Notes under the pieces: generated by a model | The model's input: only the letters and a program-made list of their open reading frames with translations | Databases searched by the model: none | Told to the model about the DNA's origin: nothing | In this document: positions 1 to 64,000 of the stretch, one piece after another | How the letters are laid out: every line of letters starts with the position of its first letter | Numbering within the stretch: the stretch's first letter is position 1 | Assembly: GCF_003002925.1 (NCBI RefSeq) | Contig: NZ_PVTK01000006.1 | Coordinates: 1 to 64,000 of the forward strand | Source of the DNA: Vreelandella songnenensis | GTDB lineage: Bacteria > Pseudomonadota > Gammaproteobacteria > Pseudomonadales > Halomonadaceae | Direction of reading: 5' to 3' | DNA length: 64,000 nt | Position numbers and translations under genes: made by a program

Positions 1-216
1 CGAGAAATGTGTCAGGTAGAAAAACAGCCTGCGAAAGGATGGGCGATTATGCTGGCCAGAAATGAGGAAGTACCGGGTACTTCCTCAGAGCGAGCACTAC
101 GAGTCTATCGCGATAGCCTTACCCCCGAACAACGCGCTGAAGGCGAGCGCATGAAAGACGAGTGGCTGGGCCTGCAACCGCCGCTCTCCTATTTCCCCGA
201 GAAGTTTGGCCCGTGA
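1..216 (+). CDS. C-terminal end of a Sel1-repeat-type exported protein (cut by window start)
   Basis: Only the last 71 codons are in view; the frame is open to base 1. The visible tail (CQVEKQPAKGWA near the start, PPLSYFPEKFGP at the end) closely matches the tail of the next gene (CQVEQDPAEGWA ... PPLSYFPMKFFGP), so the two are tandem paralogues. Its TGA stop overlaps the ATG of the next gene by one base (TGATG), which suggests translational coupling. No Sel1 repeat is visible in the fragment itself; that assignment is by homology to the downstream neighbour. Function is unknown; such proteins usually act as periplasmic scaffolds. Confidence 0.6.
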   Translation, partial: REMCQVEKQPAKGWAIMLARNEEVPGTSSERALRVYRDSLTPEQRAEGERMKDEWLGLQPPLSYFPEKFGP

Positions 217-1190
217 TGTTATTCAAACGATCTACGACAGTCGCCACTTTCGCAGGGTTAGCTTTAGCAGCACTAACGTTGCCTTCGGCTTGGGCGTTGA
301 ACGAAGAGGCCCAAGCTGCAAAAAACGAAGGCATGCGGCTTTATAATGCTCATCAGCGAGAAGCGAGTATTCCCTATCTGGAGAAGGCAGCTGAAGCGGG
401 CGATATTGACGCAATGTTTTATTTAGGTCATATCAGCCATTCTCAGGAATGGCTGTATCGTGCCGCTCAGGAAGGTGAAGTGTATGCCATGCTGTACCTG
501 CGCGAAGCCTGTGAAACACATCAGATATGTCCAGACGAAGGCGAGAACTGGATAGAGTCAGCTGTTTCCATTGCTTTACAGCGTGCTGAAGCGGGCGACA
601 TTGAAGCCATGTTTGCTCTGTACCCTCTTTACGCCACTCTGGGATACGACGACGAACCTCTTTACTGGCTGGAAAAGTCGGCGGAAGCAGGCAATGCCGA
701 AGCACAGCTTAAGCTAGGAGGGCGGATACGCAATGACCAGAGTAACTACCCAGATGAGATAAGTCGCTTAAACGCCGCCGAAGGATGGTTCCGTCGGGCC
801 GCAGAAGCTGGATATCCACGTGCAATGAGCAGCTTATCACGCCTTCTGCATGAGCAAGGAAATGATGACGAAGCTTGGGAATGGATGACACGTGCTTCTA
901 ACGCCGGGCATATCAACGCCAGGCAGTGGTTGGCCTATTGCTACATAGAGTCTAACGATGAGAGAAACGCCATCTGTCAGGTAGAACAAGACCCGGCCGA
1001 GGGGTGGGCTATTCTCTTGGCGGTGAATGAAGAAGCGCCGAACATACACGTTGAAAACGCGCTTCACTATTTTGAAGATACGGGAAAGATCACTCCTGAA
1101 GAGCGCGAAGAAGGTGAGCGCAGGATGATGGAGTGGCTCAGCCGTGAGCCGCCACTTTCCTATTTTCCGATGAAATTTTTTGGTCCATGA
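216..1190 (+). CDS. Sel1/TPR-like repeat protein, exported
   Basis: 324 residues from the ATG at 216, chosen because it overlaps the preceding stop and gives a clean signal peptide (MLFKRS followed by a hydrophobic stretch ending PSAWA at about residue 27). The body has several Sel1-type helical repeats, seen as A-E-A-G-D/N...A-M-F-x-L-G/Y patterns (AAEAGDIDAMFYLGH, RAEAGDIEAMFALY, SAEAGNAEAQLKLG, AAEAGYPRAMSSLS, ASNAGHINARQWLA). Sel1 proteins are alpha/alpha solenoids for protein-protein interaction, so a periplasmic scaffold or adaptor is likely; the partner cannot be read from context. It is a tandem paralogue of the truncated gene upstream. Confidence 0.75.
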   Translation: MLFKRSTTVATFAGLALAALTLPSAWALNEEAQAAKNEGMRLYNAHQREASIPYLEKAAEAGDIDAMFYLGHISHSQEWLYRAAQEGEVYAMLYLREACETHQICPDEGENWIESAVSIALQRAEAGDIEAMFALYPLYATLGYDDEPLYWLEKSAEAGNAEAQLKLGGRIRNDQSNYPDEISRLNAAEGWFRRAAEAGYPRAMSSLSRLLHEQGNDDEAWEWMTRASNAGHINARQWLAYCYIESNDERNAICQVEQDPAEGWAILLAVNEEAPNIHVENALHYFEDTGKITPEEREEGERRMMEWLSREPPLSYFPMKFFGP

Positions 1191-1266
1191 AGTGATTAAA
1201 TAACTTTCAGATATGTTTTTTAATTATTATATTAATTTTAGCGATTTTTATTTTGCAGGGTAATAG

Positions 1267-1968
1267 ATGAAAATATCAAGCGGTGCAGTGCTAATCCTGG
1301 TTATGTCCTTTTTTCTGCTGGCAGGCTGCTCAAAAGAGACTCGCGAATCAAGAGCGCTCTATAACGATTTAATGCAGAACGTCGATGAGATTAACTCGCT
1401 GGACAGTACGGCAGCGGCTGTCGACAAGCTATTCCTGTATAGCCAGGCGAGCCACAGAATTGAAATACTCCGCACAGAGTATGCCGCTACCAGTAAGGGA
1501 GAGGAAATAAAGGCTAACCCTACTTTAGAGGGCGGCAGATCTATTGAAGATATCTTGAACGAGGCGAATAGAGTTAAACAAGAGGCAGCGTCTCAACTAA
1601 CAGAATACGAAGTGAAATTTATTGAATTAAGCTCAATTCCCATTGCTCAAGTTAGAAATAGCCGTTTGGAAAAGTATGGTATTTCATTGGCCAGGCAGGG
1701 CGACGTGGAAAATGCCGAGGCGATTATTCCACATCTTGCAAATACGCTCAGTATCGCTATCGTTCAACTAGAAGTTGCCAAAGCTTATCAGCAGGAGGGT
1801 GATTATTATACCGCGGACGATTTTTACACTGAAGCCTCGGATAACTTAGAACAATATAATTTTGATGAGTCCATTTGTAGTACAGAAAAGTGCGGTAACG
1901 AAGAGGCACGAGCGAGGATTGTGAAAACCGAACTGATTCTATCCAGACAAAGCCGTTATTTGAACTGA
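1267..1968 (+). CDS. Putative lipoprotein with helical (TPR-like) body
   Basis: 233 residues. The N-terminus is a lipoprotein signal: a short basic start, a hydrophobic core and lipobox LLAGC with Cys at about residue 21, followed by SKET. The rest is predicted helical and polar, with a TPR-like stretch near residues 135-200 (ARQGDVENAEAIIPHLANT, YQQEGDYYTADDFYTEA). It follows the Sel1 protein in the same direction after an AT-rich 76 bp gap. I do not recognise a named family; a membrane-attached accessory of the Sel1 proteins is a guess from position. Confidence 0.6.
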   Translation: MKISSGAVLILVMSFFLLAGCSKETRESRALYNDLMQNVDEINSLDSTAAAVDKLFLYSQASHRIEILRTEYAATSKGEEIKANPTLEGGRSIEDILNEANRVKQEAASQLTEYEVKFIELSSIPIAQVRNSRLEKYGISLARQGDVENAEAIIPHLANTLSIAIVQLEVAKAYQQEGDYYTADDFYTEASDNLEQYNFDESICSTEKCGNEEARARIVKTELILSRQSRYLN

Positions 1969-2047
1969 TTAACTCCGTTAACGCGTTTATACGTTAACGC
2001 AGCAAGCAGCAGAAGCCACAGTATTGCTATACCAAGGAGTTCCAGGT

Positions 2048-3118
2048 ATGAATAAAGCTGCTTGCTCTTCCTATACGTCAGGAGCCTATACAAGCGAAAC
2101 AATCCCCCCGTTGCCGGAAACACCCAAGCAAAGAGGTCGGGTCGGCGAAGAGCTGTTGCCTTTTGGTGATTATGCTCATATCGATCCCGCTCAGCAGATC
2201 AGTGCGGATGCGGATCTGGTTCAACATATGGAACAGAAGAATAAGCAATTCTATGAATCAGATGATTGGTGGTGGACCCATCAAAAAATAATTTTCATTA
2301 AAAGTCAGCTAGGGTTATCTGCATTGTTAATTGCTTTCCCGGCGTTATATTTTTTTTCACTCTTAATTTTTCCTTACTGGTTGTCCACTAGGGTCCTAAA
2401 CCCTGTTTTTGAGTATAATGGCCTTCTTGGAATGTTTGTCGCACTACTTATTTTAGGGGGGGGGGTTGTAGCCGCTGGAATAATCGGAGCCTACACCTGC
2501 CAGTCCGTTATGAACGGTATTATTCGCTGTGGCACTTATCTGGTGAGGCCTTGGAGAGGCTGGTTAGCTAAGCAAAGCAATAGCTATCTTAAAAACCGCC
2601 AAAGTGAACTCAACCGCCAAACGGGTATGGTGAGCTTTGCCCAAGGCAAGAAAAAGCCACCGCTCGTTGCGCCCTTCATCGAATTCGATGCCTACGTTGA
2701 ACGAGTGGTGCAGCGGGGAGGTATCTTTTATCGGCTGATGTTCGTGCATCGCTACACCGGTAAACAGTTCAACCAGACCTCATTGAGTGCCATTGTGGAT
2801 CACCAGCATGAAGTCCGTGCGACGTGGGACATGCTGCAACGCTATATGGACGTCAGCCAGCCATTACCTGATGTTCCGCGATTGGAGCCCTTTCGTCACC
2901 TCGACCCCACCACGGCTGAACATGACCGACAAACCGGGCGCGACCCTCGATACTGGCGCGATCTTGATCTGGAAGCTTGGAAGGAAAACGAAGGGGCAGC
3001 AAAGCGCCAGGCCCAAGTCGATTTCCCTTGGAGCCGCCAGCGTTGCCAGCTCACGCCACAGCTTGGAAAGATCGAGATGGCGGCTTATCAGGCAAAGAAT
3101 GCGGCATCGATGGCATGA
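2048..3118 (+). CDS. Hypothetical membrane protein with two central TM helices
   Basis: 356 residues from the ATG at 2048, which has AAGGAG eight bases upstream; an in-frame extension to 2024 lacks such a site. A polar N-terminal region of about 85 residues is followed by two hydrophobic segments (about residues 90-115 and 130-155). The second is encoded across a run of ten G residues at 2456-2465. A basic cytosolic-looking domain follows (residues 185-356) that is rich in Arg, Trp and Tyr. No known motif is recognised. It precedes lemA and a DUF2207 gene in the same direction. The G10 run makes the frame prone to slippage. Confidence 0.55.
   Translation: MNKAACSSYTSGAYTSETIPPLPETPKQRGRVGEELLPFGDYAHIDPAQQISADADLVQHMEQKNKQFYESDDWWWTHQKIIFIKSQLGLSALLIAFPALYFFSLLIFPYWLSTRVLNPVFEYNGLLGMFVALLILGGGVVAAGIIGAYTCQSVMNGIIRCGTYLVRPWRGWLAKQSNSYLKNRQSELNRQTGMVSFAQGKKKPPLVAPFIEFDAYVERVVQRGGIFYRLMFVHRYTGKQFNQTSLSAIVDHQHEVRATWDMLQRYMDVSQPLPDVPRLEPFRHLDPTTAEHDRQTGRDPRYWRDLDLEAWKENEGAAKRQAQVDFPWSRQRCQLTPQLGKIEMAAYQAKNAASMA
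2456..2465 (+). repeat. Homopolymeric G10 tract inside a coding region
   Basis: Ten consecutive G residues (five ending one sequence line and five starting the next) lie inside the membrane protein reading frame, encoding Gly-Gly-Gly in the second TM helix. Such runs are known slipped-strand contingency sites in other bacteria; here it is only a candidate. Confidence 0.9.
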
Positions 3119-3287
3119 ATCTCTACTAAGTCGAGAAACAGGTGGTCAAGAAGCTCAGCGACCGTCCTCGAAAGCGACTCGGTTAAAGAACATAGGCACA
3201 GGTGTTTTTGAGCGAGTACTCAAGCGCCTTGGACACAGCGGGTGCTGCACTTATGAGTTGAATGCAGGTGTTACAGGGAGGGGGAGC

Positions 3288-3848
3288 ATGAAGTGGGCAG
3301 GGGTAGCGCTGTTTGTGGCGCTCATGGGTTATTTTATTCATCTATACAACGGTCTGGTTAGGTATCGGCAATTGAGCAAGGAGGGCTGGTCCGGAATTGA
3401 TGTGCAATTGAAGCGCAGAGCCGATCTGATCCCCAGCTTGCTGGAAACTGTCAAGGCTTACATGCGACACGAGCGCGCAACGTTGCATGAGGTGACGGTT
3501 GCCCGGCAGGCAGTACTTGAGGCGCAAGACAAGGGGGCTCTGGTGCAGCGTGGTGAGGCTGAGGATCAACTCTCTGGAGCGCTGGGGCGGCTACTGATGG
3601 TGGCGGAAGCCTACCCGAACCTCAAGGCAGATACTACGTTTCTAGAGTTTCAACGTGCGTTGCAGACGGTGGAAAACGACATTCAGTATGCACGACGCTA
3701 TTACAACGGCACGGTGCGCAACCTGAATGTGGCGGTAGAGTCTTTCCCCTCCAATATCGTCGCCCGAAGCTTTCGATTCGAAAAAGCCCAATACTTCGAG
3801 CTAAATAACGAAGGTCGTAGCGTGCCGCAGGTGGCTTTTGCCCAATAG
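3288..3848 (+). CDS. lemA: LemA family protein
   Basis: 186 residues from the ATG at 3288, preceded by a GGGAGGGGGAG purine run. An N-terminal membrane anchor (GVALFVALMGYFIHLYNGLV) is followed by family hallmarks: the region RRADLIPSLLETVKAYMRHE, AYPNLKAD about residue 110, and ENDIQYARRYYNGTVRNLN near residue 130-145. LemA proteins are membrane-anchored coiled-coil proteins with an extracytoplasmic N-terminus; their function is poorly defined. It sits 34 bases before the DUF2207 gene, a frequent partner. The frame is open far upstream (to 2787), but that part lies in an overlapping frame of the previous gene and is not credible. Confidence 0.9.
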   Translation: MKWAGVALFVALMGYFIHLYNGLVRYRQLSKEGWSGIDVQLKRRADLIPSLLETVKAYMRHERATLHEVTVARQAVLEAQDKGALVQRGEAEDQLSGALGRLLMVAEAYPNLKADTTFLEFQRALQTVENDIQYARRYYNGTVRNLNVAVESFPSNIVARSFRFEKAQYFELNNEGRSVPQVAFAQ

Positions 3849-3882
3849 CGGCGCGGTAGGGAAATAGAGCAAGGGATATCCA

Positions 3883-5829
3883 ATGATCAGTAAAGTGTCT
3901 ATGCGCAAGGTGGCGATTACCTTATGTCTCGCTATTGTTACCCTCATGCTGTCCGGTATGGTAGCACTGCCGGTAGTGGCGGAAGAGGCCATAGAACGGT
4001 TCGAGGTTGATATTACGGTAAAGCCCGATTCCTCGGTGGAAATCACCGAGACGATCCGTGTTAATGCCGAGGGCGAGCAGATTCAACGTGGGATCTTTCG
4101 CGATATTCCAACTGTCCTGAGCGGCGAAGGCAGACGCCGCGTGAGGCAGACGCTTGATGTGCTCTCAGTGAAGCGCGATGGAGAGCGCGAAAGCTACACG
4201 GTCGATGCGTTGAGTACCGGCAAGCGTATCCGGATCGGGCGCGCCAGTGCCACCCTGCCGCATGGCACGCACACCTACGAGATACGCTATCGAATCAATC
4301 GGGCGGCTCGTATGTTCCAAGAGCACGATGAACTCTACTGGAATGTGACTGGAAACTTTTGGGTGTTTCCGATTCTAGAGGCATCGGCACTCGTCACACT
4401 GCCCGCCGATGCCGAGATCCGTGAGCTTGACGTCTTTACCGGACGTCACGGGGCGACCGAAAAAGCGGCACACATGGAGCAGCTCAAGGATAACGTCGCT
4501 CGTTTTGATATAACACAACCGCTGGCGGTTAAGGAGGGCATGACGGTTGCCGTATCCTTTGAAAAAGGAACGCTGCGTTCTCCTGATGTCGCTCATGAAA
4601 TGCTCTACTGGTTGTTGGACTACCGAGAGGTGGTCGGGCCGACCGCTCTGCTTTTAGTGGTCTTCCTCTATTTCTTCTGTGCTTGGTATCGAGTCGGCCG
4701 AAGCCCGGCCAAGGGTACCATCATTCCTCGCTTCTATCCGCCGGCAGGGTTTTCTCCTGCGCTGATCCACTTTGTCTATTATAAGGGGCGCTGGGAAAAG
4801 GACGGCTGGACCGCTTTTTCTGCTGCCTTGGTGTCATTGGCCGTCAAGGGGTTGGTGACCCTCGACCAGGAGGGCAAGAAGGCGATGACGATAGAGACGA
4901 CAGGCAAGGTGCCCAACTCGCTTCCCCCGGGCGAACGAGTCGTTTTCGATTTCCTGCGCGAAAAAAGTCCGGTCACTACCGATGCCAAGCATGGGGGGGC
5001 TATCCAGCGCACAAAGTCTCGTTTTATATCAGCGCTGAAAAATGAGAATCGTTCGGTGTTCTTCACCAGCAACTGGGGCTATACCCTCTTCGGCTTGGCG
5101 CTGTTTGTTGTGTCGATACTCCAGATGCTCTATTTCAACGTGTTGGAATTCGGTGTGTTCATCTTCATGCTGCTCTCTTGCATACCACTTTTGCTCTTAT
5201 TGCTGGTCATGAAGTGGGCGAGGCGGAAGCCACTTGTAGTTAGTTTGGTGGTGGGTGCCATCGTGGCAATGGCGATATTCAGTTACTTGAAACACTTGAT
5301 CGGCATTTACCATGTGGTCGGGATGGATTTGATTTTCATTGCCCTTTTGTTGAGTTTGGCGATCAGTATCATCTTCGGTACTTACATGGGAGCGCATACC
5401 CTGCAAGGACGCAAGGTCATGGACGAAATCGAAGGTTTCAAGATGTATCTTGAGACCGCAGAGAAGGAGCGACTCAACTTCCGTGACGAGCCAGATATGA
5501 CGGTGTTGCGCTATGAGGCGATATTACCCTACGCCATGGCACTTGGTGTCGAGAAGCCCTGGACGGAGCGCTTCGAGAATGATCTGACACGACACGCGAT
5601 CAGCGACGTCGAGTCGGATTACCGGCCTCATTGGTATAGCGGGGACGGTTTCACCTCGGAGCGTCTTTCTCCGAGCATGAGTGGCATCACCACAGGCGTC
5701 ACGTCGGCCATGATGGCAGCGCAGCCCGCCTCTTCCTCTAGCTCCGGCTTTTCGAGCGGCAGCAGCGGCTCCTCCAGTGGTGGTTTTTCAGGCGGAGGCG
5801 GTGGTGGTGGTGGTGGCGGTGGTTGGTAG
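3883..5829 (+). CDS. DUF2207 domain membrane protein (YciQ-like) with Gly-rich tail
   Basis: 648 residues. An N-terminal signal or anchor (residues 1-34, ending VVAEEA) leads into an extracytoplasmic beta domain that begins ERFEVDITVKPDSSVEITET, the typical opening of DUF2207 proteins. TM segments follow near residue 245 (PTALLLVVFLYFFCAWY) and between about 385 and 510, separated by a cytosolic domain that contains the family WEKDGW-like region. The C-terminus ends in Ser-rich then Gly-rich low complexity closing in GGW, a common ending in this family. It is paired with lemA, as in many genomes. The molecular role is unknown; a shared envelope function with LemA is inferred from the pairing. 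Confidence 0.85.
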   Translation: MISKVSMRKVAITLCLAIVTLMLSGMVALPVVAEEAIERFEVDITVKPDSSVEITETIRVNAEGEQIQRGIFRDIPTVLSGEGRRRVRQTLDVLSVKRDGERESYTVDALSTGKRIRIGRASATLPHGTHTYEIRYRINRAARMFQEHDELYWNVTGNFWVFPILEASALVTLPADAEIRELDVFTGRHGATEKAAHMEQLKDNVARFDITQPLAVKEGMTVAVSFEKGTLRSPDVAHEMLYWLLDYREVVGPTALLLVVFLYFFCAWYRVGRSPAKGTIIPRFYPPAGFSPALIHFVYYKGRWEKDGWTAFSAALVSLAVKGLVTLDQEGKKAMTIETTGKVPNSLPPGERVVFDFLREKSPVTTDAKHGGAIQRTKSRFISALKNENRSVFFTSNWGYTLFGLALFVVSILQMLYFNVLEFGVFIFMLLSCIPLLLLLLVMKWARRKPLVVSLVVGAIVAMAIFSYLKHLIGIYHVVGMDLIFIALLLSLAISIIFGTYMGAHTLQGRKVMDEIEGFKMYLETAEKERLNFRDEPDMTVLRYEAILPYAMALGVEKPWTERFENDLTRHAISDVESDYRPHWYSGDGFTSERLSPSMSGITTGVTSAMMAAQPASSSSSGFSSGSSGSSSGGFSGGGGGGGGGGGW

Positions 5830-6211
5830 TTTTCGCCGCATGATGGGGCCGCCAGCGACACTATGCACTGGCTGATTCACTGACGAAACTCGTCGAGGGT
5901 GACTTTTTCCTTAGAGTACTCAGTTGTTTGGTCCTGGAGTGTAGGGGTCATGCCATAAACCGTTACATGCCGGGACCAAGCACCTGATCAGCGATGCCGC
6001 TAAAACCGAGATGTTTACACCTGCCACTCAAGCTCGATCACTGTCATTTTAATGCTAGGCACAGACCACGTAGGCGGCGATGCCTGCAGGGCGGAGGGAG
6101 AGCCGCGGCGTTTGCGGTATGCTTGGCTATGGCAAGCCTGTATTTAGGCTATCGATTATCCAGCCGTAGGCGGGCATAAACATGCTTGCGTCATGCTGAA
6201 ATACGAGGTGA
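5830..6211. other. Intergenic region, no gene seen
   Basis: About 380 bases between the DUF2207 gene and the small membrane protein. A short frame at 5994-6179 exists but has Arg- and Cys-rich composition and no ribosome site, so it is not called. No convincing terminator with a T-tract is visible. Confidence 0.5.
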
Positions 6212-6403
6212 ATGGTGAAGCGCAGCAAATGGATATGGGCAGTCTGGTGCGTGGTGCTCTTGAGCTGCCTGGTGCCTTATACACTTTTGACCAATGTGGC
6301 GGCCTGGTACGGCAGCTTTCTGTTCTGGGCCTGTGCGGGGGTGGCCGTTATCGCCCTGAATATCTTTATTACTCGAGATTTCGAGGATCATGACCATGAG
6401 TGA
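6212..6403 (+). CDS. Small two-TM membrane protein, probable symporter partner (DUF3311-like)
   Basis: 63 residues from ATG 6212 (GTG 6215 is an alternative with better spacing from GAGGTG). Two hydrophobic helices (WIWAVWCVVLLSCLVPYTLL and FLFWACAGVAVIALNIFI) are separated by a short polar turn, and the tail is acidic and His-containing (DFEDHDHE). Its end overlaps the start of the sodium:solute symporter gene. Small proteins of this size and topology commonly precede SSS-family permeases (compare YhdT before PanF), so it is probably an accessory subunit. Family assignment is by topology and context, not by a diagnostic motif. Confidence 0.6.
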   Translation: MVKRSKWIWAVWCVVLLSCLVPYTLLTNVAAWYGSFLFWACAGVAVIALNIFITRDFEDHDHE

Positions 6404-7865
6404 GTCGATGATCTGGTGGTCGATTGCCATCTATGTACTGGCGGCGACAGGGATTGCGGTGCTCTCACGCCAGGGTGCGGCAGACAGCATGTCGGGCTAT
6501 TTTCTGGGTAACCGGCAGATGAACGGGGTGGTGTCGGCCTTGAGCTACAGCGCAACCACCTATAGCGCTTTCATGATGGTGGGTCTTGCCGGGCTTACTT
6601 ATGCAGGCGGTGTCGGGGCACTGGGCTTTGAAATTATCTACTTTGCCGGTGTATCGCTGGTGGCGATTTTCGGGCCTCGATTCTGGGCGGTGGGCAGGAA
6701 ATTCGGGTTTGTTACACCCAGTGAGATGCTGGGCTACCGTTATAACAACCGGCACGTGGCCATGGCGGTTTCGCTTGCCAGCTGTGTGTTCTTGATTCCG
6801 TACTCTGCCGTTCAGTTGGCTGGGGTGGGCTACCTGCTGCAGGGGATGACGGACGGTGCCATCCCCTTTACCACAGGTATCGTGATCGCCACGGCCATTG
6901 CCATTTTCTTCTCCTACATTGCCGGTATCCGCTCGGTCATGTGGACCGACTCCCTCCAGGCGCTGATGATGATTATCGCCTCTACCCTGGTGGCCTTTCT
7001 GGTGGTTCAAGGGCTGGGCGGCTTCAGCGGCCTGTTCGGTACCCTTGAAGCCGAGCACCCGGCTTCGCTGAGCGTACCGGGTTCAGGTGTCTTCAGTTTG
7101 GTAACCTTTCTGGGATTGAGCATTCCCTGGTTCTTTTTCAGCCTTTCCAATCCACAGGTAAGCCAGCGCTTGTTCATGCCGTCTTCGCTGCGCGCCATGC
7201 GCCAGATGTTGATTGGCTTTCTGGTGTTCGGTCTGGTCTATACGCTGGTGTCGGTGTTGTGGGGCTTTTCCGCGCTGGCGGCGTTCCCGGACCTTGCCCG
7301 TGCGGACCTGGCAACCCCCACACTGTTGGCATCCAACCTTGTGCCTCCGGTGCTGGGTGTCATCGTGATGGTGGGGATCATGGCGGCAGCGGTGTCCACC
7401 ATTGATTCGATCATGCTGACCCTGGCGTCCATGCTGTCACGGGATGTCTATGCCAACGCTAAACCGGGGGTGAACGAGAAGCGCCAACTGTTGATGGGCA
7501 AGATCGTGATTCCCGTGATTGCCCTGCTGGCGCTTGGCTTTGCCGAGCTGCAGCTGGACCTGATAGCGGTGCTGTCAGTGGCCACTTCGTCAGGCCTGGT
7601 GGCCGTCGTGCCTGCCATCATCGGCGCGTTTTACTGGCGGCGCGGTACGGCCGCCGGGGCGCTGGCAAGCGTGCTGGGCACCAGCGCCTTTGTGCTGCTG
7701 ATGTACGCTACGGGTAATTCCTTGCTGGGTTTGCCGGCCGGCATCTGGGGAATCGTTGTCGCCACGTTCTTGTTTGTGGGCGTCAGCCTGGTTACCAAGC
7801 CCCACGTGCCATCCGTCGATGCGTTTCTGTGGGCGGTCGATGATGGGCCACTGAACCGCCGATGA
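6396..7865 (+). CDS. Sodium:solute symporter (SSS family)
   Basis: 489 residues from ATG 6396, nine bases after GAGG; the ATG at 6390 is closer to the site than usual. The protein is hydrophobic throughout, with about 13 TM helices. SSS features include SGYFLGNRQMNGVVSALSYS at residues 30-50, with the SYSATTYSAFMMVG helix, FGPRFWAVGRKFGFVTPSEM, and the AAAVSTIDSIMLTLASMLSRD segment in the middle of the protein, where family members bind Na+ through small and hydroxyl residues. Substrate cannot be assigned: SSS members carry proline, pantothenate, acetate, sugars and others. It overlaps the small membrane protein, supporting co-translation. Confidence 0.85.
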   Translation: MSESMIWWSIAIYVLAATGIAVLSRQGAADSMSGYFLGNRQMNGVVSALSYSATTYSAFMMVGLAGLTYAGGVGALGFEIIYFAGVSLVAIFGPRFWAVGRKFGFVTPSEMLGYRYNNRHVAMAVSLASCVFLIPYSAVQLAGVGYLLQGMTDGAIPFTTGIVIATAIAIFFSYIAGIRSVMWTDSLQALMMIIASTLVAFLVVQGLGGFSGLFGTLEAEHPASLSVPGSGVFSLVTFLGLSIPWFFFSLSNPQVSQRLFMPSSLRAMRQMLIGFLVFGLVYTLVSVLWGFSALAAFPDLARADLATPTLLASNLVPPVLGVIVMVGIMAAAVSTIDSIMLTLASMLSRDVYANAKPGVNEKRQLLMGKIVIPVIALLALGFAELQLDLIAVLSVATSSGLVAVVPAIIGAFYWRRGTAAGALASVLGTSAFVLLMYATGNSLLGLPAGIWGIVVATFLFVGVSLVTKPHVPSVDAFLWAVDDGPLNRR

Positions 7866-7961
7866 GGCGAGTGTAGAAACGTACCAGTAATCAATTCAAT
7901 TTTCAGACGTTCGTTATCAACGGCTTTAGCGTTTGTGGACAATAAAAGCGTGGTGATAAAA

Positions 7962-9818
7962 ATGAAGAAAACGGCAGGGATTGCGATGGGGCTGGTTTGC
8001 CTAGTAGGCGCGGCCTACTCACTTTTGGCGGCTGCCAGCGATGAGAACGAGAGTCATCGGGAAAGAACGCTACGAATTCTCAAGCAACAAGATCGGATCA
8101 TTGAGCGGCACGACGCCAGGGGGAGCAGGCTCGAGGAAATGCAGGATCAAGCGTTGGCAGGGCTGCTCTGGAACGAATCCATGGAATTTATCTATGAGGC
8201 ACTTGGTGCACTGGCACTGCCCGCTGGGCCGTCCTACGGCAACGAATACACGGAGCCACGCTTTGCGCGATTGAATGATTATGAGAGTCCTGAAGCGCTG
8301 ACCGATATTTATCTCAAAAGCCATGCAGTACATTTTGCAGTTGAGCATAATCATGAGTGTCTCGTTGTGCAGGAGCCCTTCGACTACCCTTTCGCGAAGA
8401 GATTAGATTGGTGGGAAGTGGCGTTCGATAATGGCGAGGTGGCGGATCTTCCTGATATCTCTCCAGGACCCTTCAGCTCGCAGCAAGGTCGCTACTGTAT
8501 TGTGGACTATCCGGTTGACCATGAAGCTGAACCCGTTGCCCTGAAAGGAGAGTTTTTTACTCAACTACCCGATAATGTCGTGGCGCTCGAGTTCTCTGCA
8601 GAAGATATAGGGTCGACCAAGAGTGCCTCGGGGATCGATGTGACTCTGGTGGATATGAGCGAGTATGCCTATGTGATAGAGGTCAACGAGGCGCAGAGCG
8701 ATGCACTGCCCTTGAGGGATCACGATATCGTCGGCGAAGCTATTTCCGCCAATGGCCGCTATGTGAGCAGAAACTCCAATCGCAGCGAGCCCTTGGCCTA
8801 CTATCTGGAGTTCGAGGTGCTGTTGGATGATCTTGTCGATAGATTGGCCGCAGGGGAGCTGGATGAAGAGCAGATTCGCCAGGAAATCATGGCGTATAGA
8901 GAGGAATGGGCACAAGAAGAGCACATTCACTACAAGGCTTTTGGCTTTAATGGGGATGTCGATACAGCCAGGGTGACGCTGCTGGCAAGAAGTGAAGATG
9001 CCGTTGAAATGCGCCAGGAAATTAACGCATCTGTCTTCTCCAGGCACGCCCTTATTACTGATGAAGATGCGGTAAGCTCACTCTTGTATTTCGATAGACC
9101 TGTTTACGATGACCGGTACATTCTTGATGGAGCGCGATCAGATTACGACAGCGACGAATTGCAGTCGTTGATTGAAGTAAGAAAAGAGCAGAGACGTCGA
9201 GAATATCTACAAGACCATGAGTATGGTGATCGAGTGTTCTTCGATTACCCTGCTGTTGCCAGCGACCTGTTTATCGATTCCCTGGAACGTTATCAGAAAC
9301 CCGGAAAGGAGGGTGTACGATTTTTTGATGCCGAGGGTAATCGCATCGCACTGCCCGCTGATCATGAGCAGTTGTATCGATTCATGGTAAGCCGTGTCGA
9401 GTACAATCCGGACACGTTTCCCGAATATCCTGCACGCCTTGAAGTCACACTTCCCGTACAGACCGCGCCTGATATCGTCAAACAGCGCTTCTCTTTGGAA
9501 GCCCTCCCAGAGGGCATTGAAATCGAAGGGAACGCGCTCATCATTGATCACGCCTCCTTTTCGTTCGAGGCCGCTGGGTTGGAAAGCGGTACGACGAGTT
9601 ACTTCTTTGCCAAGGATGAAAGTGAGCGTTATCTGCAGGAAGTTACCAATACATCACTGCCTACTGAATCTGGTGAGGCTAGGGAGATCTATTACTTCTA
9701 TGGCCTGCCTGAGTCGATAGAAATCTGGCAACAGGGGGAAATCGAAGTCATCAAGCTGAAAATGGACACCGACCTCCCTGCTTCGATAGAGGAGCAGGAA
9801 AGCGCGCTTGAAGCCTAG
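7962..9818 (+). CDS. Large exported acidic protein of unknown function
   Basis: 618 residues from ATG 7962 (MKKTAGIAMGLVCLVGAAYS), which gives a good signal peptide or anchor; GTG 7935 and GTG 7953 are in-frame alternatives. The mature part is strongly acidic, fitting a periplasmic protein of a halophile. It is rich in Tyr and Asp, with a charged stretch near residues 290-330 (LAAGELDEEQIRQEIMAYRE) and a possible beta-rich C-terminal half. Two Cys in the N-terminal part (HECLVV, YCIVDY) could form a disulfide. I do not recognise a family. It stands alone between the symporter and the convergent pxp operon, ending before a perfect hairpin. Confidence 0.55.
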   Translation: MKKTAGIAMGLVCLVGAAYSLLAAASDENESHRERTLRILKQQDRIIERHDARGSRLEEMQDQALAGLLWNESMEFIYEALGALALPAGPSYGNEYTEPRFARLNDYESPEALTDIYLKSHAVHFAVEHNHECLVVQEPFDYPFAKRLDWWEVAFDNGEVADLPDISPGPFSSQQGRYCIVDYPVDHEAEPVALKGEFFTQLPDNVVALEFSAEDIGSTKSASGIDVTLVDMSEYAYVIEVNEAQSDALPLRDHDIVGEAISANGRYVSRNSNRSEPLAYYLEFEVLLDDLVDRLAAGELDEEQIRQEIMAYREEWAQEEHIHYKAFGFNGDVDTARVTLLARSEDAVEMRQEINASVFSRHALITDEDAVSSLLYFDRPVYDDRYILDGARSDYDSDELQSLIEVRKEQRRREYLQDHEYGDRVFFDYPAVASDLFIDSLERYQKPGKEGVRFFDAEGNRIALPADHEQLYRFMVSRVEYNPDTFPEYPARLEVTLPVQTAPDIVKQRFSLEALPEGIEIEGNALIIDHASFSFEAAGLESGTTSYFFAKDESERYLQEVTNTSLPTESGEAREIYYFYGLPESIEIWQQGEIEVIKLKMDTDLPASIEEQESALEA

Positions 9819-9845
9819 TCCTGCTGCGGTCAACCAGCCGTCAGC

Positions 9846-9877
9846 GGTAGAAGGCACGCCGATAAGTGCCTTCTACC
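9846..9877. terminator. Bidirectional terminator-like hairpin between convergent genes
   Basis: A perfect 12-base-pair inverted repeat (GGTAGAAGGCAC and GTGCCTTCTACC) with an 8-base loop lies between two convergent genes, the exported protein (+) and pxpC (-). There is no long T-tract on either side, so it may act as a weak or bidirectional terminator or as an mRNA 3' end stabiliser. Confidence 0.6.
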
Positions 9878-9887
9878 ATAAGTGGAT

Positions 9888-10820
9888 TTAACGCCACACC
9901 GCCAGCTGCTTTCGATAATCCACCTGCGCTTGGGTCGCGCTCACTGGCTGAAGCCACACCTCGGTGCCGGGCAGGCATTGGGAGAGGCGGGCGCAGGCGC
10001 TTCGTGTGATGGCGCCGATGCGGGGATAGCCGCCAATCGTCTGGCGGTCGTTCATCAGCACGATGGGCTGACCGTCCGGCGGTATCTGTACGGCGCCCAG
10101 GGGAATCCCTTCAGAAATGATCCCGCCCAGCCTGCTGTTCAGCGCCTGGCCGGTCAGGCGAACGCCCATGCGGTCGGCACGCTGGTCCACCTTCCACGGC
10201 TGGTTGAACGCCTGATACAGGCTGCGCCCGGCAAAGTGAGCTGCCTGGGAGCCCAGCACCAGCGGGAGCGTGCAGTGCTGGCCGGGCATGGCCGGGGCGA
10301 GCGCCTCGGGCAACTGACGGGTGGCCTGTGGCTTCTGGCTCAGCCAGACAAGTTGATCGCCGGTTTGCAGCGGCTTGCCGTCTTCGTGCAGGCCACCGAG
10401 CTGCTCGCGGGCGGTGCAGGCGTGGCTGCCAAGGACTTCCGGCGCCTTCAGTCCACCCGGAAAGGCGAGATAGGCCCGCAGCCCGGCGCGCGGCTGACGA
10501 AATACCAAGCGCTGCCCGGCTTTCAGGGTAAAGCAGGTATTAGGCGCCAGAGGGTGATCGTTGATCCGAGCATCCAGGTCGGCGCCGGCCAGGGCTAGGC
10601 AAACGTCGTGGCTGGCTTCCAGGGTCAGGTTGCCACCCAGCACGATCTCGAGCGCAGTGCTGTCCAGCGCATTGCCCAGCAGCCAGTTGGCCCAGTAAAA
10701 CGAGATCCAGTCCGCCGCTCCGCTCTGGGTAACGCCAAGATGACCGACCCCAAACCGCCCGCCATCCTGAATCAGCGCCAGTGGCCCTGCCTGTTTCACG
10801 CTAAGGGTGGCGGTGCTCAT
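9888..10820 (-). CDS. pxpC: 5-oxoprolinase subunit PxpC (biotin-dependent carboxyltransferase-like)
   Basis: 310 residues. The start LSVKQAGPLALIQDGGRFG and the following GVTQSGAADWISFYWANWLLGN are typical of the KipA/YbgK family. With PxpA and PxpB it forms the ATP-dependent bacterial 5-oxoprolinase that opens 5-oxo-L-proline (pyroglutamate) to L-glutamate in the cytosol. It is the last gene of pxpA-pxpB-pxpC; its ATG overlaps the stop of pxpB by four bases (ATGA). Length is normal for the family. In other bacteria the KipA homologue pairs with KipI in kinase control, but the three-gene order here argues for the enzymatic role. Confidence 0.9.
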   Translation of the reverse strand: MSTATLSVKQAGPLALIQDGGRFGVGHLGVTQSGAADWISFYWANWLLGNALDSTALEIVLGGNLTLEASHDVCLALAGADLDARINDHPLAPNTCFTLKAGQRLVFRQPRAGLRAYLAFPGGLKAPEVLGSHACTAREQLGGLHEDGKPLQTGDQLVWLSQKPQATRQLPEALAPAMPGQHCTLPLVLGSQAAHFAGRSLYQAFNQPWKVDQRADRMGVRLTGQALNSRLGGIISEGIPLGAVQIPPDGQPIVLMNDRQTIGGYPRIGAITRSACARLSQCLPGTEVWLQPVSATQAQVDYRKQLAVWR

Positions 10821-11521
10821 GAGCGCTCCTCCAGCGGGGTGGTATCGCCGCCTGCCGCTTCAAATTCCGCTTTCGAAATTGCCTTGAAGCGTACCTTGTC
10901 GCCGGGGCGAAAGAGAGGCTCGCCGCGTTTGGCGTACTCGAACAGCGGCACGGCGGTGCGACCTAGAATGTTCCAGCCGCCGGGCGAGAGCAGAGGATAG
11001 ATAGCGGTTTGCCGGTCGGCGATACCCACACTTCCGGCGGCCACGCGCTGGCGCGGTGTTTTCAGGCGCGGCGTGGCAAGCCCCTCATCCACCAGGCCCA
11101 TAAAGCCATAACCCGGTGCAAAGCCCAGGGCAAACACGCAGTAATCGTGACTGCAGTGGCGTGTAATCAACTGCTCGACGCTGATACCGGCGCGCTTGGC
11201 GACCGGGGCAAGCTCGGGGCCGACGCTTGCGTCGTACCACACGGGGATTTCATGCAGCTGGCCGTTCTGAATATCGGCAGGCTGTAAATCATTCAGAGCG
11301 TTTCGCGCCAGGGCCGTGGCCTCGGCAAAGCCCAACTGACGGCAGTCGTAGTGAACCAGCAGCGTGGTGTAGGAGGGGATCAGGTCGATCAGCGCATCAC
11401 CGAACGCCTGACGCAAGGCGGTATCGGCGGGGATGATCCAGGCCATGTTGCCTTCATCGATGGTATCGAATAAACGCACGGTCAGCGCGTCCATGGCAGC
11501 GGTTTCCAGACGTGGTTTCAC
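10817..11521 (-). CDS. pxpB: 5-oxoprolinase subunit PxpB
   Basis: 234 residues. KipI/YbgJ-type sequence: [16 protein letters not shown] near residue 48, IPVWYD near 90, [21 protein letters not shown] around 125-140 and [20 protein letters not shown] near 175. The subunit joins PxpC in the carboxyltransferase-like half of 5-oxoprolinase. The start overlaps the pxpA stop by four bases (ATGA), and the stop overlaps pxpC in the same way, so the three genes are tightly coupled. The first nine residues could be removed if the internal ATG ([10 protein letters not shown]) is used. Confidence 0.9.
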
Positions 11522-12270
11522 ACTGACTCCAACGCTTGAAAGGCTTGGCGGATGGCGTGTACGGCCGCCATGGATTCAGGGTTGTCGCCATGCACGCAGA
11601 GCGTATCGCAGGGCAGGTACAGCGGCGTGCCGTCGCGCGCGGTCAGGGCTTCGCCCTTGGCCAGGGCAATGGCCTGAGCGACGATCGTGGCCTGGTCGTG
11701 ATGCACCGCCCCCGGCAGGCGGCGCGAGGCCAGGTGGCCGTTGGCCTCGTAGGCGCGGTCGGCAAAGGTCTCGAACCACAGCGTGATGCCCATTCTGGCT
11801 GCCAGTTCGCGGTGCGAGTCGGCATCCGCAGTGGACATCACCATCAGCGGCAGGCTTGGATCAAACGCCCGCACGGCGCGCATGGCGCCTTCCAGTAGCT
11901 CCAGGTTGGCCGCCATGTCGTTATACATGGCGCCGTGGGGCTTGATATAGGCAAGCTCGGTGCCTTCGGCGCGGCAGATGCCGGCAAGCGCGCCGGCCTG
12001 ATAAAGCATCATGTCCTCGACTTCTGCCGCCGAGCAGGCCATGGAGCGTCGTCCAAAACCCACCAGATCCGGATAGCCCGGATGGGCGCCGATACGCACG
12101 CCGTGTTCGGCGGCCAGCGCGACCGTGCGGCGCATCACGTGAGGGTCGGAGGCGTGAAAGCCACAGGCGATATTGGCACAGTCAACGTAAGGCATGACCT
12201 CGGCATCCAGGCCAAGGGTCCAGTTACCGAAGCTTTCGCCCATGTCGCAGTTGAGCAGAGGAACGGCCAT
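11518..12270 (-). CDS. pxpA: 5-oxoprolinase subunit PxpA (LamB/YcsF family)
   Basis: 250 residues. Family motifs are clear: [13 protein letters not shown] at residues 4-16, [11 protein letters not shown] around 33-43, [16 protein letters not shown] near 58-74 and [11 protein letters not shown] near 108-118; these His and Asp residues line the presumed active site. It is the first gene of the pxpABC operon, with GGAG nine bases before the ATG. The operon is divergent from a LysR regulator and TRAP transporter across about 540 bases, so uptake and hydrolysis of 5-oxoproline or a related compound may be co-regulated; this is inference. Confidence 0.92.
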
Positions 12271-12809
12271 GACGACTCCTGTTGTTGTTGAAAATATTGT
12301 TGAAAGCGTTATTAAACGTTTTTAAACGGCGGCTAAGAGAGAGAAAGTGCTGGTGATGCTATAGCGATTATTATTGAAGCCGGATATAAGACGCGCTTTG
12401 TGTGCGTTTCAATATATGGGAGAGACGCTTTTCAGTGCCAATCGTTTTTGGCGATATTGAGTATCGGCGGTTTCTATCATATTGTTATTTATTATAAAAA
12501 GTGTTGACGCTGGCGCTCGATACGATTATCAAATAAATAAACAGCCATTAATAAGCGACAAGCCGGAACGTATTTTTGCCTCAAGCCGTTAATAATAATG
12601 AGCAGCAAAAGCCGCTTCGAGGAGTAAGCCATGCGCACGCCCGCCACGTGGCAACGATATGACCTGATAACAGGTTCGTTGGCCTTGAAATTGCATTATC
12701 GGCAGCAACGGGGTTTGATGCCCGTTACCAGCCCGGCGAGCAGATATCTTGAAAGATGGCTGCCATGCCGATGCCGTTCAATGATTCAACGCGTGGGTTA
12801 GGCAACACT
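12271..12809. promoter_or_regulatory. Divergent AT-rich regulatory region between pxpA and the LysR gene
   Basis: About 540 bases without a firm gene, markedly AT-rich from 12290 to 12600, fitting a divergent promoter region. ACCTG-ATAA-CAGGT at 12662-12675 is a perfect 5 bp inverted repeat and a candidate regulator site. A 56-codon frame at 12631-12801 (MRTPATWQRYDL...) has a strong GAGGAG site six bases upstream of its ATG and stops just before the LysR start; it could be a leader ORF but its composition is not convincing. Confidence 0.45.
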
Positions 12810-13799
12810 ATGCTCGATTTCAAAGAACTTGAAGCCTTTGTGTGGGCCGTCAGGCTCGGCTCCTTTCGCAAGGCGGCGGCGCGTCTGCATCTGACCCAGC
12901 CTTCGGTGTCCGAGCGTATCTCACGCCTGGAGGCGACCGTAGGCGAGCTGCTGTTGGAGCGTTCGGCCCGCCCGGTTCAACCCACCATGCGCGGGCGAGA
13001 ATTTTTTCCGCATGCCGAGCGTATGCTCAACCAGCGCGATGAAGCCATGAGGCTCTTCGACAGTGAGGAAGAGTACTCCGCACCGCTGCGCCTGGGCACT
13101 ATTGAAACGATCGTGCACAGCTGGTTTCCGGAATTCATGCATCAGCTGACCGAGCGCTATCCGCGATTGATCATCGAGCTGACGGTGGATTACTCACCCG
13201 CCCTGAACGAGCGGCTGGCAGGTAACGAGCTGGACATTCTGCTGGCCATGAACGGCTATCTGCCGCAGGCGCAGATCGAATACGAAGCGTTAAGCCCGTA
13301 TGAGATGGGCATGTTCGTATCGCCCCGGCATGCCGACATGCTCAACGAAAGCGCCGAGGCGTGGTGCAATAAGTTGCCATTCATTTCGTTTGGCAAACTG
13401 GCCCGCCCCTACGTCGAACTGGTGCAGTACCTGGCGGAGCAGGGCGTGACCCATCCACGCATTCATAGCGTCAGTACGCTGATGACCATCGTACGCCTGA
13501 CCACTGAGGGTTTGGGCATCGGCGCACTGCCGGTCGCCACGGTGCTGGATGAATGGCGGCGTGGCGAGCTTCTACGCCTGGCGCTGCCGGTGCCGCTACC
13601 GCCCATGAACTATGATGTGATCTGGCGTCGCGCCAATCATCCCCGCTTTTGCAGAAGCGTAGGCCGCTTGGCCCAGAAGACGGCCTACGCCTACGCGCAT
13701 GACCGCCGTACCGAGTTGACCAACGCACTTTTCAAGGGGCGCTGGGTGCAGCCAGGCGCCTCCCTTACCACCCCCAACGCACCACCTCCACTAATATAA
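12810..13799 (+). CDS. LysR-family transcriptional regulator
   Basis: 329 residues from ATG 12810; the longer frame from 12756 would put 18 atypical residues before the HTH. The winged HTH covers residues 1-60 (FKELEAFVWAVRLGSFRKAAARL then TQPSVSERISRLEATVG), followed by a linker helix and a substrate-binding domain from about residue 90. It lies 17 bases before the TRAP dctP gene in the same direction and is divergent from pxpABC, so it probably controls one or both in response to the imported acid. The short spacing to dctP suggests co-transcription with the transporter. Confidence 0.88.
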   Translation: MLDFKELEAFVWAVRLGSFRKAAARLHLTQPSVSERISRLEATVGELLLERSARPVQPTMRGREFFPHAERMLNQRDEAMRLFDSEEEYSAPLRLGTIETIVHSWFPEFMHQLTERYPRLIIELTVDYSPALNERLAGNELDILLAMNGYLPQAQIEYEALSPYEMGMFVSPRHADMLNESAEAWCNKLPFISFGKLARPYVELVQYLAEQGVTHPRIHSVSTLMTIVRLTTEGLGIGALPVATVLDEWRRGELLRLALPVPLPPMNYDVIWRRANHPRFCRSVGRLAQKTAYAYAHDRRTELTNALFKGRWVQPGASLTTPNAPPPLI

Positions 13800-13816
13800 A
13801 CACAAGGATATCAATC

Positions 13817-14806
13817 ATGCGTATGCGTATCGCGACCCCATTGCTTCTCGCAACCGCCTATGGCCTGGCGGCATCAGCCTCCGCTCAGGCGGCCCAGTGG
13901 ACCATGGCTACCCCTTACGGTGATGCCAGCTTCCACACCCAGAACACCAAGCAGTTTGCCGAAGACGTGGCGGAAGCTACCGATGGCGAGCTGACGATTA
14001 CCGTGCATAGCGGTGGCTCGCTGGTATCCCACGGGGAGATCAAACCCTCGGTACGCCGCGGTACCATCGATGCGGGTGAAGTGTTCCTGTCGGTGCTTTC
14101 CAACGACGACCCGATCTTCGAGGTCGATACGCTTCCCGGCGTGGCGGGCAGCTACGACGACGCCTACGCGCTGTGGCAGGCTACCAAGCCGATGATTACC
14201 GAGCTTTTTGCCTACGAAGGCCTGATCCCGCTGTATGCCGTGGCCTGGCCCGCCCAGGGCATCTATACCGCCAACGAGTTGACCGACCCCGAGCAGTTCG
14301 AAGGCCTGCGGGTGCGTGCGCCCAACATCAATACCCAACGATTCGTTAACAACCTGGGCGGCAGCCCTACCGAGACCGAAGAGTCCGACATCCCGACCGC
14401 ATTCAGCACGGGCCGGGTGGATGCCATGATTACCTCAAGCTCTACCGGTAATTCCATGACCGCCTGGGACTACGTGTCCTACTACACCGATGCGAATCTG
14501 TGGCTGCCCAAGAACATCGTATTTATCAGCCAGCGCAGCTTCGACCGTTTGGATGAAGCAACTCAGGAAGCCTTGATGGAAGCCGCCGCGCGCGCCGAAG
14601 AGCGTGGCTGGCAGTTGAGCCGTGACGACAACGACGCAAGCCTTGCCAAGCTTGAGGAGAACGGTATCAGCGTATCCACGCCCAACGAAGAGGTGGCGGC
14701 GGCGCTTCAGCAAGCGGGTGATCAACTCTTTGAAGACTGGTTGAGCCGTGCTGATGATGAAGCCGAAGCGGCCCTTCAGGCTTACCGCGAACAGCAGGGC
14801 AATTAA
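13817..14806 (+). CDS. dctP: TRAP transporter periplasmic substrate-binding protein (DctP type)
   Basis: 329 residues with a signal peptide ending about residue 25 (SASAQAAQW). The body is a DctP fold: GGSLVSHGEIKPSVRRGTID near 72-90, and EGLRVRAPNINTQ around 160-170 holding the conserved Arg that binds the ligand carboxylate. It delivers an organic acid from the periplasm to the DctQM membrane subunits. AAGGA precedes the ATG at good spacing. The ligand is unknown; the adjacent pxpABC operon makes 5-oxoproline or a related carboxylate a testable candidate. Confidence 0.9.
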   Translation: MRMRIATPLLLATAYGLAASASAQAAQWTMATPYGDASFHTQNTKQFAEDVAEATDGELTITVHSGGSLVSHGEIKPSVRRGTIDAGEVFLSVLSNDDPIFEVDTLPGVAGSYDDAYALWQATKPMITELFAYEGLIPLYAVAWPAQGIYTANELTDPEQFEGLRVRAPNINTQRFVNNLGGSPTETEESDIPTAFSTGRVDAMITSSSTGNSMTAWDYVSYYTDANLWLPKNIVFISQRSFDRLDEATQEALMEAAARAEERGWQLSRDDNDASLAKLEENGISVSTPNEEVAAALQQAGDQLFEDWLSRADDEAEAALQAYREQQGN

Positions 14807-14823
14807 GAGAAATAACCCTTTCC

Positions 14824-14844
14824 AGAGGCGGCCTGGCCGCCTCT
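14824..14844 (+). terminator. Intercistronic hairpin after dctP
   Basis: AGAGGCGG ... CCGCCTCT forms a strong GC stem with a five-base loop directly after dctP and before dctQ. Hairpins at this place usually protect the abundant binding-protein mRNA or partly terminate before the membrane genes. Only two extra T residues follow, so full termination is unlikely. Confidence 0.6.
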
Positions 14845-14873
14845 TTCACCCACCCGCTCGGTGAGATAACGAA

Positions 14874-15437
14874 ATGACGTTCAAATTCGACAAGCTCTAC
14901 CGCCTCGGTGCGTGGGGGGCCGCGGCTTGCATGATGGCGATTTGTGCGCTGATTGCGCTGCAGGTCACCTTTCGCTTAGTAGACGCGCTGCTGATTCTGG
15001 CAGGTATGAAACGCTTGGGGATCAGCATCACCGGCGTTTCCGAAATGGCAGCCTATTTGCTGGTAGGGGCTACCTTTCTGGGTCTTGCCTATACCTTTGT
15101 GCACCACGCCCATATTCGCGTGACGCTGCTGATTTCGCGCCTGCCTTCGGCCATTCGCGTATGGTTTGAGGTGGCGGCGCTACTGATGGCGCTGTTTATC
15201 AGCCTGATACTGGGCTACGAGCTGATAGCTCTGGCCAGGGAAAGCCTGCAATACAACGACGTCTCCTCGGGATTCTTGTCCATACCGCTCTGGATTCCTC
15301 AAAGCGTGCTGGTGGTCAGCGTGAGTCTATTGGTGCTTGCCCTGCTGGAAGCACTGCTGATGGCGCTGCGCATTGCCCTGCGTGACCCCTCAAGCTTTCG
15401 CGAAGCGACTTCCATTGATGACAGCGAAATACACTGA
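14874..15437 (+). CDS. dctQ: TRAP transporter small permease (DctQ type)
   Basis: 187 residues with four hydrophobic segments (about residues 18-38, 55-78, 95-120 and 137-165), the standard topology of the DctQ subunit. The segment ISITGVSEMAAYLLVGATFLGLAY with HHAHIRVTLLI is characteristic of the family. It forms the membrane complex with DctM. Length is normal. It lies 68 bases after dctP, separated by a hairpin, and 46 bases before dctM. Confidence 0.88.
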   Translation: MTFKFDKLYRLGAWGAAACMMAICALIALQVTFRLVDALLILAGMKRLGISITGVSEMAAYLLVGATFLGLAYTFVHHAHIRVTLLISRLPSAIRVWFEVAALLMALFISLILGYELIALARESLQYNDVSSGFLSIPLWIPQSVLVVSVSLLVLALLEALLMALRIALRDPSSFREATSIDDSEIH

Positions 15438-15482
15438 TTCCCTGCCGACGCCGCTTGGCCACGTTATGTTGGAGAACACCTC

Positions 15483-16787
15483 GTGCTAACACTCAGCCTG
15501 GTGACTATTTTCACCCTACTGCTTCTGCTGGGTGGAGGCGTATGGATCGCCTTTGCCCTGATCGGCACCGCGTGGGTGGCGCTACAGTTCTTTAGCCCGT
15601 TTGCCCCGGGTTCTATTCTGGCCTCGGATTTCTGGGGCGCCAGCTACGGCTGGGACCTGACCGCGCTGCCCATGTTTATCTGGATGGGCGAAATACTCTT
15701 TCGCTCCGGACTTGCCGACAACATGTTTCGCGGCATCTCGCCCTGGTTGAACCGCCTGCCGGGACGGCTGCTGCACACCAATATCATCGGTAGCGGCATG
15801 TTTGCGGCGGTATGCGGCTCTTCTGCCGCCACTTGCGCCACCGTAGGCAAGATGACCCTGCCGGAGCTTGAGCGGCGCGGCTACGACAGCAATATGGCGA
15901 TCGGCACGCTGGCCAGTGCCTCGACGCTCGGCCTCTTGATTCCGCCTTCCATCATGCTGATCGTTTATGGTGTGGTGACCGAGCAGTCGATTTCGCGGCT
16001 CTTCATGGCGGGTGTGGGGCCCGGCCTCATGATTCTGGCGCTGTTCATGGCCTATCTGATCTTGTGGGCACTGCTCAAGGGCAATCGCGCCGGGCTTACC
16101 GGTGAGGACGAGTCCTCCATGAGCTTCGCCGAAAAGCTTCGCAATACCTGGGCGCTGGCGCCGATTCTGGTGCTGATTGGCGGCATCATCACGTCTATTT
16201 ATGGCGGGCTGGCATCGCCAACGGAAGCGGCAGCGGTCGGGGTCGTGCTTTCCATGGCCATCGCCCGCTGGAACGGCCACTTTACCGCCCAGATATTCAA
16301 GAGCTCGCTGTTTGCCGCGATTCGCACCGCCTGCATGATCGCCTTCATCATTGCCGGCGCATCGTTTCTGACCTCGGCCATGGGCTTTACCCAGGTGCCC
16401 ATCCAGCTGGCCCGTACCATTGGCGAAATGGGCCTGTCGCCCACCATGCTGCTGGTGGCCTTGACGCTGCTGCTGCTGATCATGGGCTGCTTTCTGGACG
16501 GTATCTCGCTGATTCTGCTGGTAACCGCGGTTATCATGCCGGTAATCAACGCCGCCGGGTTTGATCTGATCTGGTTTGGTATCTACCTGGTGGTGGTCGT
16601 GGAAATGTCGCAGATTACCCCACCGGTCGGGTTCAACCTGTTTGTGATTCAGGGGCTGACCGGCAAGGATATTCTGACCATCACCCGGGCGACGCTGCCG
16701 TTTTTCTTGCTGATGCTGCTGGCCATCGCGCTGATGCACTTTTTCCCCGCGATTGCGCTTTACCTGCCCTACGCCATGAACAGCTAA
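15483..16787 (+). CDS. dctM: TRAP transporter large permease (DctM type)
   Basis: 434 residues starting at a GTG preceded by GGAG. About 12 TM helices. Family signatures include SGLADNMFRGISPWLNRLPG, the GSGMFAAVCGSSAATCATVGKM region near residues 100-125, ASTLGLLIPPSIMLIVYG near 145-162, and ITPPVGFNLFVIQGL near the C-terminus, the re-entrant regions that carry Na+ and substrate. It is the sodium-coupled transport subunit and the last gene of the TRAP cluster; a hairpin follows at 16794. Confidence 0.92.
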   Translation: MLTLSLVTIFTLLLLLGGGVWIAFALIGTAWVALQFFSPFAPGSILASDFWGASYGWDLTALPMFIWMGEILFRSGLADNMFRGISPWLNRLPGRLLHTNIIGSGMFAAVCGSSAATCATVGKMTLPELERRGYDSNMAIGTLASASTLGLLIPPSIMLIVYGVVTEQSISRLFMAGVGPGLMILALFMAYLILWALLKGNRAGLTGEDESSMSFAEKLRNTWALAPILVLIGGIITSIYGGLASPTEAAAVGVVLSMAIARWNGHFTAQIFKSSLFAAIRTACMIAFIIAGASFLTSAMGFTQVPIQLARTIGEMGLSPTMLLVALTLLLLIMGCFLDGISLILLVTAVIMPVINAAGFDLIWFGIYLVVVVEMSQITPPVGFNLFVIQGLTGKDILTITRATLPFFLLMLLAIALMHFFPAIALYLPYAMNS

Positions 16788-16793
16788 CAGCCT

Positions 16794-16815
16794 CAGGCCG
16801 CCACTTGGCGGCCTG
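16794..16815. terminator. Hairpin between convergent dctM and HDOD genes
   Basis: CAGGCCGCC and GGCGGCCTG form a perfect 9 bp stem with loop ACTT, placed between the dctM stop and the convergent HDOD gene stop. It lacks a T-tract; probably a shared weak terminator. Confidence 0.55.
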
Positions 16816-16830
16816 ATGGTCACGGCTGAA

Positions 16831-17916
16831 TCAGATTTTCCCGGCTTTGCGGCCCAATCCCGAGCGGCGAATGGCGAGCGAGGCGTCACGCAGGCTACGC
16901 ACTTGCTGGTTTGCATCAGAGGAGCGTAACGAGGCTAGCGCCTGCTGCTGGTCGTCCAACTGCGTGCCCAGCGCCAAGGTGTGCTGGAAAAGCAGCTGGT
17001 GGGCTTCGCTGAGCAGGGTCGTGCTGTCTACCTCGACCGGGGCGGTCATTCTTAACGCATTGGCGAGTATGTCGCTTTGCTGCTGAACATGATGCAGCAC
17101 ATCATCCAGCTCCAGCGCGCTGGTATGGCTTACGCTTTTTAATTGATACAGCACGGCGGCAAGTTTTGACGCTGCGCTTCGGGAGACCCAGGCATCTGCA
17201 ATCGGGCCGGCGAGCCGCACGCACAGCAGCAGCTTATCCTTCACCAAAAAACTGTCGTGGCTTTCACGTATGGCCATGACCGTTGGGTCGGGCATGCCCC
17301 ACTTGGCGGCAAGCCAGGCACCCACCAGCGTGTGGTCGCAGCCGAAGTGTGCCCGTTCACCCTGGGTTGTTTCACCGTGGGAAAGCGTGGCGTCGGCGTA
17401 CAGGGCGTCGGCCTCCTCAGGATAGGCCGCCTGAAGCGCCAAAATGCCGATATCCTGCAACAGGGCCAGGGTAAAGGCGGTGCCGCTGCTTTCCGGGCAA
17501 AGCTGCTCGGCCAGGTAGCGGGCAATCAGTGCCGAGGTGATGGAGCGCTGCCACATGCGGTTGTGGTGATCATCGCCCTGGGCATGCTTGAACAGGGTAA
17601 ACCCGAGTATCACCGCAAGCGTTGCGTTCAGCCCCAGGCGCTGCATGGCGTCCAGGCACGTTTGGGCGCGGGCAGTGCTGCGGGCGTAGTAGGCGCTGTT
17701 GGCCAGGGCAATCAGGCGCAGCGTAAGCGCCGGGTCGTTCTCGATCGCCTTGGCATAGTCATTGAGCGTCGCTTTAGGTGCACGGGCGATATCCAGCACG
17801 CGAAGGGCAACGGAGGGCATGGCGGGCAAGCGTGTGCACTGTAGCAGTGATTTGCTTAGAAACGCCGGCAGCTCATGGGTGAGCGACATATAGAGCGTAT
17901 CGTTGGGCCCCGTCAT
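16831..17916 (-). CDS. HDOD domain protein
   Basis: 361 residues from the ATG at 17916, with AGGAGG five bases upstream. The HDOD domain covers about residues 20-215: LPAMPSVALRVLDIARAPKATLNDYAKAI, then ENDPALTLRLIALANSAYY and ALLQDIGILALQ, with a late HDHTLVGAWL-type segment. HDOD proteins are degenerate HD-superfamily signalling modules that often lack phosphohydrolase activity. The C-terminal 130 residues are helical with no recognised domain and end in a basic tail (RRSGLGRKAGKI). No sensory or GGDEF/EAL output domain is fused. A signalling adaptor role is inferred from the family. Confidence 0.82.
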   Translation of the reverse strand: MTGPNDTLYMSLTHELPAFLSKSLLQCTRLPAMPSVALRVLDIARAPKATLNDYAKAIENDPALTLRLIALANSAYYARSTARAQTCLDAMQRLGLNATLAVILGFTLFKHAQGDDHHNRMWQRSITSALIARYLAEQLCPESSGTAFTLALLQDIGILALQAAYPEEADALYADATLSHGETTQGERAHFGCDHTLVGAWLAAKWGMPDPTVMAIRESHDSFLVKDKLLLCVRLAGPIADAWVSRSAASKLAAVLYQLKSVSHTSALELDDVLHHVQQQSDILANALRMTAPVEVDSTTLLSEAHQLLFQHTLALGTQLDDQQQALASLRSSDANQQVRSLRDASLAIRRSGLGRKAGKI

Positions 17917-18065
17917 ATTTCCTCCTGATACATTTCAACGCCAAGGGCAGCGGTTAAACGTGTGGATTTTACCCTATCGCCGCTGGGCGCTGACATTTTC
18001 TACTCGATACGCGTGGTGAATAGCAGCTCAAGCCTGCTATCGGCTGGGCGCATCAGCTGGCGTGA

Positions 18066-19424
18066 TTACAGAATAATCACCGTCGCCAGCCCCAGAAAAG
18101 ACAGAAAACCGACCACGTCGGTCACCGTGGTCAAGATCACCGCACCGGATAACGCCGGGTCGATCTGCAGCCTTTTCAGCACCAGCGGAATGAGCACGCC
18201 GGACAGGTTGGCAAGGCTCATATTGATAAAGATCGCCAGCGTAATCACCAGGGTAATGAGCGGGTCGCCAAACCAGAGATAGGAAACCGCGCCGACCACC
18301 AGCGCCCACACCAGGCCGTTGCTCATGCCGACCCACAGCTCCTTGTTGTAGAGCCACTGCTTGTTGTTACCCGCCAGCTGGCCAAGGGCCAGGCCGCGTA
18401 TGACCACTGTCAGGGTCTGGCTTCCCGCAATCCCGCCCATGCTGGCCACGACGGGCATCAAGATGGCAAGCGCCACGATCTGATCCAGCACGGCTTCAAA
18501 CCGCCCAATCACAAAGGCTGCCAAGAAGGCGGTCAGCAGGTTGATCCCGAGCCAGACGCCACGGCTTTTGGCACTGCGCAGAATAGGGGTAAACACTTCC
18601 TCTTCATCGCTCACCCCGGACATGTGCTTCAGCGTCATGTCCGCGTCGTCCTGGGTAATTTCCAGCACGTCGGCGACGTTTAGCTGACCCACCAGCAGCC
18701 CGTCGCTGTTACACACCGCCACGAAAGGCAGCTCCTTGGAGCGCAGCAGGGCGGCGGCATCGCTTACCTTCATCTGGTCATTGAGCGTGTAAGGAGCATC
18801 GTCCATGAACTCATCAACGATGCTCTCCTGAGCCTGCTTGACCAGGTCGATCAGCGTCAGGGTGCCCAGCAGGCGCTTATCCTTGTCGGTGATCATGATC
18901 TGCTGGGACTCGTCATCCAGAAGGTGATGGATACGAATGTAGCGCTGTACCGCCTCAAGTGAGACACCCTGCTTTACATTGACCGTTTCCGGGTCCATGT
19001 AACGGCCCACCATGTCCTCTTCATAGGTATAGAGGTTTTCGACCTGGGCACGAATTTCCTGATCGAGGCTGGCATAGACGGTGGTCTTGATCTCGTCGTC
19101 GGCAACATCGAGAACCTCGGCGACTTCCTGGGCATCCAGGCCTTTGACGATCTGTTCGACGTCGCTGGCGGTCAGGCCCTCGATATAGTCGCCGCGAATG
19201 TCCTCATCGACTTCGGCAAGCACTTCACCGAGCAAGGCGTCAGGAATGTACACCCATAGACGGTCGCGGGTCTTGGCGGGGAAAGACTCAAGAGTGCGCG
19301 CAATCGCTAGAATATCGAGTTCATTGAACAGCTCGTTCAAGGCGGCCGTATCTTCTTCATCCAGCCGCTTTTGAAGATACAGCAGCTGCTCCTCGGTAGT
19401 GGTGTATTTCTCTTCGTCGCGCAT
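18066..19424 (-). CDS. mgtE: Magnesium transporter MgtE
   Basis: 452 residues if the ATG at 19424 is used (AAGGA about eight bases upstream); the ATG at 19433 directly abuts the ribosome site. Order of domains: MgtE N domain (about 30-130, with LLGEVLAEVDEDIRGDYIEGL), two CBS domains (135-260), a connecting helix, then five TM helices (about 285-452) containing the pore segment VVASMGGIAGSQTLTVVIRGLALG. This is a Mg2+-gated channel of the inner membrane. No Mg riboswitch is evident in the 130 bases upstream. It stands as a single gene. Confidence 0.93.
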   Translation of the reverse strand: MRDEEKYTTTEEQLLYLQKRLDEEDTAALNELFNELDILAIARTLESFPAKTRDRLWVYIPDALLGEVLAEVDEDIRGDYIEGLTASDVEQIVKGLDAQEVAEVLDVADDEIKTTVYASLDQEIRAQVENLYTYEEDMVGRYMDPETVNVKQGVSLEAVQRYIRIHHLLDDESQQIMITDKDKRLLGTLTLIDLVKQAQESIVDEFMDDAPYTLNDQMKVSDAAALLRSKELPFVAVCNSDGLLVGQLNVADVLEITQDDADMTLKHMSGVSDEEEVFTPILRSAKSRGVWLGINLLTAFLAAFVIGRFEAVLDQIVALAILMPVVASMGGIAGSQTLTVVIRGLALGQLAGNNKQWLYNKELWVGMSNGLVWALVVGAVSYLWFGDPLITLVITLAIFINMSLANLSGVLIPLVLKRLQIDPALSGAVILTTVTDVVGFLSFLGLATVIIL

Positions 19425-19568
19425 GGAGTCCATCCTTTGGAAAATCAGATTTTTGACACAACCACGTGAAGCGCTTGATGGCTCACTGTGAAGCTTATCG
19501 GTCGGGTGGGCTAAAAGCTACGCAGCTGATTCTCGGCAGCAAGAGCAGCGCTCAGGCATCGGCGAACC

Positions 19569-19907
19569 CTAATGGCGGGTAACAAATGCTACGCGAACGC
19601 CGTAAGCAAGGCGCTGCCGGGCAGAAACAGGTGGTGTCGGATTGCCAATCATTTCATCGGCAGCCTCAGACCAGGTCAGCGTGCCATGAGTAAAGCCCAG
19701 CGGTGCCAGTGCGCGGCTGACCCATTGTGTGCCGCTGAAACGCCGGGTTTCTCCCCGTTCATCCACCAGCAGGCTTGCCGTTTCCTGTCGATGCAGGCGA
19801 ACGATATACCAGCCCGTGTCGATACCAAGCAGTTCCACCTCGGGAAGCGGGGATGAGAGGCGCGCCAGCTCATCAAGGGTAAGCGTGGCAGGAAGTATTA
19901 AGGACAT
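19569..19907 (-). CDS. Small conserved-looking cytosolic protein (possibly DUF6482)
   Basis: 112 residues with no signal peptide or TM helix. The sequence has an alternating beta pattern (VELLGIDTGWYIVRLHRQ, ASLLVDERGETRRFSG) and a short helical segment before the C-terminus (LTWSEAADEMIG). The general layout recalls the small DUF6482 proteins of Halomonas and Pseudomonas, but I cannot confirm this. It has the normal GC content of its neighbours, a good start, and stands alone between mgtE and the ybaN-like gene. Confidence 0.55.
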   Translation of the reverse strand: MSLILPATLTLDELARLSSPLPEVELLGIDTGWYIVRLHRQETASLLVDERGETRRFSGTQWVSRALAPLGFTHGTLTWSEAADEMIGNPTPPVSARQRLAYGVRVAFVTRH

Positions 19908-19997
19908 GGCGTAATCTCTTGGACTGCTGACGTATGCTCCAATTCACATGATGCCAATAACCACCTGAATAATCAGCAAGCCCTGTATGGGAAGTGC

Positions 19998-20429
19998 CTA
20001 ACCGCGGGCCGAAGGCTCGGGGCGGGTTACCAGCCAGAGAGCCACCCCCGCCAACATCGCGACGATTACCCACCGCAGCCAGCCGTTGCTCAGATGCAGC
20101 AGAATAAACAGCGCGCTTGCACCGATCATGCTGACCGCCACCAGTTTGGCGCGCCGAGAGATTGCGCGTTCGCACTCCCAGTTTTTAATAAGCGGCCCAA
20201 CGTAGCGCCGTGAGCGAATCCACGCCTCAAAGCGCGGTGAGCCTTTTGAAGCGCAGTAAACAGCACCCAGCATGAACTCGGTGGTGGGTAATAAAGGAAT
20301 GAATATACCCAGCACGCCAACGCCAAAACTCAACGCCGCCACACCCACCCACAGGGCGCGTACCAGCGTCATCGGTCTGTTCTGAATATCCTGTTCAGCT
20401 TGCGCGTTACCGGGTGTTTTCTCTTTCAT
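19998..20429 (-). CDS. ybaN: YbaN family (DUF454) inner-membrane protein
   Basis: 143 residues from ATG 20429 (a TTG one codon upstream is a weaker choice). Hydrophobic segments near residues 25-50 and 100-130 flank the conserved cytosolic hairpin region, with family hallmarks LGIFIPLLPTTEFMLGAVYCAS, then F-E-A-W-I-R and the basic GPLIKNWECERAISRRAK. DUF454 proteins are small inner-membrane proteins of unknown function. Length matches the family (about 125-145). Confidence 0.82.
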   Translation of the reverse strand: MKEKTPGNAQAEQDIQNRPMTLVRALWVGVAALSFGVGVLGIFIPLLPTTEFMLGAVYCASKGSPRFEAWIRSRRYVGPLIKNWECERAISRRAKLVAVSMIGASALFILLHLSNGWLRWVIVAMLAGVALWLVTRPEPSARG

Positions 20430-20755
20430 CAATCGAGCTTCTCACAGGCCACTTTGATTGGCCCTGAGCAGTCAGTGCCCATGGCAGCTCTCATGGTGCC
20501 ACAGGCTTGTGCTGTAGCGTAGTGACTGCCTTGTATATTCTCTACTGGATAGCAGCTTGGGTAACGACTTTTTAAAATTTTCTGGGCCTGCGCAGCAGAG
20601 CGCTCCTCAGGCCAAGTCTGTTGCTGAAAGAGGAAATGGCGGGGCTTTGGCTAAGCTTTCCTTGATGCTGAAAGGGGAGTGGCTAAAAAATCTAGTGCGC
20701 CAGTTTAAACACGGAGGTACGGTTAAAACTGGCGCTTGTTTCATGTTCAGTATAT
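20430..20755. other. Intergenic region, no gene seen
   Basis: About 325 bases between the YbaN-like gene (transcribed away) and the 3' end of the RhlA/PhaG-like gene. It probably holds the ybaN promoter. A repeated short word GCCAGTTTTAAAC / GTTAAAACTGGC near 20700-20731 (GCCAGTTT ... AAACTGGC) forms an imperfect inverted repeat and may be the terminator of the minus-strand hydrolase gene. Confidence 0.4.
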
Positions 20756-21601
20756 TCAAGCCGCTTTGTACTTGCGCTCATCGGGTGTCAGGAAACCACG
20801 CAGAATTTCTTCCATGGCTGCCCGCGCTTTATGGTGTTCCATATCCAGGAAGTGGCCGGTGTTGGGTACGGTTTCAAAAGCACAGTGCTGCATATAGTGG
20901 GCAGCTTCGCGAACATCTTCGGGCGTCGTATACTCATCAAGCTCACCGTTGACAAACAGTGTGGGTATATTGATATCGCCCAGCAGTTGTTCATAGTCAG
21001 TGGCATCAAGCGAAAGTATCTGCTCGATATGAAAACAGACCTGGGCGAGCTCCTGCTTATCCAGCCGGGAGAGATGGCGGTAATTGACGTACTTCAAAAG
21101 TCGTGGCAAATATTTGCCTACTTCGTCATTGAGCAGGTTGGCTGCCGTTTTGACATCGCCAATTTCTATATTGTGCCTCGCCCCATGAATGTAATTGAGC
21201 ATCGGCTCATTTAACTGGGTCGAAAAGGATGCCAGTACAGCGCGCTTGATGGAGGCAGGTGACTGCGCCAGTGCCATCATGGCGGCATAGCCTCCCCAGG
21301 AGACGGAGAGCAGTGAATCTGGCTGAAAATGATCGATCAGCGCCAGCAGGATATTGACTTCATCATCCTTGGTAATAATTCCGCCTGCCGGGTTATGCGG
21401 CTTGGACTGGCCCGCAAAGGGCAGGTCGAAAAGAATGACATTCAAGTCATTGTGCAGATACTTTACGCAGTTGGTAAAGGAAGCAGTCGTTGCCAAGGCT
21501 CCATTCACCATGATGATACTTTCTTTATTGGATGGCTGTTGATACAGCTCGACATGGACGCGATGTTCGCCAATGGTCAAAAGTTCGGTGGTAGCTTTCA
21601 T
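20756..21601 (-). CDS. Alpha/beta hydrolase of the RhlA/PhaG family
   Basis: 281 residues. The sequence follows the RhlA/PhaG pattern through its length: VNGALATTASF near 32-42, NVILFDLPFAGQSKPHNP at 54-71, ITKDDEVNILLALID at 76-90, the nucleophile elbow SVSWGGY (Ser101), GELDEYTTPEDV (Asp222) and NTGHFLDME (His250). RhlA of Pseudomonas has its triad one residue later in each case. RhlA joins two 3-hydroxyacyl chains from ACP into the rhamnolipid lipid part; PhaG moves the 3-hydroxyacyl group from ACP to CoA for polyhydroxyalkanoate. No rhlB or pha gene is adjacent, so which activity applies is open. GC is lower than in neighbours and it is flanked by AT-rich DNA, which may indicate transfer. 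Confidence 0.85.
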   Translation of the reverse strand: MKATTELLTIGEHRVHVELYQQPSNKESIIMVNGALATTASFTNCVKYLHNDLNVILFDLPFAGQSKPHNPAGGIITKDDEVNILLALIDHFQPDSLLSVSWGGYAAMMALAQSPASIKRAVLASFSTQLNEPMLNYIHGARHNIEIGDVKTAANLLNDEVGKYLPRLLKYVNYRHLSRLDKQELAQVCFHIEQILSLDATDYEQLLGDINIPTLFVNGELDEYTTPEDVREAAHYMQHCAFETVPNTGHFLDMEHHKARAAMEEILRGFLTPDERKYKAA

Positions 21602-22033
21602 GTTATCCCCGCTTTGCGTTGATGTTCACTTGGATGAAGCAAGTCTAAAGCGTGCTGATTAATTGTGAGATGACTTACCTAAGCGCGCTGACGGTCTCAA
21701 GCAGTGCAAATAAGGGATTGTTATTATGGTTTTATGTGTTTTTATTAAGCCCGATTGTTTTTATCAAGGGTGGTAGTCAGTCTATAGAATAAAGCGGGGA
21801 AGTATGTAGGCAATCGACGATAAGATTGTAAGACATTGGCTAACGCCCATGCTTTTTTCTACTGATGTTTTCAAAAATTATTATCAATGTAATAAATGAA
21901 TAATATTTATGCGAGCAAACATTTTAATATGCATTTAAAGTGTTTCTTTTTGTTGCTTAAGGTTTCTTTTTATAGTTTTAATTAGCTAGCCTGTTTGAGA
22001 TATATTCCTGCCTTTCTTTCTATGCTTGAACGA
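21602..22033. promoter_or_regulatory. AT-rich intergenic region upstream of the RhlA/PhaG-like gene
   Basis: About 430 bases, strongly AT-rich from 21720 to 22020 (runs such as TTTTTATTAAG and TTTTTATAGTTTTAATTAG). It contains the promoter of the minus-strand hydrolase gene. No reading frame is convincing. The composition differs sharply from the flanking genome and would suit silencing by an H-NS/MvaT-type protein or a recently acquired segment. Confidence 0.5.
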
Positions 22034-22636
22034 TCAGATGTCTGCTGTGAGCAGTTGTAAGGCAACGCTGAACATCATGAGGGCAACGCCGATATCGATC
22101 AATCGCCAGGTAAGTGGGCGGGCAAGCCAGGGCGCGAGCCAAGCGCCACCCAGTGCCAGGGCGCTGAACCATATTATCGAACCGCTGGTAGCTCCGAGAG
22201 CGAAAGCGCCGGGTAGGGGCTGCTGAGCGCCGAGCGAGCCAATCAGTAGTACGGTGTCCAGATACACGTGAGGATTGAGCAGCGTGACAGCCAGTGCCGC
22301 CAACAGTACCGCGCGCCGTGAGCGTGGTGCGGCTTCAGCCGTCTGTAGCGTCTGAGGACGGCAGGCACGCCATAGTGCCTGGCTTGCGTACCAGAGCAGG
22401 AACGCAGCGCCGCCCCATCGAGCAAGTGCCAACAGCAGCGGGCTTTGGGTGAGAACATGGGCCAGGCCAAATACGCCGGCGGTAATCAGCGCTGCATCAC
22501 ACACGATACACAGCAGGGCGACCGCCACGTGGTGCTCGCGGCGCAGGCTTTGTGCGAGCACGAAGGCGTTTTGAGCACCAATCGCCATGATCAGCCCGAT
22601 GGCCACCAAAAGGCCGTTACCATAGCTCTGCCACAT
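22034..22636 (-). CDS. argO: LysE/ArgO family arginine/lysine exporter
   Basis: 200 residues with six hydrophobic helices. LysE signatures: GLIMAIGAQNAFVLAQSLRREH near residues 14-35, CDAALITAGVFGLA near 46-60, and LLNPHVYLDTVLLIGSLG near 118-135. These inner-membrane proteins export basic amino acids. It is divergent from argP with 133 bases between, the conserved arrangement in which ArgP activates argO when arginine is high. It is more likely ArgO than LysE because of the ArgP-type regulator. Confidence 0.9.
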   Translation of the reverse strand: MWQSYGNGLLVAIGLIMAIGAQNAFVLAQSLRREHHVAVALLCIVCDAALITAGVFGLAHVLTQSPLLLALARWGGAAFLLWYASQALWRACRPQTLQTAEAAPRSRRAVLLAALAVTLLNPHVYLDTVLLIGSLGAQQPLPGAFALGATSGSIIWFSALALGGAWLAPWLARPLTWRLIDIGVALMMFSVALQLLTADI

Positions 22637-22769
22637 CGTGTTTTTCCTATAGGGGGTGCGTTAATCGTCAGCCTTGAATTGGCGTAATACGGCTCTTGAA
22701 GCAGGCAGTTTGCTAAAATAAGCGTGATAAGAAAAACGAATACTCCTGATGCCCTATAAGGAAAAGTGA

Positions 22770-23657
22770 TTGCTGGATTACAAACTGTTGGCTGCGCTGG
22801 CAGCCGTGGTAGAGCAGGGCGGCTTTGAACGTGCGGCGAACGCGCTGGGCTTATCTCAATCCGCCGTTTCTCAACGGGTGAAGCTCCTGGAAGCGCGCGT
22901 GGGCCAGCCGGTACTGGTGCGGGCCGCGCCACCTACGCCAACCGACCTTGGCCGCCGCCTGCTCAACCATGTACAGCAGGTACGCCTGCTGGAGCGCGAT
23001 CTTCAGGCCCAGGTACCCGAGCTTGAAGGCGCCAGGCCCGAGCGTTTACGGGTCGCCATCAACGCCGACAGTCTCGCCACCTGGTGGGCAGAGGCGGTGA
23101 AGGACTTCTGTCATCAGCATAATGTGCTGCTGGAACTGGTGATTGAGGATCAGGAGGTAGGCCTGAAGCGGATGCGGGCCGGTGAAGTGGCGGGCTGCAT
23201 CTGTGCGGCCGAACATCCGGTCGCGGGGGCGCAGGGGTTGCTGCTGGGCGCCATGCGTTATCGGGCGCTGGCAAGTCCGGCTTATATGGCGCACTACTTT
23301 GCCGGTGGGCCAAGCGTAAGCACGCTAGCGCAGGCACCCGCCATCGTGTTTGGCGTGGACGACCAGCTGCAGCACCGCTACCTGGACGCACTTGGAGTGA
23401 AGGGGGATTTTGCCTACCACCTATGCCCCTCTTCCGAAGGCTTTGTGCGCTTTCTGCAAAGTGGGCTTGGGTGGGGATTGGTACCGGAGCTTCAGGTAGA
23501 GGGGCCGCTTTCGCGCGGAGAACTTGTCGAGCTGTTCCCCACGCGCTTTATCGATGTACCGCTTTACTGGCACTACTGGCGCAACGGCGGCACCCTGCTG
23601 GCCGAGCTGACCCGGCATCTGCGCCGGGCAGCGTTAAAGGTGCTGGTGCCGCTTTAG
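22770..23657 (+). CDS. argP: LysR-family regulator ArgP
   Basis: 295 residues, starting at a TTG that has AAGGA seven bases upstream; no ATG near the N-terminus would keep the HTH intact. The N-terminal HTH (LAAVVEQGGFERAANALGLS, QSAVSQRVKLLEARVGQP, VRAAPPTPTDLGRRLL) is highly typical of ArgP/IciA. The effector domain follows from about residue 90. ArgP senses Lys/Arg and controls the divergent exporter argO and amino acid biosynthesis genes. The 23 bp-scale AT-rich promoter interval at 22680-22769 is the likely binding region. Confidence 0.92.
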   Translation: MLDYKLLAALAAVVEQGGFERAANALGLSQSAVSQRVKLLEARVGQPVLVRAAPPTPTDLGRRLLNHVQQVRLLERDLQAQVPELEGARPERLRVAINADSLATWWAEAVKDFCHQHNVLLELVIEDQEVGLKRMRAGEVAGCICAAEHPVAGAQGLLLGAMRYRALASPAYMAHYFAGGPSVSTLAQAPAIVFGVDDQLQHRYLDALGVKGDFAYHLCPSSEGFVRFLQSGLGWGLVPELQVEGPLSRGELVELFPTRFIDVPLYWHYWRNGGTLLAELTRHLRRAALKVLVPL

Positions 23658-23663
23658 AAGCAC

Positions 23664-24425
23664 TTAGAACACCGCTCGTACGGCGATATACAGAACCGAA
23701 GGCGCCAGCAGCGCGCCCAGGCCGGTGTAGAAGGTGGCCGTCATGGCGCCGTAGGGCACAAGCTTGGGGTCGGTGGCGGCAAGCCCTGCGGCCACGCCGC
23801 TGGTGGTGCCCATCAGGCCGCCGAAGATCATGGCGGAGCGGGGGTTGTCCAGGCCGATGTGACGGGCGGCCATGGGGGTCAGGATCATCACCAGAATCGA
23901 CTTGAACAGGCCGGCGGCAATCGAGAGCGCGATGATGTCGGAAGGCGCACCAATCGAGGCGCCGGCAATCGGGCCAACGATATAGGTGACGGTGCCGGCG
24001 CCAATGGTGGTCAGGGACACCGGGTCGCGGTAGCCAAACGCATACGCCACGGCCACACCGGCGATAAACGAGATAATGACGCCCAGAAACAGCGCGATGA
24101 TGCCGCTGATACCCGCTTCGCGAATTTCCTGAAAGCGCACGCCATAGGCGGTGGCGATAATGGCCAGGTCGCGCAGCATGCCGCCGCCCATCAGCCCCAG
24201 CCCGGCAAACAGGCTGATATCGGCAAGGCCCTTGCTGCCGCCGGTATAGATACCGCCGAAATAGGCCAGCGCCAGGCCTACCATGATGGCAATGGCCGAG
24301 CCGTGAACGCGGCCCCGGGTCAGCTTGTCGCTGATCAGGTAAGAGAGATACATGGCGCCGCCTACCAATGCAAAGGCGGCAATCAGGTGCTGTTTTTCAA
24401 GTTGGGTAAGAAAGGATTCGATCAT
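23664..24425 (-). CDS. madM: Malonate transporter subunit MadM
   Basis: 253 residues, about eight TM helices, with Gly-rich helices such as GLGLMGGGMLRDLAIIATAYG and GPIAGASIGAPSDIIALSIAAGL that match the MadM subunit of the Na+-dependent malonate carrier MadLM. It lies 15 bases after madL on the same strand at the end of the malonate operon. Together with MadL it imports malonate for the synthetase and decarboxylase encoded upstream. Its stop lies 6 bases from the convergent argP stop. Confidence 0.88.
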   Translation of the reverse strand: MIESFLTQLEKQHLIAAFALVGGAMYLSYLISDKLTRGRVHGSAIAIMVGLALAYFGGIYTGGSKGLADISLFAGLGLMGGGMLRDLAIIATAYGVRFQEIREAGISGIIALFLGVIISFIAGVAVAYAFGYRDPVSLTTIGAGTVTYIVGPIAGASIGAPSDIIALSIAAGLFKSILVMILTPMAARHIGLDNPRSAMIFGGLMGTTSGVAAGLAATDPKLVPYGAMTATFYTGLGALLAPSVLYIAVRAVF

Positions 24426-24440
24426 GATGACGGCCTCTGG

Positions 24441-24908
24441 TTAGCGGGCATGGCGCGGGCGAGCGCTGACGGGGGAGGAGGCGCTTTTGCGTTGGCGCGT
24501 ATCCTGCTTCAGAGCGGTGGGCTCATCCTTTTCCGGCCGGGGCTTTTCCGATTTGGCACGACCCAAACGGTTGAGACACGGCACCAGCGCAAAGCTTGCC
24601 ACGACCGCCAGCAGGCTTGCCAGCAGCGCAATCATGCCGCCATCAATCGCTGCGGCCACGTTCTGGCTGGCGGCCATGGCCACCACGATAGGAATGTACA
24701 TGCCATTCCAGAACGTGATGCCGCTTTCGGTACTGGCGGGCATCTTTTTCTTGTCCATCAGATAGCCGCCCAGAAAGATCAGCATCAGCATCGCGATGCC
24801 GACCCCACCCACGTTGGATTCCACGCCGAGCAGCATGCCCAGCACGTCTCCGGCCCACAGGCCTACCAGCATGCACCCTGCCAAGAGGGCTACACCGTAA
24901 ATTACCAT
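24441..24908 (-). CDS. madL: Malonate transporter subunit MadL
   Basis: 155 residues. Four hydrophobic helices (residues 3-110) contain MadL-type sequence: YGVALLAGCMLVGLWAGDVLG, GVESNVGGVGIAMLMLIF, and MPASTESGITFWNGMYIPIV. A polar, basic tail of about 40 residues (from RAKSEKPRPEKDEP to the end) is longer than I expect for the family and low in complexity. It precedes madM by 15 bases and follows the malonyl-CoA synthetase gene by about 90 bases. Confidence 0.87.
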   Translation of the reverse strand: MVIYGVALLAGCMLVGLWAGDVLGMLLGVESNVGGVGIAMLMLIFLGGYLMDKKKMPASTESGITFWNGMYIPIVVAMAASQNVAAAIDGGMIALLASLLAVVASFALVPCLNRLGRAKSEKPRPEKDEPTALKQDTRQRKSASSPVSARPRHAR

Positions 24909-24997
24909 GGCGATTTTCCTATATTATCGTTGTTGTCAGGCACTGAGTTGGTGACAGGCCGCAGGCGGGCATGGGCTCGCCTGCGGATATTTCGATA

Positions 24998-26539
24998 TCA
25001 AGCGTTGGCGGCGGTTCCCTCCCGAGCAAAGGTATCCGTGTAGGTACTGCGCAGCTGATTCTTCTGTACCTTACCCATGACGTTACGCGGCAATGCCTCG
25101 GTAAAGAAGACCCGCTTGGGCTGCTTGTAGCGGGCAAGCTGGTCCTTGAGGGCGTCCAGTACCTGCGCCTCACTCACGCTTTGCGCGGCATCCGGCACCA
25201 CGACGGCGACCACGCCTTCGCCCAGGTCACCGTGAGGAACGCCAATCACCGCCGACTCGGCTACGCCCGGCAGTTCGTCGATGAGCTGCTCTACTTCTTT
25301 GGGATAGACGTTGTAACCGCCGGAGATCACCAGATCCTTGTCGCGGCCCACAATGTTCAGATAGCCGTGCTCGTCGATAAGCCCCAGATCGCCGGTAATG
25401 AAGAAACCGTCTTCACGAAACTCGGCCTGGGTTTTCTCCGGCATGCGCCAATACCCCTGGAACACGTTAGGCCCGCGCATTTCCACCATGCCGGTTTCGC
25501 CCTGGGCAAGTGCCTTGCCGCTTTCACGGTCGGCGATGCGTACCTCTACGCCGGGTAGCGGCATGCCCACCGTGCCCGGGCGGCGCTTGCCGTCATAAGG
25601 GTTGGAGGTGTTCATGTTGGTTTCGGTCATGCCGTAGCGCTCGAGAATGGCGTGGCCGGTGCGCTCTTCGAACGCCTCGTGGGTTTCGGCCAGCAGCGGC
25701 GCCGAGCCTGAAATGAACAGGCGCATGTTGGCTACCACGTCGCGGTTGAGGCGCTTGGAATCCAGCAGGCGGGTATAGAAGGTGGGAACGCCCATCAATA
25801 CGCTGGCGTGAGGCACCAGGTCGAGCAGCTCATCGACGTCCAGCTTGGGCAGGAACGTCATCGAGGCGCCGTTGATCAGCGTGATATTGCAAGCCACGAA
25901 TAGCCCGTGGGTGTGAAAGATGGGCAGCGCGTGGATCAGGTGATCCTGATCGGTATAGTGCCACGCCTCGCTCAGCGCCTGGCTGTTGGAGGCCAGGTTC
26001 TTGTGGCTCAGCATCGCGCCCTTGGAGCGCCCGGTCGTGCCTGAGGTGTAGAGAATCGCAGCCAGATCATCTTCACCCACTTCGCATACCGATTCGTTTT
26101 CCGGCGCTTTAGCGGCCTTGTCCATCAGGCTGCCATCGGCGTTGGTACCCAGGCTTTCTACGTGGGCAACACTGGTGGCTGCCGCATTGGCTTTTGCCTC
26201 TTCAAATACGCCCGGGCGGCAAACAAACAGGTGCGGCTCGGCATCCTGCAGAAAGTAGCGGATTTCGCTATCGGTGTAGGCCGTATTGAGCGGCAGATAA
26301 ACCGCCCCTACCTGCAGGCAGGCAAGATAGAGCATGACGATTTCAGGGCTTTTATCGACCTGCACCGCGACTCGGTCGCCGGGGCTTACGCCGAGTTCCA
26401 GCAGCACGCTTGCAAGCTGGCGGCTGGTGGCGAGCACATCGCCATAGCGGTAGCGCTTGCCGTCCAGCGTATCCATCAGCACCTTGTTGGGCTGGCGCTC
26501 GAAGTGTGGGTAGAACGTTAGATAGAGGTTGTGGTTCAT
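24998..26539 (-). CDS. matB: Malonyl-CoA synthetase
   Basis: 513 residues, ANL superfamily of adenylate-forming enzymes. Core motifs are intact: ILYTSGTTGRSKGAMLSH (P-loop, about residue 165), ERYGMTETNMNT (about 305), ITGDLG near 395, and PRNVMGKVQKNQLR with the catalytic C-terminal Lys near 492. It converts malonate, ATP and CoA to malonyl-CoA. The gene is second in the operon after malonyl-CoA decarboxylase, followed by the MadLM transporter, which fixes the substrate as malonate rather than another dicarboxylate. Confidence 0.92.
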   Translation of the reverse strand: MNHNLYLTFYPHFERQPNKVLMDTLDGKRYRYGDVLATSRQLASVLLELGVSPGDRVAVQVDKSPEIVMLYLACLQVGAVYLPLNTAYTDSEIRYFLQDAEPHLFVCRPGVFEEAKANAAATSVAHVESLGTNADGSLMDKAAKAPENESVCEVGEDDLAAILYTSGTTGRSKGAMLSHKNLASNSQALSEAWHYTDQDHLIHALPIFHTHGLFVACNITLINGASMTFLPKLDVDELLDLVPHASVLMGVPTFYTRLLDSKRLNRDVVANMRLFISGSAPLLAETHEAFEERTGHAILERYGMTETNMNTSNPYDGKRRPGTVGMPLPGVEVRIADRESGKALAQGETGMVEMRGPNVFQGYWRMPEKTQAEFREDGFFITGDLGLIDEHGYLNIVGRDKDLVISGGYNVYPKEVEQLIDELPGVAESAVIGVPHGDLGEGVVAVVVPDAAQSVSEAQVLDALKDQLARYKQPKRVFFTEALPRNVMGKVQKNQLRSTYTDTFAREGTAANA

Positions 26540-26631
26540 GGGAGATTCCTTGTTATTTTAAAACAGTCTTTAAAAAGCGGTGTTTTAAACGCGGTACGTT
26601 GAAAGCGATACCCTGAAAACAGACAGCGTTT

Positions 26632-27987
26632 TCAAGCGCTCGCTTCGGCACTGAAGTACTGCTCGGCCTGGCCTGCCAGGCGGCGGATATCATTGGCGCA
26701 CACCACGCTGTTGTCGCGGGTATAGGCCTCGTGGTTCTGCTCGATGCGATCCAGCTGATACAGATAGTTGACCATCAGCCCGTGCGCCTGCTGTATGCCT
26801 TTGGACGATGTGTCGGCCAGCCAGTTCATCCGGTGCAGGCTGGCGCCGTTACCCAGGTGGAAGCGAGCCACCGGATTAAGCGGCTGACCGCTCTTGTGCT
26901 TGGCTTCCACCAGATAATAGGCGGCCAGGCGCATGAACTCCTTGTGGGCTGCGGCGGGCAGCTCAGGGGTCTCGGGCGAGTCGATAAAGCCTTGCAGCGG
27001 CGTGGAAAGCGTGACGGACTGGGCCTCTCGCTGCTCGGCAAGCCACTCGGCAAAGCCCGGCACCGGTGAAAGAGTGACGAAATTCTTGAGCTGGGGAAGC
27101 TCGCGGCTCAGCTCCTGCACCACCTGCTTGATCAGGAAGTTGCCGAAGGAGACGCCCTTCAGCCCCGCCTGGCAGTTGCTGATGCTGTAGAACACGGCAG
27201 TGTCGGCTTCATCCAGCGGCACCTCTTCGCCGTGTTCCAGTATGCGCTGCACGTTATCGGGAATTCCCTTGCAGAGCGCAACTTCCACGAAGATCAGCGG
27301 CTCGTCACCCGTGGCCGGGTGGAAAAAGGCGTAGCAGCGGCGGTCGTCGGGGTCGAGACGCCGTCGCAGGTCGCGCCAGTCGCTGATGGCATGCACCGCT
27401 TCGTAGTGAATCAGCTTTTCGAGCACGGCGGCGGGCGTGTTCCAGTCGATGCTCTCCAGTACCAGAAATCCGCGGTTGAACCAGGAGTTGAACAGGTGCG
27501 AGAAATCGCCGTTGAGTGCGGAGAGCTCCGGCGCTTGGCGCAACTGCTTGAGCAGGTCGGCACGCATCTTGAGAAGCTCGAACGTACCGCCCGGGCACAG
27601 GTTCAAGCGTCGCAGAAGGTCCTGACGGCGCGGCTCACAGGCGTTGAACAGCGTTTCCAGCGCGGCATTGTCTTCCGATTCAGCATAGGCCTGGTAGGCG
27701 GCATGAATGGCCTGAGGGTCGGCGGCATACTCATCGGCCAGCAGGTTGAAAAAAGCCAGCTGCTCTTTCTGATCTAGCTGCTGGTAGTGGGTCAGGGCAC
27801 GCTGGGCGGTCATGATCTGGGAGGCTTCACCGCCGCGCTGCATCAGCGCTTCGCAGGCCGAAGCGAGGGCGTGAAGGTGGGCCGCGCTTCCCTTCACGGT
27901 ATTCGAAGCGTTGCCCAGCAGGCGTGTGCGTGTACTGATATTGGAGAGTAGTCCTTGAAGAAACGTCATGTTCACATTCATGCACAT
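26632..27987 (-). CDS. matA: Malonyl-CoA decarboxylase
   Basis: 451 residues; the start could be ATG 27987 or the second ATG two codons on (MNVNMTF), which has better spacing from AGAGG. The N-terminal half is helical. The C-terminal catalytic domain (GNAT-like fold) contains VFYSISNCQAGLKGVSFGNFLIKQVV near residues 265-290, NFVTLSPVPGFAEWL near 300-315, and HGLMVNYLYQLDRIEQNHEAY near 410-430. It decarboxylates malonyl-CoA to acetyl-CoA. First gene of the malonate operon, with a palindromic operator candidate 39 bases upstream. Confidence 0.92.
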   Translation of the reverse strand: MCMNVNMTFLQGLLSNISTRTRLLGNASNTVKGSAAHLHALASACEALMQRGGEASQIMTAQRALTHYQQLDQKEQLAFFNLLADEYAADPQAIHAAYQAYAESEDNAALETLFNACEPRRQDLLRRLNLCPGGTFELLKMRADLLKQLRQAPELSALNGDFSHLFNSWFNRGFLVLESIDWNTPAAVLEKLIHYEAVHAISDWRDLRRRLDPDDRRCYAFFHPATGDEPLIFVEVALCKGIPDNVQRILEHGEEVPLDEADTAVFYSISNCQAGLKGVSFGNFLIKQVVQELSRELPQLKNFVTLSPVPGFAEWLAEQREAQSVTLSTPLQGFIDSPETPELPAAAHKEFMRLAAYYLVEAKHKSGQPLNPVARFHLGNGASLHRMNWLADTSSKGIQQAHGLMVNYLYQLDRIEQNHEAYTRDNSVVCANDIRRLAGQAEQYFSAEASA

Positions 27988-28025
27988 CGACCTCTGGATG
28001 GACGTTAGAGAAATTCATCATCTGC

Positions 28026-28043
28026 TTTGTTATATACAACAAA
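28026..28043 (-). promoter_or_regulatory. Candidate GntR-type (MatR/MdcY-like) operator of the malonate operon
   Basis: TTTGTTATATACAACAAA: perfect 6 bp arms around ATATAC, 39 bases upstream of the malonyl-CoA decarboxylase start. Its centre (TTATATACAA) is one base from TTGTATACAA, the core of operators reported for the FadR-type GntR malonate regulators MatR and MdcY. No such regulator gene is in the window. Confidence 0.5.
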
Positions 28044-28142
28044 TAGAGGTTTACGATATGCAGGTCAATAGAGGCGGATTAGACATAGGGTGAAGGTGCA
28101 GGGTTGAAACCTGGCGGGATACAGCAGGGTCAAGACGCAGAG

Positions 28143-28170
28143 CCCGCCGCGCAGCTGACCGCGCAGCGGG
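28143..28170 (-). terminator. Terminator-like hairpin after the SDR gene
   Basis: Two 10-base arms (CCCGCCGCGC and GCGCAGCGGG) pair at nine of ten positions around an 8-base loop, 27 bases after the stop of the minus-strand SDR gene. No T-tract follows, so strength is uncertain. Confidence 0.4.
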
Positions 28171-28196
28171 TTCAGAAAGGGTTGCAGGAGAACGGC

Positions 28197-29534
<1,338 letters not shown>

Positions 29535-29647
29535 TTAGCGTGCCCTGCCAGCGCCTGAAGCCCGCTCATAAGAGTATGACCATTTATCATTTGCCTATTT
29601 GGTGCAATTTGCCATCATTCGCACTTCTTTAGTGCAAAGTGGGCGAG

Positions 29648-30175
29648 ATGAAAACTTATCTGGGCAAGATGCGTGGCGAGCGTATTCAGCGTGCTCGTGT
29701 AGGCTGGCAGGATGCTGTCTGGTCATGGGTGGGCGCTTTCACCGGGATGGCGGTTATCTGCTGGCTAAGCTCCGCGTGGCTTTCGCAACAGCTGCTGATC
29801 GTGGGTTCGTTTGGCGCCACATCGGTACTCATCTACGCCGCGCCGGAAAGCCCTTTCGCCCAGCCCAGCCACGTCCTGTTTGGCAGCGTGCTCTCGGCGT
29901 GCATTGGCGTAGGCTGTTTTCAGTGGTTGGGGGCCACGCCGCTCTCCATGTCGCTTGCGGTGTCGCTGTCGATTCTGGTGATGCAGCTCACTCATACGGT
30001 ACACCCGCCTGGTGCTGCGGCGGCGTTGATTGCCGTAGGCGGCGGGGCCAGCGTGCATCAGTTGGGCTGGTGGTATCCGCTGCTGCCCATCGGCATGGGC
30101 AGTGTCGTGATGCTGGTGATCGCCATACTGGTCAACAACCTGGCCCGCCACCGCCGCTACCCGCGCTACTGGTAA
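29648..30175 (+). CDS. HPP family membrane protein
   Basis: 175 residues from ATG 29648 (a GTG three codons upstream is possible). Four to five TM helices and the family hallmark THTVHPPGAAAALIAVGG near residue 120, containing the His-Pro-Pro that names the family. Bits of the N-terminal half also match (QQLLIVGSFGATSVLIYAAPESPFAQPSH). Some HPP proteins move nitrite in plants and cyanobacteria, but a role here is not established. The convergent chaC gene ends 5 bases away. Confidence 0.87.
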   Translation: MKTYLGKMRGERIQRARVGWQDAVWSWVGAFTGMAVICWLSSAWLSQQLLIVGSFGATSVLIYAAPESPFAQPSHVLFGSVLSACIGVGCFQWLGATPLSMSLAVSLSILVMQLTHTVHPPGAAAALIAVGGGASVHQLGWWYPLLPIGMGSVVMLVIAILVNNLARHRRYPRYW

Positions 30176-30180
30176 GGCGT

Positions 30181-30747
30181 CTAAAGGCGCTGAAGCTGCT
30201 CCTCGAGCGCAAAGATATGCGCATCCTCGACCTCTAGATCACGCAGCGCGCTTGCCAGGTTCAACAGATAGTCGCGGTTAGGGCCGCTGGGGCCTTCGGC
30301 GCGGGCGATCTGGCGCGCCATGGCTTCAAGCGGCGCCGGGCCTAGAAACGCCGGGTTATCTTCGGTGGCCATATACACCAGCCCCTGGGCATCGCTGCCG
30401 TCAGCAAAGTGCATCGAGGTAATTTCTCGCAGATAGCCGTTCTTCTCGCGATGGTCCAGTGGCGCCAGGGTTTCCGGGGTAATGCGGTAAGCCATGCCGT
30501 GGCAGATGGCGCCGGCCACCGGCGTCAGCGTGACTACCCGCCCTGGCGCTTCTGGCGTTCCGCGATGGTCGTGAGAGCCCTGCCAGAAGCGGCGCTCCCA
30601 GCCGCTAATATAGGCGCTGCGCCTTTCCAGATAAGCAAAGTCAGCTTTCCAGATCAGTGAGCCATAGCCGAACAGCCAGATATCGGCGTGCTGCGCAAAC
30701 TGGTTGCGCTGCTGGTTGATGGCGGTGGTGTCAATCAACGTGGTCAC
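30181..30747 (-). CDS. chaC: ChaC-type gamma-glutamylcyclotransferase
   Basis: 188 residues from GTG 30747. An ATG at 30807 is in frame but would overlap the divergent gene start by two bases, and its extra 20 residues look like promoter translation. Substrate loop WLFGYGSLIWKADFAY (the YGSL motif), RRFWQGSHDHRGTPEAPGRVVTL, and DHREKNGYLRE with the catalytic Glu are typical of ChaC. These enzymes cleave glutathione to 5-oxoproline and Cys-Gly in the cytosol. The product is the substrate of the pxpABC 5-oxoprolinase found elsewhere in the window, giving a plausible glutathione-recycling link. Confidence 0.85.
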   Translation of the reverse strand: MTTLIDTTAINQQRNQFAQHADIWLFGYGSLIWKADFAYLERRSAYISGWERRFWQGSHDHRGTPEAPGRVVTLTPVAGAICHGMAYRITPETLAPLDHREKNGYLREITSMHFADGSDAQGLVYMATEDNPAFLGPAPLEAMARQIARAEGPSGPNRDYLLNLASALRDLEVEDAHIFALEEQLQRL

Positions 30748-30805
30748 CGTGAACGTGGTGAAAAGCCCATGGTAACATGCCCCATCACTTTCTCCTGGAG
30801 CGGAC

Positions 30806-31669
30806 ATGCGCGCGATTTTTCTGGTAGATAACGGCTCGCTGCGCCCGGCGGCTACGCTCAACCTGCGCCGGGTGGCGGCAGCGCTGTCGCAAAAGCTGAA
30901 TGAACCGGTACTGGCTGCCTCGCTTCTGCACTCCAACAAGATTCCCCCCGAGCAGCTTGGCGGTGACGCCGCCACGACCCTTGGCCCGCTGGCCGAGCAG
31001 TACGCCGAAGCCGGGGCGACCGAGCTTGTGATCGTGCCGTTCTTCTTTGGCGCGAGCCGCGCGTTGACCGGCTACCTGCCCGAGCGGATGGCCACTCTGC
31101 AGGCGCGCTTCCCTCAGGTGCGGGTGCGCGTTGCCATGCCCCTGGTCGATGAGCTGGGGGGCAATGATCTGCGCCTGGCCCGGCTACTGGCGGATAACGT
31201 GCGTGAACAGCTTGTTCCGGGTACGAAGCCCCGCGTTGCTCTGGTGGATCACGGCAGTCCGATTCCTGAAGTGACCGCCGTGCGCAACCGGCTGGCCGGG
31301 CAGTTGAGTGTTCTGCTGGGCGATGAGGTTGCCTGCGTGGCGGCGGCCTCCATGGAGCGCCGTGAGGGCGATGCGTACCGCTTCAACGAGCCGCTGCTGG
31401 AGCATCTGCTGGACAGACCCGAGTTCCGCGGGCCGGTGGTGCTGGCCATGCTGTTTCTGTCACCGGGCCGCCATGCCGGGGAGGGCGGCGATATCGCCGA
31501 GATCTGCCAGGCCGCTGCCGAGCGCCATCCGGCGCTTGAGGTCGTGAGTTCAAAACTGGTGGGCGAGCATTCAGGTATTGCCGATATTCTGCACTCGCGG
31601 TTTTGCCAAGCAGTTGATGACGAACGCTTTCTGCTGGAGCTTGCCGCGCTAGAGGAGGCTCCCCGCTAG
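30806..31669 (+). CDS. CbiX-type chelatase homologue (two-domain)
   Basis: 287 residues from ATG 30806 (TGGAG upstream). Two CbiX/SirB-like halves: the first opens [20 protein letters not shown] and has [22 protein letters not shown], the second opens [21 protein letters not shown] and has [20 protein letters not shown]. Class II chelatases insert Co2+ or Ni2+/Fe2+ into tetrapyrroles through His residues; the first half has DNGS where the usual His-Gly-Ser occurs, so that half may lack the metal ligand while the second keeps HGS and a GRH. A chelatase-like or metal-related role is inferred, but the substrate is unknown. Confidence 0.72.
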
Positions 31670-31752
31670 GCGATAGGTGTAACCACGCCCAAGAGCGCGT
31701 AGAATCGCGGGCCTTTGTACGCGCAATCATCACGCCAACCAGGGTCTTTATC

Positions 31753-33342
31753 TTGATCGCAACCGCCAATATCACCATGCAGTTCGGGGCCAAGCCCCTG
31801 TTTGAAAACGTTTCCGTCAAATTCAACAACGGCAATCGCTACGGTCTGATTGGCGCCAACGGTTGCGGCAAGTCGACCTTCATGAAGATTCTGGGCGGCG
31901 AGCTTGAGCCGTCATCCGGCCAGGTCATGCTGGACAGCAGCACGCGCCTGGGCAAGCTGCGCCAGGATCAGTTCGCCTACGAGAACGAGCGCGTCATCGA
32001 CACCGTGATCATGGGCAATACCGAACTGTGGAAAGTGGCCGCCGAGCGCGAGCGCATCTACAGCCTGCCGGAAATGAGCGAAGCGGACGGCATGGCGGTC
32101 GCCGACCTGGAAGTGCGCTTTGCCGAACTTGACGGCTATACCGCTGAATCCCGCGCGGGCGAGCTGCTGCTGGGCCTGGGCATCCCCATCGAGCAGCATA
32201 CCGGGCCGATGAGTGAGGTGGCGCCGGGCTGGAAGCTGCGTGTACTGTTGGCCCAGGCGCTGTTCTCCGACCCTGATGTCCTGCTGCTCGACGAGCCGAC
32301 CAACCACCTGGATATCAACACCATCCGCTGGCTCGAAGACATTTTGACTGCGCGCAGCAGCACCATGATCATCATCTCTCACGACCGTCACTTCCTGAAC
32401 AGCGTGTGCACCCACATGGCAGATCTGGACTACGGCGAGATTACCCTGTTCCCGGGCAACTACGATGACTACATGACCGCGGCCACCGCCGCCCGCGAGC
32501 GTCAGCACTCGGACAACGCCAAGAAGAAGGCCCAGATCGCCGAGCTGCAGCAGTTCGTGAGCCGTTTCTCGGCCAACGCTTCCAAGGCCAAGCAGGCGAC
32601 CTCGCGCGCTCGTCAGATCGACAAGATCAAGCTCGAGGACATCAAGCCCTCAAGCCGCGTCAGCCCGTTCATCCGTTTTGACCAGAACAAGAAGATTCAC
32701 CGTAACGCGGTGAATGTCGATTCGATCACCAAGGGGTACGACGGCAATGCACCGCTGTTCGAGCGTTTCTCCATGGGGGTCGAGGCCGGCGAGCGTATCG
32801 CGATCATCGGCCCCAACGGTATCGGCAAGACCACTCTGCTGAAAACCCTGGCCGGCGACCTGCGTCCTGACAAGGGCGAAGTGAAATGGACGGATGCGGC
32901 GGAGCTTGGCGTGTTTGCCCAGGACCACGCCGATGACTTTGCCGTGGATGCCACGCTGTTCGAGTGGATGTCGCAGTGGACCCAGGGCGGTGAGCAGGTA
33001 GTGCGCGGGGCGCTGGGCCGGATGCTGTTCTCCAGCGACGATATCGGAAAGTCGGTAAAGGTGATTTCCGGCGGTGAGCAGGGGCGCATGCTGTTTGGCA
33101 AGCTCACCCTGACCAACCCCAACGTGCTGTTGATGGACGAACCCACCAACCACCTGGACATGGAATCCATCGAGGCGCTCAACCTGGCGCTCGAGAACTA
33201 CCCGGGCACGCTTTTATTCGTCAGCCACGACCGCGAGTTCGTCTCCTCCCTGGCCACGCGCATCATCGATATGCAGCCTGACGGCATTGTGGATTTCAGC
33301 GGCAGCTACGATGACTATCTGCGTAGCCAAGGCGTGGCGTAA
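31753..33342 (+). CDS. ybiT: ABC-F family ATPase YbiT
   Basis: 529 residues, starting at TTG 31753 so that the first residues match E. coli YbiT ([21 protein letters not shown] versus [21 protein letters not shown]). Two ABC domains: Walker [10 protein letters not shown] near 37 and GPNGIGKTT near 354; signature regions and Walker [12 protein letters not shown] near 178 and [11 protein letters not shown] near 458; the interdomain linker (residues 245-300) is basic and contains [23 protein letters not shown] proteins bind the ribosomal E site and modulate translation. The near-full-length match makes YbiT firm. The ZipA-like gene ends three bases from its stop on the other strand. Confidence 0.95.
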
Positions 33343-33345
33343 CGC

Positions 33346-33948
33346 CTAGCCGATAATCTGGGTATAGGTCTCTTCGCTGGCGTTCTGATGCTGGGTGTCC
33401 AGCACGTCGGCGTTGAACAGCGTTGCCGCCTCTTTGGCAAGCGCCACAAAGGCAATCATCTGCTGATTGCGGCGCTTACGCAGCGGCGGCTTGACGATCA
33501 GGCTGATACCCTTGATGTTGTCCTCAAGGCGCTCGTCACGAAACAGGTCAGGCAGCTCACCCGGCAGAAAGGCATTGGCGATCGTGATCGGGTTGGCGGG
33601 CTGCTGCCCGGCGACCAGAAACACCTTTTTCAGCGGATCGTAGTGAGCGTTGATTCGCTCAAGCCACTGGGCCAGCGTTTGCTCGGTGCCGGGCCCCGGC
33701 TCGGCAAAGATGATGAACAGCGAATGTTGCGAAACCTTGGCGGCGGGTTTGGCCGGCGCAGGGGTATCGTCTTCGGGTGGCTCAACGGCGTTGTCAGTCT
33801 TGGAAGATAGTGCCGCTAATTTAGCTGCCTTGTCTTTTGCACGCCGCCGCCGCCATGGAACAACGACGTAAATGAATATCGCGGCCGCTCCTCCCCCCAA
33901 TAGAAGCGATAGCAATGCCAGCATCAGAATGGCAGTCGTGCGATCCAT
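33346..33948 (-). CDS. Membrane-anchored protein with ZipA-like C-terminal domain
   Basis: 200 residues: an N-terminal TM anchor (residues 6-30), a basic segment (WRRRRAKDKAAK), an acidic Pro/Ala-rich linker (residues 50-75) and a C-terminal domain of about 125 residues. The order anchor, basic patch, Pro-rich linker, C-terminal alpha/beta domain is that of ZipA. Local pattern also fits: NPITIANAFLPGELPD corresponds to the VANMVKPGTFD segment, KGISLIVKPPL to GVSLFMQLP, then a helix and LFNADVLDTQHQ like GELLDERRSPL. ZipA tethers FtsZ to the membrane at division. This could be a divergent paralogue; overall similarity is low, so this is inference. Confidence 0.5.
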   Translation of the reverse strand: MDRTTAILMLALLSLLLGGGAAAIFIYVVVPWRRRRAKDKAAKLAALSSKTDNAVEPPEDDTPAPAKPAAKVSQHSLFIIFAEPGPGTEQTLAQWLERINAHYDPLKKVFLVAGQQPANPITIANAFLPGELPDLFRDERLEDNIKGISLIVKPPLRKRRNQQMIAFVALAKEAATLFNADVLDTQHQNASEETYTQIIG

Positions 33949-34048
33949 GTTCTTGAAATCCTTATCTAGTTAGCTGTTTGGCGCTACTTAACCGTATAGT
34001 TGCATCCTCATAGCCTACCAGCCTTTACCTTTATCAAGGCACAAAAAA

Positions 34049-34068
34049 AGCACTACCGAAGTAGTGCT
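34049..34068 (-). terminator. Rho-independent terminator of the OYE gene
   Basis: On the minus strand AGCACTAC-TTCG-GTAGTGCT is a perfect 8 bp stem with a stable TTCG tetraloop, followed by seven T residues. It lies about 35 bases after the stop of the minus-strand ene-reductase gene. Confidence 0.9.
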
Positions 34069-34102
34069 TCTCTAGCATTGAACCATCAAACGCCAGCCAC
34101 GC

Positions 34103-35221
34103 TTAGCCTATGCGATCAAAGCCGTTATCCATGAACGGATAGTCGGTGTAGCCTTTCTCGTCGCCACCGTAGAAGGTGTCGTGGTCCGGCTCGTTGAGCG
34201 ATGCGTTCGCGAGGAAGCGCTCGGCCAGATCCGGATTGGCGATATACGGGCGGCCGTAGGCGACGAGATCGCCGTTGCCGCTTTTGAGCAGGGCTTCGCC
34301 TTTTGCGGCGTCGTAATGGCCGCAGTAGATGAGGCTGCCGTTGAAACGCTTGCGCATCTGCTCACGAAAGCCGTCGGGGAACTGATTGTCACCGCCGGCC
34401 CAGTTGGGCTCGTTGAGGTGGATATACGCAAGGCCGCGCTTGGCAAGCTCGTCGGCGAGATAGAACGACATCGCCTCAGGCTCATCGTCGGTCAGGCCGA
34501 AAATTTCGATGAACGGCGTCAGGCGAATGCCCACGCGGTCGGCACCGTATACCTCGATCACCGCGTCCACCACTTCCAGCGGGAAGCGCGCGCGGTTTTC
34601 CACGGAGCCGCCGTACTGGTCGGTACGCTGGTTGGTGCCGGTGGCCAGGAACTGGTTGAGCAGGTAGGCATTGGCCGCGTGTACTTCCACCATGTCAAAA
34701 CCGGCGCGCTTGGCGCGAACGGCGGCTTGGCGGTAGTCGTCCACGATGCCCGGAATCTCGTCGGTTTCCAGCGCTCGCGGCGTGCTGGTGGGGTGCTGGC
34801 CGGCACTGCCGTCCTCGAACTCGACGAAACACTGGGCGCCTTCGCCTTTCAGTGCACTGGGCGCGACCGGCTTCTGGCCGTCGGGTTGAACCATTTCATG
34901 GGAAACGCGCCCAACGTGCCACAGCTGCATGGCAATCCGGCCGCCCTTGGCGTGTACGGCATTCACTACCCGCTGCCAGCCGGCCTCCTGCTCATCGGTC
35001 CAGATGCCCGGCGTGTAGACATAGCCACGGGCAGTAGGGGAAATATTGGTCGCCTCAGAGATGATCAGGCCCGAACCGGCGCGCTGGCCGTAGTAGGCTT
35101 CCTGCAGCTTGCCCGGGACGCTGTCCGGCGTGCGGGCACGGGTCAGCGGTGCCATGATGACACGATTGGGAATGGACAGGCTGCCCAGTTCGATCGGTTG
35201 AAAAAGCGTTTCAAAAGCCAT
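34103..35221 (-). CDS. nemA: Old Yellow Enzyme family ene-reductase (NemA-like)
   Basis: 372 residues, FMN-binding TIM barrel. Motifs: NRVIMAPLTRARTPDSVP at residues 19-36, IAMQLWHVGRVSH near 96-108, EVHAANAYLLNQFL near 180-193 with the His/Asn pair that binds the substrate carbonyl or nitro group, ENRARFPLEVV near 220, and GDLVAYGRPYIANPDLAERF near 325-345. The family reduces activated alkenes, nitrate esters and N-ethylmaleimide with NAD(P)H. It is a single gene with its own terminator. Assignment to NemA proper is by general similarity. Confidence 0.9.
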   Translation of the reverse strand: MAFETLFQPIELGSLSIPNRVIMAPLTRARTPDSVPGKLQEAYYGQRAGSGLIISEATNISPTARGYVYTPGIWTDEQEAGWQRVVNAVHAKGGRIAMQLWHVGRVSHEMVQPDGQKPVAPSALKGEGAQCFVEFEDGSAGQHPTSTPRALETDEIPGIVDDYRQAAVRAKRAGFDMVEVHAANAYLLNQFLATGTNQRTDQYGGSVENRARFPLEVVDAVIEVYGADRVGIRLTPFIEIFGLTDDEPEAMSFYLADELAKRGLAYIHLNEPNWAGGDNQFPDGFREQMRKRFNGSLIYCGHYDAAKGEALLKSGNGDLVAYGRPYIANPDLAERFLANASLNEPDHDTFYGGDEKGYTDYPFMDNGFDRIG

Positions 35222-35356
35222 TCAGCAAACTCCTTTTATGCGATTGGATAACGATAAAAATTAGAATAGACCAGTTTACTACTAACCGCCAATTGACTGT
35301 TTCAATCAATGCCTTTGGCTGTCGATTGCGTATTGATCTGCGCGAAGCAAACTAAA

Positions 35357-35380
35357 ACCCCGCCTTGAATAAGGCGGGGT
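35357..35380 (-). terminator. Rho-independent terminator of the 123-residue gene
   Basis: On the minus strand ACCCCGCCTT-ATTC-AAGGCGGGGT forms a perfect 10 bp stem followed by TTTTAGTTT. It lies 23 bases after the stop of the gene at 35403-35774. Confidence 0.88.
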
Positions 35381-35402
35381 CGAATAGGAAGTGTGGATTA
35401 TG

Positions 35403-35774
35403 TCAGGCCCGCTGCCACGGCCAGCGCCGCTTGGCAGGCGTATCGATCTGCCCGATGGCGCTGGTGAGCGGCAGCATGATTGCCGCCAGCTGGCGGTAGC
35501 AAACGGCGCTGTTGAGCACGCCGGGGCACTGCTTGAGCAGCAACTCACACTGCCGGGAGGCTATCTGGATCTGTTCCACCGCAGGCGCGCTAAACAGCGG
35601 TTTGGCTTCCTGGCCGCAGCGGCCAAGTTCACGGGCCAGCATCGCGAGCATGGCGGTATCCAGCCAGCAGGGTAGCGGGTCGTCCAGGCGCCCGGCAATC
35701 GAGTGCTGAATCGCCTCAAATGAGGTGCGCAGAAACACAAGGGTCTGGCGAAGCTGGCGCTGCTCACTGGTCAT
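35403..35774 (-). CDS. Small helical protein of unknown function, possibly iron-regulated
   Basis: 123 residues, predicted all-helical, with four Cys (PCWLD, GRCGQE, RQCELLLKQCPG, NSAVCYRQ) but no recognised motif, and a basic tail ending RRWPWQRA. It has a good start with AGGA upstream, its own terminator and a Fur-box-like sequence 29-47 bases upstream of the ATG. I do not recognise the family. An iron-response role is inferred only from that site. Confidence 0.6.
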   Translation of the reverse strand: MTSEQRQLRQTLVFLRTSFEAIQHSIAGRLDDPLPCWLDTAMLAMLARELGRCGQEAKPLFSAPAVEQIQIASRQCELLLKQCPGVLNSAVCYRQLAAIMLPLTSAIGQIDTPAKRRWPWQRA

Positions 35775-35802
35775 GGGGCTATCCTGCTGAACGTCGCTAA
35801 AA

Positions 35803-35821
35803 GAAATTGGTTCTCATTTCC
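35803..35821 (-). promoter_or_regulatory. Candidate Fur box
   Basis: The minus strand reads GGAAATGAGAACCAATTTC, which by eye matches 16 of 19 positions of the common Fur-box form GAAAATGAGAATCATTTTC. It sits upstream of the 123-residue gene, suited to repression when iron is plentiful. Confidence 0.45.
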
Positions 35822-35885
35822 ATCTTTAGACGATAGCGGCAGCCAATCGGCGTGTCAATATAAAGACTATCGGCAGGCTGACCGT

Positions 35886-36626
35886 TTACTGGTAGAGCAG
35901 CACAAGCCCTTGAGTGAAATAGAAAGCCCCGATGGCGGTCACGATCCAGCGTGTCCAGGTGCGAAAGTTGGCATCGGTCAGACGGTGCAGAATGCGGTTG
36001 CCCGCCTGAGTGCCCAGCATGGCAAAGGGCGCGGCCAGCAGAACGATGCCCCACTCACCCGCGCCGAGTGAAAGCGCCGAGCCAAGGTAGAACAGAATCT
36101 TGATGGTGTGGGCGCATACCTGAATCATCGCCTTGGTGGCCACCACCTGGCGGCGGTCCATGCGCGAGCGCACAAAGAAGATATCGATCAGCGGGCCGGA
36201 AACGCCTGCCGCAATGGTCAGGCCCCCCGAGGCCAGGCCGCAGCACACCGCATGGCTTGCGCGGTTGGCATCAAGGTGAAACCAGCGCTTGGGCAGCCAG
36301 ACCAGAATGGGCATCAGGCCGATTAAAAGCGATACCACGGTGGCATTGGGCGAGTAATTGAACAGCAGCAGCAAGCCTGCCGCGCTCAGTACCCCCAACA
36401 GCATGAACACCACGATACGCCAGACGATAAAGCGCCGCGAAAGCCAGGCCCGTGAAGCGTTGGCGGTGAGCTGGATAACGCCATGCACGGCCATGGCCGC
36501 CCCCGCCGGAAACACCAGCAGCAGGAACCACAGCAGTACCAGCCCACCCGCCATGCCAAAGATGCCCGAAAGCAGGGAGGTGAAGAATACCACCACAACA
36601 AGGCTGAATCCGATCAGTAACGACAT
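35886..36626 (-). CDS. TSUP family (TauE/SafE) membrane transporter
   Basis: 246 residues with eight hydrophobic helices in two repeats. The first repeat has the family region SLLSGIFGMAGGLVLLWFLLLVFP near residues 18-42, and the second ASGGLTIAAGVSGPLIDIFFVRSRMDRRQVVATKAMIQV near 132-170. TSUP proteins move sulfite, sulfoacetate or other organosulfur anions; the substrate here is unknown. It lies about 30 bases downstream of the transglycosylase gene in the same direction. Confidence 0.85.
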   Translation of the reverse strand: MSLLIGFSLVVVVFFTSLLSGIFGMAGGLVLLWFLLLVFPAGAAMAVHGVIQLTANASRAWLSRRFIVWRIVVFMLLGVLSAAGLLLLFNYSPNATVVSLLIGLMPILVWLPKRWFHLDANRASHAVCCGLASGGLTIAAGVSGPLIDIFFVRSRMDRRQVVATKAMIQVCAHTIKILFYLGSALSLGAGEWGIVLLAAPFAMLGTQAGNRILHRLTDANFRTWTRWIVTAIGAFYFTQGLVLLYQ

Positions 36627-36652
36627 AGGCGCGCTTCTTGTTAGCTAAGGTA

Positions 36653-37333
36653 TCAACGACGACAGAAGGGCCAGACCTGATAGAAGCGGCGACACTGAAA
36701 CTCCGCTTCGCAGGCGTTGAGCTGGGCCTGGTAGCGGCTTGTACGGGTGGCAATCTGCTGGCCGGCGCGCAATACGTGGGGTTTATTGCGGTAGGTGCCG
36801 CGCCGATAGCCGCCGGCGCCTTCGTGGTAGGCGTAGTAAAGGTGCTCGGGGTTGGTCAGCGAGATGCCCGCCTGCTGTTGAGAGCGGCGGTTGTACCAGC
36901 CGATGAAGTCGGTGGCGTGTTTCATGCTGGTACGCCGGGCAAACAGGCTGCCGGCCTGGTCGCGGTACTCGCCCCATACCGGGTCTTGGGCCTGGGCATA
37001 GCCCTTGGCCGAGGAGGGGCGGGGGCCGGGAATGAAGCCAAGGTAGTATTTGCGGTCGGGGCGAACGTGGCTCTTGAAGGAGGACTCCTGCTGAATGAAC
37101 GCCATCTGGGTAGCGATCGAGGTGCCCCATTTGTCCTGAGACTCCCGTGCGTAGTCGTACCAGGTGGGCTGCTCACGGAAGATTTCGCAGATATTGCTCT
37201 GATCCTGCGGCGGGCTGGGGGCAAAGACGGCGCAACCCGACAGCAGCAGTACCGCGCCAGTCAGCCCCCATGCGCGCAGGGTTATCCACCAGGAAAAGGG
37301 TGCGGCATGAAAACTATCAACAGGGCGGGGCAT
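36653..37333 (-). CDS. Lytic transglycosylase-like lipoprotein (SLT domain)
   Basis: 226 residues. Lipoprotein signal with lipobox LLLSGC (Cys at about residue 34). The soluble part begins after a short linker and contains an SLT-type fold: FIQQESSFKSHVRPD with the catalytic Glu near residue 82, SAKGYAQAQDPVWGEY near 110, and HATDFIGWYN then HLYYAYHEGAGGYRRGTY near 165-180. Such enzymes cleave peptidoglycan between MurNAc and GlcNAc from the outer membrane. It resembles the shorter EmtA-like group. The GGY element supports a real enzyme. Confidence 0.85.
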   Translation of the reverse strand: MPRPVDSFHAAPFSWWITLRAWGLTGAVLLLSGCAVFAPSPPQDQSNICEIFREQPTWYDYARESQDKWGTSIATQMAFIQQESSFKSHVRPDRKYYLGFIPGPRPSSAKGYAQAQDPVWGEYRDQAGSLFARRTSMKHATDFIGWYNRRSQQQAGISLTNPEHLYYAYHEGAGGYRRGTYRNKPHVLRAGQQIATRTSRYQAQLNACEAEFQCRRFYQVWPFCRR

Positions 37334-37370
37334 GTAAATGTCCTTGTGGATAACGGCTAGCTTGTTGAAA

Positions 37371-38807
37371 TCAGCTTCTTGTTGGCGTCAAGCGTAACAG
37401 GTTTTCCAGGCAGCGGCGCAGCCGCTGGGCCTCACGCGCCAGTGTTTCGCCGGAGAGCATGCCCACGCCCATCACCAGACCCGAGCGCGGGTCGTGGGTG
37501 GCGCATACCGGGCTTAAGGGGCGAACGATCAAATGCTCTTTCAACAGCGCCTGGGCAAGCTGCACATCGTTGATGTGCGACTCGAATTCGATGCACAGGC
37601 TGATCGCTCCGCTGGGCGGCGAAATGCGCCGTATAAACGGCAGCGCGCGCAGCTGGTCGTGCATGACCTGCTGGCGGCCCAGGTAGTCGCGCTGAATGCG
37701 CCGACACCAGGCGTCCAGGTCGCCATCGAAAATGAACTGGGCCAGCACGGCCTGGTCCAGCATGCGACCCTCACGAAACAGCTCGCTGCGCAGCCGGTTC
37801 ATCGGCCCGGCCAACTGGCGGGGCACCACCAGATACCCCAGCCGCAGTCCGGGAAACATCATCTTGGAAAACGAGCCAACCAGTAAATGACGCTCGGACT
37901 GCGCATCGAACAGCAGGTTGGGGTAGTCGTCGCGGCTGAACTCGTAGTCATCTTCCAGAATATAGGCGGGTGAAAGAGCGTCACACAGGCGCTGCTTGTC
38001 GTGCACGCTGGTCGGCACGCTAAGCGGATAGTGATGGGAGCCGGTGAGGTAGGCCAGCTGCACGGTGCCCGGCGCGTCGGGCAGGGTATGGCCTGCGCCT
38101 GGCTGCCAGGCCAGCATCTCGACGTTCAGCCCCGTGGCGGTAAACACATTGCGCGCCCCCCAGTAACAGGGCGACTCCATGGCTACCGTATCGCCGACGT
38201 CAGCCAGCGCCATGGCGCACAGTTCGATGCCGTTATGGGTGCCGTCAGTAATGATGATCTGCTCGATATCGCAGCGGATATTGCGCCAGCGCTCGAGAAA
38301 GTCACGTATCGCGCGCTTCAGCGGCCCGTAGCCGCCGGTGGAGTAAGAGAGCAGCAGCGCATTTTGCGGCACCGTGACGCTGGCATACAGCTGACGCCAC
38401 TTGCGCATCGGAAACTGAGCGATATCCGGAATGCCGGGCACAAAGGCGCCGCTTTGAATCAGGCTGGCGCCGGGCCCCTGAAGCACTTTCTGGGCGCGCC
38501 TGGAAAGCGGCTTGTCGTGAGTCGATGGCAGGGTAAGGGCAGTGGGCTTGTGCGTCCAGGTGCCCTGGCCATGCGCCGTCTTCAGCAGGGCCTCATCCAG
38601 CAGCGTACCTACGGCCAGGGCCAGGGTCTGGCGCGCCACGCCCAGCGCTTCGGCCAGGCGACGGTGGGAGGGCAGGCGCAGTCCGGAAGGCCACTGCTGG
38701 GTAATGGCGTAGCGGAGTGCCTGCTCGATACGCACCTGCTTGCTCAGCCGCTCGGGCTGGAGTGCATAAAGCTGTTCAAGTTGGTGCAGGACCTGTTCAC
38801 GATCCAC
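37371..38807 (-). CDS. MocR/GabR-type regulator (GntR HTH fused to aminotransferase domain)
   Basis: 478 residues, starting at GTG 38807 with AAGGAG eight bases upstream. N-terminal GntR winged HTH (residues 15-80: ALRYAITQQWPSGLRLPSHRRLAEALGVARQTL) and a fold-type I PLP domain from about 120, with PCYWGARN, LEDDYEFSRDDYPN and the PLP Lys in SFSKMMFPGLRLGY near residue 315. It is divergent from permease-gabD-gabT, the classic place of GabR, which activates GABA use in response to GABA and PLP. Direct repeats lie in the intergenic space. PdxR or another MocR role is less likely by context. Confidence 0.88.
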   Translation of the reverse strand: MDREQVLHQLEQLYALQPERLSKQVRIEQALRYAITQQWPSGLRLPSHRRLAEALGVARQTLALAVGTLLDEALLKTAHGQGTWTHKPTALTLPSTHDKPLSRRAQKVLQGPGASLIQSGAFVPGIPDIAQFPMRKWRQLYASVTVPQNALLLSYSTGGYGPLKRAIRDFLERWRNIRCDIEQIIITDGTHNGIELCAMALADVGDTVAMESPCYWGARNVFTATGLNVEMLAWQPGAGHTLPDAPGTVQLAYLTGSHHYPLSVPTSVHDKQRLCDALSPAYILEDDYEFSRDDYPNLLFDAQSERHLLVGSFSKMMFPGLRLGYLVVPRQLAGPMNRLRSELFREGRMLDQAVLAQFIFDGDLDAWCRRIQRDYLGRQQVMHDQLRALPFIRRISPPSGAISLCIEFESHINDVQLAQALLKEHLIVRPLSPVCATHDPRSGLVMGVGMLSGETLAREAQRLRRCLENLLRLTPTRS

Positions 38808-38877
38808 CTGGAACTCCTTTTGGCCCGTAGGAGAGGCCTGCAGTGCGCATTATCAAGCGCTTAGCTGATGCTCTTTT

Positions 38878-38927
38878 GCACTATTTTAGTGCAGATAAAA
38901 AGTGGTCTAGTCAAACACAAAAGTGGT
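38878..38927. promoter_or_regulatory. Candidate GabR/MocR operator: inverted repeat and direct repeats
   Basis: Between the MocR regulator and the permease: GCACT-ATTTT-AGTGC (38878-38892) and two copies of AAAAGTGGT at 38898-38906 and 38919-38927, starts 21 bases apart (two helical turns). MocR regulators typically bind direct repeats on one DNA face; the ACCA core on the opposite strand recalls the B. subtilis GabR box. Confidence 0.5.
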
Positions 38928-39043
38928 ACATACGCGTTCCCTGCCCTTCCTGCTAGCGTGTTTAAGTACCGTTTAATCGGCAACAGGATACCGCGCCACA
39001 GAGCGCCAATGACAACATCCAATAACCTGCAGGACACTTTGCC

Positions 39044-40459
39044 ATGACCACCTCCTCCTCTGAACAAGACAAGCTCGTCCGGGTGTTGGCCCGCGGCGAC
39101 GTGCTGGCGCTCGCGTTTGGCGCCATGATCGGCTGGGGCTGGATCGTTCTTACCGGAACGGCCATCCAGTCCGCTGGCAGCCTGGGCGCTATTCTAGCCT
39201 TTATCGTGGGTGGCCTGGCCATCGTGCTGGTGGGTCTGACCTACGCCGAGCTTGCCTCCGCCATGCCCAAGGTGGGCGGCGAGCACGTATACAGCTACCG
39301 GGCGCTGGGCCATCTGCCCTCCTTCTTATGCACCTGGGCCATCATTCTCGGCTATTTGAGCGTGGTCGCCTTTGAGGCCGTGGCCCTGCCGACGGTGATC
39401 GAGCACCTGGCGCCCAACTACGCCGTTGGCCATCTCTGGACCATTGCCGGCTGGGAAGTCAAAGCCACCTGGGTGGCCGTAGGCGTGGGCGGGTCGCTTG
39501 TCATGATGCTGATCAACTACTTTGGCGTGACCACCGCCGCGCTGCTGCAAAAGGTGGTTACCGGGTTGATTCTGCTGGTCGGCGTGATGTTCGTGACAGG
39601 CTCCCTGTTCGAAGGTGAAACCATCAACATGATGCCGCTGTTCGCCCATAACGAAGGCGGCATGATGGCGGGCATCATCGCGGTGCTGGTCATGGTGCCG
39701 TTCCTGTTTGTGGGATTTGATGTCATCCCCCAGGCCGCCGAAGAGATCAACCTGCCTTACAAGGCGATTGGCAAGGTGCTGATGCTCTCGGTCATTCTGG
39801 CCGTGGTGTGGTATGCGCTGATCATTCTGGCCACCAGCCTGGCGCTTGACAGCTCTGAACTTGCCGCAAGCTCCCTGAGCGTGCCGGACGCCATGGGCGC
39901 GCTGTTCAACGCCTCCTGGGCCAGCAACCTGATGATCGTCGCGGGTATCGCCGGCATCGTCACCAGCTGGAACGCGTTCTATATCGGCGGCTCGCGGGCC
40001 ATTTATGCGCTGGCCAAGGCCGGCATGCTGCCTGCCCCCTTTGGCAAGCTGCACCCGCGCTACAAGACGCCCACCAACGCCATCTTCCTGATGGGCTTTC
40101 TCTCCTGCATCGCACCGTTCTTCGGCCGTCCGGCGCTGGTCTGGATCGTTAACGCAGGCGGCCTGGGCATCGTGATCGCGTACCTGTTTGTCGCGATCTC
40201 CTTCATGGTACTGCGTGTTCGCGAGCCGGACATGCCGCGTCCGTTCCGTATTCGCCATGGCAAGCTGTGCGGCACCCTGGCCATCGTTCTTTCCTTCGGC
40301 ATGGCTTGCCTCTACCTGCCGGGTAGCCCGGCGGCGCTAAGCGGCGCTGAGTGGAGCATCTTCGCTGGCTGGTCGGTACTGGGCGTGGTGCTGTATATCC
40401 ACGCGCTGCGTACCTACGGCCGCGCCTATAGCGACCAACACATGATGGCGGATCTGTAA
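39044..40459 (+). CDS. APC family amino acid permease (probable GABA or related amine importer)
   Basis: 471 residues, about 12 TM helices. APC features: DVLALAFGAMIGWGWIVLTG at the first helix (the GxG break of TM1), GLTYAELASAMPKVGGEHVYSYRALGHLPSF near 65-95, and FVGFDVIPQAAEEINLPYKAIGK near 225-247 (TM6 region). First gene of the permease-gabD-gabT operon. The context points to GABA; putrescine or another omega-amino acid is possible. The ATG has AGGA upstream at fair spacing. Confidence 0.88.
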   Translation: MTTSSSEQDKLVRVLARGDVLALAFGAMIGWGWIVLTGTAIQSAGSLGAILAFIVGGLAIVLVGLTYAELASAMPKVGGEHVYSYRALGHLPSFLCTWAIILGYLSVVAFEAVALPTVIEHLAPNYAVGHLWTIAGWEVKATWVAVGVGGSLVMMLINYFGVTTAALLQKVVTGLILLVGVMFVTGSLFEGETINMMPLFAHNEGGMMAGIIAVLVMVPFLFVGFDVIPQAAEEINLPYKAIGKVLMLSVILAVVWYALIILATSLALDSSELAASSLSVPDAMGALFNASWASNLMIVAGIAGIVTSWNAFYIGGSRAIYALAKAGMLPAPFGKLHPRYKTPTNAIFLMGFLSCIAPFFGRPALVWIVNAGGLGIVIAYLFVAISFMVLRVREPDMPRPFRIRHGKLCGTLAIVLSFGMACLYLPGSPAALSGAEWSIFAGWSVLGVVLYIHALRTYGRAYSDQHMMADL

Positions 40460-40488
40460 GCCGTCTACGACATTCACAGGAGCATTGC

Positions 40489-41940
40489 ATGAGCTTTATC
40501 GAACAGTGGTTGCACGAAGCCGTCCCCGCCCTGGTAGGCGGCGAGTGGCGCACCGGAAAAGAAACCTTTGCCGTGGATAACCCCGCCACCGGCGAGACCA
40601 TCGCCCGCGTGGCGGAGCTTGGCGCCGATGACACCCGCGACGCCGTGGCCGCCGCTTATGCGGCAGGCAGCGCCTGGCGCGCCACGCCGGTCAAGGAGCG
40701 CGCAAAAATCCTGCGCCGCTGGTTCGAGCTGATTACCGAGCACGCTGATGATCTCGCACGCCTGATGACCCTGGAGCAAGGCAAGCCGCTGGCCGAGGCC
40801 AAGGGTGAGGTGACCTACGGCGCCTCGTTCATCGAGTTCTTCGCCGAGGAAGCCAAGCGCATGGCCGGTGAAACCCTGCCCAGCCACGGCGCCGACAAGC
40901 GCCTGCTGGTGCTGCGCGAGCCGGTGGGCGTGGTGGCCGCCATCACGCCCTGGAACTTCCCTCTGGCGATGATTACCCGCAAGTGCGCCCCGGCGTTGGC
41001 CGCCGGCTGTACCGTGGTGATCAAGCCCGCCGAGGCCACGCCCCTGACCGCGCTGGCGGCGGCGTACCTGGCGCTGGAAGCCGGCCTGCCCGCCGGCACC
41101 ATCAATGTGGTCACGGCCTCGAAACCGGCCGAGGTGGGCGAGGTGCTGACCACTGACCCGCGCGTGCGCAAGGTGTCGTTCACCGGCTCCACGCCGGTGG
41201 GCAAGCGCCTGCTCGCCCAGTGCGCCAGCACGGTCAAGAAAACCGCCATGGAGCTGGGCGGCAACGCGCCGTTCATTGTGTTCGACGACGCCGATGTAGA
41301 CGCCGCGGTGGATGGCGCCATCGCCTCCAAGTTCCGCAACGCGGGCCAGACCTGCGTGTGCACCAACCGTTTTCTGGTCCAGGACGGCATTTACGATACG
41401 TTCGTCGAGAAGCTCACCCAGCGCGTCAGCGCCCTGAAGGTGGGGGATGGCCTGGCCGAGGGAAGCACCATCGGCCCGCTGATCAACCAGGCCGCGGTCG
41501 ACAAGGTGCAGCGCCATGTGGATGACGCCCAGGGCAAAGGGGCGCGTGTGCTGTGCGGCGGCAAGCCCCATGAAGCCGGCGAGCGCTTCTTCACGCCCAC
41601 GGTGCTGGCGGACGTGACGACCGCCATGGCCGTGGCCGATGAGGAAACCTTCGGCCCGGTGGCGCCGGTGTTCCGCTTCAAGCACGACGAAGAAGCCATC
41701 GCCATGGCCAACGATACGCCGTTTGGTCTGGCGGCCTACTTCTACGCCACCGACTACCGGCGCATCTGGCGCACCATGGAGCAGCTCGAGTACGGCATGG
41801 TCGGCGTTAATGAAGGCTTGATCTCGACCGAACTCGCGCCCTTTGGCGGCGTGAAGGAGTCCGGCCTTGGCCGCGAAGGCTCCCACCACGGCCTCGATGA
41901 ATTTACCGAACTCAAATACGTCTGCGTTGGCGGGCTTTAG
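40489..41940 (+). CDS. gabD: Succinate-semialdehyde dehydrogenase
   Basis: 483 residues, aldehyde dehydrogenase superfamily. Motifs: ITPWNFPLAMITRKCAPALAAG near 147-168 (cofactor region), FTGSTPVGKRLL near 228, catalytic Glu in MELGGNAPFIVFDDADVD near 255-272, catalytic Cys in NAGQTCVCTNRFLVQDG near 284-300, and EETFGPVAPVFRF near 385. Its position between the permease and gabT, under a GabR-like regulator, makes succinate semialdehyde (from GABA) the likely substrate. It oxidises this to succinate, feeding the TCA cycle. Eleven bases separate it from gabT. Confidence 0.92.
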   Translation: MSFIEQWLHEAVPALVGGEWRTGKETFAVDNPATGETIARVAELGADDTRDAVAAAYAAGSAWRATPVKERAKILRRWFELITEHADDLARLMTLEQGKPLAEAKGEVTYGASFIEFFAEEAKRMAGETLPSHGADKRLLVLREPVGVVAAITPWNFPLAMITRKCAPALAAGCTVVIKPAEATPLTALAAAYLALEAGLPAGTINVVTASKPAEVGEVLTTDPRVRKVSFTGSTPVGKRLLAQCASTVKKTAMELGGNAPFIVFDDADVDAAVDGAIASKFRNAGQTCVCTNRFLVQDGIYDTFVEKLTQRVSALKVGDGLAEGSTIGPLINQAAVDKVQRHVDDAQGKGARVLCGGKPHEAGERFFTPTVLADVTTAMAVADEETFGPVAPVFRFKHDEEAIAMANDTPFGLAAYFYATDYRRIWRTMEQLEYGMVGVNEGLISTELAPFGGVKESGLGREGSHHGLDEFTELKYVCVGGL

Positions 41941-41950
41941 GATACTGATG

Positions 41951-43222
41951 ATGACCAATCACGAACTGAACGAACTCAAGAACCGTTTTGTCGCCAACGG
42001 CGCCGCCACCCCGACCACCCAGTTTGCCGAGCGTGCGGAAAACGCGGAAATCTGGGATGCCGACGGCAAGCGCTGGATCGATTTCGCCGGCGGCATCGGT
42101 GTCTTGAACCTGGGTCACCGCCACCCGAAAATCGTGGCCGCCGTAGAAGCGCAGCTCAAGAAGGTGATGCACACCAGCGCGGCGGTGATCTCCTACGCGC
42201 CCTACGTGCAGCTGTGCCAGAAGCTCTGCGAGCTGACGCCGGTACGCGGCCCCGAGCGCAAGGCGATGCTGGTCAATACCGGTGCCGAAGCGCTGGAAAA
42301 CGCCGTTAAGATTGCCCGCGCCGCCACCGGCCGCACCGGCATCATCACCTTCGACGGCGCCTTTCACGGCCGCACCATGATGACGCTCGCCATGACCGGC
42401 AAGGTGCTGCCTTACAAGAACGACTTCGGCCCGATGCCGGGCGACGTGTTCCGCGCGCCGTTCCCGAACCCGCTGCACGGCATCAGCGAAGAGGCATCCC
42501 TGGACGCCATTCGCACCCTGTTCAAGACCGATATCGCCCCGCACCGCACCGCGGCTATCGTGATCGAGCCGGTGCAGGGCGAGGGTGGTTTTTACATCGC
42601 CTCCCCCGAGTACCTGCAGGCGCTACGCGCCCTGTGCGACGAGCACGGCATTCTGCTGATCGCCGACGAAGTGCAGTCCGGCTTCGCGCGTACCGGCAAG
42701 CTGTTTGCGCTGGAACACAGCGGCATCGAAGCGGACATTCTCACCACCGCCAAGAGCCTGGCCAACGGCATGCCGCTCTCTGCTGTCGTCGGCACCGCCA
42801 AGGTGATGGACGCTTCCGGCCCCAATTCGCTCGGCGGCACCTACAGCGGCAACCCGCTCTCCTGTGCGGCAGCGCTGGCGGTCATCGAGGTGATCGAGGA
42901 AGAGAATATCCTGGCCCGCAGTGAACAGATGGGCCGGATGCTCGCCGAGCGCTTTGGCGTGTGGGAAGAGCGGTTCCCCGCCGTGGCCCACGGCCGCCAG
43001 CTGGGCGCCATGGCCGCCTTCGAGCTTCTGGATGAAAACGGCAAGCCCGACGCCGCCCTGACCGGCAAACTCTGCGCCAAGGCGCGCGAGCAAGGCTTGA
43101 TCCTGCTCTCCTGCGGCTTCTACGGCAACGCGATCCGCATTCTGGTGCCGCTGACGGTATCGAGTGAGGTGCTGGAAGAGGGCTTGGGTATTATCGAAGC
43201 CTCTCTGGAAGCGCTTGGCTGA
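41951..43222 (+). CDS. gabT: 4-aminobutyrate aminotransferase
   Basis: 423 residues from ATG 41951, seven bases after AGGAT (ATG 41948 is adjacent). Class III PLP aminotransferase: IDFAGGIGVLNLGHRHPK near 32-49, NTGAEALENAVKIARAATGR near 110-130, TFDGAFHGRTMM near 137, LIADEVQSGFARTGK near 235-250, and the PLP Lys in TTAKSLANGMPLSAVVG near 265. It transfers the amino group of GABA to 2-oxoglutarate, giving succinate semialdehyde and glutamate. Last gene of the GABA operon. Confidence 0.93.
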   Translation: MTNHELNELKNRFVANGAATPTTQFAERAENAEIWDADGKRWIDFAGGIGVLNLGHRHPKIVAAVEAQLKKVMHTSAAVISYAPYVQLCQKLCELTPVRGPERKAMLVNTGAEALENAVKIARAATGRTGIITFDGAFHGRTMMTLAMTGKVLPYKNDFGPMPGDVFRAPFPNPLHGISEEASLDAIRTLFKTDIAPHRTAAIVIEPVQGEGGFYIASPEYLQALRALCDEHGILLIADEVQSGFARTGKLFALEHSGIEADILTTAKSLANGMPLSAVVGTAKVMDASGPNSLGGTYSGNPLSCAAALAVIEVIEEENILARSEQMGRMLAERFGVWEERFPAVAHGRQLGAMAAFELLDENGKPDAALTGKLCAKAREQGLILLSCGFYGNAIRILVPLTVSSEVLEEGLGIIEASLEALG

Positions 43223-43229
43223 TACCCTT

Positions 43230-44810
43230 CTAAGCATCATCTAACCCGCCCTCGTCAAACAGCGAAAGCTGCTGGCGATTGGCGGGTTTTTTCGGTTTGG
43301 AGCGTCGCCCCGGCGGGCGGCGCTGGCTGGCGAGTTTATCCAGAATGGCCTTGCTCGCTTTACGCGCCTCCGGCGTTTGCCGCCGCTCATGCAGGGTCTT
43401 TTTCCAGCGGCGCGCCTCAGACTCGAAATCAAACGGCTGCGGGTAATGTTCGCCGGGCTGAAAGCCGAAGCGCGTTTGCAGGCTTTCCGGCAGCGCCCAG
43501 GGCGTGGTGCGCCACTCGACGGGCAGCACGGTCAGCTCCGGCACCCAGCGGGCGACGAATTCGCCGCTCGGGTCGTTGTCCTCGGCCTGCTTGATCGGGT
43601 TGTAGACCCGCAGCGCGTTGGTGCCGGTCGCGCCGGCCTGCATCTGCACCTGCGGGTAGTGAATGCCGGGCTCAAAATCGGTGAACAGCCGCGCCAGATG
43701 CAGGGCGGGCTCATGCCAGTGCAGCCCGAGGCCAAAGGTGGCGTGCGAGATCAGCATGGCGCGCATGCGAAAGTTGATCCAGCCGGTATGAACCAGGCAG
43801 CGCATACAGGCATCCACCAGCGGCACGCCGGTCTGGCCCTGTTTCCAGGCGATCAGGTTGGGGTGCTCGGCATCGCGTTCGCGCAGGCCGCGTAGCGCCG
43901 GGTGCAGGGTGTGCGATTCCATACCCGGCTCGCTCTCGAGCTTTTGAATGAAGTGGCAGTGCCAGTGAAGCCGCGAGGCAAGGGCGCGCAGTGAGCGGCC
44001 CCAGGCGGAGTCATCAGCGTGCTTCCTGCGCTGACGGCGCAGCGACTGAACCACTTCGCGCATGGAGAGCGTGCCCCAGGCCAAGTGCGGCGAAAGCCTT
44101 GATCCGAACGCCTCGGCCAGCAACGGCTTGGAGATCGAGCCGCGATAGCGCCGCCCGCGCTGGGTGATGAAACTGTGCCACAGCGCCCGGCCCGCCTGAC
44201 GGCCCCCGGGCTGGCGCTCGGGGCAGGGCGTGGCGTCGAACCCGAGCGTCAGCCCGTGAAGCTCGTCGGCTTCGACATGGTGAAAGGCTTCCCAGCCCTG
44301 GGCTACTCGTGCGTTCTGCGGGGCCTGGCAGGTCGGCGCGGTCATCAGCGCTTCCCACTGGGCTTCCCAGGCGCCGCGGTCCGCCACGCGAGAGGTCAAT
44401 CCGCGCACAACGCCGTGCTGGCGCGCTTCGTGCCATGGGGTTTGATGCGCTTGGCACCACGCCTTGACCTCAAGGTCACGGGCAAAGCTCCAGGCATTGC
44501 CGGTTTCCTCGTGGGAGTGAAGCACCAGCGTGCCGTAATGTGCTTTCAAGGCGTTCAAGAGATCAATGATGCCGCCCTGCCAGAGACACAGGGGCAGCCC
44601 TCGCTCTTTCAGGGCATGGGACAGGTCAATGAGCGAGTCGGCGGCAAACTGCCAGTGGCGAAGCGCGCTATCCGGCGCCTGCCACTGGCTGGGTTCGATG
44701 GCAAAGACGGGCAGCACCGTCCCCGCCGCGGCGGCATGGGAAAGCGGCGCATGGTCGTGAACGCGCAGGTCGCGCTTGAACCAAACCACCTGAATGCCGG
44801 TCTTTGCCAT
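43230..44810 (-). CDS. Cryptochrome/photolyase family protein with C-terminal clamp-binding motif
   Basis: 526 residues. N-terminal alpha/beta antenna domain (VVWFKRDLRVHDHAPL at residues 9-24), then the FAD-binding helical domain with WGTLSMREVVQSLR near 230, DACMRCLVHTGWINFRMRAMLISHATFGLGLHW near 320-350, and GTNALRVYNPIKQAEDNDPSGEFVARWVPEL near 390-420. The Asn-rich FAD pocket and length fit deoxyribodipyrimidine photolyase, which reverses UV pyrimidine dimers using blue light; a cryptochrome-like role cannot be excluded. Unusually, after a basic tail (RRPPGRRSKPKKPANR) the protein ends with QQLSLFDE, an exact sliding-clamp-binding pentapeptide (QLSLF, residues 514-518). Confidence 0.88.
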   Translation of the reverse strand: MAKTGIQVVWFKRDLRVHDHAPLSHAAAAGTVLPVFAIEPSQWQAPDSALRHWQFAADSLIDLSHALKERGLPLCLWQGGIIDLLNALKAHYGTLVLHSHEETGNAWSFARDLEVKAWCQAHQTPWHEARQHGVVRGLTSRVADRGAWEAQWEALMTAPTCQAPQNARVAQGWEAFHHVEADELHGLTLGFDATPCPERQPGGRQAGRALWHSFITQRGRRYRGSISKPLLAEAFGSRLSPHLAWGTLSMREVVQSLRRQRRKHADDSAWGRSLRALASRLHWHCHFIQKLESEPGMESHTLHPALRGLRERDAEHPNLIAWKQGQTGVPLVDACMRCLVHTGWINFRMRAMLISHATFGLGLHWHEPALHLARLFTDFEPGIHYPQVQMQAGATGTNALRVYNPIKQAEDNDPSGEFVARWVPELTVLPVEWRTTPWALPESLQTRFGFQPGEHYPQPFDFESEARRWKKTLHERRQTPEARKASKAILDKLASQRRPPGRRSKPKKPANRQQLSLFDEGGLDDA

Positions 44811-44892
44811 GTCGCCTCCTGGGCTATCCGTGCCCGAGTGACGACGTTACCATCAAGCGTTGCACTGTCACCATCCCCAAAGGAGCAAGCCC

Positions 44893-45195
44893 ATGTATAT
44901 CGCCATGAACCGTTTCCGTATCGCCCCGGGCCGCGAAGAGGATTTTCTAGATGTGTGGCGCAACCGCGACTCGCACCTGAATGAAGTGCCGGGCTTCAAG
45001 CAGTTCCAGATGCTTCAGGGCGACAAGCAGGAGGATCACACCGTGTTCATCTCTCACAGCGTGTGGGAGTCGGAAGACGCCTTTCGCGCCTGGACCCAGT
45101 CGGAAGCGTTTCGCAAGGCGCATGCGGGGGCCAAGTCGCCGGAAGGTATTTACTTGGGCCCGCCGAAGTTCGAAGGGTTTGAAGTAGTGCTTTAA
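44893..45195 (+). CDS. ABM/IsdG-like monooxygenase-fold protein
   Basis: 100 residues from ATG 44893 with AAAGGAG upstream. Single ferredoxin-like ABM domain: opening beta strand YIAMNRFRIAPGREEDFLDVW, then PGFKQFQMLQGDKQEDHTVFISHSVWESEDAFRAWTQSEAFRKAHAG. The Asn near residue 5, Trp-Glu-Ser and His near residue 76 resemble the IsdG/MhuD type of haem-degrading monooxygenase (N, W, H triad). It could be a haem oxygenase or another ABM protein; no haem transport genes are adjacent. Confidence 0.75.
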   Translation: MYIAMNRFRIAPGREEDFLDVWRNRDSHLNEVPGFKQFQMLQGDKQEDHTVFISHSVWESEDAFRAWTQSEAFRKAHAGAKSPEGIYLGPPKFEGFEVVL

Positions 45196-45292
45196 AGCCC
45201 GGCTTTCCAGGAACCGGGTCTTCATCCTGCGCTGCGTATTTCTGTGATCCTGAAAGCAATCGTAACGGTTTAAGCGAGTGGGTAAGGTGGCA

Positions 45293-46150
45293 TTAGTCTT
45301 GTAGATAAATCTCACCCTTGCCCACCAGCACGGCATTGCCACCGACCTGAACCAGCCCGTTAGCCATGGCAGTTTCAATGACGCTCGGCCGGCCCATCTC
45401 CACTCCTTGATGAATGACCCAGCGCCGGGCATCTCCCGTAGTAGCCAGGTAACCGCTCAGCGCCGCCGCAGCGCTGCCGGTGGCCGGGTCTTCGCACAGA
45501 CCATGCTCTCTTGAGAACATACGGCTGCGAAGCACGGTTTCTGCACCGCCCGATGACTCGGCCACATACAGGTATACCTGCTCGGCACCGCTGGGCGTCA
45601 CCGTGTTGGCCCACTCGGTCCCGGATATGTGTATGTTTTGCAAGGCCGCGAGATCATCAAGTTCAATCAAGTGGAAAGCCAACCCACAGGAAGAAATGAC
45701 GGGCATGCCGACGACCTGATGGCGTTGCAGCCCAAGTAGTGTCGCAGCGCGGGATGTATCCAGCGTGCTTGGGCTGATACTCGCGGGCCGCGCGGTAGTG
45801 AAGGTGGCTTTGTTGCCCGCGAAGTTGATAGGCAGCTTGCCGACCGGCGGCTGGAGAATCAGCGTCTGCTCGCGGCTTGCCAGACCAAGCTCGGCCAGCA
45901 GCTGCGCGGTGCCTACGGTGGGGTGGCCGGCAAAGTCGAGCTCCTGTGTCGGCGTGAAGATGCGCATCGGGTAGTGATTGGCCGCCCTTGCCGCGCCGAG
46001 AAATACCGTTTCCGCCAGGTTGAGCTCACGGGCCACGGCCTGCATGGTGGCGGTTTCAAGGCCGTCGGCTTCCAGAAAGACCGCCAGTTGATTGCCGGCA
46101 AACGGCGTGTCGGTGAATACATCCAGCAGGTAGTACTCGGCGCGGTTCAT
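45293..46150 (-). CDS. PhzF family isomerase/epimerase
   Basis: 285 residues, two similar halves of the diaminopimelate-epimerase-like fold. Hallmarks: DVFTDTPFAGNQLAVF at residues 9-24, ELNLAETVFLG near 43-53 with the conserved Glu, FTPTQELDFAGHPTVGTAQLL near 66-86, and DPATGSAAAALSGYL near 215-229. Family members carry out proton shifts in many small-molecule pathways. The ATG overlaps the preceding DUF1127 gene stop by four bases, so the two are one transcription unit. The substrate is unknown. Confidence 0.88.
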   Translation of the reverse strand: MNRAEYYLLDVFTDTPFAGNQLAVFLEADGLETATMQAVARELNLAETVFLGAARAANHYPMRIFTPTQELDFAGHPTVGTAQLLAELGLASREQTLILQPPVGKLPINFAGNKATFTTARPASISPSTLDTSRAATLLGLQRHQVVGMPVISSCGLAFHLIELDDLAALQNIHISGTEWANTVTPSGAEQVYLYVAESSGGAETVLRSRMFSREHGLCEDPATGSAAAALSGYLATTGDARRWVIHQGVEMGRPSVIETAMANGLVQVGGNAVLVGKGEIYLQD

Positions 46151-46338
46151 GGCTGCTCCTTGTTGAACGTTGTGTGTTGCCAGAAGGTTTTTCGACTCTC
46201 CTGACGGGCCTGGGCGCGGCTGATACCGATATCCTTGAGCAGCCGGTCATCGAGTGTCAGTAACTGGCGGCGGCTACGGCGGCATTCGCGGTAGCAGCGC
46301 AGCCGATAGCGAAGCTGAGCAAGGCTGAAACGGGGCAT
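46147..46338 (-). CDS. DUF1127 small basic protein
   Basis: 63 residues from ATG 46338, chosen because GGAGAGAT lies just upstream; an in-frame ATG 17 codons earlier lacks this. It is Arg-rich and carries the DUF1127 pattern in its second half: RRQLLTLDDRLLKDIGISRAQARQES, with the L-D-D-R-L-L-K-D-I-G-I core. These small proteins influence phosphate, nitrogen or RNA metabolism in alphaproteobacteria, with roles in RNA turnover. It overlaps the phzF ATG (ATGA) and lies divergent from the second MocR regulator. Confidence 0.82.
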   Translation of the reverse strand: MPRFSLAQLRYRLRCYRECRRSRRQLLTLDDRLLKDIGISRAQARQESRKTFWQHTTFNKEQP

Positions 46339-46389
46339 GGTGATCTCTCCGGTGATGGGCCATTTCAGATTACTCAGTGCGCGATTCAT

Positions 46390-46428
46390 GATACAGATAT
46401 AGGATTGGCTATTTTAGAGATACAGATA
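46390..46428. promoter_or_regulatory. Direct repeat in the MocR/DUF1127-phzF divergent region
   Basis: GATACAGATA occurs at 46390-46399 and again at 46419-46428, starts 29 bases apart (close to three helical turns), in the space between a MocR regulator and the DUF1127-phzF unit. This is the layout expected of a MocR-type operator, such as paired direct sites for GabR or PdxR. Confidence 0.6.
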
Positions 46429-46494
46429 AGCCATGTTGCGCCGCTGTATGCTCATTTCAGCCATCAACTGTATGGCGCCACGGGAGGAAGCGCC

Positions 46495-47928
46495 ATGACG
46501 CGCTATGAAAAGGTCGCCGCTGTATTGCGCGAGCGTATCGAGCACGGTATCTACCGCCCGGGTGATCGTCTGCCTTCCATTCGCGCCGTCTGCCAGGAGA
46601 TGGAGGTCAGTATCTCGACCGCGCAGGAGGCGTATCGTCAGCTGATGGATGCCACACTGATCGAGTCGCGGCCCAAGTCGGGCTACTTCGTGCTGCCTGG
46701 CCGGGCGCCATCGGTGCTGCCCTCGATATCGCGCCCGGCCCAGCGGCCGCTGGACATTTCCCAGTGGGATCAGGTGCTGGAGCTTGTCGCCACCCAGCGC
46801 GACGACAACCGGCTTTTGCTGGGGCGCGGCGTGCCCAACCTCGAGTATGCGTCGCTCAAGCCGCTGTCGAAGATCCTTGGCGGGCTGCATCGAAGTGCCG
46901 ATCTGCACGGCTTCAATTACGACAAGCTGAGCGGCAGCCCCGAACTGCGCCAGCAGGTGGCCAAGCTTGCCGTGGCATCAGGCTGCCTGCTTCACCCGGA
47001 CGACATTCTGATCACCACGGGCTGCCAGGAGGCGCTCTCCATCGCGCTGCGCTTGTTGACTCAGCCCGGCGACGTGGTCGCGGTCGATTCACCCAGCTTC
47101 TACGGCACCATGCAGATATTGAAGGCCAGCGGCCTGAAGGCCCTGGAAATTCCCACCGACCCGCAAACCGGCATCAGCCTGGAAGCGCTCGAGCTTGCCC
47201 TGGAGCAGTGGCCGATCCGCGCCATTCAGGTAACGCCGACCTTCAACAATCCGCTGGGCTATACCATGCCACCCGCGCGCAAACGTGCCCTGGTGCAGCT
47301 CGCCCAGCGCTTTGACGTCGCGATTATCGAAGACGATATCTATGGCGACCTGTCGTTCACTCAGCCCCGGCCGCCCACCATTAAATCCTTCGATGACGAC
47401 GGGCGGGTACTGCTGTGCAGCGGTTTTTCCAAGACGCTGGGGCCGGGATTACGGGTCGGGTGGATGGCACCGGGGCGCTATCGGGATCAAGCGCTGCACA
47501 TGAAGTACGTCTCCACCGGCGCATCGGCCACGCTCCCGCAACGGGCGGTAGCCGAGTTCGTCGCCAAAGGGCACTACGAACGTCATCTGCGCGTGGCTAT
47601 TCGCCAGTATCAGCGCCAGCGCGATGTGATGATTGGCTGGGTGCAGCGCTACTTTCCCGAAGGCACAGGCATCAGCTACCCCCAAGGCAGCTTTCTGCTG
47701 TGGGTGGAGCTTCCTGCCGCGGTAGACTGCGTGCGCCTGAACGAGCGCCTGGCCCGGCATAACGTGCATGTCGCCCCCGGCTCGCTGTTTTCCGCCTCCG
47801 GCAAGTTTCGCCAGTGTTTACGGCTCAACTACGCGTTTACTCTGACGCCAGCAATCGAAACCGCGGTACGCACGGTGGGGGAGCTGGCTGGCGAGATGGT
47901 GGGGGAGTCGCGGGCATCGCTTGTGTGA
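46495..47928 (+). CDS. MocR-type regulator (GntR HTH fused to aminotransferase domain)
   Basis: 477 residues from ATG 46495 with GGGAGGAAG upstream; a longer in-frame start at 46405 would lie inside the operator region. GntR HTH at residues 5-75 (LRERIEHGIYRPGDRLPSIRAV, EVSISTAQEAYRQLMDATLI), then a fold-type I PLP aminotransferase domain with TTGCQEALSIALRLL near 175, VDSPSFYGTM near 198, IEDDIYGDLSF near 280, and the PLP Lys in SGFSKTLGPGLRVGWM near residue 312. It is divergent from DUF1127-phzF, which it probably controls. Distinct from the GabR-like protein at 37-39 kb. Confidence 0.87.
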   Translation: MTRYEKVAAVLRERIEHGIYRPGDRLPSIRAVCQEMEVSISTAQEAYRQLMDATLIESRPKSGYFVLPGRAPSVLPSISRPAQRPLDISQWDQVLELVATQRDDNRLLLGRGVPNLEYASLKPLSKILGGLHRSADLHGFNYDKLSGSPELRQQVAKLAVASGCLLHPDDILITTGCQEALSIALRLLTQPGDVVAVDSPSFYGTMQILKASGLKALEIPTDPQTGISLEALELALEQWPIRAIQVTPTFNNPLGYTMPPARKRALVQLAQRFDVAIIEDDIYGDLSFTQPRPPTIKSFDDDGRVLLCSGFSKTLGPGLRVGWMAPGRYRDQALHMKYVSTGASATLPQRAVAEFVAKGHYERHLRVAIRQYQRQRDVMIGWVQRYFPEGTGISYPQGSFLLWVELPAAVDCVRLNERLARHNVHVAPGSLFSASGKFRQCLRLNYAFTLTPAIETAVRTVGELAGEMVGESRASLV

Positions 47929-48095
47929 AAATGTCGGAATCAGCTAATAAGCACGCCTGACGAGCGTTCTGCACGAGTAACCCGCCGTTGGCGAATGCGC
48001 ATACCATAAGAGAAGCCTCTATTATGAAAACGATGCATACTCATACCTTCGAACGAGGCTTGGTGCAATTTTTACAGGTTTCTGCAACGTTTTGA

Positions 48096-48201
48096 TTTTT
48101 ATGTTCTTTAATAATATTGTACTGATCAAAAATTGACCTAAATCGCTGGTGGATTTTCTACTGCCTATTTTTATCTTGCAGAACAGTCATCTACAATTAG
48201 A
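48096..48201 (+). promoter_or_regulatory. Leader of CRISPR array 1
   Basis: An AT-rich 106-base segment ending directly at the first repeat. It shares long stretches with the leader of array 2: CTTTAATAATAT, the words AAATCGC and GGTGGATTTTC, and CTACAATTAGA just before the first repeat. It is expected to hold the array promoter and integration signals. Upstream 47929-48095 contains no gene. Confidence 0.88.
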
Positions 48202-50854
48202 CCGTTCCCCACAGGCGTGGGGATGAACCGTCGCTGGTACTCCGCCGGCGTCACCCCCAAACCCGTTCCCCACAGGCGTGGGGATGAACCGCTTCCGGAA
48301 GCGGCCCATGAATAGCCAGCCAGCCGTTCCCCACAGGCGTGGGGATGAACCGCGTCACGGTCGTTTTGGAACTAATCACGTATCCCGTTCCCCACAGGCG
48401 TGGGGATGAACCGATCATGAAACAATATCGGAAATTCGAACGCACCCGTTCCCCACAGGCGTGGGGATGAACCGTGATTTTGAGCGCCATGTTATGCCTC
48501 GGTTTGCCGTTCCCCACAGGCGTGGGGATGAACCGAGCGTTTTGCTCTGCGTTCTTGCTGAGCCTTGCCGTTCCCCACAGGCGTGGGGATGAACCGCATG
48601 AAACATAAAGACATGCCCTGGCCATTGCCCGTTCCCCACAGGCGTGGGGATGAACCAGATGCCTATAACTGGTCGGTGTCCCGCATCGCCCGTTCCCCAC
48701 AGGCGTGGGGATGAACCGCACGGATAGACGGCCATCCACCTCAACAACCACCGTTCCCCACAGGCGTGGGGATGAACCGACGGATAACGTTCACCAGCTG
48801 CCCCAGACGCCCCGTTCCCCACAGGCGTGGGGATGAACCGCACTCCATCTTGAAAAACGAATCCCACACATACCGTTCCCCACAGGCGTGGGGATGAACC
48901 GCGATCTTGGATGCGTTGGATGGCATGGATCTGCCGTTCCCCACAGGCGTGGGGATGAACCGCCATTAATGGCAGCCTGGTTATTGCCAAGATCCCGTTC
49001 CCCACAGGCGTGGGGATGAACCGTTTTTTCTTTGCATGAAACTCTCCTTAGATTACCGTTCCCCACAGGCGTGGGGATGAACCGCGCTGGAGTGAGTGCT
49101 CATGCTGCCCATACCCCCGTTCCCCACAGGCGTGGGGATGAACCGCACTCCATCACGTAGTATTCATCCCAAGCAAACCGTTCCCCACAGGCGTGGGGAT
49201 GAACCGTCAAGCTCGTCGTGAACAGTCAAGCGCGGCACCCGTTCCCCACAGGCGTGGGGATGAACCGCAGGGCAGCCACAACAAAATAGACGGGGCCGTC
49301 CGTTCCCCACAGGCGTGGGGATGAACCGTCGGCCATGGCGTCTTCGACGAACTCGGGAAGCCGTTCCCCACAGGCGTGGGGATGAACCGGCCGTAAGTAC
49401 GGCGTAGCTGTGTCAATCTTCCCGTTCCCCACAGGCGTGGGGATGAACCGGCTGTAGAAACCCAGCTAATAGCTATTGGAGTCCGTTCCCCACAGGCGTG
49501 GGGATGAACCGCCGGCAGCGACAGCGGTCTTTCCAACATGGGTCCGTTCCCCACAGGCGTGGGGATGAACCGTCGTCCGGGTCGGTGTTGTCGTTGGCGT
49601 GCGCCCGTTCCCCACAGGCGTGGGGATGAACCGTGCGTAAACGTCGCGATGCCCTAATGCTCCGACCGTTCCCCACAGGCGTGGGGATGAACCGCGCCCA
49701 TGGTCTTACGTTTTTCATCGCCAGTCCCGTTCCCCACAGGCGTGGGGATGAACCGCGCTGGAGTGAGTGCTCATGCTGCCCATACCCCCGTTCCCCACAG
49801 GCGTGGGGATGAACCGCAGCAGCACGAAGACGAGCTGGCGCGCATTGACCGTTCCCCACAGGCGTGGGGATGAACCGAATTCCTCGAGGTTTTGCGTCGT
49901 CAGCGGGACCCGTTCCCCACAGGCGTGGGGATGAACCAGTCGCTTGAGCGCCGAGGCTGGAAACGCCTAGCCGTTCCCCACAGGCGTGGGGATGAACCGA
50001 CTGAACAGGGTAGCCAGTACGTCATCAACGACCGTTCCCCACAGGCGTGGGGATGAACCGCCATCTATAAGCGCAAAGCGCAGGAAGCAGAACCGTTCCC
50101 CACAGGCGTGGGGATGAACCGACCCGGCCAGTCTGAATTTTTACAATCCTACGCCGTTCCCCACAGGCGTGGGGATGAACCGCAGAGCCAGCGCACGCTA
50201 TACCCCTAATCCAACCGTTCCCCACAGGCGTGGGGATGAACCGCGCTTGGCGTATCTTCGCCATTTCTTCCCGGTCCGTTCCCCACAGGCGTGGGGATGA
50301 ACCTTCACGGGAGGAGGTTAGCCTCATGACCACGACCCGTTCCCCACAGGCGTGGGGATGAACCGCTTGTCTAGCTCTTCATATACCGGATCGGTTTTCC
50401 GTTCCCCACAGGCGTGGGGATGAACCGCTGATTGAGGTGATCGTCAAGGATCAGCGCTGCCGTTCCCCACAGGCGTGGGGATGAACCGCGTGCGGTATCT
50501 GTGAGTCTTGCAATGCCGGGCCGTTCCCCACAGGCGTGGGGATGAACCGCGGGGGGCGCATGCCCTTGTACTCGATAACGTCCGTTCCCCACAGGCGTGG
50601 GGATGAACCGTACGTGGTTCACGGCAACGGCACGAAAACGCTCCGTTCCCCACAGGCGTGGGGATGAACCGCGCTCAGCGATCTGGCCGCGCAACTGAAG
50701 CGCCCGTTCCCCGCAGGCGCGGGGATGAACCGGTGCTGCGCGCCATCTCCGAAACCATCACCTTCCGTTCCCCACAGGCGTGGGGATGAACCGGCTTCGG
50801 GTTTTCAAAGGGCAGTGCAAAACTGCCGCTCCCCGCCGGCACGGGGATGAACCA
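48202..50854 (+). CRISPR. CRISPR array 1, type I-E: 44 repeats, 43 spacers
   Basis: 29-base repeats on a 61-base period (32-base spacers; the spacer after 50365 is 33). Repeat form: starts CCGTT, stem CCCCAC/GTGGGG with loop AGGC, then handle ATGAACCG. Same direction as the cas genes, leader at the left. Odd repeats: number 42 (50704) has the array 2 stem (CCCCGC/GCGGGG); number 44 (50826) is degenerate and marks the trailer; numbers 8 (48629), 29 (49910) and 35 (50276) end in A, A and T instead of G. One spacer occurs twice (49085 and 49756). Confidence 0.98.
49085..49116 (+). repeat. CRISPR spacer 15, identical to spacer 26
   Basis: The 32-base spacer starting CGCTGGAGTGAGTGC is repeated exactly at 49756-49787, eleven repeat units (671 bases) later. 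The neighbouring spacers are not duplicated. Confidence 0.95.
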
Positions 50855-50990
50855 ATTTCCCGGGAGCGTTTGCTGACTAATTAAGGCGGTGCACACCGCG
50901 GCTGGCGATCAAGCTGATACTCCGATGACCCTCGGCTGATACATCGACGGAATATCCTTTTTAAGACTGTTTTGGGATAAAAATATGCGC

Positions 50991-51032
50991 CTGGGGTTAT
51001 CAATATTTGAAAATTTATAACCCTGGAGTTAT
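50991..51032. promoter_or_regulatory. Direct repeat upstream of hicA, candidate HicB operator
   Basis: CTGGGGTTAT (50991-51000) and CTGGAGTTAT (51023-51032) are direct repeats 32 bases apart; the intervening ATAACCC also pairs with the first copy as an inverted repeat. They sit in the AT-rich promoter region of hicAB, where RHH-type HicB would autorepress. Confidence 0.5.
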
Positions 51033-51065
51033 ATTTTATTGATCATGTACGAACAAGGGAAAAGG

Positions 51066-51248
51066 GTGAAAAGCAAGGATGTAATCAAGGAGATGGAGGC
51101 CGATGGGTGGTATCTAGACCGTGTTAGCGGGAGCCACCACGTATTCAAGCACCCTACCAAACCCGGCAGCGTGCCCGTTCCTCATCCGAAAAAGGATTTG
51201 CCCAAGGGCACTATCCACAATATCAGGAAACTCGCGGGGCTCAGGTAG
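51066..51248 (+). CDS. hicA: HicA-type toxin (mRNA interferase)
   Basis: 60 residues from GTG 51066, selected because the next residues KSKDVIKEMEADGWYLDRV match the usual HicA start; ATG 51045 would add seven residues. The motif GSHHVFKHP contains the catalytic His of the dsRBD-like HicA fold, followed by VPVPHPKKDLPKGTIHNIRKLAGL, fully typical. HicA cleaves mRNA when not held by HicB. It sits between CRISPR array 1 and cas3, which is unusual, and is followed by hicB after 23 bases. Confidence 0.92.
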   Translation: MKSKDVIKEMEADGWYLDRVSGSHHVFKHPTKPGSVPVPHPKKDLPKGTIHNIRKLAGLR

Positions 51249-51271
51249 CCCGGGCGTTCAGGAGGTAGATC

Positions 51272-51676
51272 ATGCAATATCCGATTGCTATCGAATGGGG
51301 CGATGAGCGCACCGCCACCGGTATCGTCATTCCGGATATTCCCGGGGCTGTGACAGCAGGTGACACGACCGAACACGCCTATGAAATGGCGGTGGAAGTG
51401 GCCCATATCCAGCTGGAAGAATTAGCCAACGAAAATAAAGATATTCCTATGCCCCGCAGCATTGCGGAGCATCGTAAAAATCCGGAGTTCGAGGGGTACG
51501 GCTGGGGGATTATCGACATTGATATCACGCCCTACCTCGGCAAAACCGAAAAGGTGAATGTGACGTTGCCAGGCCACGTCATCCGCCAGATCGACAAGTA
51601 CGTTAGTACTCACGGTATCAAAAGCCGCTCTGCGTTCATTGCCTCGGCGGCGTTGGAAAAGCTGACCCACGCGTAA
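51272..51676 (+). CDS. hicB: HicB-type antitoxin
   Basis: 134 residues with a strong AGGAGG site before the ATG. The N-terminal HicB fold covers residues 1-70 (YPIAIEWGDERTATGIVIPDIPGAVTAGDT), the part that binds HicA, and the C-terminal half is a ribbon-helix-helix DNA-binding domain (VNVTLPGHVIRQIDKYVSTHG, SRSAFIASAALEKL). It neutralises HicA and autoregulates the pair. An excellent terminator follows at 51743, which isolates the module from cas3. Confidence 0.92.
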   Translation: MQYPIAIEWGDERTATGIVIPDIPGAVTAGDTTEHAYEMAVEVAHIQLEELANENKDIPMPRSIAEHRKNPEFEGYGWGIIDIDITPYLGKTEKVNVTLPGHVIRQIDKYVSTHGIKSRSAFIASAALEKLTHA

Positions 51677-51742
51677 CGAATAGCCTGGCTCAAAGAGGCA
51701 GGCGTATTGATGTGGCGACGCTGAAGCCGCAGGCCAAATGGA

Positions 51743-51773
51743 AAACCCGCTCTCGACCGAGAGCGGGTTTTTT
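51743..51773 (+). terminator. Rho-independent terminator after hicAB
   Basis: AAACCCGCTCTC-GACC-GAGAGCGGGTTT, a perfect 12 bp stem with a four-base loop, followed by a further TTT giving a run of six T residues. Located 67 bases after the hicB stop. Confidence 0.93.
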
Positions 51774-52128
51774 CATGATGACGCAACGCGTTCACCCAAC
51801 GGTCGTTTTGGACCTTCCCTTCAACTTGTAGACACGCTATCGTCGGTTTTGGTCAGTTCGCTAATTTTACTGAGCGAGCGTGGCTGTCATCCTGATCAAG
51901 GGAGAATGTTCTGGCCATGCCGACTCGATCTTCACGTTTGCCGGTCTATCACCGCTATGCCGGCAAGGCCCTGCCGGGGCAGGCGGGAGATGCTTGCCAT
52001 CTGCTGGCCTGCACGACCACGTCAAGCTCTCTCACGCCTTCCAGGAGGTGCTGAGTATATGGCCAAGTCGCAAGGCGAATCCTTTAGGCGCTACACAAGC
52101 CGACGCGCAGAAAGGGGGCGTGAAAATC
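51774..52128 (+). promoter_or_regulatory. Region upstream of cas3 with an in-frame extension and a short leader ORF
   Basis: About 355 bases between the hicAB terminator and the cas3 start. The cas3 frame stays open back to 51880, but that part does not resemble Cas3. A 27-codon ORF (52059-52142, MAKSQGESFRRYTS...) has a strong AGGAGG site ten bases before its ATG and overlaps the cas3 start by 14 bases, in a different frame, so it may act as a translationally coupled leader peptide. The cas3 promoter must lie in this stretch. Confidence 0.5.
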
Positions 52129-54792
52129 ATGCCAGTAGATAGTTTTTCCAGCCTGTCAGTAGCTGCGCGAAGTCTATGGTCGAAAAGCGCCATTGAGGGG
52201 CCTGGGCATAATCTTTTAGCGCACATGCTGGACGTGGCTGCAGTGGTGGAAACGCTGCTCGAACGAGAATCACAGAAAAGCCTGAGCTGGGCCAGTCAAG
52301 CGCTTGGTCTGCCGCAGGAAGGCTGTATTCGTTGGATCGCTGCCATTGCCGGATTGCACGATTTTGGTAAGGCCATACCGGGCTTCGTGCTCAAGTGGCC
52401 GGTAGGCCACGCGCGTGCTCAAGCTGCAGGTCTTGTTTTCCCGGGCCGGGCAGAAGCGCGCAGCAATCATTCACTGGCCACCGCAGCCCTTCTGGCAGAG
52501 CCGCTCAGCGAGCTGACACGGGCGCCATGGGGGTGGGTGCGGGCGGTCGTGCAGGCGATCGCTGCCCATCACGGCCGCCATTTTCGCGCGGATGAGACAG
52601 GGCGTGGGCGGCCTGTAGGCGAGCCTCCCGAGTGGGCAAGAGCGCGTCGCGAGATACTCGATGTGTACTGGCAGACGCTGAATCCTCAAGGGTGTCCGAG
52701 TCACGAGGACCTGGATCTGGTCGCGGTGAACTGGCTGGCCGGTTTGACCAGTACCGCAGATTGGATCGCGTCCAATGTGGAGTGGTTCGCGCTCGGCGAG
52801 CGTCATGACGACCTGCACGAGTACTACGAGCACGCACGCTCGCTCGCTGTGGTTGCATTGGCGAATGCCGGTTGGCCGCAGTTTCGCCAGCTTTTGACTG
52901 AATCTATCAAGACGGAGACCCTGCTTGGCCGTATCCGCGGCAAACCGACGGCACCGCGCCCGTTGCAGCAGGTCGGTGAGGCGCTGCTTCAAGACGCGCG
53001 TGGGCCTACCTTGCTGCTTGTTGAAGCACCGATGGGCGAGGGCAAGACCGAGTTGGCCTACCTGGCTTATCTGCGTTTGCAAGCTGCGAACGCGCATCGC
53101 GGACTTTATGTTGCCTTGCCCACCCAGGCGACCGGTAATGCGCTTTTCGACCGCACCCAGGCGTTTTTGAAGGCTTTCGACGACACCACGACCGTGAAGC
53201 TTGTCCATGGTGGTGCGGCAATGAGCGAGCAGCTGCGTCATTTGCGCGGCATCGCGCACGACAAGCAGGAGACCGTCTCGGCCTCGGTCTGGTTTTCCCA
53301 GCGGCGTCGGCCATTGCTGGCGCCGTACGGTGTGGGCACGGTCGACCAAGCGCTGCTCGGGGTACTCAATGCTAAACATCATTTTGTGCGGTTGTGGGGG
53401 TTGGCGAACCGCGTGGTCGTGCTGGATGAAGTGCACGCCTATGACACCTATACCAGCGTGTTGATCGAGGCACTTGTACGTTGGCTCAAGGCCATGGGGA
53501 GCTCGGTCGTACTCATGAGCGCGACCCTGCCAAAAAGCAAGCGCGATCGACTGGTGCGGGCCTGGGGTGCCGATCCACAGGAAGTGCCGGAAACTAATTA
53601 TCCGCGCCTAACGAAAATCGACGCACATCCGATTCGCTGCGAGACGTTCGAAAGCCGGCCGCAGGCCCCCATTACCCTGCATGGCCTCGACGAGTCGTTG
53701 GAGACTATCAAGGACCAGACGATCGCGTTGCTCGAAGAGGGCGGTTGCGGCGCGGTGATCGTCAATACCGTCGATCGTGCTCAGCAACTGTTCCAATTGC
53801 TGAAATCGCACGCAAAAGAAAACGGCACTGAGATAGTACTGTTTCATGCACGGTTTCCCGCAGATCAGCGTGCAGAAATCGAAAAGCGCGTGCTCACTCT
53901 TTTTGGCGAATCAGCAAGTGTTGATGACGGGACTCGGCCGGGAAAGGGAGTGCTGATCGCCACGCAAGTGGCCGAGCAATCGCTAGATCTGGACTTCGAC
54001 TTCATGTTGAGCGATCTCGCACCCATCGATTTGCTGCTACAGCGGGCTGGCCGCATGCATCGTCATGACCGGGAGCGACCGGCCGCGCACGTGCAGGCAC
54101 GCTTCTGGATTGCAGGACTGCATTACGATCGTTTGCCGTCGCTCAAGGAAACCGCCTGGGAATATGTCTATGACCCACTCGTGCTGGGGCATACCTGGGC
54201 CTGTCTACGCGAACGGGAAACGCTGCAGTTACCGACCGATATCGATGTGCTCGTCCAACATGTCTACAGCTTTCCGGAGTTGTCGACCTCGATCAGCGAA
54301 CAGATTCGAGACTTTTTAGAGATCGAATCCTACGGCGCGCATCTTGGGGTCGAGAAGGGCAAGCACCAATTGGCGATCGATATCTCGCTCGACCCGGAGG
54401 ATGAGCCGGCCCGCGCCTACCAGAACAAGCCGTTCGGCGGTGATGATGAAGAGGGCATGCGTAACGTGACCCGGCTGGGCCCGGATTCGGTGACTCTTGT
54501 GCCGATCGATGTGATCGACGGTGCGTGGACGGTAGACGGTACGGCCATCGATCCAGCGCAAATACCCTCCGACGATGTCGCACGCCGCCTCTATACCCGT
54601 CAGCTGCGCGTATCGCGCAAGTCGGTCGTGCTGCATTGCCAGCAGAGTGAACTGCCTTTGGCGTTTGCAGATCACCCGTTGCTGCGACATCTCCACCCCA
54701 TGCCTATGGTAGAGAGCCACTGCGAATTAGGTGGGCAGTCGCTCTATCTGGATTCGGCTCTGGGACTCGTTTACGCAGCGGGTGAGAAGTGA
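52129..54792 (+). CDS. cas3: Type I-E CRISPR helicase-nuclease Cas3
   Basis: 887 residues from ATG 52129 (AAAGGGGG ten bases upstream); GTG 52120 is an in-frame alternative. The N-terminal HD nuclease has GHNLLAHMLDVAAV near 28-41, IAGLHDFGKAIPGF near 76-89 and AIAAHHGRHF near 145. The SF2 helicase follows: Walker A EAPMGEGKTELAYL near 300, box II VLDEVHAYD near 430, SATLP near 465, TQVAEQSLDLDFD near 610 and LQRAGRMHRH near 640. A C-terminal domain follows. Cas3 is recruited by Cascade after target binding and degrades the DNA. Length is normal for type I-E (E. coli 888). It is separated by 203 bases from cas8e. Confidence 0.96.
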   Translation: MPVDSFSSLSVAARSLWSKSAIEGPGHNLLAHMLDVAAVVETLLERESQKSLSWASQALGLPQEGCIRWIAAIAGLHDFGKAIPGFVLKWPVGHARAQAAGLVFPGRAEARSNHSLATAALLAEPLSELTRAPWGWVRAVVQAIAAHHGRHFRADETGRGRPVGEPPEWARARREILDVYWQTLNPQGCPSHEDLDLVAVNWLAGLTSTADWIASNVEWFALGERHDDLHEYYEHARSLAVVALANAGWPQFRQLLTESIKTETLLGRIRGKPTAPRPLQQVGEALLQDARGPTLLLVEAPMGEGKTELAYLAYLRLQAANAHRGLYVALPTQATGNALFDRTQAFLKAFDDTTTVKLVHGGAAMSEQLRHLRGIAHDKQETVSASVWFSQRRRPLLAPYGVGTVDQALLGVLNAKHHFVRLWGLANRVVVLDEVHAYDTYTSVLIEALVRWLKAMGSSVVLMSATLPKSKRDRLVRAWGADPQEVPETNYPRLTKIDAHPIRCETFESRPQAPITLHGLDESLETIKDQTIALLEEGGCGAVIVNTVDRAQQLFQLLKSHAKENGTEIVLFHARFPADQRAEIEKRVLTLFGESASVDDGTRPGKGVLIATQVAEQSLDLDFDFMLSDLAPIDLLLQRAGRMHRHDRERPAAHVQARFWIAGLHYDRLPSLKETAWEYVYDPLVLGHTWACLRERETLQLPTDIDVLVQHVYSFPELSTSISEQIRDFLEIESYGAHLGVEKGKHQLAIDISLDPEDEPARAYQNKPFGGDDEEGMRNVTRLGPDSVTLVPIDVIDGAWTVDGTAIDPAQIPSDDVARRLYTRQLRVSRKSVVLHCQQSELPLAFADHPLLRHLHPMPMVESHCELGGQSLYLDSALGLVYAAGEK

Positions 54793-54995
54793 GGAGAAAA
54801 AGCTTTTTCCCTTGTCGGCCGCACTTATGTGGAGAAGTTGAGCAATTCGCGCGTAAGTAGAAGGGCTATTCGGTTTATCTGGGCTTGATTCGAGCGCTCG
54901 ACTATAAGCCAATCGTCGAGGTTACGAATAGATTTTTAAAGGCCTATTATTAATCAAAGTTTGGTCGTCAGGGTTGTATCTGTACAGGGGAATAT

Positions 54996-56600
54996 ATGAC
55001 AGACACGAGCGATAGTACTTTGGCGTGGGCTGAACTTCCTATTCCGGCCTATGACCTGCTCCGAGAACCTTGGTTGTCTGTCCGCCTAACAGATGGCACG
55101 GTTACCTCAATGGGGCTGCTCGAAACGTTCGAGCGTAGCCAAGAAATCGTGGCGTTGGCCGACACCGCACCGCCGAGTGTCGTGGCGCAATACCGGTTAC
55201 TGCTGGCGATCACTCATCGTGCCCTCACCATGGCGCAAGGGCGTTGGCGAGAGTCCGAGCGGGCCGAGTGGTACCGAAGCGGTCTGCCCGTCGATGCGAT
55301 ACGCGCGTATCTTGAGCACTGGCAAGAGCGTTTCTGGCTGTTTCACGATACCCACCCGTTCATGCAGGCGGCCGTTCTGGATATGGCCGGGCCCACCCGC
55401 GATAAACTCAAGAGCGTGGCGCAAATATCGTTGGCGAGCGCGACCGGCAATACGCCCGTGGTGTTCGACCACGCCTATGACAGCGAGCCGGCAGAAGTCA
55501 CACCGGCCCAGGCGTTGAACACGCTGCTCGGGTTTCTGCAATTCACGCCCGGCGGGCTGGTCAAGGTGTTTCGTGGTTCGGACAAGGCCGGTGCACTGGC
55601 CAATACGGCGGCGGTTATCCCCTTGGGCCAGACGCTTGCAGAGACGATCGCGCTGGGGCTTCACCCGGATGGGCGCCGCTCGAACGCGGAGTCGGATCTC
55701 CCCAGCTGGGAGCGCGAACCGCTCACCGAGAAACAGCTCGCCGGTGAGCCGGTCTTCGCCACGGGACCGAACGATCGCTACACGCGCCAGAGTCGAGCTG
55801 TGCTGTTCAAGCGAGAAGACAACGGCAATATTCGCTGGCTGCGTTTCGGAGCCGGGTTGGCCCTGGGCGACAGTGAGACCCAGCCCGACCCAATGGCCAG
55901 CTTTCGGCCCGGTCACAACGGCCCCGTGCGCATCAGCTTTACGGAGGGTCGTGCGACGTGGCGCGATTTACCCGCGCTCGTTCCCGGGCCTGCGACCGTA
56001 ACTGAAAACCAGCGTCCCGCAGCGGTCATCGCGTACGCCGCAAGTCTGCATCAAGCACTGGGGCCCGGCTCAAACCGCTATCAGCCGCTGTTGGTGGCCG
56101 GGTTGGCCAGTGATCAGGCCAAACTGCTGCGCTGGCGTATGGAGCAGGTCGTGCTGCCCGCCAGCCTGATGGTCGACCCTGACCGCTCCGAAACTCTCCA
56201 AGAGAAAGTGGCGGATGCCGAAGCGCTCTACAAGGCGTTGCGAGCGCTCGCAGGCGCGATGCTCGCCGATAGCATGCCGGATCCGGAGAACAAGGAGACA
56301 AAGGCCCGCGCTCAAAGCTTGCTGGCGGCCGGGCCACTGGTGCCCACCTATTTCGCAACCGCAGAGCGTGCCTTGTCCACGCTGATGGCAAAGCTTGCCG
56401 CTGACGAATTCGAAGCTGCAACAGGTCACTGGAATGCTGTACTGCGTGACGCGGCCCAACGTGGCTGGCGCGATGTGGTTGCGGGGTTGGGCAGCACGCC
56501 GCGCGGACTGCGCGCAGAAGCCCGGTACTATCCGCGCCTGCTGGGTCTGCTCACCAAATATGCGCCCAAGCCAGTCCCCGCCGCAGGAGAAAAGCCATGA
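54996..56600 (+). CDS. cas8e: Cascade large subunit Cas8e (Cse1/CasA)
   Basis: 534 residues. Cse1-type N-terminus: AYDLLREPWLSVRLTDGTV near 18-36, ALADTAPPSVVAQYRLLLAI near 50-70, FWLFHDTHPFMQAAVLD near 112-128, and LLGFLQFTPGGL near 180. The C-terminal region (from about 390) is the helical bundle typical of the family, with ALYKALRALAGAML. Cas8e recognises the PAM and starts R-loop formation. It begins a tight operon (cas8e-cse2-cas7e-cas5e-cas6e-cas1e-cas2e); its stop overlaps cse2 by four bases (ATGA). The 203 bases upstream are AT-rich and probably hold a promoter. Confidence 0.93.
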   Translation: MTDTSDSTLAWAELPIPAYDLLREPWLSVRLTDGTVTSMGLLETFERSQEIVALADTAPPSVVAQYRLLLAITHRALTMAQGRWRESERAEWYRSGLPVDAIRAYLEHWQERFWLFHDTHPFMQAAVLDMAGPTRDKLKSVAQISLASATGNTPVVFDHAYDSEPAEVTPAQALNTLLGFLQFTPGGLVKVFRGSDKAGALANTAAVIPLGQTLAETIALGLHPDGRRSNAESDLPSWEREPLTEKQLAGEPVFATGPNDRYTRQSRAVLFKREDNGNIRWLRFGAGLALGDSETQPDPMASFRPGHNGPVRISFTEGRATWRDLPALVPGPATVTENQRPAAVIAYAASLHQALGPGSNRYQPLLVAGLASDQAKLLRWRMEQVVLPASLMVDPDRSETLQEKVADAEALYKALRALAGAMLADSMPDPENKETKARAQSLLAAGPLVPTYFATAERALSTLMAKLAADEFEAATGHWNAVLRDAAQRGWRDVVAGLGSTPRGLRAEARYYPRLLGLLTKYAPKPVPAAGEKP

Positions 56601-57667
56601 CCTCCCATGCAGGCAAATTCGTCGCTTATCTCGAAGCGCTGAATGAAAAAAATCGGGGAGCCATTGCCCGGCTACGCCATAGCCTGGCGCAGCCGATCGG
56701 CGAAGATCCAAACGCGGTGGCGATTGTCGAGCGTTTCGTAGGCACAGAGCGCGACGTGGACGACCCGTATCGACAGGCGCTGTATCTCATCGCAGGTCTT
56801 TACGCGAATCATCCGAAACAATCAGGTACCACGCTTGCCGAAGCCTTCGGCGCGCTTTGGCGCGAGCGACACAATCCGAGCATAGAGCAACGTTTTATCG
56901 TTCTGCTGGAATCCGACGAGCAGCAGCTTGCGGTACGCCTGCGCCAGGCCATAGCGCTGCTCGCGTCAGACGATTACGGCTTTAATTACGTCCAGCTCAT
57001 GGCAGATATCGCGTTGTGGCTAGATCCCTTCAGGAAAGAGTACCGGTGGCAGGCGATGCGCCAGCGCTGGGGCCGCGAGTTCTATGGTGCGGCGCTTGCC
57101 GGTCAAGACGTTCAAAGTGACTCTGAGGCGTTAAAACAGCATCTGCTGGCGCTCGCGAACAATGAGTCCCCTGTACTATCTCGTCTGCGACGAAGCCTGA
57201 CGCTGCCGCCCGGGGAAGACCCTGCGGTTTTCCCATCAGTGGAGCCTTTTGTTGACCCCGCATGGGAAAGCGGCGATTCGAGAAGACGCGCGCGCTACCT
57301 CGTGGCAGGCCTTTTCGCGTGCCATTCGAAATACGAACCAGATCGTACTCTGGCTGCTGCACTCAGGTTGGCTGCGCAGGAAAAAAACAAGGCAGAAAGT
57401 GTCGAGCGTCGTTTCATCACGGTGCTGGGCGCCTCGGGTGACACCATTGCTGATCATCTGCGTCAGGCGGTGGCTTTGATTCGTGATACCCAGATCGGCT
57501 ACGACCCCGCCCTTTTAATCAAGGATATGGAGGTCTGGCTGGCGCGCACGCCGAATGTGGAACGCCTCGATCGATGCCGCCAGCGCTGGGCACGGGATTT
57601 CTACTGGGCCGCGCGTAGCGACGAACACGACCCCCAATCCGAAACAACACAAGAGCAGGTGACTTGA
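56597..57667 (+). CDS. cse2: Tandem double Cse2 (Cas11e/CasB) in one polypeptide
   Basis: 356 residues, about twice a normal Cse2 (160-200). Two homologous halves are offset by 171 residues. Half 1 has ARLRHSL (24-30), PIGEDPNAVAIVERFV, YLIAGLYANHPKQ, IEQRFIVLLES, LRQAIALL and MRQRWGREFYGAA. Half 2 has SRLRRSL (195-201), PPGEDPAVFPSVEPFV, YLVAGLFACHSKY, VERRFITVLGA, LRQAVALI and CRQRWARDFYWAA. Both keep the whole domain, and the frame between them is continuous. Cse2 forms a dimer on the belly of Cascade and stabilises the R-loop; this gene appears to supply both copies as one chain. It sits at the usual cse2 place, coupled to cas8e (ATGA) and nearly overlapping cas7e. Confidence 0.92.
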   Translation: MTSHAGKFVAYLEALNEKNRGAIARLRHSLAQPIGEDPNAVAIVERFVGTERDVDDPYRQALYLIAGLYANHPKQSGTTLAEAFGALWRERHNPSIEQRFIVLLESDEQQLAVRLRQAIALLASDDYGFNYVQLMADIALWLDPFRKEYRWQAMRQRWGREFYGAALAGQDVQSDSEALKQHLLALANNESPVLSRLRRSLTLPPGEDPAVFPSVEPFVDPAWESGDSRRRARYLVAGLFACHSKYEPDRTLAAALRLAAQEKNKAESVERRFITVLGASGDTIADHLRQAVALIRDTQIGYDPALLIKDMEVWLARTPNVERLDRCRQRWARDFYWAARSDEHDPQSETTQEQVT

Positions 57668-57669
57668 GC

Positions 57670-58812
57670 ATGCGTGCATTCCTCGAATTTCACATCATCC
57701 AGAACTTCGCGCCGTCCAATCTCAACCGCGACGATACCGGCGCGCCCAAGGACGCGATCTTCGGCGGCCATCGTCGTGCGCGGGTGAGCAGTCAATGCTT
57801 CAAGCGGGCTACCCGATTGGCGGCAGCGCAGTACGATCTCATTGACGAAGCTCATCGTGGTATTCGTACCAAGCGGCTCAAGCGGCTGCTCATGGAGCGT
57901 CTGACCAACCGCGATCCCGAAGAAGCGGCTGGAAAGATTGAAAGCGCGCTGGCGGCGGCCGGCCTGAGTTTGTCCAAAAAAGATAAGGACAAGACCGAAT
58001 ATCTGCTGTTTCTCGGTGAGAAGGAAATCGCCGGGTTCGCCGAGCTGGTCGATCAGCACTGGGATGAGCTGGCCGATGTCGATGCGGCGGCCAACAAGAA
58101 ACAACGCAAGGCCTCAGCCCCCCCGGAAGTCACGAAAAAGGCCAAAGCGTTGCTTGACGGTGGCAAGGCGGTTGACATCGCTCTGTTCGGACGCATGCTC
58201 GCCGATCTGCCGTCCGTGAATCAGGATGCGGCGTGCCAGGTGGCTCACGCCATCAGCACCCATCGCGTCGAGCGCGAATTTGACTATTACACGGCGGTCG
58301 ATGATCGTGCGCCGGATGACAACACTGGCGCAGACATGATCGGTCAGGTCGAGTTCAACTCGGCGACCTTGTATCGCTACGCCGTGCTCGATATTCACAA
58401 GCTATTTCAGAATCTTCAGCAGGATCGAGAGCTTGCCCTGTCGGCTGTTGAAGCGTTCGCGACTGCGTTCGTGCGTGCCATGCCCAGCGGCAAGCAGAGC
58501 TCATTCGCGGCCCATAACGCGCCGGACTTCATTGGTGTGAGCCTTCGCCACGTGGCGCCCATGAGCCTGGCCAACGCCTTCGAGAAGCCGGTAGTCGCCG
58601 ACCTGCGTGCATCGTTGACCGAACAATCGGTTGAACGCTTGCACAAGGCCGATGAGAAGCTATCTGCCGTTTACAGCGACGGTCAGGATCAGTGGCTCTA
58701 TCTGGATCTCACCGGGAAATGGCCAGAACAGGGCCGTGGCGAAGCGCAAGCCAACCTGAGCCAGCTTGCCCAGCGTGTGCGTGAATTTGCAGACGACGCG
58801 CTGGAGGCATAG
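57670..58812 (+). CDS. cas7e: Cascade backbone subunit Cas7e (Cse4/CasC)
   Basis: 380 residues from ATG 57670, about eight bases after AGGTGA; a TTG at 57664 overlapping the cse2 stop is an alternative. Cas7e hallmarks: FLEFHIIQNFAPSNLNRDDTGAPKDAIFGGHRRARVSSQCFKRA at residues 4-47 and NQDAACQVAHAISTHRVEREFDYYTAVDD near 190-215, with FSAA-like SSFAAHNAPDFIGVSLRH near 275-295. Six copies line the crRNA in Cascade. The segment near 105-165 is basic and Lys-rich, which is normal for the thumb region. Confidence 0.95.
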   Translation: MRAFLEFHIIQNFAPSNLNRDDTGAPKDAIFGGHRRARVSSQCFKRATRLAAAQYDLIDEAHRGIRTKRLKRLLMERLTNRDPEEAAGKIESALAAAGLSLSKKDKDKTEYLLFLGEKEIAGFAELVDQHWDELADVDAAANKKQRKASAPPEVTKKAKALLDGGKAVDIALFGRMLADLPSVNQDAACQVAHAISTHRVEREFDYYTAVDDRAPDDNTGADMIGQVEFNSATLYRYAVLDIHKLFQNLQQDRELALSAVEAFATAFVRAMPSGKQSSFAAHNAPDFIGVSLRHVAPMSLANAFEKPVVADLRASLTEQSVERLHKADEKLSAVYSDGQDQWLYLDLTGKWPEQGRGEAQANLSQLAQRVREFADDALEA

Positions 58813-58814
58813 CC

Positions 58815-59489
58815 GTGGCGACATTGCTGATGTGCCTGGCGGGCCCCATGCAATCCTGGGGGACGACCAGCCGATTCGACGAACGCGATACGCAGCTCGA
58901 ACCCTCCAAGTCAGGTGTGCTCGGCTTGGTGTGCGCCGCACTTGGCCGCGATCGGACAGCGCCAATCGACGATCTTGCAACCTTGCGCATGGGGGTTCGT
59001 GTCGATCGCGAAGGTATTCCGATGCGCGATTATCAAACCGCTACGGGTGTAATCGCCTCATCCGGCAAGGTTGACGCCAACCGAACCGTTGTCAGTCAGC
59101 GCTACTACCTGTCGGACGCCGTTTTTCTCGTCGCGCTCGAAGGTGAGCGCGAGCTGCTGGCGCATATTCACGAGGCCCTGCGGACGCCGTACTGGCCATT
59201 GTCGCTGGGCCGCAAGAGTTTTATACCGTCTCGTCCGGTATTCATGCAGGACGGTCTGCACGAGGGTCGTCTTTTAGATGTGCTGGGATCGGCCGCGCTA
59301 CTCACCGACCACGGCACGCGCCAAGATGCAGAGCAGCGACGCGTTGTCCTCGAAGATGCCGATGAAGGCACCATTCGGGTCGATCAACCGATCGCTCCAT
59401 TTTCCGAGCGCCGCTTTGGACCTCGTTTCGTCAAGACACTGCAACTGACGCCAGGGGGTGGTGATGCATCTCACTCGACTCACGCTTGA
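58815..59489 (+). CDS. cas5e: Cascade subunit Cas5e (CasD)
   Basis: 224 residues from GTG 58815, with GGAG upstream and two bases after the cas7e stop. Cas5-type start: LLMCLAGPMQSWGTTSRFDERDTQLEPSKSGVLGLVCAALG at residues 4-44, where the QSWG and the SKSG(V/L)LG motif are diagnostic. Later RQRYYLSDAVFLVALEGE-type strands and PLSLGRKSFIPSRPV near 130-145. Cas5e caps the 5' handle of the crRNA. Its end overlaps the cas6e start by 26 bases. Confidence 0.95.
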   Translation: MATLLMCLAGPMQSWGTTSRFDERDTQLEPSKSGVLGLVCAALGRDRTAPIDDLATLRMGVRVDREGIPMRDYQTATGVIASSGKVDANRTVVSQRYYLSDAVFLVALEGERELLAHIHEALRTPYWPLSLGRKSFIPSRPVFMQDGLHEGRLLDVLGSAALLTDHGTRQDAEQRRVVLEDADEGTIRVDQPIAPFSERRFGPRFVKTLQLTPGGGDASHSTHA

Positions 59490-60066
59490 TCGCCGTAATG
59501 CGAGCGTCAGGCGGGATCTGGCCGATGCGTATGAAATGCATCGATCATTGGTACGAGCCTTCGTAAGCAACCCTGAGGACAAGCCACCACGCTTTTTATG
59601 GCGATTGGAACCCGATTCGGAGCGACGGGGCCCCATCATTGTCGTTCAGTCGCCTGTTCAGCCTGACTGGTCGGTCTTCGAGACGTCCGGCTATCTGAAA
59701 GCGCCGGTAGAGTCCAAAAATGTCGACGTCGATCGAATTCTGACAGCGGGAGGGAGATATCGATTCAGGCTGTTTGCCAATCCCACGGTGACGCAAGCTG
59801 GAAAAAGAATCGGGCTCGCCAGTGAAGCGCTGCAGTGTCAGTGGTTGGATCGCCAAGCCGCTAGGGCCGGCTTTAACGTAGAAACAGCGCTGGTGATGGC
59901 CACAGAAATGCTCGATGTTCGAAAGGGCGACATTCGTTTACGACAGGCGTGGTTTGAAGGCGTACTGTCCGCTCTTGACGCCGCTCTGCTGAAAAATGCG
60001 ATCGAACAGGGGGTCGGCCCCGGTAAGGCTTTCGGGCTCGGCCTGCTAAGTATTTCCCCACGATGA
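59464..60066 (+). CDS. cas6e: crRNA endonuclease Cas6e (CasE)
   Basis: 200 residues from ATG 59464 (GTG at 59458 and 59461 also in frame, AGGGGG just upstream). RAMP fold: an N-terminal strand HLTRLTLDRR, then LADAYEMHRSLVRAF (residues 18-32) with Tyr and His at the catalytic positions known for Cas6e, and a C-terminal Gly-rich loop GVGPGKAFGLGLLSI. It cuts each repeat below its stem-loop to give the 8-base 5' handle, here ATGAACCG. It must process two repeat versions with different stem base pairs. Confidence 0.95.
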   Translation: MHLTRLTLDRRNASVRRDLADAYEMHRSLVRAFVSNPEDKPPRFLWRLEPDSERRGPIIVVQSPVQPDWSVFETSGYLKAPVESKNVDVDRILTAGGRYRFRLFANPTVTQAGKRIGLASEALQCQWLDRQAARAGFNVETALVMATEMLDVRKGDIRLRQAWFEGVLSALDAALLKNAIEQGVGPGKAFGLGLLSISPR

Positions 60067-60076
60067 TGAAAATGCC

Positions 60077-61295
<1,219 letters not shown>

Positions 61296-61298
61296 CTG

Positions 61299-61405
61299 TT
61301 TTTGATGCTCTTTAATAATATAGAGCTGTTCAAAAAATGATCAAAATCGCCGGTGGATTTTCCGCTGGCGATTTTTCTTTTTGAAAACAAGTGACTACAA
61401 TTAGA
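61299..61405 (+). promoter_or_regulatory. Leader of CRISPR array 2
   Basis: AT-rich, 107 bases from just after the cas2e stop to the first repeat. It shares with leader 1 TCTTTAATAATAT, AAATCGC and GGTGGATTTTC, and CTACAATTAGA at the repeat junction. It holds the array promoter and the integration site. High similarity of both leaders implies that one Cas1-Cas2 complex can feed both arrays. Confidence 0.9.
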
Positions 61406-64000
61406 CCGTTCCCCGCAGGCGCGGGGATGAACCGTGGTCGCTGGTCTCGCGTGAGATGTTCGCATGCCGTTCCCCGCAGGCGCGGGGATGAACCGCAATG
61501 ATCGGCTTTGGCATAGGCCTGCTGATCCCGTTCCCCGCAGGCGCGGGGATGAACCGGGATGTTTCGGGCCCCCCCCGCATTCAAGACTCCGTTCCCCGCA
61601 GGCGCGGGGATGAACCGCCCCGTCGCGCTGACGTTGTACGAGCGTCCGCCCGTTCCCCGCAGGCGCGGGGATGAACCGCGTACGGCAGGCGTTAGTCTAG
61701 CTCCTATACGCCGTTCCCCGCAGGCGCGGGGATGAACCGCTCGATCGCGGCTTGATTAGCGAGTAGTGCATCCGTTCCCCGCAGGCGCGGGGATGAACCG
61801 CGCGGCACCGGCACATAAAGCGAACCCGCCATCCGTTCCCCGCAGGCGCGGGGATGAACCGCGACTGATGCTAATCACGCCGCTTGGCTTGCCCGTTCCC
61901 CGCAGGCGCGGGGATGAACCGTTACGGACTAAACCGCATTAGGGTAACAGCGCCCGTTCCCCGCAGGCGCGGGGATGAACCGATACCGGCGTTCAGCACA
62001 CAGCCAGCTGAACCCCGTTCCCCGCAGGCGCGGGGATGAACCGTCAGATGCATATGCGCGGCAGGTGTACCAGGTCCGTTCCCCGCAGGCGCGGGGATGA
62101 ACCGTTGCCCTCGCTGAGCTGCTTGGGAATGTCCACCCGTTCCCCGCAGGCGCGGGGATGAACCGCAGGAAACGATGCCGCGACCCGCTGAAATGCCCCG
62201 TTCCCCGCAGGCGCGGGGATGAACCGCTTTTCGATGATCGCGCCGTTCACGTCGAGGTCCGTTCCCCGCAGGCGCGGGGATGAACCGGGTTTTGAACGGT
62301 TTTGAACGCACTTTGATATCCGTTCCCCGCAGGCGCGGGGATGAACCGAGTACGACCGTGTAGTTCTTACAGCCGGATATCCGTTCCCCGCAGGCGCGGG
62401 GATGAACCGGGCTGGCGTTTGAGCGCCAGCCCTTGAATACCCCGTTCCCCGCAGGCGCGGGGATGAACCGGATTGGAGTTTGATCATTCGAGGACCTCGA
62501 TCCCGTTCCCCGCAGGCGCGGGGATGAACCGCGCGCAGGCCGGTAGGCCGGAGGGAGAGGGATCCGTTCCCCGCAGGCGCGGGGATGAACCGTCAGCGCG
62601 CAGTTTTCCATCCTGAAATGCCAGCCGTTCCCCGCAGGCGCGGGGATGAACCGTCATGGTGCTATCCCCCGGCGGCGACCTCGCCCCGTTCCCCGCAGGC
62701 GCGGGGATGAACCGCCACCCAGTCGATGGAGCGCAAGGCCGAGATCCCGTTCCCCGCAGGCGCGGGGATGAACCGTCGGCGGCGAGCCCTAAACGGTGCG
62801 CGCTGGTCCCGTTCCCCGCAGGCGCGGGGATGAACCGCGCCCCACCCAGGCCGCTTTCAATGAGCTGCACCGTTCCCCGCAGGCGCGGGGATGAACCGGG
62901 CGGGGGTGTCCATAGCGTCATTAGACGACTCCGTTCCCCGCAGGCGCGGGGATGAACCGCTTTTGGTGACAGCTTTATGGCCCTTGCGTCGCCGTTCCCC
63001 GCAGGCGCGGGGATGAACCGGCCTGCTGGCCCGCATTGCCGAGCTTGAGGAGCCGTTCCCCGCAGGCGCGGGGATGAACCGTAATTTCCTACTCTGCTAT
63101 AGGGTTTGGTCATCCGTTCCCCGCAGGCGCGGGGATGAACCGCTGACTGAATCGCGGTGAAGGGCCGGTAATCACCGTTCCCCGCAGGCGCGGGGATGAA
63201 CCGACGTAGCAGCCCATGTCGCCGCTGATGCACAGCCGTTCCCCGCAGGCGCGGGGATGAACCGCGTACTCTTTCCGGAAACGGCTTTCTTGGCGGCCGT
63301 TCCCCGCAGGCGCGGGGATGAACCGCTTGAGGTGGTGGCCGTTGGCCGCGGCGACAACCGTTCCCCGCAGGCGCGGGGATGAACCGACCGCGTGCGCGTG
63401 CTGCTGGAGGCCATGCCGCCGTTCCCCGCAGGCGCGGGGATGAACCGTGCTTACGGTTCGCGCCCCTGAGGGCTGGGACCCGTTCCCCGCAGGCGCGGGG
63501 ATGAACCGCCGGTTTGATTGCTCAATCTACTGCCGCGCAACCGTTCCCCGCAGGCGCGGGGATGAACCGCCAGGCTGTAGAGTCGGTAATGAGTTCAGAT
63601 TCCGTTCCCCGCAGGCGCGGGGATGAACCGGAATGGGGCGCCGAATGGCAGACCACCGACGCCCGTTCCCCGCAGGCGCGGGGATGAACCGGAAAAGCCT
63701 GTCACATGGGAGGCACCCATGCTCCGTTCCCCGCAGGCGCGGGGATGAACCGACGTCAACATCGGCTGGCTGCAGTAGTACCGCCCGTTCCCCGCAGGCG
63801 CGGGGATGAACCGCTCAAGCACGTCGACACGCTGACCGACATCCACCGTTCCCCGCAGGCGCGGGGATGAACCGTCGCATGGTTGTAGGCTTCGTCGGTG
63901 GTTTCACCGTTCCCCGCAGGCGCGGGGATGAACCGCCACTAATCAATGCTGTTGGCACTTCAGAAGCCCGTTCCCCGCAGGCGCGGGGATGAACCGTTGT
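61406..64000 (+). CRISPR. CRISPR array 2, type I-E: 43 repeats in view, continues past the window
   Basis: 29-base repeats on a 61-base period with 32-base spacers (spacer 8 at 61862 is 31, a later one is 33). All repeats appear identical: start CCGTT, stem CCCCGC/GCGGGG, loop AGGC, handle ATGAACCG. Compared with array 1, two stem positions differ (A to G, T to C) and still pair. The last visible repeat starts at 63968 and four bases of the next spacer follow, so the array runs on. It lies directly after cas2e and its leader, the canonical place. Confidence 0.98.

What the first reader, a model, noticed from the sequence alone, without database searches (positions are those of the whole stretch)
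56597..57667. Cse2/Cas11e is a tandem duplication: a covalently linked Cse2 dimer in Cascade
The single cse2 gene codes for 356 residues with two complete Cse2 domains offset by 171 residues (paired motifs ARLRHSL/SRLRRSL, GEDP...ERFV/GEDP...EPFV, YLIAGLYANH/YLVAGLFACH, RQRWGREFY/RQRWARDFY). Canonical type I-E Cascade carries two separate Cse2 subunits (established). Here one chain would contribute both, fixing stoichiometry and order along the R-loop. I do not know of a described Cascade with a fused Cse2 pair. The halves have diverged (roughly a third or more identical by eye), so they may be specialised for the two positions.
Basis: partly seen in the sequence, partly recalled or inferred. 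Interest (0 to 1): 0.9.

Follow-up and report, generated by a model that had tools for sequence, protein, structure and literature searches.

The report
Fused double Cse2 in CRISPR Cascade
A bacterial CRISPR immune complex that normally carries two separate copies of one small protein here has a single gene coding for both copies in one chain; the arrangement has been kept by natural selection in a small lineage and should make the two positions separately testable.

Summary
The cse2 gene (56597-57667, +) encodes 356 aa with two complete Cse2 domains, each far above Pfam's cut-off and 38% identical to each other. It is not a sequencing or frame-join error: the same gene sits at the same operon position in three Salinisphaera genomes (81%, 66% and 55% identical). 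In each of the four genomes it is the only Cse2 found, beside one cas7e. Both halves evolve under purifying selection, and they separated before the four genes diverged. The second half models as Cse2 (Z 21 to Thermus Cse2). Spacers are the ordinary 32 nt, so the complex should have two Cse2 sites, which one chain can fill. I infer a linked head-to-tail Cse2 pair, half 1 next to Cas6e and half 2 next to Cse1; no complex was purified. Of 91 genomes with a Cse2 match in five family searches (one phylum), only these four have two domains. My text searches of open papers found no fused Cse2. Whether it arose by duplication in place or by joining two cse2 genes is open. The same cas1-cas2 type also serves quite different effector modules in both genera, so modules were exchanged. 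New variant of a known kind.

The parts
56597..57667 (+). fused cse2 (casB), 356 aa, two Cse2 domains
56663..57085 (+). half 1: first PF09485 domain (inferred to take the Cse2.1 site, beside Cas6e)
   Evidence: 89.3 bits; 2zca E 2.9e-21
57095..57118 (+). short linker between the last helix of half 1 and the first helix of half 2 (about residues 167-174)
   Evidence: the limits are approximate
57176..57604 (+). half 2: second PF09485 domain (inferred to take the Cse2.2 site, beside Cse1)
   Evidence: 91.1 bits; 2zca E 3.1e-20
51880..54792 (+). cas3 (HD + helicase)
54996..56600 (+). cse1/casA, overlaps the start of cse2
57670..58812 (+). cas7e (in-frame ATG at 57670, 3 bases after the cse2 stop, as in L005 and L006; the ORF list gives TTG 57664)
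58815..59489 (+). cas5e
59458..60066 (+). cas6e
60077..60997 (+). cas1e (90-91% to two same-genus loci, 84-85% to the Salinisphaera fused loci)
60999..61295 (+). cas2e
48202..50793 (+). CRISPR array 1, 43 repeats by my pattern, 61-nt period
61406..64000 (+). CRISPR array 2, 43 repeats in the window by my pattern; it ends within about 100 bases beyond the window

Best explanation
The gene encodes a natural, covalently linked Cse2 pair. One chain folds into two Cse2 domains that lie head to tail along the belly of one type I-E Cascade and fill the two sites that two separate Cse2 subunits fill in E. coli. The N-terminal half most likely takes the Cse2.1 site, next to Cas6e, and the C-terminal half the Cse2.2 site, next to Cse1, because in a head-to-tail pair whose second member points its C-terminal domain at Cse1, the first member's C-terminus should face the second member's N-terminus. 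The fusion fixes the Cse2 ratio and order, ties together the movement of the two subunits when the R-loop locks, and has let each half change for its own site. Shown: two intact domains, conservation, selection on both halves, one Cse2 gene and one cas7e per genome, normal spacer length. Inferred: stoichiometry, polarity, coupled movement and specialisation.
For: Two full domains. Half 2 modelled with pLDDT 83.5 and nine helices; best matches are Cse2 of Thermus (Foldseek E 1.2e-7; VIA Z 21.4, rmsd 2.3 over 156) and, with weaker Foldseek E-values (2e-4 to 0.1), Cse2 chains inside Cascade structures such as 5u0a, 6c66, 5h9f and 4tvx. Four genomes carry it: window, S. shabanensis E1L3A, Salinisphaera sp. 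NP40 and G888, which the tool puts in the same genus as those two. PF09485 finds nothing else in these four genomes, and PF09344 finds one cas7e in each of 4 of 4. dN/dS is 0.09-0.21 for half 1 (6 pairs) and 0.12-0.19 for half 2 (5 pairs; dS saturated in the sixth). The position aligned to E. coli R101, a Cas7-anchoring residue (PMC5965380), is R in 8 of 8 halves. 81 of 84 window spacers are 32 nt, giving the 61-nt crRNA unit of the E. coli system with six Cas7 and two Cse2 (PMC5965380, passages). No start codon near the linker is common to the genes (codons 120-204 scanned in three of the four; G888 seen as protein). 13 positions are fixed differently in the two halves, and the Asp found in 9 of 9 single Cse2 proteins of the same branch is Ser in all 4 second halves. 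Geometry: head-to-tail dimer, Cse2.1 touching Cas6e, C-terminal domain of Cse2.2 touching Cse1 (PMC5965380).
Against: No biochemical evidence. The model of the whole fused chain failed (pLDDT 35.3), so the domain arrangement is untested. The position aligned to E. coli R27, the other Cas7-anchoring residue, is His in 4 of 4 first halves (but also in two single Cse2 proteins). The position aligned to E. coli E150, which touches Cse1 in Cse2.2, is Arg in both halves (8 of 8), so it gives no support to the polarity. The E. coli residues quoted for the non-target strand (R53, R110, 142, 143) are mostly not conserved in either half, nor in the close single relatives, so the alignment to E. coli cannot test that role; position 142 is K in the K-12 protein, where the review says R. 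Fixed differences are few and rest on four related sequences. dS is above 1 in most pairs, so the dN/dS values are rough.
Confidence: 0.8

Rival explanations
1. The long protein is only the main reading: an internal start or a protease releases one half, so that Cascade holds separate subunits, much as other type I systems make Cas11 from inside cas8.
For: Internal translation of a small subunit is reported in an archaeal I-B system and non-canonical small subunits in I-C (PMC11899642, PMC7684278; titles and starts of abstracts in the listing; that I-C and I-D use internal starts is recalled). An in-frame ATG at codon 154 is shared by three of the four genes, and S. shabanensis has a GTG at codon 193 behind an SD-like stretch.
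Against: Codon 154 lies inside the last helix of half 1 and has no good ribosome-binding site; the fourth gene has no Met there. The GTG at codon 193 is in one gene only. The spacing WxRxFY to WxRxFY stays at 173-178 residues, and the frame is open in 4 of 4.
Confidence: 0.1
2. Only one half of each chain binds the Cas7 backbone and the other does something new; two chains per complex, four Cse2 domains.
For: Half 2 has lost an Asp kept in 9 of 9 single relatives, and half 1 has lost an Arg (position 58) kept in at least 8 of 9.
Against: Spacer length, and so the expected number of Cas7 and Cse2 sites, is ordinary; the R101 equivalent is kept in both halves; both halves are about equally conserved.
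Confidence: 0.06
3. Origin by joining two different cse2 genes (one acquired) and not by tandem duplication. This changes the history, not the mechanism.
For: In the best tree half 1 groups with single Cse2 proteins of Ideonella and two other genomes while half 2 sits apart on a long stem; holding the halves together costs 13.9 log-likelihood units.
Against: The one-clade tree is not rejected (p-AU 0.151); faster change of half 2 after a duplication gives the same picture; a long-branched row (L040) sits in this part of the tree, and the forks there have support of 85-89/87-98 only.
Confidence: 0.3
4. Artefact: sequencing error or assembly join of two separate genes.
For: None found.
Against: Same architecture in four genomes, the other three 55-81% identical to the window protein.
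Confidence: 0.005

Closest known systems
Single-domain Cse2/CasB (Cas11e) of type I-E Cascade, Thermus/Ideonella/Edwardsiella branch
   Same: Pfam family, fold, place in the operon, Cas7-anchoring Arg (R101 equivalent), partner genes (Cas7 67-69% identical in the operons of G203, G195 and Ideonella)
   Different: There one gene gives one domain, and two identical chains assemble (E. coli: PMC5965380); here one chain holds two non-identical domains
Type III-Dv effector with double Cas7 (Cas7-2x) and Cas7-Cas5-Cas11 fusions (PMC11026444, passages seen)
   Same: Repeated effector subunits fused into one chain, giving fixed copy number; the paper suggests that equal stoichiometry may explain its fixed crRNA length
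   Different: Type III, RNA-cleaving; the fused repeats are Cas7, not small subunits; linkers of about 20 residues; one Cas11 domain in the fusion
Small subunit fused to or made from the large subunit in other type I systems (I-C Cas8 in PMC5965380, passage; I-B Cas11b in PMC11899642, abstract start)
   Same: Variation in how the small subunit is supplied
   Different: There the small subunit comes from or with cas8; here two Cas11e domains are joined and cse1 is a separate gene

Membership tests
Cse2/CasB family (PF09485, TIGR02548) | Match to the family model above the curated cut-off | tested here: met
   PF09485: each half about 90 bits against 24.6; TIGR02548: whole protein 145 bits against 28.5, two stretches
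Cse2/CasB family (PF09485, TIGR02548) | Cse2 fold (four plus five helices, PMC3727216 passage) | tested here: met
   half 2: (nine helices, Z 21.4 to 2zca). Half 1 by sequence only: 2zca E 2.9e-21
Cse2/CasB family (PF09485, TIGR02548) | Arg residues that anchor Cse2 to Cas7 (E. coli R27, R101) | tested here: inconclusive
   R101 equivalent kept in 8 of 8 halves; R27 equivalent is R in 4 of 4 second halves and H in 4 of 4 first halves, as in two single Cse2 proteins
Cse2/CasB family (PF09485, TIGR02548) | Stand-alone subunit of under about 200 residues, present as two identical chains | tested here: not met
   356 aa, two unlike domains, only Cse2 gene found in the genome. It is therefore filed as a two-domain variant of the family, not as an ordinary member
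Type I-E CRISPR-Cas | cas3, cse1, cse2, cas7e, cas5e, cas6e, cas1e, cas2e in order | tested here: met
   same order in three Salinisphaera loci
Type I-E CRISPR-Cas | About 29-nt repeats with 32-nt spacers (61-nt crRNA) | tested here: met
   81 of 84 spacers 32 nt, two 33, one 31
Type I-E CRISPR-Cas | Cascade with Cse1:Cse2:Cas7:Cas5:Cas6e = 1:2:6:1:1 | not testable with these tools
   needs a purified complex; one fused chain would give one chain with two Cse2 domains

The most novel reading that the evidence does not exclude
A type I-E Cascade whose two small-subunit sites are no longer equivalent: a single chain supplies a heterodimeric belly in which half 1 is adapted to the Cas6e-side (R-loop-locking) site and half 2 to the Cse1-side site, with the linker coupling their slide on target binding. 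It would be a natural step from a multi-copy to a fixed-copy effector in type I, parallel to the Cas7 fusions of type III-Dv.
Probability: 0.5. Interest if true: 0.65.

Novelty: new variant of a known kind. Interest (0 to 1): 0.55.

Why it matters
In ordinary Cascade both Cse2 copies come from one gene, so a mutation hits both sites at once. A natural linked pair lets each site be mutated alone and makes the separate roles of Cse2.1 (proposed R-loop locking) and Cse2.2 (contact with Cse1) directly testable. It is also a case of fusing repeated effector subunits in a type I system, which in the papers I saw is described for type III (III-Dv, III-E), and gives a smaller parts list for type I tools.

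Tried and rejected
Artefact was rejected by three further genomes. A common fusion was rejected within reach of the tools. PF09485 at E <= 0.001 was found in 30 of 390, 13 of 85, 26 of 398, 24 of 303 and 5 of 289 genomes; some genomes were drawn more than once. These lists hold 91 different genomes (counted); 4 of the 91 have two matches, both in one frame each time. Two of the 91 are doubtful: G094 is below the curated cut-off, and G507 (24.7 bits, in an 851-codon frame) gets only 8.6 bits from the model that I built here. Single matches in long open frames (270 codons or more) among the loci that I held were checked with that model: 11 distinct genes, one Cse2 domain each (L044/L088 and L061/L089 are the same genes). 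Other searches: the fused protein against 97 relatives matched only the window and a 20-bit stretch with three stops in G012; the three-row alignment against 369 genomes of the class matched 5, two of them full length (window, NP40) and three single. The plasmid collection has 27 records with a relative; for all 27 the best place is annotated casB and the matched stretch is at most 552 bases, so single. The census is limited: the genome searches reached a sample of one phylum, the scan of genome contigs used six short patterns (2 relatives), and metagenomes were not searched.

AlphaFold of the whole fused chain with three rows failed (pLDDT 35.3). Only half 2 was then modelled with six rows; two of five models are good (83.5, 75.9; the others 45.3, 39.8, 38.7). 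Half 1 was not modelled. Two scans of viral contigs found no relative.

Mapping E. coli residues R53, R110, K142, R143 and E150 onto the halves told nothing, because they are not conserved in the close single-domain relatives either. Net charge of the halves did not separate them clearly from the single Cse2 proteins of the same branch. The CRISPR pattern was wrong and matched nothing; it was corrected. In one search some ORFs (L026, L042, L049, L061, L063) were read on the wrong strand and were corrected before the tree.

Rows dropped: the tree holds 59 rows (8 halves, 51 single domains). Left out of it were L004, L031, L035, L064-L078 and the hits first seen. The alignment used 19 of the 51 single rows, and the fixed-difference comparison used 9 of them (the same branch). 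One search used 16 operons, and its concatenated tree left out cse1, cse2, cas1 and cas2.
Full report
What is there. The window carries a complete type I-E CRISPR-Cas locus between two arrays: cas3 51880-54792, cse1 54996-56600, cse2 56597-57667, cas7e, cas5e, cas6e, cas1e and cas2e to 61295, all on the + strand. The cse2 gene encodes 356 aa. Pfam CRISPR_Cse2 matches twice; cut in two, the halves score 89.3 and 91.1 bits against a cut-off of 24.6, each along almost the whole profile. The halves share 61 of 162 residues (38%), E 4e-28. By sequence both halves match the solved Cse2 of Thermus thermophilus (2zca; E 2.9e-21 and 3.1e-20).

Not an artefact. A scan of species genomes found the same architecture in Salinisphaera shabanensis E1L3A and Salinisphaera sp. 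NP40 (81% and 66% identical, query residues 1-354), and a family search added G888, which the tool places in the same genus (55%). In each of the four genomes PF09485 finds only the two domains of this one gene, and cas7e is found once (4 of 4). The operon order is the same in all four loci.

How rare. Five family searches (390, 85, 398, 303 and 289 genomes, with some genomes in more than one) found 91 different genomes with a Cse2 match at E <= 0.001, two of them doubtful; four have two domains. In the genus of the Salinisphaera genomes 3 of 14 have the fused gene, 2 have a single Cse2 of a distant branch and 9 have no match. Eleven single matches in long open frames hold one Cse2 domain each. 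All 27 plasmid records with a relative look like single casB genes. The searches make the fused form rare in the sampled part of one phylum and say little about others.

History. In a tree of 59 Cse2 domains the four second halves form one clade (100/100) and the four first halves another (99/74); the split between first and second halves is 100/100, and both clades have the same branching order. So the two halves were already distinct in the common ancestor of these genes. First halves lie among single Cse2 proteins (Ideonella plasmid, G203, G195), while second halves sit on a longer stem (0.73 against 0.18). One clade for all eight is not rejected (p-AU 0.151). Tandem duplication with faster early change of the second half, and the joining of two cse2 genes, both fit. 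In a concatenated tree of cas3, cas7, cas5 and cas6e from 16 operons the four fused loci form one clade (100/100), next to the Ideonella, G203 and G195 operons (81/99), with G888 branching first and the window beside S. shabanensis plus NP40. The Cse2 halves instead put the window next to S. shabanensis, so the order within this trio is unsettled.

Both halves are in use. Pairwise dN/dS (Nei-Gojobori, own script) is 0.09-0.21 in half 1 (6 pairs) and 0.12-0.19 in half 2 (5 pairs; dS saturated in the sixth, and above 1 in most). Thirteen alignment columns are fixed for one residue in all first halves and another in all second halves. An Asp (D107 in half 1) found in 9 of 9 single relatives is Ser in 4 of 4 second halves, while an Arg at position 58 of half 1, kept in at least 8 of 9 single relatives, is Tyr or His in 4 of 4 first halves. 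This is what specialisation would look like, but with four related genes it is a hint.

Structure. The whole chain could not be modelled (pLDDT 35.3). Half 2, with six rows, gave pLDDT 83.5 and nine helices. Foldseek ranks Cse2 structures first (2zca_A, E 1.2e-7), with Cse2 chains of whole Cascade structures behind (5u0a, 6c66, 5h9f, 4tvx; E 2e-4 to 0.1). VIA-align gives Z 21.4, rmsd 2.3 over 156 residues for 2zca_B and Z 13-17.5 for Cse2 chains within Cascades, with the remaining listed folds below 4. So half 2 is a Cse2 domain.

How it most likely works. In E. coli two Cse2 chains lie head to tail along the Cas7 backbone; Cse2.1 touches Cas6e, the C-terminal domain of Cse2.2 touches Cse1, each contacts three Cas7 subunits through R27 and R101, and the dimer moves by about 16 A on target binding (PMC5965380, passages). 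The C-terminus of Cse2.1 should then face the N-terminus of Cse2.2, so a direct N-to-C fusion with a short linker (about 8-12 residues) fits the complex with half 1 by Cas6e and half 2 by Cse1. This is an inference from the text; I had no coordinates of the dimer. Spacers in the window are 32 nt in 81 of 84 cases, and repeat spacing in the Salinisphaera loci is mostly 61 too (40 of 45 intervals in L079, 64 of 72 in L081, 22 of 30 in L005, gaps across the operon included). The crRNA is therefore ordinary, with two Cse2 sites to fill: one fused chain suffices, two would be too many. The R101 equivalent is present in 8 of 8 halves; the R27 equivalent is Arg in second halves and His in first halves, as in two single relatives; the E. 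coli E150 that meets Cse1 is Arg in both halves, so it does not tell the polarity. An internal start that would free half 2 is not supported: the one shared candidate (codon 154, three genes) is inside a helix, lacks a good ribosome-binding site and is missing from G888; a GTG at codon 193 with an SD-like stretch occurs in S. shabanensis alone among the three genes scanned.

What is known. Text searches for fused, tandem or duplicated Cse2 and related words showed no report of a linked Cse2 pair (open-licence PMC papers only). I saw the listings of these searches and passages of four papers (PMC5965380, PMC3150331, PMC3727216, PMC11026444); none was read whole. Closest in kind is type III-Dv, whose Synechocystis effector contains a double Cas7 and a Cas7-Cas5-Cas11 fusion and no repeated subunits (PMC11026444). 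Small subunits made from or with the large one are known in other type I systems (PMC11899642 and PMC7684278, title and abstract start; PMC5965380 passage). A fused Cse2 pair is thus a new variant of a known part, with a clear use: each Cse2 site can be altered alone.

Module exchange. The window's cas1, cas2 and leader (60077-61417) align at about 76% DNA identity with the I-E loci of two same-genus genomes, starting at the cas1 start codon, while the effector genes of those loci are only distantly related (Cas7 34-35%). Single-Cse2 Salinisphaera loci show the same: Cas1 82-87%, Cas7 35-37%. So one kind of cas1-cas2 serves two very different effector modules in both genera. Cas1 of the window is closer to its own genus (90-91%) than to the Salinisphaera fused loci (84-85%), which suggests that the fused effector module joined a resident adaptation module; Cas2 does not separate the two (89-92% against 82-91%), and over the whole operon the window aligns with S. 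shabanensis at 77-79% DNA identity, cas1 included. In the Cas1 tree the window's exact place is an open fork, nearest by path to its own genus. The window genome and the Salinisphaera genomes belong to different orders of one class, so a horizontal transfer is likely; the direction is inferred only from the nesting of the window inside the Salinisphaera set.

Limits. No complex, no expression data, four related genes, one modelled half, one phylum sampled.

Noticed in passing
window 60077-61417: cas1 is 90-91% identical to that of two same-genus loci whose effector genes are only distantly related (Cas7 34-35%), while all effector genes belong to the fused lineage: likely exchange of effector modules on a shared adaptation module. 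Cas2 does not separate the sources.
   Followed up: partly
window 48050-48231 and 61253-61435: The leader of array 1 (139 nt at 81%) and a 24-nt scrap resembling the 3' end of cas2 are repeated from the cas2-array 2 junction, so array 1 looks like a copy of the array 2 locus; repeats of the two arrays differ by a few bases.
   Followed up: no
window 49056-49147 and 49727-49818: One spacer with its repeats occurs twice within array 1, identical over 92 nt; 83 of 84 window spacers are different.
   Followed up: no
window 51045-51676: A hicA-hicB toxin-antitoxin pair (PF07927, PF15919) lies between array 1 and cas3.
   Followed up: partly
L094 8933-9848: In the Edwardsiella tarda plasmid locus the cas1-like sequence lies in two open frames and is not in the listed genes (the gene table of that collection leaves out pseudogenes), so cas1 there may be broken.
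   Followed up: no
window 59458-60066: Cas6e of the window is much less like that of the three other fused loci (56-62%) than Cas7 (83-87%) or Cas1 (84-85%) is, perhaps following changes in the repeat.
   Followed up: no
L004 1501-1719: A same-genus genome (G012) has a 20-bit match to half 2 with three stops inside; it may be chance or a decayed fragment.
   Followed up: no
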